Of a stretch of DNA of 11,050 bases, positions 1-11,050 are shown piece after piece. Position 1 is the stretch's first letter, and each line of letters begins with the position of its first letter. The stretch lies in the NCBI GenBank assembly GCA_006226265.1, contig SBHH01000089.1:1-11050 (forward strand), given 5' to 3'. This DNA is from Alphaproteobacteria bacterium. GTDB taxonomy: Bacteria; Pseudomonadota; Alphaproteobacteria; Sneathiellales; Sneathiellaceae. A program made the translations under genes and the position numbers. The notes under the pieces are model-generated. The model saw only the letters and a program-made list of their open reading frames with translations, was not told the DNA's origin and did no database searches.

Positions 1-521
1 GTATGGGAGCCGATCAGCTTGGCAATCACCTTGCCGTGCCCGACGAGGAAGGCGGCTGCGCCATCGCCCGTGGTGAATTCAAGCGGGCTTGCCGCTTTGG
101 TCTCGCGTTTCTCTGCTGTCGTATAGAGGATCGGATCGCCGCCCGCTTGCGCAACCTGCAGGGCAACCGCAAGGCCCGCGCTGCCCGCGCGCTGAGAGGA
201 GCTGAAATCGAGGGTCTGAAGACCGGATTTCAGATTGAGCGCATCGGCGACAATGCCAGCATTCTGCCGGTCGAGAAACGGGAAGGTGGTGGAGGCCATG
301 TAAACAGCCGACAGGGCATTCCGGTCATAATCGCCAAGGCAGTCGCGTGCCGCCTCGACCGCCATGGTCACGCTGTCCTCATCCCAGTTCGCCATCGACC
401 GTTCGCCCTTGGCGAGGCCGCCGAGGCCGGGGTTGAACCAGCTATGTGCCCTGGCAATTTCACTTCGCTGCAATCGGCTTTGGGGGATATATCCGCCATA
501 GGCCAATATTCCTACGTCCAT
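1..521 (-). CDS. HMG-CoA synthase / ketoacyl-synthase-III-like protein (thiolase fold), 5' part only
   Basis: The gene starts at ATG 521 and runs off the left edge after 173 codons. An AAGGAG ribosome site (plus-strand 531-536) lies about 9 nt before the start. The N-terminus (MDVGILAYGGYIPQ) and the FTTGDGAAAFLVG stretch (residues 149-161) are typical of the first half of the HMG-CoA synthase/KAS III thiolase superfamily, which condenses or cleaves acyl-CoA substrates. The element that should carry the nucleophilic Cys reads RAGSAGLAVAL (111-121), which puts Ser114 at the Cys position. The region that carries the catalytic Glu in HMG-CoA synthase reads ASTT (77-80), without Glu. It is therefore unlikely to be an ordinary HMG-CoA synthase. 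It may belong to the thiolase-like proteins that work with OB-fold/DUF35 partners. It is divergent from the carboxylase operon, and a role in the same acyl-CoA pathway is inferred. The C-terminal half is not visible. Confidence 0.72.
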   Translation of the reverse strand, partial: MDVGILAYGGYIPQSRLQRSEIARAHSWFNPGLGGLAKGERSMANWDEDSVTMAVEAARDCLGDYDRNALSAVYMASTTFPFLDRQNAGIVADALNLKSGLQTLDFSSSQRAGSAGLAVALQVAQAGGDPILYTTAEKRETKAASPLEFTTGDGAAAFLVGHGKVIAKLIGSH

Positions 522-587
522 TTTTTAAGGCTCCTTTTTATTTGTTTTTAGTGCCGTTCCCGTTTCCGGAGACGATCAGTTTAGGCT

Positions 588-616
588 GTTATAAGGCGCA
601 AGGCCAGAATTTTCAG
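588..616 (-). promoter_or_regulatory. Putative sigma-70-type promoter of the thiolase-like gene
   Basis: Read on the minus strand, CTGAAA (616-611) and TATAAC (593-588) are separated by 17 bp. The resulting leader to ATG 521 would be about 60 nt. It lies about 150 bp from the operator at 763-776, so this unit may not share that control directly. This is pattern matching only. Confidence 0.4.
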
Positions 617-755
617 ACTTTCGGCGACAACTGTTGGGGCGGGGCTTTTCTTGTTCTTGTTTTTCGCCCTAAACTTTATTACGGCAGCATCGACCTTTGA
701 TCGCCAATCGCGCGGCCAATCCACCACTCAACGTCTTTTTAAATCAAGTTACGCA

Positions 756-784
756 TTGAAACATTCATTCATGAATGATAGTGT
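756..784 (+). promoter_or_regulatory. Putative promoter of the carboxylase operon
   Basis: TTGAAA (756-761) and TAGTGT (779-784) are spaced by 17 bp, and the palindromic operator fills the spacer. The -10 is weak on its own. However, the same operator-to--10 arrangement (ATGAATG, one base, TAGTRT) recurs at the right edge of the window before the dehydrogenase operon, which supports it. A repressor bound here would block RNA polymerase. The inferred start near 790 gives a leader of about 175 nt. Confidence 0.5.
763..776. promoter_or_regulatory. Palindromic operator ATTCAT-TC-ATGAAT (copy 1)
   Basis: The half-sites ATTCAT and ATGAAT flank a 2-bp centre. An overlapping, slightly shifted 14-bp perfect palindrome (TCATTCATGAATGA, 765-778) shares the same bases. 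It sits between the -35 and -10 of the carboxylase operon promoter. A copy differing in one of 14 bases lies at 11037-11050, at the same distance (9.5 bp from centre to -10) from the other operon's -10. Size and symmetry suit a dimeric repressor such as a TetR-family acyl-CoA-responsive regulator. The regulator itself is not in the window and its family is a guess. Confidence 0.65.
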
Positions 785-953
785 ATTTTGGAAGACAAAT
801 GCAATCCGTTTTTCGTCCGTCCGGAATTAGGGGGAGGGAAGCGGAAATCCCGGCCGGGCAGGAAAAGGGAAAAGCCAATTCCGCGCGAATTTGACTTTTT
901 TCCTAAACCACCGCTTCTGGCCATGGTATCGTATAAGAAAAACAAGAATGTGC

Positions 954-957
954 GGAG
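954..957 (+). promoter_or_regulatory. Shine-Dalgarno GGAG that decides the carboxyltransferase start
   Basis: GGAG lies 8 nt before ATG 966. The open frame extends further upstream to a TTG at 891. That extra 25-residue segment (MTFFLNHRFWPWY...) has no ribosome site I can see and does not look like the family N-terminus. Residues from MTAFASKIV onward do. The start at 966 is therefore preferred. Confidence 0.7.
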
Positions 958-965
958 ATCACCAA

Positions 966-2588
966 ATGACAGCCTTTGCCTCAAAAATCGTCTCTTCATC
1001 CGACGCTTTCGCGACCAACCGGGCGGAAATGCTGGCGCTGGTAGGTGAGCTTCACACGTTAAAGGACCGCGCCCGTGCCCTGTCGGAGCGCCGCCGCCCG
1101 AGGTTCGAGGAACGCGGACAACTGACACCGCGTGAGCGGCTGATCCGCCTTCTCGATCCCGGCATGCCCTTTCTGGAGCTTTACGGCCTTGCCAATTTCT
1201 GCGTCGATACGACGGACCGGGAGAAGAGCATTCCGGGCGCAAGTCTGCTGGCGGGAATCGGCTTTATCAAGGGCGTCCGCTGCATGATCTGCGCGAGCGA
1301 TAGCGGCATCAATGCGGGGGCAATGACCCAGCGGACCGGCGAGAAAATGCGCTTTTGCCAAGACATGGCGCTTGATAAGAAGCTTCCTTTCGTTCATCTC
1401 GTGGAAAGCGCGGGCGCCAATCTGCTGCAATATCAGGTGGAATCCTGGGCGCGGGGCGGCGGCGGGTTTCAGCGGCTTGCGAAATTGAGCGCGGCGGGTA
1501 TTCCGACCCTTGTGGTGCTGCATGGTCCTTCGACTGCAGGCGGCGCCTATTTCCCCGGTATGAGCGATTATGTCATCGGCATCAAGGGGCGGGGGCGGGC
1601 CTCCCTCGGCGGGGCGGCGCTCGTCCGCGCGGCGACCGGCGAGATATCAGATGAGGAGGAATTGGCAGGCTCCGAGATGCATGCGACGAAAACCGGCCTT
1701 GTCGAATATCTCGCCGAGGACGACGCACATGGCCTTTTGGTCGCACGGGAGGTCATCGGCCGCCTTGACTGGAACAAGAATTGCCCACGCCCGCATTTAA
1801 AGGTTTTCAAGGAACCGCTTTATGATCCCGAGGAAATCGCGGGCGTCGTGCCGGTCGATTATCGCCGCCCCTACGATGTGCGCGAAGTGGTTGCGCGTCT
1901 CGTTGACGGATCGGAATTTGAAGATTTCAAACCGGGCTACGGCTCCACCCTCGTCTGCCTACAGGCGAGCATTTATGGCCATGCCGTCGGGATTGTTGGC
2001 AATAACGGGCCGATCGATCCGGATGGCGCGGCGAAGGGCGGACAGTTCTTCCAGCTCTGCGATCAGGCGGATATCCCGCTTGTCTTCCTCAACAACATCA
2101 CCGGCTATATGGTCGGCAAGGAATATGAACAGAAGGGCATGATCAAGCATGGATCGAAGATGATTCAGGCCGTCTCCAACGTGCGGGTGCCGAAACTGAC
2201 CCTTTATATCGGCGCGAGCTTCGGTGCGGGTAACTATGGCATGGGTGGTTATGCCTATGAGCCGGATTTCCTCTTTGCCTGGCCGAATGCGAAAACCGGC
2301 GTGATGGGCGGGGAGCAGGCTGCCCTGACCATGGATCAGGTGGCGCGAAGCGGCGCGGAACGAAAGGGCCAGCCGGTCGATGAAGAAGCGCTCGCCAAGC
2401 AGAAGGAACGCCTGATCAATCACTTCGACAGCCAGGCCGATGCCTTCTATACCTCCGGCCGTCTGCTCGATCACGGGGTGATTGATCCCCGCGACAGCCG
2501 GAAAGTTCTGGGCTTTGCGCTGCAGACCTGCTGGGAGGCGCGCAACAGGAAGCTGCAGCCGAACAGCTTCGGTGTTGGCCGTCTGTAA
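966..2588 (+). CDS. Acyl-CoA carboxylase beta (carboxyltransferase) subunit, geranyl-CoA/methylcrotonyl-CoA carboxylase type (AtuC/MccB-like)
   Basis: This 540-residue subunit has the usual length for the MCC/GCC beta family. It would transfer CO2 from carboxybiotin to an enoyl-CoA in an alpha6beta6 cytosolic complex with the product of the next gene. Both crotonase-like halves are present. The first has the oxyanion-hole segment STAGGAY (189-195). The second has NITGYMVG (377-384) and GASFGAGNYGMGG (416-428). The MCC segment DHFGRIFYN aligns by eye with RGGGGFQR (163-170), which puts Gly164 at the Phe of DHF. A Phe-to-Gly change is the published distinction between MCC and geranyl-CoA carboxylase, so a larger acyl group is suggested. 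It is the first gene of a four-gene operon, with 43 nt to the next gene. Propionyl-CoA carboxylase is unlikely. Methylcrotonyl-CoA carboxylase remains possible. Confidence 0.88.
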   Translation: MTAFASKIVSSSDAFATNRAEMLALVGELHTLKDRARALSERRRPRFEERGQLTPRERLIRLLDPGMPFLELYGLANFCVDTTDREKSIPGASLLAGIGFIKGVRCMICASDSGINAGAMTQRTGEKMRFCQDMALDKKLPFVHLVESAGANLLQYQVESWARGGGGFQRLAKLSAAGIPTLVVLHGPSTAGGAYFPGMSDYVIGIKGRGRASLGGAALVRAATGEISDEEELAGSEMHATKTGLVEYLAEDDAHGLLVAREVIGRLDWNKNCPRPHLKVFKEPLYDPEEIAGVVPVDYRRPYDVREVVARLVDGSEFEDFKPGYGSTLVCLQASIYGHAVGIVGNNGPIDPDGAAKGGQFFQLCDQADIPLVFLNNITGYMVGKEYEQKGMIKHGSKMIQAVSNVRVPKLTLYIGASFGAGNYGMGGYAYEPDFLFAWPNAKTGVMGGEQAALTMDQVARSGAERKGQPVDEEALAKQKERLINHFDSQADAFYTSGRLLDHGVIDPRDSRKVLGFALQTCWEARNRKLQPNSFGVGRL

Positions 2589-2631
2589 GAAATCCGATGA
2601 ATAATAACGATAAAAATGCAGGATTCCCGTC

Positions 2632-4626
2632 ATGAGAAAATTCAACAGCATACTGGTCGCTAACCGGGGCGAGATCGCGGTCCGGGTCATGCGGACGGCG
2701 AAAAGCCTTGGATACCGGACGGTTGCCGTCTATTCGGAGGCCGATGCCGGTGCGCCGCATGTCGCCATGGCGGATGAGGCGGTTTTGATCGGCCCAGCGC
2801 CGGTCGGGCAATCCTATCTTGATATGACGCGGATATTGAAGGCAGCCGAGGAAACGGGGGCCGAGGCCATCCATCCGGGATATGGTTTCCTCTCGGAAAA
2901 CGCGGAATTTGCCCGTGCTTGCGAGAAAGCGGGCCTCGTCTTTATCGGTCCGACCAGCGAGGCGATTGACCTCATGGGCAACAAGGCGGCGGCCAAACGC
3001 CGCATGATCGAGGCGGGCGTCCCTTGCGTTCCAGGCTATGAGGACAAGGACCAGTCCGATGAGGCTTTTATCTCGGCGTCGGAAAAAATCGGCTTTCCGA
3101 TCATGGTGAAGGCCGCGGCGGGCGGCGGCGGGCGCGGCATGCGCCTTGTCCATGCGGCGAAGGATTTGCCTGCGGCGCTTTCCTCTGCAAAGTCAGAGGC
3201 GCTGAATGCCTTTGGCTCGGATGAGTTGATCCTCGAAAAGGCGATTATCGAGCCTCGCCATGTCGAGCTGCAGGTTTTTGCGGACAGCCATGGCAATGTC
3301 ATTCATCTGGGCGAGCGGGACTGTTCCGTCCAGCGGCGGCATCAGAAGGTGGTGGAAGAGGCCCCCTGTCCCGTGATGACGGAAGAGCTTCGGGGAAAAA
3401 TGGGTGCGGCGGCGATCGAGGCCGCGCGCAGTATCGGCTATCGCGGGGCGGGCACGGTCGAATTCCTGCTCGACGCCGCGGGTAACTTCTATTTCCTTGA
3501 AATGAATACCCGCCTACAGGTGGAGCATCCGGTGACGGAATTGGTGACGGGGCTTGATCTCGTCGCACTCCAGCTAAAGATTGCCAATGACGATCCGCTT
3601 GGGATGACGCAGGAAGATGTGCGCCTTTCGGGCCATGCCATCGAAGTCCGGCTTTATGCGGAAGACCCGGCGCAGGATTTCCTTCCCTGTACGGGGCGGA
3701 TCACCAACTGGATCCCGGCGGAAGGAGACGATGTGCGCTTCGATGCCGGTATTGTCGAAGGGCAGGAAATCTCCCCCTTCTATGATCCGATGATTGCGAA
3801 AGTCATTGCCTATGGTGAAAGCCGGGAGGTGGCGCGCCACCGTCTGATCGAAGCCTTGAAGAGAACGGTGCTCTTCGGTCTCACCACCAACCGGGGCTTT
3901 TTGATTGATATTCTGGCCAAGGAGAAATTTGCCGATGGCGGTGCAACGACCGCCTTTATCGGGGAAGAGTTTACGGAGGGCGACCTTGCGGACGCTGTTC
4001 CCGATGCGCCCTCGATGGCCATGGCCGCCGTCCTTCAGTACCGGATCGAGCGGGACCGGACCCTTGCCAATACCGTGTTTGTGACCGAAGGGCTGCTTGA
4101 CTGGTCGAATGGCGGGGCGCTCATCACCCATTACGCCTATCAGGCGGGGGATGAAAAAGTGGATGTCGCCGTCTCCCCCCAGCGGGACGGCAGCTATCTT
4201 GTGGCGGCCGGGGAGGCGGAACTCTCCGTCGAGGTGCTCTCGCAAGGCGCGTCAACGGCGCTGATACGTGTCGATGGCCGTCGCCATCATGTCCAGTTCG
4301 CGGCGCCGTCCGACAGCCTTCTTGAATTTGCGGAAAGCGGTAAGGCACTCCGTTTCACCAATCTGATTGCGCTTGCGGCCTCCGCCGAAGCGGGACCGGC
4401 GGGTGGCCGCATTACCGCGCCGATGCATGGCACGATCATCGAGGTTTTTGTCTCCGAAGGCGATCAGGTGGAGCCGGGCACGCGCCTTGCGGTGCTGGAA
4501 GCCATGAAAATGCAGCATGATATCATCGCCGAAGTGCCAGGCGTGGTTCAGCTTGTCGCGGCGGTCAAGGCCGCGCAGGTCGCCGTAGATGCGCTGCTTT
4601 TCGAAATCGAGACGGCCGCAGAATAA
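2632..4626 (+). CDS. Acyl-CoA carboxylase alpha subunit: biotin carboxylase plus biotin carrier domain (AtuF/MccA-like)
   Basis: This 664-residue protein makes carboxybiotin from bicarbonate and ATP and presents it to the beta subunit encoded upstream. It opens with the biotin carboxylase N-domain (SILVANRGEIAVRVMRTA, 6-23). The ATP-grasp glycine-rich loop is VKAAAGGGGRGM (159-170). RDCSVQRRHQK (229-239) and the catalytic segment EMNTRLQVEHPVTE (290-303) follow. A linker/BT-type region of about 200 residues leads to the C-terminal biotinyl domain with EAMKM (623-627), where Lys626 is the expected biotinylation site. Length and order match MCC/GCC alpha subunits; a free-standing acetyl-CoA carboxylase AccC lacks the carrier. 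An AGGA ribosome site lies 8 nt before the ATG, and the next gene follows after 23 nt. Biotin protein ligase must come from elsewhere. Substrate is set by the beta subunit. Confidence 0.92.
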   Translation: MRKFNSILVANRGEIAVRVMRTAKSLGYRTVAVYSEADAGAPHVAMADEAVLIGPAPVGQSYLDMTRILKAAEETGAEAIHPGYGFLSENAEFARACEKAGLVFIGPTSEAIDLMGNKAAAKRRMIEAGVPCVPGYEDKDQSDEAFISASEKIGFPIMVKAAAGGGGRGMRLVHAAKDLPAALSSAKSEALNAFGSDELILEKAIIEPRHVELQVFADSHGNVIHLGERDCSVQRRHQKVVEEAPCPVMTEELRGKMGAAAIEAARSIGYRGAGTVEFLLDAAGNFYFLEMNTRLQVEHPVTELVTGLDLVALQLKIANDDPLGMTQEDVRLSGHAIEVRLYAEDPAQDFLPCTGRITNWIPAEGDDVRFDAGIVEGQEISPFYDPMIAKVIAYGESREVARHRLIEALKRTVLFGLTTNRGFLIDILAKEKFADGGATTAFIGEEFTEGDLADAVPDAPSMAMAAVLQYRIERDRTLANTVFVTEGLLDWSNGGALITHYAYQAGDEKVDVAVSPQRDGSYLVAAGEAELSVEVLSQGASTALIRVDGRRHHVQFAAPSDSLLEFAESGKALRFTNLIALAASAEAGPAGGRITAPMHGTIIEVFVSEGDQVEPGTRLAVLEAMKMQHDIIAEVPGVVQLVAAVKAAQVAVDALLFEIETAAE

Positions 4627-4649
4627 AACGGGATTGGGGAAGGGATGTC

Positions 4650-5441
4650 ATGTTGAAGGAAGCCTATGATTTCCGGGATGAGAGCGAAGCGCTTTACAAC
4701 CTCGTGAAACCGCTCAATGCGGCGGATTATGATCGCAAGACCCTGTTCAACGACTGGACGATCAATGACGTGCTGCAGCATTTACATTTCTTCAACTATG
4801 CTGCCGATCTCACTCTGGTGGATGAGCCGGAATTTGTCCGTGTTTATGAGAAGCTTGTAAAGCTCCGCGAGAAATCCTCCTTCACCGAGGCGACGGATGT
4901 CCTGCTCGACGGGCTGAAAGGCCCCGAACTTCTTCAAACCTGGCATGATTATTATCATGAAATGGCGAACCGCTTTTATGAGGCCGATCCGAAGAAGCGC
5001 CTGAAATGGGCAGGCCCCAGCATGAGTGCGCGGTCCAGCATCTCCGCCCGGCTAATGGAAACCTGGGCCCATGCGCAGGAAATCTATGATCTTCTGGGCG
5101 TTCATCGCGAAAATCATGATCGTATCCGCAGCATCGCCATCATGGGCATGAATACCTTCGGATGGACTTTCCAGAATCGGGGGGAGGAAATTCCTTCGCC
5201 CGTCCCGCATGTGCGTCTCACCGCACCCTCCGGCGAAATCTGGGAATGGAATGTGGAGAACGAAACCGACCGGATCGAAGGCGCGGCGGAAGGCTTCTGC
5301 CAGGTCGTGACCCAGACCCGGAATGTAAAGGATACGGATTTGAAAGTCTCCGGTCCGATCGCCACCCGCTGGATGGAGGTCGCGCAATGCTTTGCGGGAC
5401 CTGCCCGCCTGCCGCCCGCCCCCGGAACCCGCCACGCCTGA
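4650..5441 (+). CDS. TIGR03084-family protein (DinB / mycothiol-dependent maleylpyruvate-isomerase-like fold)
   Basis: This 263-residue protein begins with a DinB-like four-helix N-terminal domain (WTINDVLQHLHFFN, 36-49) and contains RLMETWAHAQEIYDLLG (134-150). The likely metal triad is His44, Glu137 and His141. The Glu-x3-His spacing and the distance to the first His match, from memory, the zinc ligands of the Corynebacterium maleylpyruvate isomerase. The C-terminal part holds the TIGR03084 features: WTFQNRGEE (about 172-180), a LTAPSGEIWEW strand, an FCQVVTQ helix and a final VAQCFAGP. No signal peptide or membrane segment is seen. The reaction is unknown. A metal-dependent thiol or CoA-intermediate chemistry, or a binding role for the carboxylase pathway, is inferred only from its place between the carboxylase and FadH genes. 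A GAAGGG ribosome site precedes ATG 4650, and the next gene starts 12 nt after its stop. Confidence 0.78.
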   Translation: MLKEAYDFRDESEALYNLVKPLNAADYDRKTLFNDWTINDVLQHLHFFNYAADLTLVDEPEFVRVYEKLVKLREKSSFTEATDVLLDGLKGPELLQTWHDYYHEMANRFYEADPKKRLKWAGPSMSARSSISARLMETWAHAQEIYDLLGVHRENHDRIRSIAIMGMNTFGWTFQNRGEEIPSPVPHVRLTAPSGEIWEWNVENETDRIEGAAEGFCQVVTQTRNVKDTDLKVSGPIATRWMEVAQCFAGPARLPPAPGTRHA

Positions 5442-8566
<3,125 letters not shown>

Positions 8567-8570
8567 GCGT

Positions 8571-9782
8571 TTATTCCTTCTCGGCCCGAGGCTCACGCGG
8601 CATGCCGAGACCACGCTCGGAAATGATGTTCTTCTGTATTTGCGCCGTCCCACCGCCAATGATGAGGCCGAGATCATACATGTAAAGCTGCTGCCAGAAA
8701 TCATCGCGCGCGGCATCGGGAATGCCTTCGTAAAGGATACCGGCCTCCCCCATGATATCGATGGCGAGCGCATCGAGCTGGTGATTTAACTCGCAGCCGA
8801 TCAGTTTGCAGATCATATCGCCAAGCCCGGACCCGAGGCCGTCTCCGGCCCGGGTCATCAGCCGCATTTCATGAAGCCGCATGGACTGAACCCGTGCCTG
8901 CAAGCGGATGAAACGGTCGCGGAAGACGGGGCTCTTCGAGACGGGTTCGCCGTCCACCCGTTCCTCTTTCAGGAGGCGGGCGATCTTGTTCAGCCGGTCC
9001 TGCGACTGGGTGGCATTGGAGAGCATGCCGCGTTCATGCTTCAACGTGCTGTTGGCGACCTTCCATCCATTACCGCGCCCGCCAACGACGCAGGATTTCG
9101 GAACCCTGACATCGGTGAAGAAGACTTCGTTGAAGGAGGGATGGCCGGTCATGGTCTGAAGGGGACGGATTGCGATTCCCGGGGTATCCATCGGAAAGAT
9201 CAAATAGCTGATTCCCTGATATTTCGACGCCTCCGGCTCCGTCCGGACAAGACAGAAGATCATCTTCGCGATATGAGCGGAGGAGGTCCATATTTTCGAT
9301 CCATTGATGATGAAATTCTCCCCGTCCTCGTCGGCACGGGTCTGCAGGCTCGCAAGGTCGGACCCCGAATTAGGTTCTGAATAGCCCTGGCACCAGAATA
9401 TGTCGCCACGGATGGTGGGGGCGATCCATTCCTGCTTTTGAGCTTCTGTCCCATGCTCCAGCAGGGTCGGCACCAGCATAGAAATTCCCTGATTGAGAAG
9501 GGTCTGCGGCAGGCCTGCGTTGAAAAATTCTTCGGCAATGATGCGGTTTTTGAGAATATCCTCCGATGCGCCGAAGCCGCCATATTCCTTCGGGATAGTG
9601 CGGCAGGCATAGCCTTGCTCGACCAGCAGGCGTTGCCAGTTCCGTACCGCTTCGGAATAGCGGCGCGGCTGCATTCGATAGGACTGCGTTGTATCCTCCG
9701 GCGCTTCATCCTTGTGACCGGCAATAAACTGCCGGACTTCTTCACGGAATGCCCGGTGTTCCGCGCGGTCGGTCAAATCCAT
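8571..9782 (-). CDS. Acyl-CoA dehydrogenase, catalytic subunit of a likely heteromeric enzyme
   Basis: This 403-residue flavoprotein of acyl-CoA dehydrogenase type removes the alpha,beta hydrogens of an acyl-CoA and passes electrons to ETF. The ATG at 9782 has a GGGAGG ribosome site 7 nt upstream, and the gene starts 22 nt after the previous stop. The N-terminal helical domain contains YGGFGAS (67-73). The FAD/substrate signature QGYSEPNSGSDLASLQT lies at 132-148. NGSKIWTSSAH (160-170) is the usual barrel strand. The helix-G segment LKHERGML (247-254) supplies a Glu (250) at the catalytic position used by isovaleryl-CoA-type and many heteromeric enzymes. The C-terminal alternative site reads IIGGGTAQIQ (374-383), with Gly for Glu. 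The flexible insertion around 270-290 is typical of the larger FadE partner. Pairing with the downstream 360-residue protein is inferred from adjacency and complementary active sites. Confidence 0.88.
   Translation of the reverse strand: MDLTDRAEHRAFREEVRQFIAGHKDEAPEDTTQSYRMQPRRYSEAVRNWQRLLVEQGYACRTIPKEYGGFGASEDILKNRIIAEEFFNAGLPQTLLNQGISMLVPTLLEHGTEAQKQEWIAPTIRGDIFWCQGYSEPNSGSDLASLQTRADEDGENFIINGSKIWTSSAHIAKMIFCLVRTEPEASKYQGISYLIFPMDTPGIAIRPLQTMTGHPSFNEVFFTDVRVPKSCVVGGRGNGWKVANSTLKHERGMLSNATQSQDRLNKIARLLKEERVDGEPVSKSPVFRDRFIRLQARVQSMRLHEMRLMTRAGDGLGSGLGDMICKLIGCELNHQLDALAIDIMGEAGILYEGIPDAARDDFWQQLYMYDLGLIIGGGTAQIQKNIISERGLGMPREPRAEKE
8575..8580 (-). promoter_or_regulatory. Shine-Dalgarno GAAGGA that decides the start of the 360-residue dehydrogenase
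   Basis: GAAGGA on the minus strand lies 8 nt before ATG 8566 and inside the last codons of the preceding dehydrogenase gene. The reading frame is open upstream to 8773, so the site is what fixes the start at MYFGLSEEQ. The arrangement suggests coupled translation of the two subunits. Confidence 0.65.
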
Positions 9783-9804
9783 GATGCAGCCTCCCTGCCT
9801 TTAC

Positions 9805-10950
9805 TCAGTCCGGGGAAATACCCATAAGCTTGGTGATGACTTTCAGCATGATCTCGTCCGCGCCGCCGCCGATGGATGTGAGGCGGAAGTCGCGGAACTT
9901 GCGGGAGATGGAAGATTCCCACATATAGCCCTGGCCGCCCCAATATTGCAGGCAGCTGTCCATCACTTCGCGTTGCAAGCGTCCGACTTTAAGTTTCGCC
10001 ATGGAGGCGAGCTTGGTCACATCCTCGCCGGAGACATAGCGCTCCACCGCATGATAGGTGAGGGCGCGAAGGGCCTCCACTTCCGTCTGCAGCTCGGCAA
10101 GCCGGTAATTGACGACCTGATTGTCGAGGATGGCCTTGCCGAAGGCTTTCCGCTCCCGGGTATAGTCAATTGTCTCGTTGATCGCCTCTTCCATGACGCG
10201 GGGGCCGCGCGCGGCGGCGAACAGGCGTTCCTCCTGAAACTGTTGCATCTGATAGATGAAGCCGCGCCCTTCCTCGCCGATGCGGTTGCGCTGCGGCACC
10301 CGGACGTCATCGAAGAAAAGCTGCGCGGTGTCGGAGGACATCATGCCGATCTTGCGAAGCTTGTGCTTGGTGATGCCGGGGCTGTCCATGGGCACGATGA
10401 TGAGCGACTTGTTCTTATGCACGGGACCGTCGCCGGTATTACAAAGAAGGCAGACCCAGTCCGCCTGCAGCGCGTTGGTGATATACATCTTGGAGCCGTT
10501 GATAATGTAGTCATCGCCGTCTTTTCGCGCGGTTGTCTTAAGGTTTGCAACGTCCGATCCGGCTGCGGCCTCCGTCACGCCGACGCAGCCGACCATTTCC
10601 CCCTGAATGGCGGGGGCGAGATAGGTCTGGCGCAATTCGTCCGAGCCATGGCGGGCGAGGGCGGGGGTGGACATATTGGTCTGTACGCCGATGGCCATCG
10701 CAACACCGCCGCAGGCGATATAGCCAAGCGCCTCCGACGCCACGGCCTCATAGGAATAGTCAAGGCCGCTCCCGCCATATTCTTCCGGCTTGCTGATGCC
10801 AAGGAAGCCCATCGCGCCCATTTTCTTGAACAGCTCATGGGCAGGAAACTGCTCCTTTTCCTCCCATTCATCGACGTAAGGATTGATCTCGCTTTCGATG
10901 AATTTCTTCAGGCTTTCGGTCAGTTCCCGATGTTCCTGGGTGAATTGCAT
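9805..10950 (-). CDS. atuD: Acyl-CoA dehydrogenase, AtuD (citronellyl-CoA dehydrogenase)-like
   Basis: This 381-residue protein is a complete acyl-CoA dehydrogenase. From memory of the Pseudomonas AtuD protein the resemblance is close along the chain: MQFTQEHRELTESLKKFI at the start, INPYVDEWE, AIGVQT (86-91), DTAQLFFDDVRVPQRNRIGE (207-226) and QFQEERLFAAA (237-247). AtuD oxidises citronellyl-CoA to geranyl-CoA, the substrate of geranyl-CoA carboxylase; a related 3-methyl-branched substrate is expected here. The signature CVGVTEAAAGSD lies at 122-133. The catalytic Glu is probably Glu241 (EERLF, isovaleryl-CoA-type position), because the C-terminal site reads SIGGGADEI (359-367). The start at 10950 is preceded by an AAGGTGG site, and the leader from the inferred promoter is about 70 nt. 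It is the first gene of a three-dehydrogenase operon. An isovaleryl-CoA dehydrogenase role is the main alternative. Confidence 0.8.
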   Translation of the reverse strand: MQFTQEHRELTESLKKFIESEINPYVDEWEEKEQFPAHELFKKMGAMGFLGISKPEEYGGSGLDYSYEAVASEALGYIACGGVAMAIGVQTNMSTPALARHGSDELRQTYLAPAIQGEMVGCVGVTEAAAGSDVANLKTTARKDGDDYIINGSKMYITNALQADWVCLLCNTGDGPVHKNKSLIIVPMDSPGITKHKLRKIGMMSSDTAQLFFDDVRVPQRNRIGEEGRGFIYQMQQFQEERLFAAARGPRVMEEAINETIDYTRERKAFGKAILDNQVVNYRLAELQTEVEALRALTYHAVERYVSGEDVTKLASMAKLKVGRLQREVMDSCLQYWGGQGYMWESSISRKFRDFRLTSIGGGADEIMLKVITKLMGISPD

Positions 10951-10992
10951 GTTGGTCCACCTTCTTTATTATCCGGCCCGTTTCTCCGCCAC

Positions 10993-11019
10993 CGGTCCCA
11001 TTAAAGGGATTGTTTTTTT
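10993..11019 (+). terminator. Terminator-like hairpin with T-run, pointing out of the dehydrogenase leader
   Basis: On the plus strand CGGTCCC (10993-10999) and GGGATTG (11006-11012) can pair with two G-U wobbles around an ATTAAA loop. Seven T (11013-11019) follow. It would act only on transcripts running antisense to the dehydrogenase operon towards the right. On the sense strand the same bases lie in the 5' leader and could form a weak hairpin. The stem is short and it may be chance. Confidence 0.25.
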
Positions 11020-11028
11020 GATGGTAAA

Positions 11029-11034
11029 ATACTA
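11029..11034 (-). promoter_or_regulatory. Putative -10 box of the dehydrogenase operon
   Basis: TAGTAT on the minus strand matches four of six consensus bases. It sits at the same spacing from operator copy 2 as TAGTGT does from copy 1. The corresponding -35 would fall just past the right edge of the window. ATG 10950 is about 70 nt downstream of the expected start. Confidence 0.5.
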
Positions 11035-11036
11035 AC

Positions 11037-11050
11037 ATTCATGCATGAAT
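11037..11050. promoter_or_regulatory. Palindromic operator ATTCAT-GC-ATGAAT (copy 2)
   Basis: This is a perfect 14-bp palindrome ending on the last base of the window. It differs from copy 1 (763-776) in a single base of the 2-bp centre. It directly precedes the -10 of the dehydrogenase operon, as copy 1 precedes that of the carboxylase operon. Common control of both operons by one dimeric repressor is the natural reading. The gene beyond the edge could be divergently controlled by the same site. Confidence 0.65.

Follow-up and report, generated by a model that had tools for sequence, protein, structure and literature searches.

A putative palindromic operator in the promoter spacers of acyl-CoA catabolism genes in Sneathiella and its candidate TetR-family regulator

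Described regulators and the gene set at this locus

The closest described systems are AtuR with its atu cluster in Pseudomonas aeruginosa and P. citronellolis, and RdmA in P. nitroreducens. A TetR gene there lies divergent from its target operon and the operator lies by the -10 box, an arrangement that recurs at the locus analyzed here. AtuR binds two 13-bp repeats, AGCAAGCGCTTGG and CCAAGCGCTTGCT, about 40 bp apart (PMC9973270). Our locus is like the atu cluster in linking AtuA to a geranyl-CoA-carboxylase-like enzyme; unlike AtuR with its two repeats, it has a single site that fills the promoter spacer. The AtuR repeat had no match at up to two mismatches in the window (the whole stretch of DNA analyzed, 11,050 bp), and 16 other loci yielded five scattered two-mismatch matches in four loci, none of them about 40 bp apart. 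With that repeat absent, the system cannot be filed as AtuR, the two being compared by operator and gene arrangement. By analogy, the site would best be read as belonging to a local repressor that resembles AtuR and has an operator of its own.

Other regulators of acyl-CoA genes share some of these features. Bacillus FadR also has a TetR fold, and its operator arms read TGAATGA-N4-TCATTCA. The same arm letters, TCATTCA and TGAATGA, are found here in an order reversed from that of FadR, and the FadR order had no match in the window at up to three mismatches. The linked TetR protein described below was rejected as a Bacillus FadR (30.7 bits against an NCBIfam FadR cut-off of 200), and the caution of the original prediction against equating the two was well placed. 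Control of acyl-CoA catabolism is likewise shared with the FadP, PsrA and LiuQ (TetR) and LiuR (MerR) regulons of Proteobacteria; among the genomes covered by PMC5343134, FadP and LiuQ occur only in betaproteobacteria. The TetR here reaches no NCBIfam equivalog cut-off.

The window is a complete contig (C105) of a metagenome-assembled genome (MAG) that totals 2.58 Mb over 370 contigs and is 70% complete. Its plus strand carries a carboxylase operon that consists of an acyl-CoA carboxylase carboxyltransferase subunit (966-2588), a biotin carboxylase and biotin carrier subunit (2632-4626), a TIGR03084 family protein (4650-5441; 297.3 bits against a cut-off of 247.95) and a FadH/Old-yellow-enzyme-type oxidoreductase (5454-7487; assigned by Pfam domains, with NCBIfam equivalogs below cut-off). 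An incomplete HMG-CoA-synthase-like gene (3-521, minus strand) is divergent from it. The second operon, on the minus strand, begins with acyl-CoA dehydrogenase 1 (9805-10950) and continues with dehydrogenases 2 (8571-9782) and 3 (7484-8566). The best solved relative of the carboxyltransferase is the geranyl-CoA carboxylase beta subunit (5ikl), to which it scores 569 bits, vs. 468 to methylcrotonyl-CoA carboxylase. Taken with AtuA, an enoyl-CoA hydratase, the three acyl-CoA dehydrogenases and the FadH/OYE-type reductase, the carboxylase suggests breakdown of branched or isoprenoid acyl-CoAs. The gene set resembles that for acyclic-terpene breakdown, and its substrate is perhaps a branched isoprenoid acid.

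Palindromes built into promoters

Two palindromes, ATTCATTCATGAAT at 763-776 and ATTCATGCATGAAT at 11037-11050, differ at one of 14 bases and share the form ATTCAT-N2-ATGAAT, with 12 of 14 positions self-complementary in the first and all 14 in the second. Their centers (769.5 and 11043.5) each lie 9.5 bp from a -10 hexamer, TAGTGT at 779-784 on the plus strand and TAGTAT at 11034-11029 on the minus strand, and both junctions keep ATGAATG-N-TAGT, all as the original prediction described. That no third copy occurs in the window was also borne out: a scan allowing three mismatches gave only the two sites and a four-base-shifted overlap of site 1, six strand-wise matches in total. Six matches were reached in 20 of 200 shuffles, so the window scan is not decisive by itself. 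The base composition of the window predicts 4e-5 perfect matches over its own length and 0.01 over 2.58 Mb; the whole MAG has exactly two perfect places, which are sites 1 and 2. Its two one-mismatch places, one where an oligopeptidase-like ORF starts (C78) and one before a racemase-like ORF (C96; both ORFs recognized by eye), were dropped as operators because a promoter is absent.

In relatives from the genus Sneathiella, the operator sequence is ACATTCATNNATGAATGT, and it takes up the 17-bp spacer of a promoter of the form TTGNNA-N17-TANTNT. At site 1, the distal promoter of the carboxylase operon consists of a -35 hexamer TTGAAA (756-761), the spacer (762-778) and the TAGTGT hexamer; operator 1, ACATTCATTCATGAATGA, spans 761-778 on the plus strand around the 763-776 core. 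Because the window is a whole contig, site 2, on the minus strand, forms its last 14 bases and the -35 side is missing; in relatives that side has TTGTAA or TTGAAA. Judged from sequence, a sigma-70-like promoter here effectively has the palindrome as its spacer. That the contig stops exactly on the perfect palindrome at 11037-11050 may reflect a palindrome-caused assembly break or chance. Operator 1 also contains a shifted perfect 14-bp palindrome, TCATTCATGAATGA at 765-778, which is likewise found in other sites reading CATTCATTCATGAATGA.

We scanned 24 Sneathiella genomes for ACATTCATNNATGAATGT with up to two mismatches and obtained 43 places, while the same pattern read backwards gave eight places in seven genomes. 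Each place was scored out of 12 for the two hexamers that flank the 17-bp spacer, TTGNNA immediately on its 5' side and TANTNT immediately on its 3' side. Twenty-four places scored 12/12, TTGNNA being present in all of them, and the other 19 scored at most 8/12. All 14 perfect places were promoter-embedded, as were nine of 14 with one mismatch and one of 15 with two, a distribution that speaks against the random coding matches that had been raised as a way for the motif to fail. Class-wide, a scan of 385 genomes for AACATTCATNNATGAATGNTAGT with up to two mismatches returned matches in seven, five Sneathiella and two of one other genus, against two genomes for the read-backwards control. A recurrent sub-motif (ACATTCATNNATGATNGT and similar), found at eight places in eight genomes within coding sequence that looks LysR-like by eye, was never promoter-embedded; it was therefore rejected as an operator and taken as coding conservation.

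Embedded sites number one to four per genome, with one at the TetR locus wherever that locus was retrieved. Extra operator promoters stand before an SDR gene (in G022) and an acyl-CoA dehydrogenase gene (in G022 and G020) at L091 5001, L092 5001 and L108 5001; we read these sequences as lineage-specific regulon growth.

Conservation was strongest on the dehydrogenase side. Orthologs of dehydrogenase 1 (87-94% identical; next best protein 68%) are present in 12 of the 23 other Sneathiella genomes, and the operator lies upstream in every one, at 0-1 mismatches from ACATTCATNNATGAATGT. Eight of these loci were examined from the ortholog side; the remaining four (L100, L101, L107, L114) were first found via the motif scan, and their orthology was confirmed independently of the motif. 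At these sites the conserved stretch extends to TTTGTAACATTCATKCATGAATGTTAGTRT, with variable flanks. A 60% relative in another family (L056) had no operator upstream.

The linked TetR gene

A divergent TetR gene adjoins the site in L100, L107 and L114, and tblastn located TetR in the same position in the remaining dehydrogenase loci, so that a TetR-type gene with operator copies beside it, for which the original prediction advised looking, does exist. It stands divergent beside the dehydrogenase, with a readable helix, in 11 of 12 genomes; in the 12th (G010, L101) it is split over contigs. The L100 ortholog contains the TetR_N DNA-binding domain (PF00440, 42.7 bits vs. 24) and has the all-helical TetR fold, and fold searches return only that general fold. 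Its best 50 database proteins bear general TetR/AcrR names, "hypothetical" or none, and a plasmid search gave one remote Rhizobium match (31.6%). Divergent TetR pairs less than 200 bp apart usually comprise a repressor and its target, according to the "200 bp rule" (PMC3511530). The distances of 97-144 bp between TetR and dehydrogenase starts (longest ORFs in L044, L100, L107 and L114) fit this rule, which was derived in Streptomyces; for the window genome, divergence within 200 bp is placed by synteny only.

Close TetR copies, one each, were found in 20 of 24 genus genomes, with best E values between 7e-130 and 6e-40; three of these genomes have a further remote TetR (E near 1e-16). The exceptions are the window genome (G000), which has a C-terminal fragment, and G006, G011 and G016 (66, 99 and 56% complete), which have neither TetR nor an embedded site. 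TetR, whole or as a fragment, and an embedded site are thus both present in 21 genomes and both missing from three (Fisher 5e-4, relatedness ignored). The proteins fall into two types. Type a (63-100% identical to L100) adjoins the dehydrogenase in 12 genomes, and type b (36-46% identical) occurs in eight, several times beside MaoC-like and acyl-CoA dehydrogenase genes, with a hydrolase in L089 and transporter-like ORFs in L098 (both by eye).

TetR ORFs with an RGA[I/V]QYHF helix occur in 24 of 28 loci, and all 24 have the site upstream, with 0-1 mismatches in 21, two in two and three in one. Many of the 28 loci were reached via the motif; those found via TetR alone (L134, L150-L153, L155) also have the site. 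The other four comprise the L101 fragment and three distant TetRs. These three and three more remote TetRs of the genus have other helices, and none of the six has an upstream site at up to two mismatches. Weak matches that keep the left half ACATTCA lie upstream of a distant TetR at L173 1446 (three mismatches) and L174 50 (four); these are perhaps an older operator form, or chance, and because of them the helix-site contrast is not absolute. The same divergent TetR/dehydrogenase order is seen in the MAG loci L150-L153 (TetRs 47-54% identical), two of whose genomes are placed in another family (G215, G307), and L151 has an operator promoter. In L153 (4934) the longest ORFs called for TetR and the dehydrogenase overlap, the operator lying inside, and the true starts of both are probably internal.

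AtuA (PF07287) is found in 22 of 24 genus genomes and lies about 0.9 kb behind TetR in all 12 type-a genomes. In the window MAG, contig C314 (4,040 bp) carries AtuA, then an enoyl-CoA-hydratase-like ORF and then, at the contig end, the C-terminus of a TetR. This fragment comprises the last 48 residues (65% identical to L100, E 4e-17), with the DNA-binding part absent. Synteny with L044 and L100 puts about 540 bp between the end of C314 and the end of C105 at operator 2, and we infer that the two are neighboring contigs.

Conserved elements also follow the operator promoters. A CAATCC element lies 16 bp (17 in one) past the -10 in all 15 type-a dehydrogenase and carboxylase promoters, including both in the window (802-807, plus strand, 17 bp past; 11007-11012, minus strand, 16 bp past), and would be near the transcript 5' end. 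None of the 15 other operator promoters examined (L151 left out) has it in the first 40 bp past the -10. Type-b loci (L083, L087, L089, L095, L098, L103, L105, L134, L155) share a conserved stretch in the roughly 75 bp that follow the operator promoter, AAGGGGGAAC..GGTC..GTGTG..AAACCCCC, with a mean column identity of 80%. In five of these nine (L083, L095, L103, L105, L134) the promoter faces a convergent MaoC gene instead of leading into an enzyme gene, a point against the switch proposed below, and the stretch is a candidate leader or small RNA. None of eight pairs was compensatory in a covariation analysis and two leader copies showed no folding advantage over shuffled sequences (z -0.04 and -1.39), leaving a structured RNA unsupported. 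An Rfam search of the window was negative up to E 1, and in the L095 leader it gave six weak matches, all under gathering score. A TCCC-loop-GGGA hairpin after the dehydrogenase promoter (z -2.14 in the window) is conserved neither in L048 nor in L107. We regard it as a speculative and rather improbable extension that Sneathiella and uncultured relatives hold an undescribed repressor lineage defined by an operator that is the spacer, with two TetR types that are mutually exclusive in the genomes searched, where the promoter in type-b loci would drive a leader or small RNA instead of enzyme operons and the type-a CAATCC would provide a second, transcript-level control.

The proposed switch and its reach

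Most likely, the palindromes are bound by a TetR-type repressor of genes for the breakdown of branched, perhaps terpene-like, acids. From the site, its promoter geometry, its TetR linkage and its conservation, all read from sequence, we infer DNA binding, repression, a ligand and a substrate as follows. The repressor gene would be divergent from the dehydrogenase operon and start just past the right end of the window. A repressor dimer on ACATTCATNNATGAATGT would sit between the -35 and -10 hexamers, exclude RNA polymerase and be freed by a ligand, probably one of the pathway's acyl-CoAs. Release would turn on the dehydrogenase operon together with the regulator's own TetR, enoyl-CoA hydratase and AtuA genes and, in the window genome, the distal promoter of the carboxylase operon. 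We consider it highly probable that both palindromes are operators of one such spacer-blocking, ligand-released TetR repressor, forming an AtuR-like local switch.

The less conserved half of this picture is the carboxylase side. The original prediction of one operator shared by both operons holds for the window genome and one other; conservation upstream of the orthologous operons, a check that it proposed, is complete for the dehydrogenase operon and poor for the carboxylase operon. Carboxyltransferase orthologs (77-89% identity) occur in 12 of the 23 other Sneathiella genomes, and only one of these, in G022, has the operator upstream (within 600 bp, up to two mismatches). Moreover, the stretch at about 892-945 (plus strand), between operator 1 and the carboxyltransferase gene, aligns with the proximal upstream region of relatives that lack operator 1 (ten sequences compared). 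It may be a second, proximal promoter, and repression at operator 1 need therefore not silence the operon. Both observations favor an alternative in which TetR governs its own divergent region only, operator 1 being a relic or minor and the carboxylase running mainly on the proximal promoter. Against this, the window and G022 copies each have one mismatch, the CAATCC element and full -35 and -10 hexamers. The gap that separates the operon from the divergent HMG-CoA-synthase-like gene is 444 bp in the window and 476 bp in G022, and 224-267 bp in eight other genomes, which are without the operator segment; the remaining three orthologs (L053-L055) also are without the site, in a different upstream setting. 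A concatenated tree rooted with L056 groups the eight short-gap genomes apart from the window genome and G022 (one node 0.74), which fits a single loss of the carboxylase operator. Further, L151 and L153 have carboxylase-like genes (by eye) behind a TetR gene and genes like those for the hydratase and AtuA, all on one strand (the AtuA of L151 identified by Pfam), an order suggesting that joint control may have come first. On balance we think it unlikely that the switch is confined to the TetR's own region.

Other regulators could in principle use a site of this kind. MerR-family sites sit in promoter spacers, and those spacers measure 19-20 bp. A MerR-type activator acting from inside the spacer, with the linked TetR incidental, would share the position of the site; the 17-bp spacer here and the constancy of TetR as the neighbor of the site both make it very improbable. 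A general fatty-acid regulator of the FadR, LiuR or PsrA type, encoded elsewhere, would suit targets that are acyl-CoA enzymes, and such regulators do occur in Proteobacteria. The small number of embedded sites per genome, one of them at each retrieved TetR locus, and the lack of embedded sites in the three TetR-less genomes leave this reading with little probability as well. As for a chance pair of palindromes, which the shuffled windows alone might have allowed, cross-genome conservation and promoter embedding already refute it, and we assign it a negligible probability. The earlier reading of the palindromes as operators is upheld, with sharing by both operons as its less conserved part; that reading had missed the -35 hexamer, the regulator, the contig end and the CAATCC element.

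In the open-access literature searched, outside which most subscription papers lie, the motif strings had no match in this role and matched only in staphylococcal papers; nothing pertinent was found that treats a TetR together with acyl-CoA dehydrogenase in Sneathiella. The type of switch is ordinary, the regulon is new, and a candidate regulator has been identified. For an AtuA-linked, geranyl-CoA-carboxylase-like set of genes in Alphaproteobacteria, the motif thereby becomes a regulator-operator pair open to testing, with a strict search pattern of TTGNNA, then ACATTCATNNATGAATGT overlapping the 17-bp spacer, then TANTNT. It also suggests a rewiring of the pathway among these bacteria, in which carboxylase-like genes stand behind the regulator in some relatives, have their own operator copy in two Sneathiella and have none in others.
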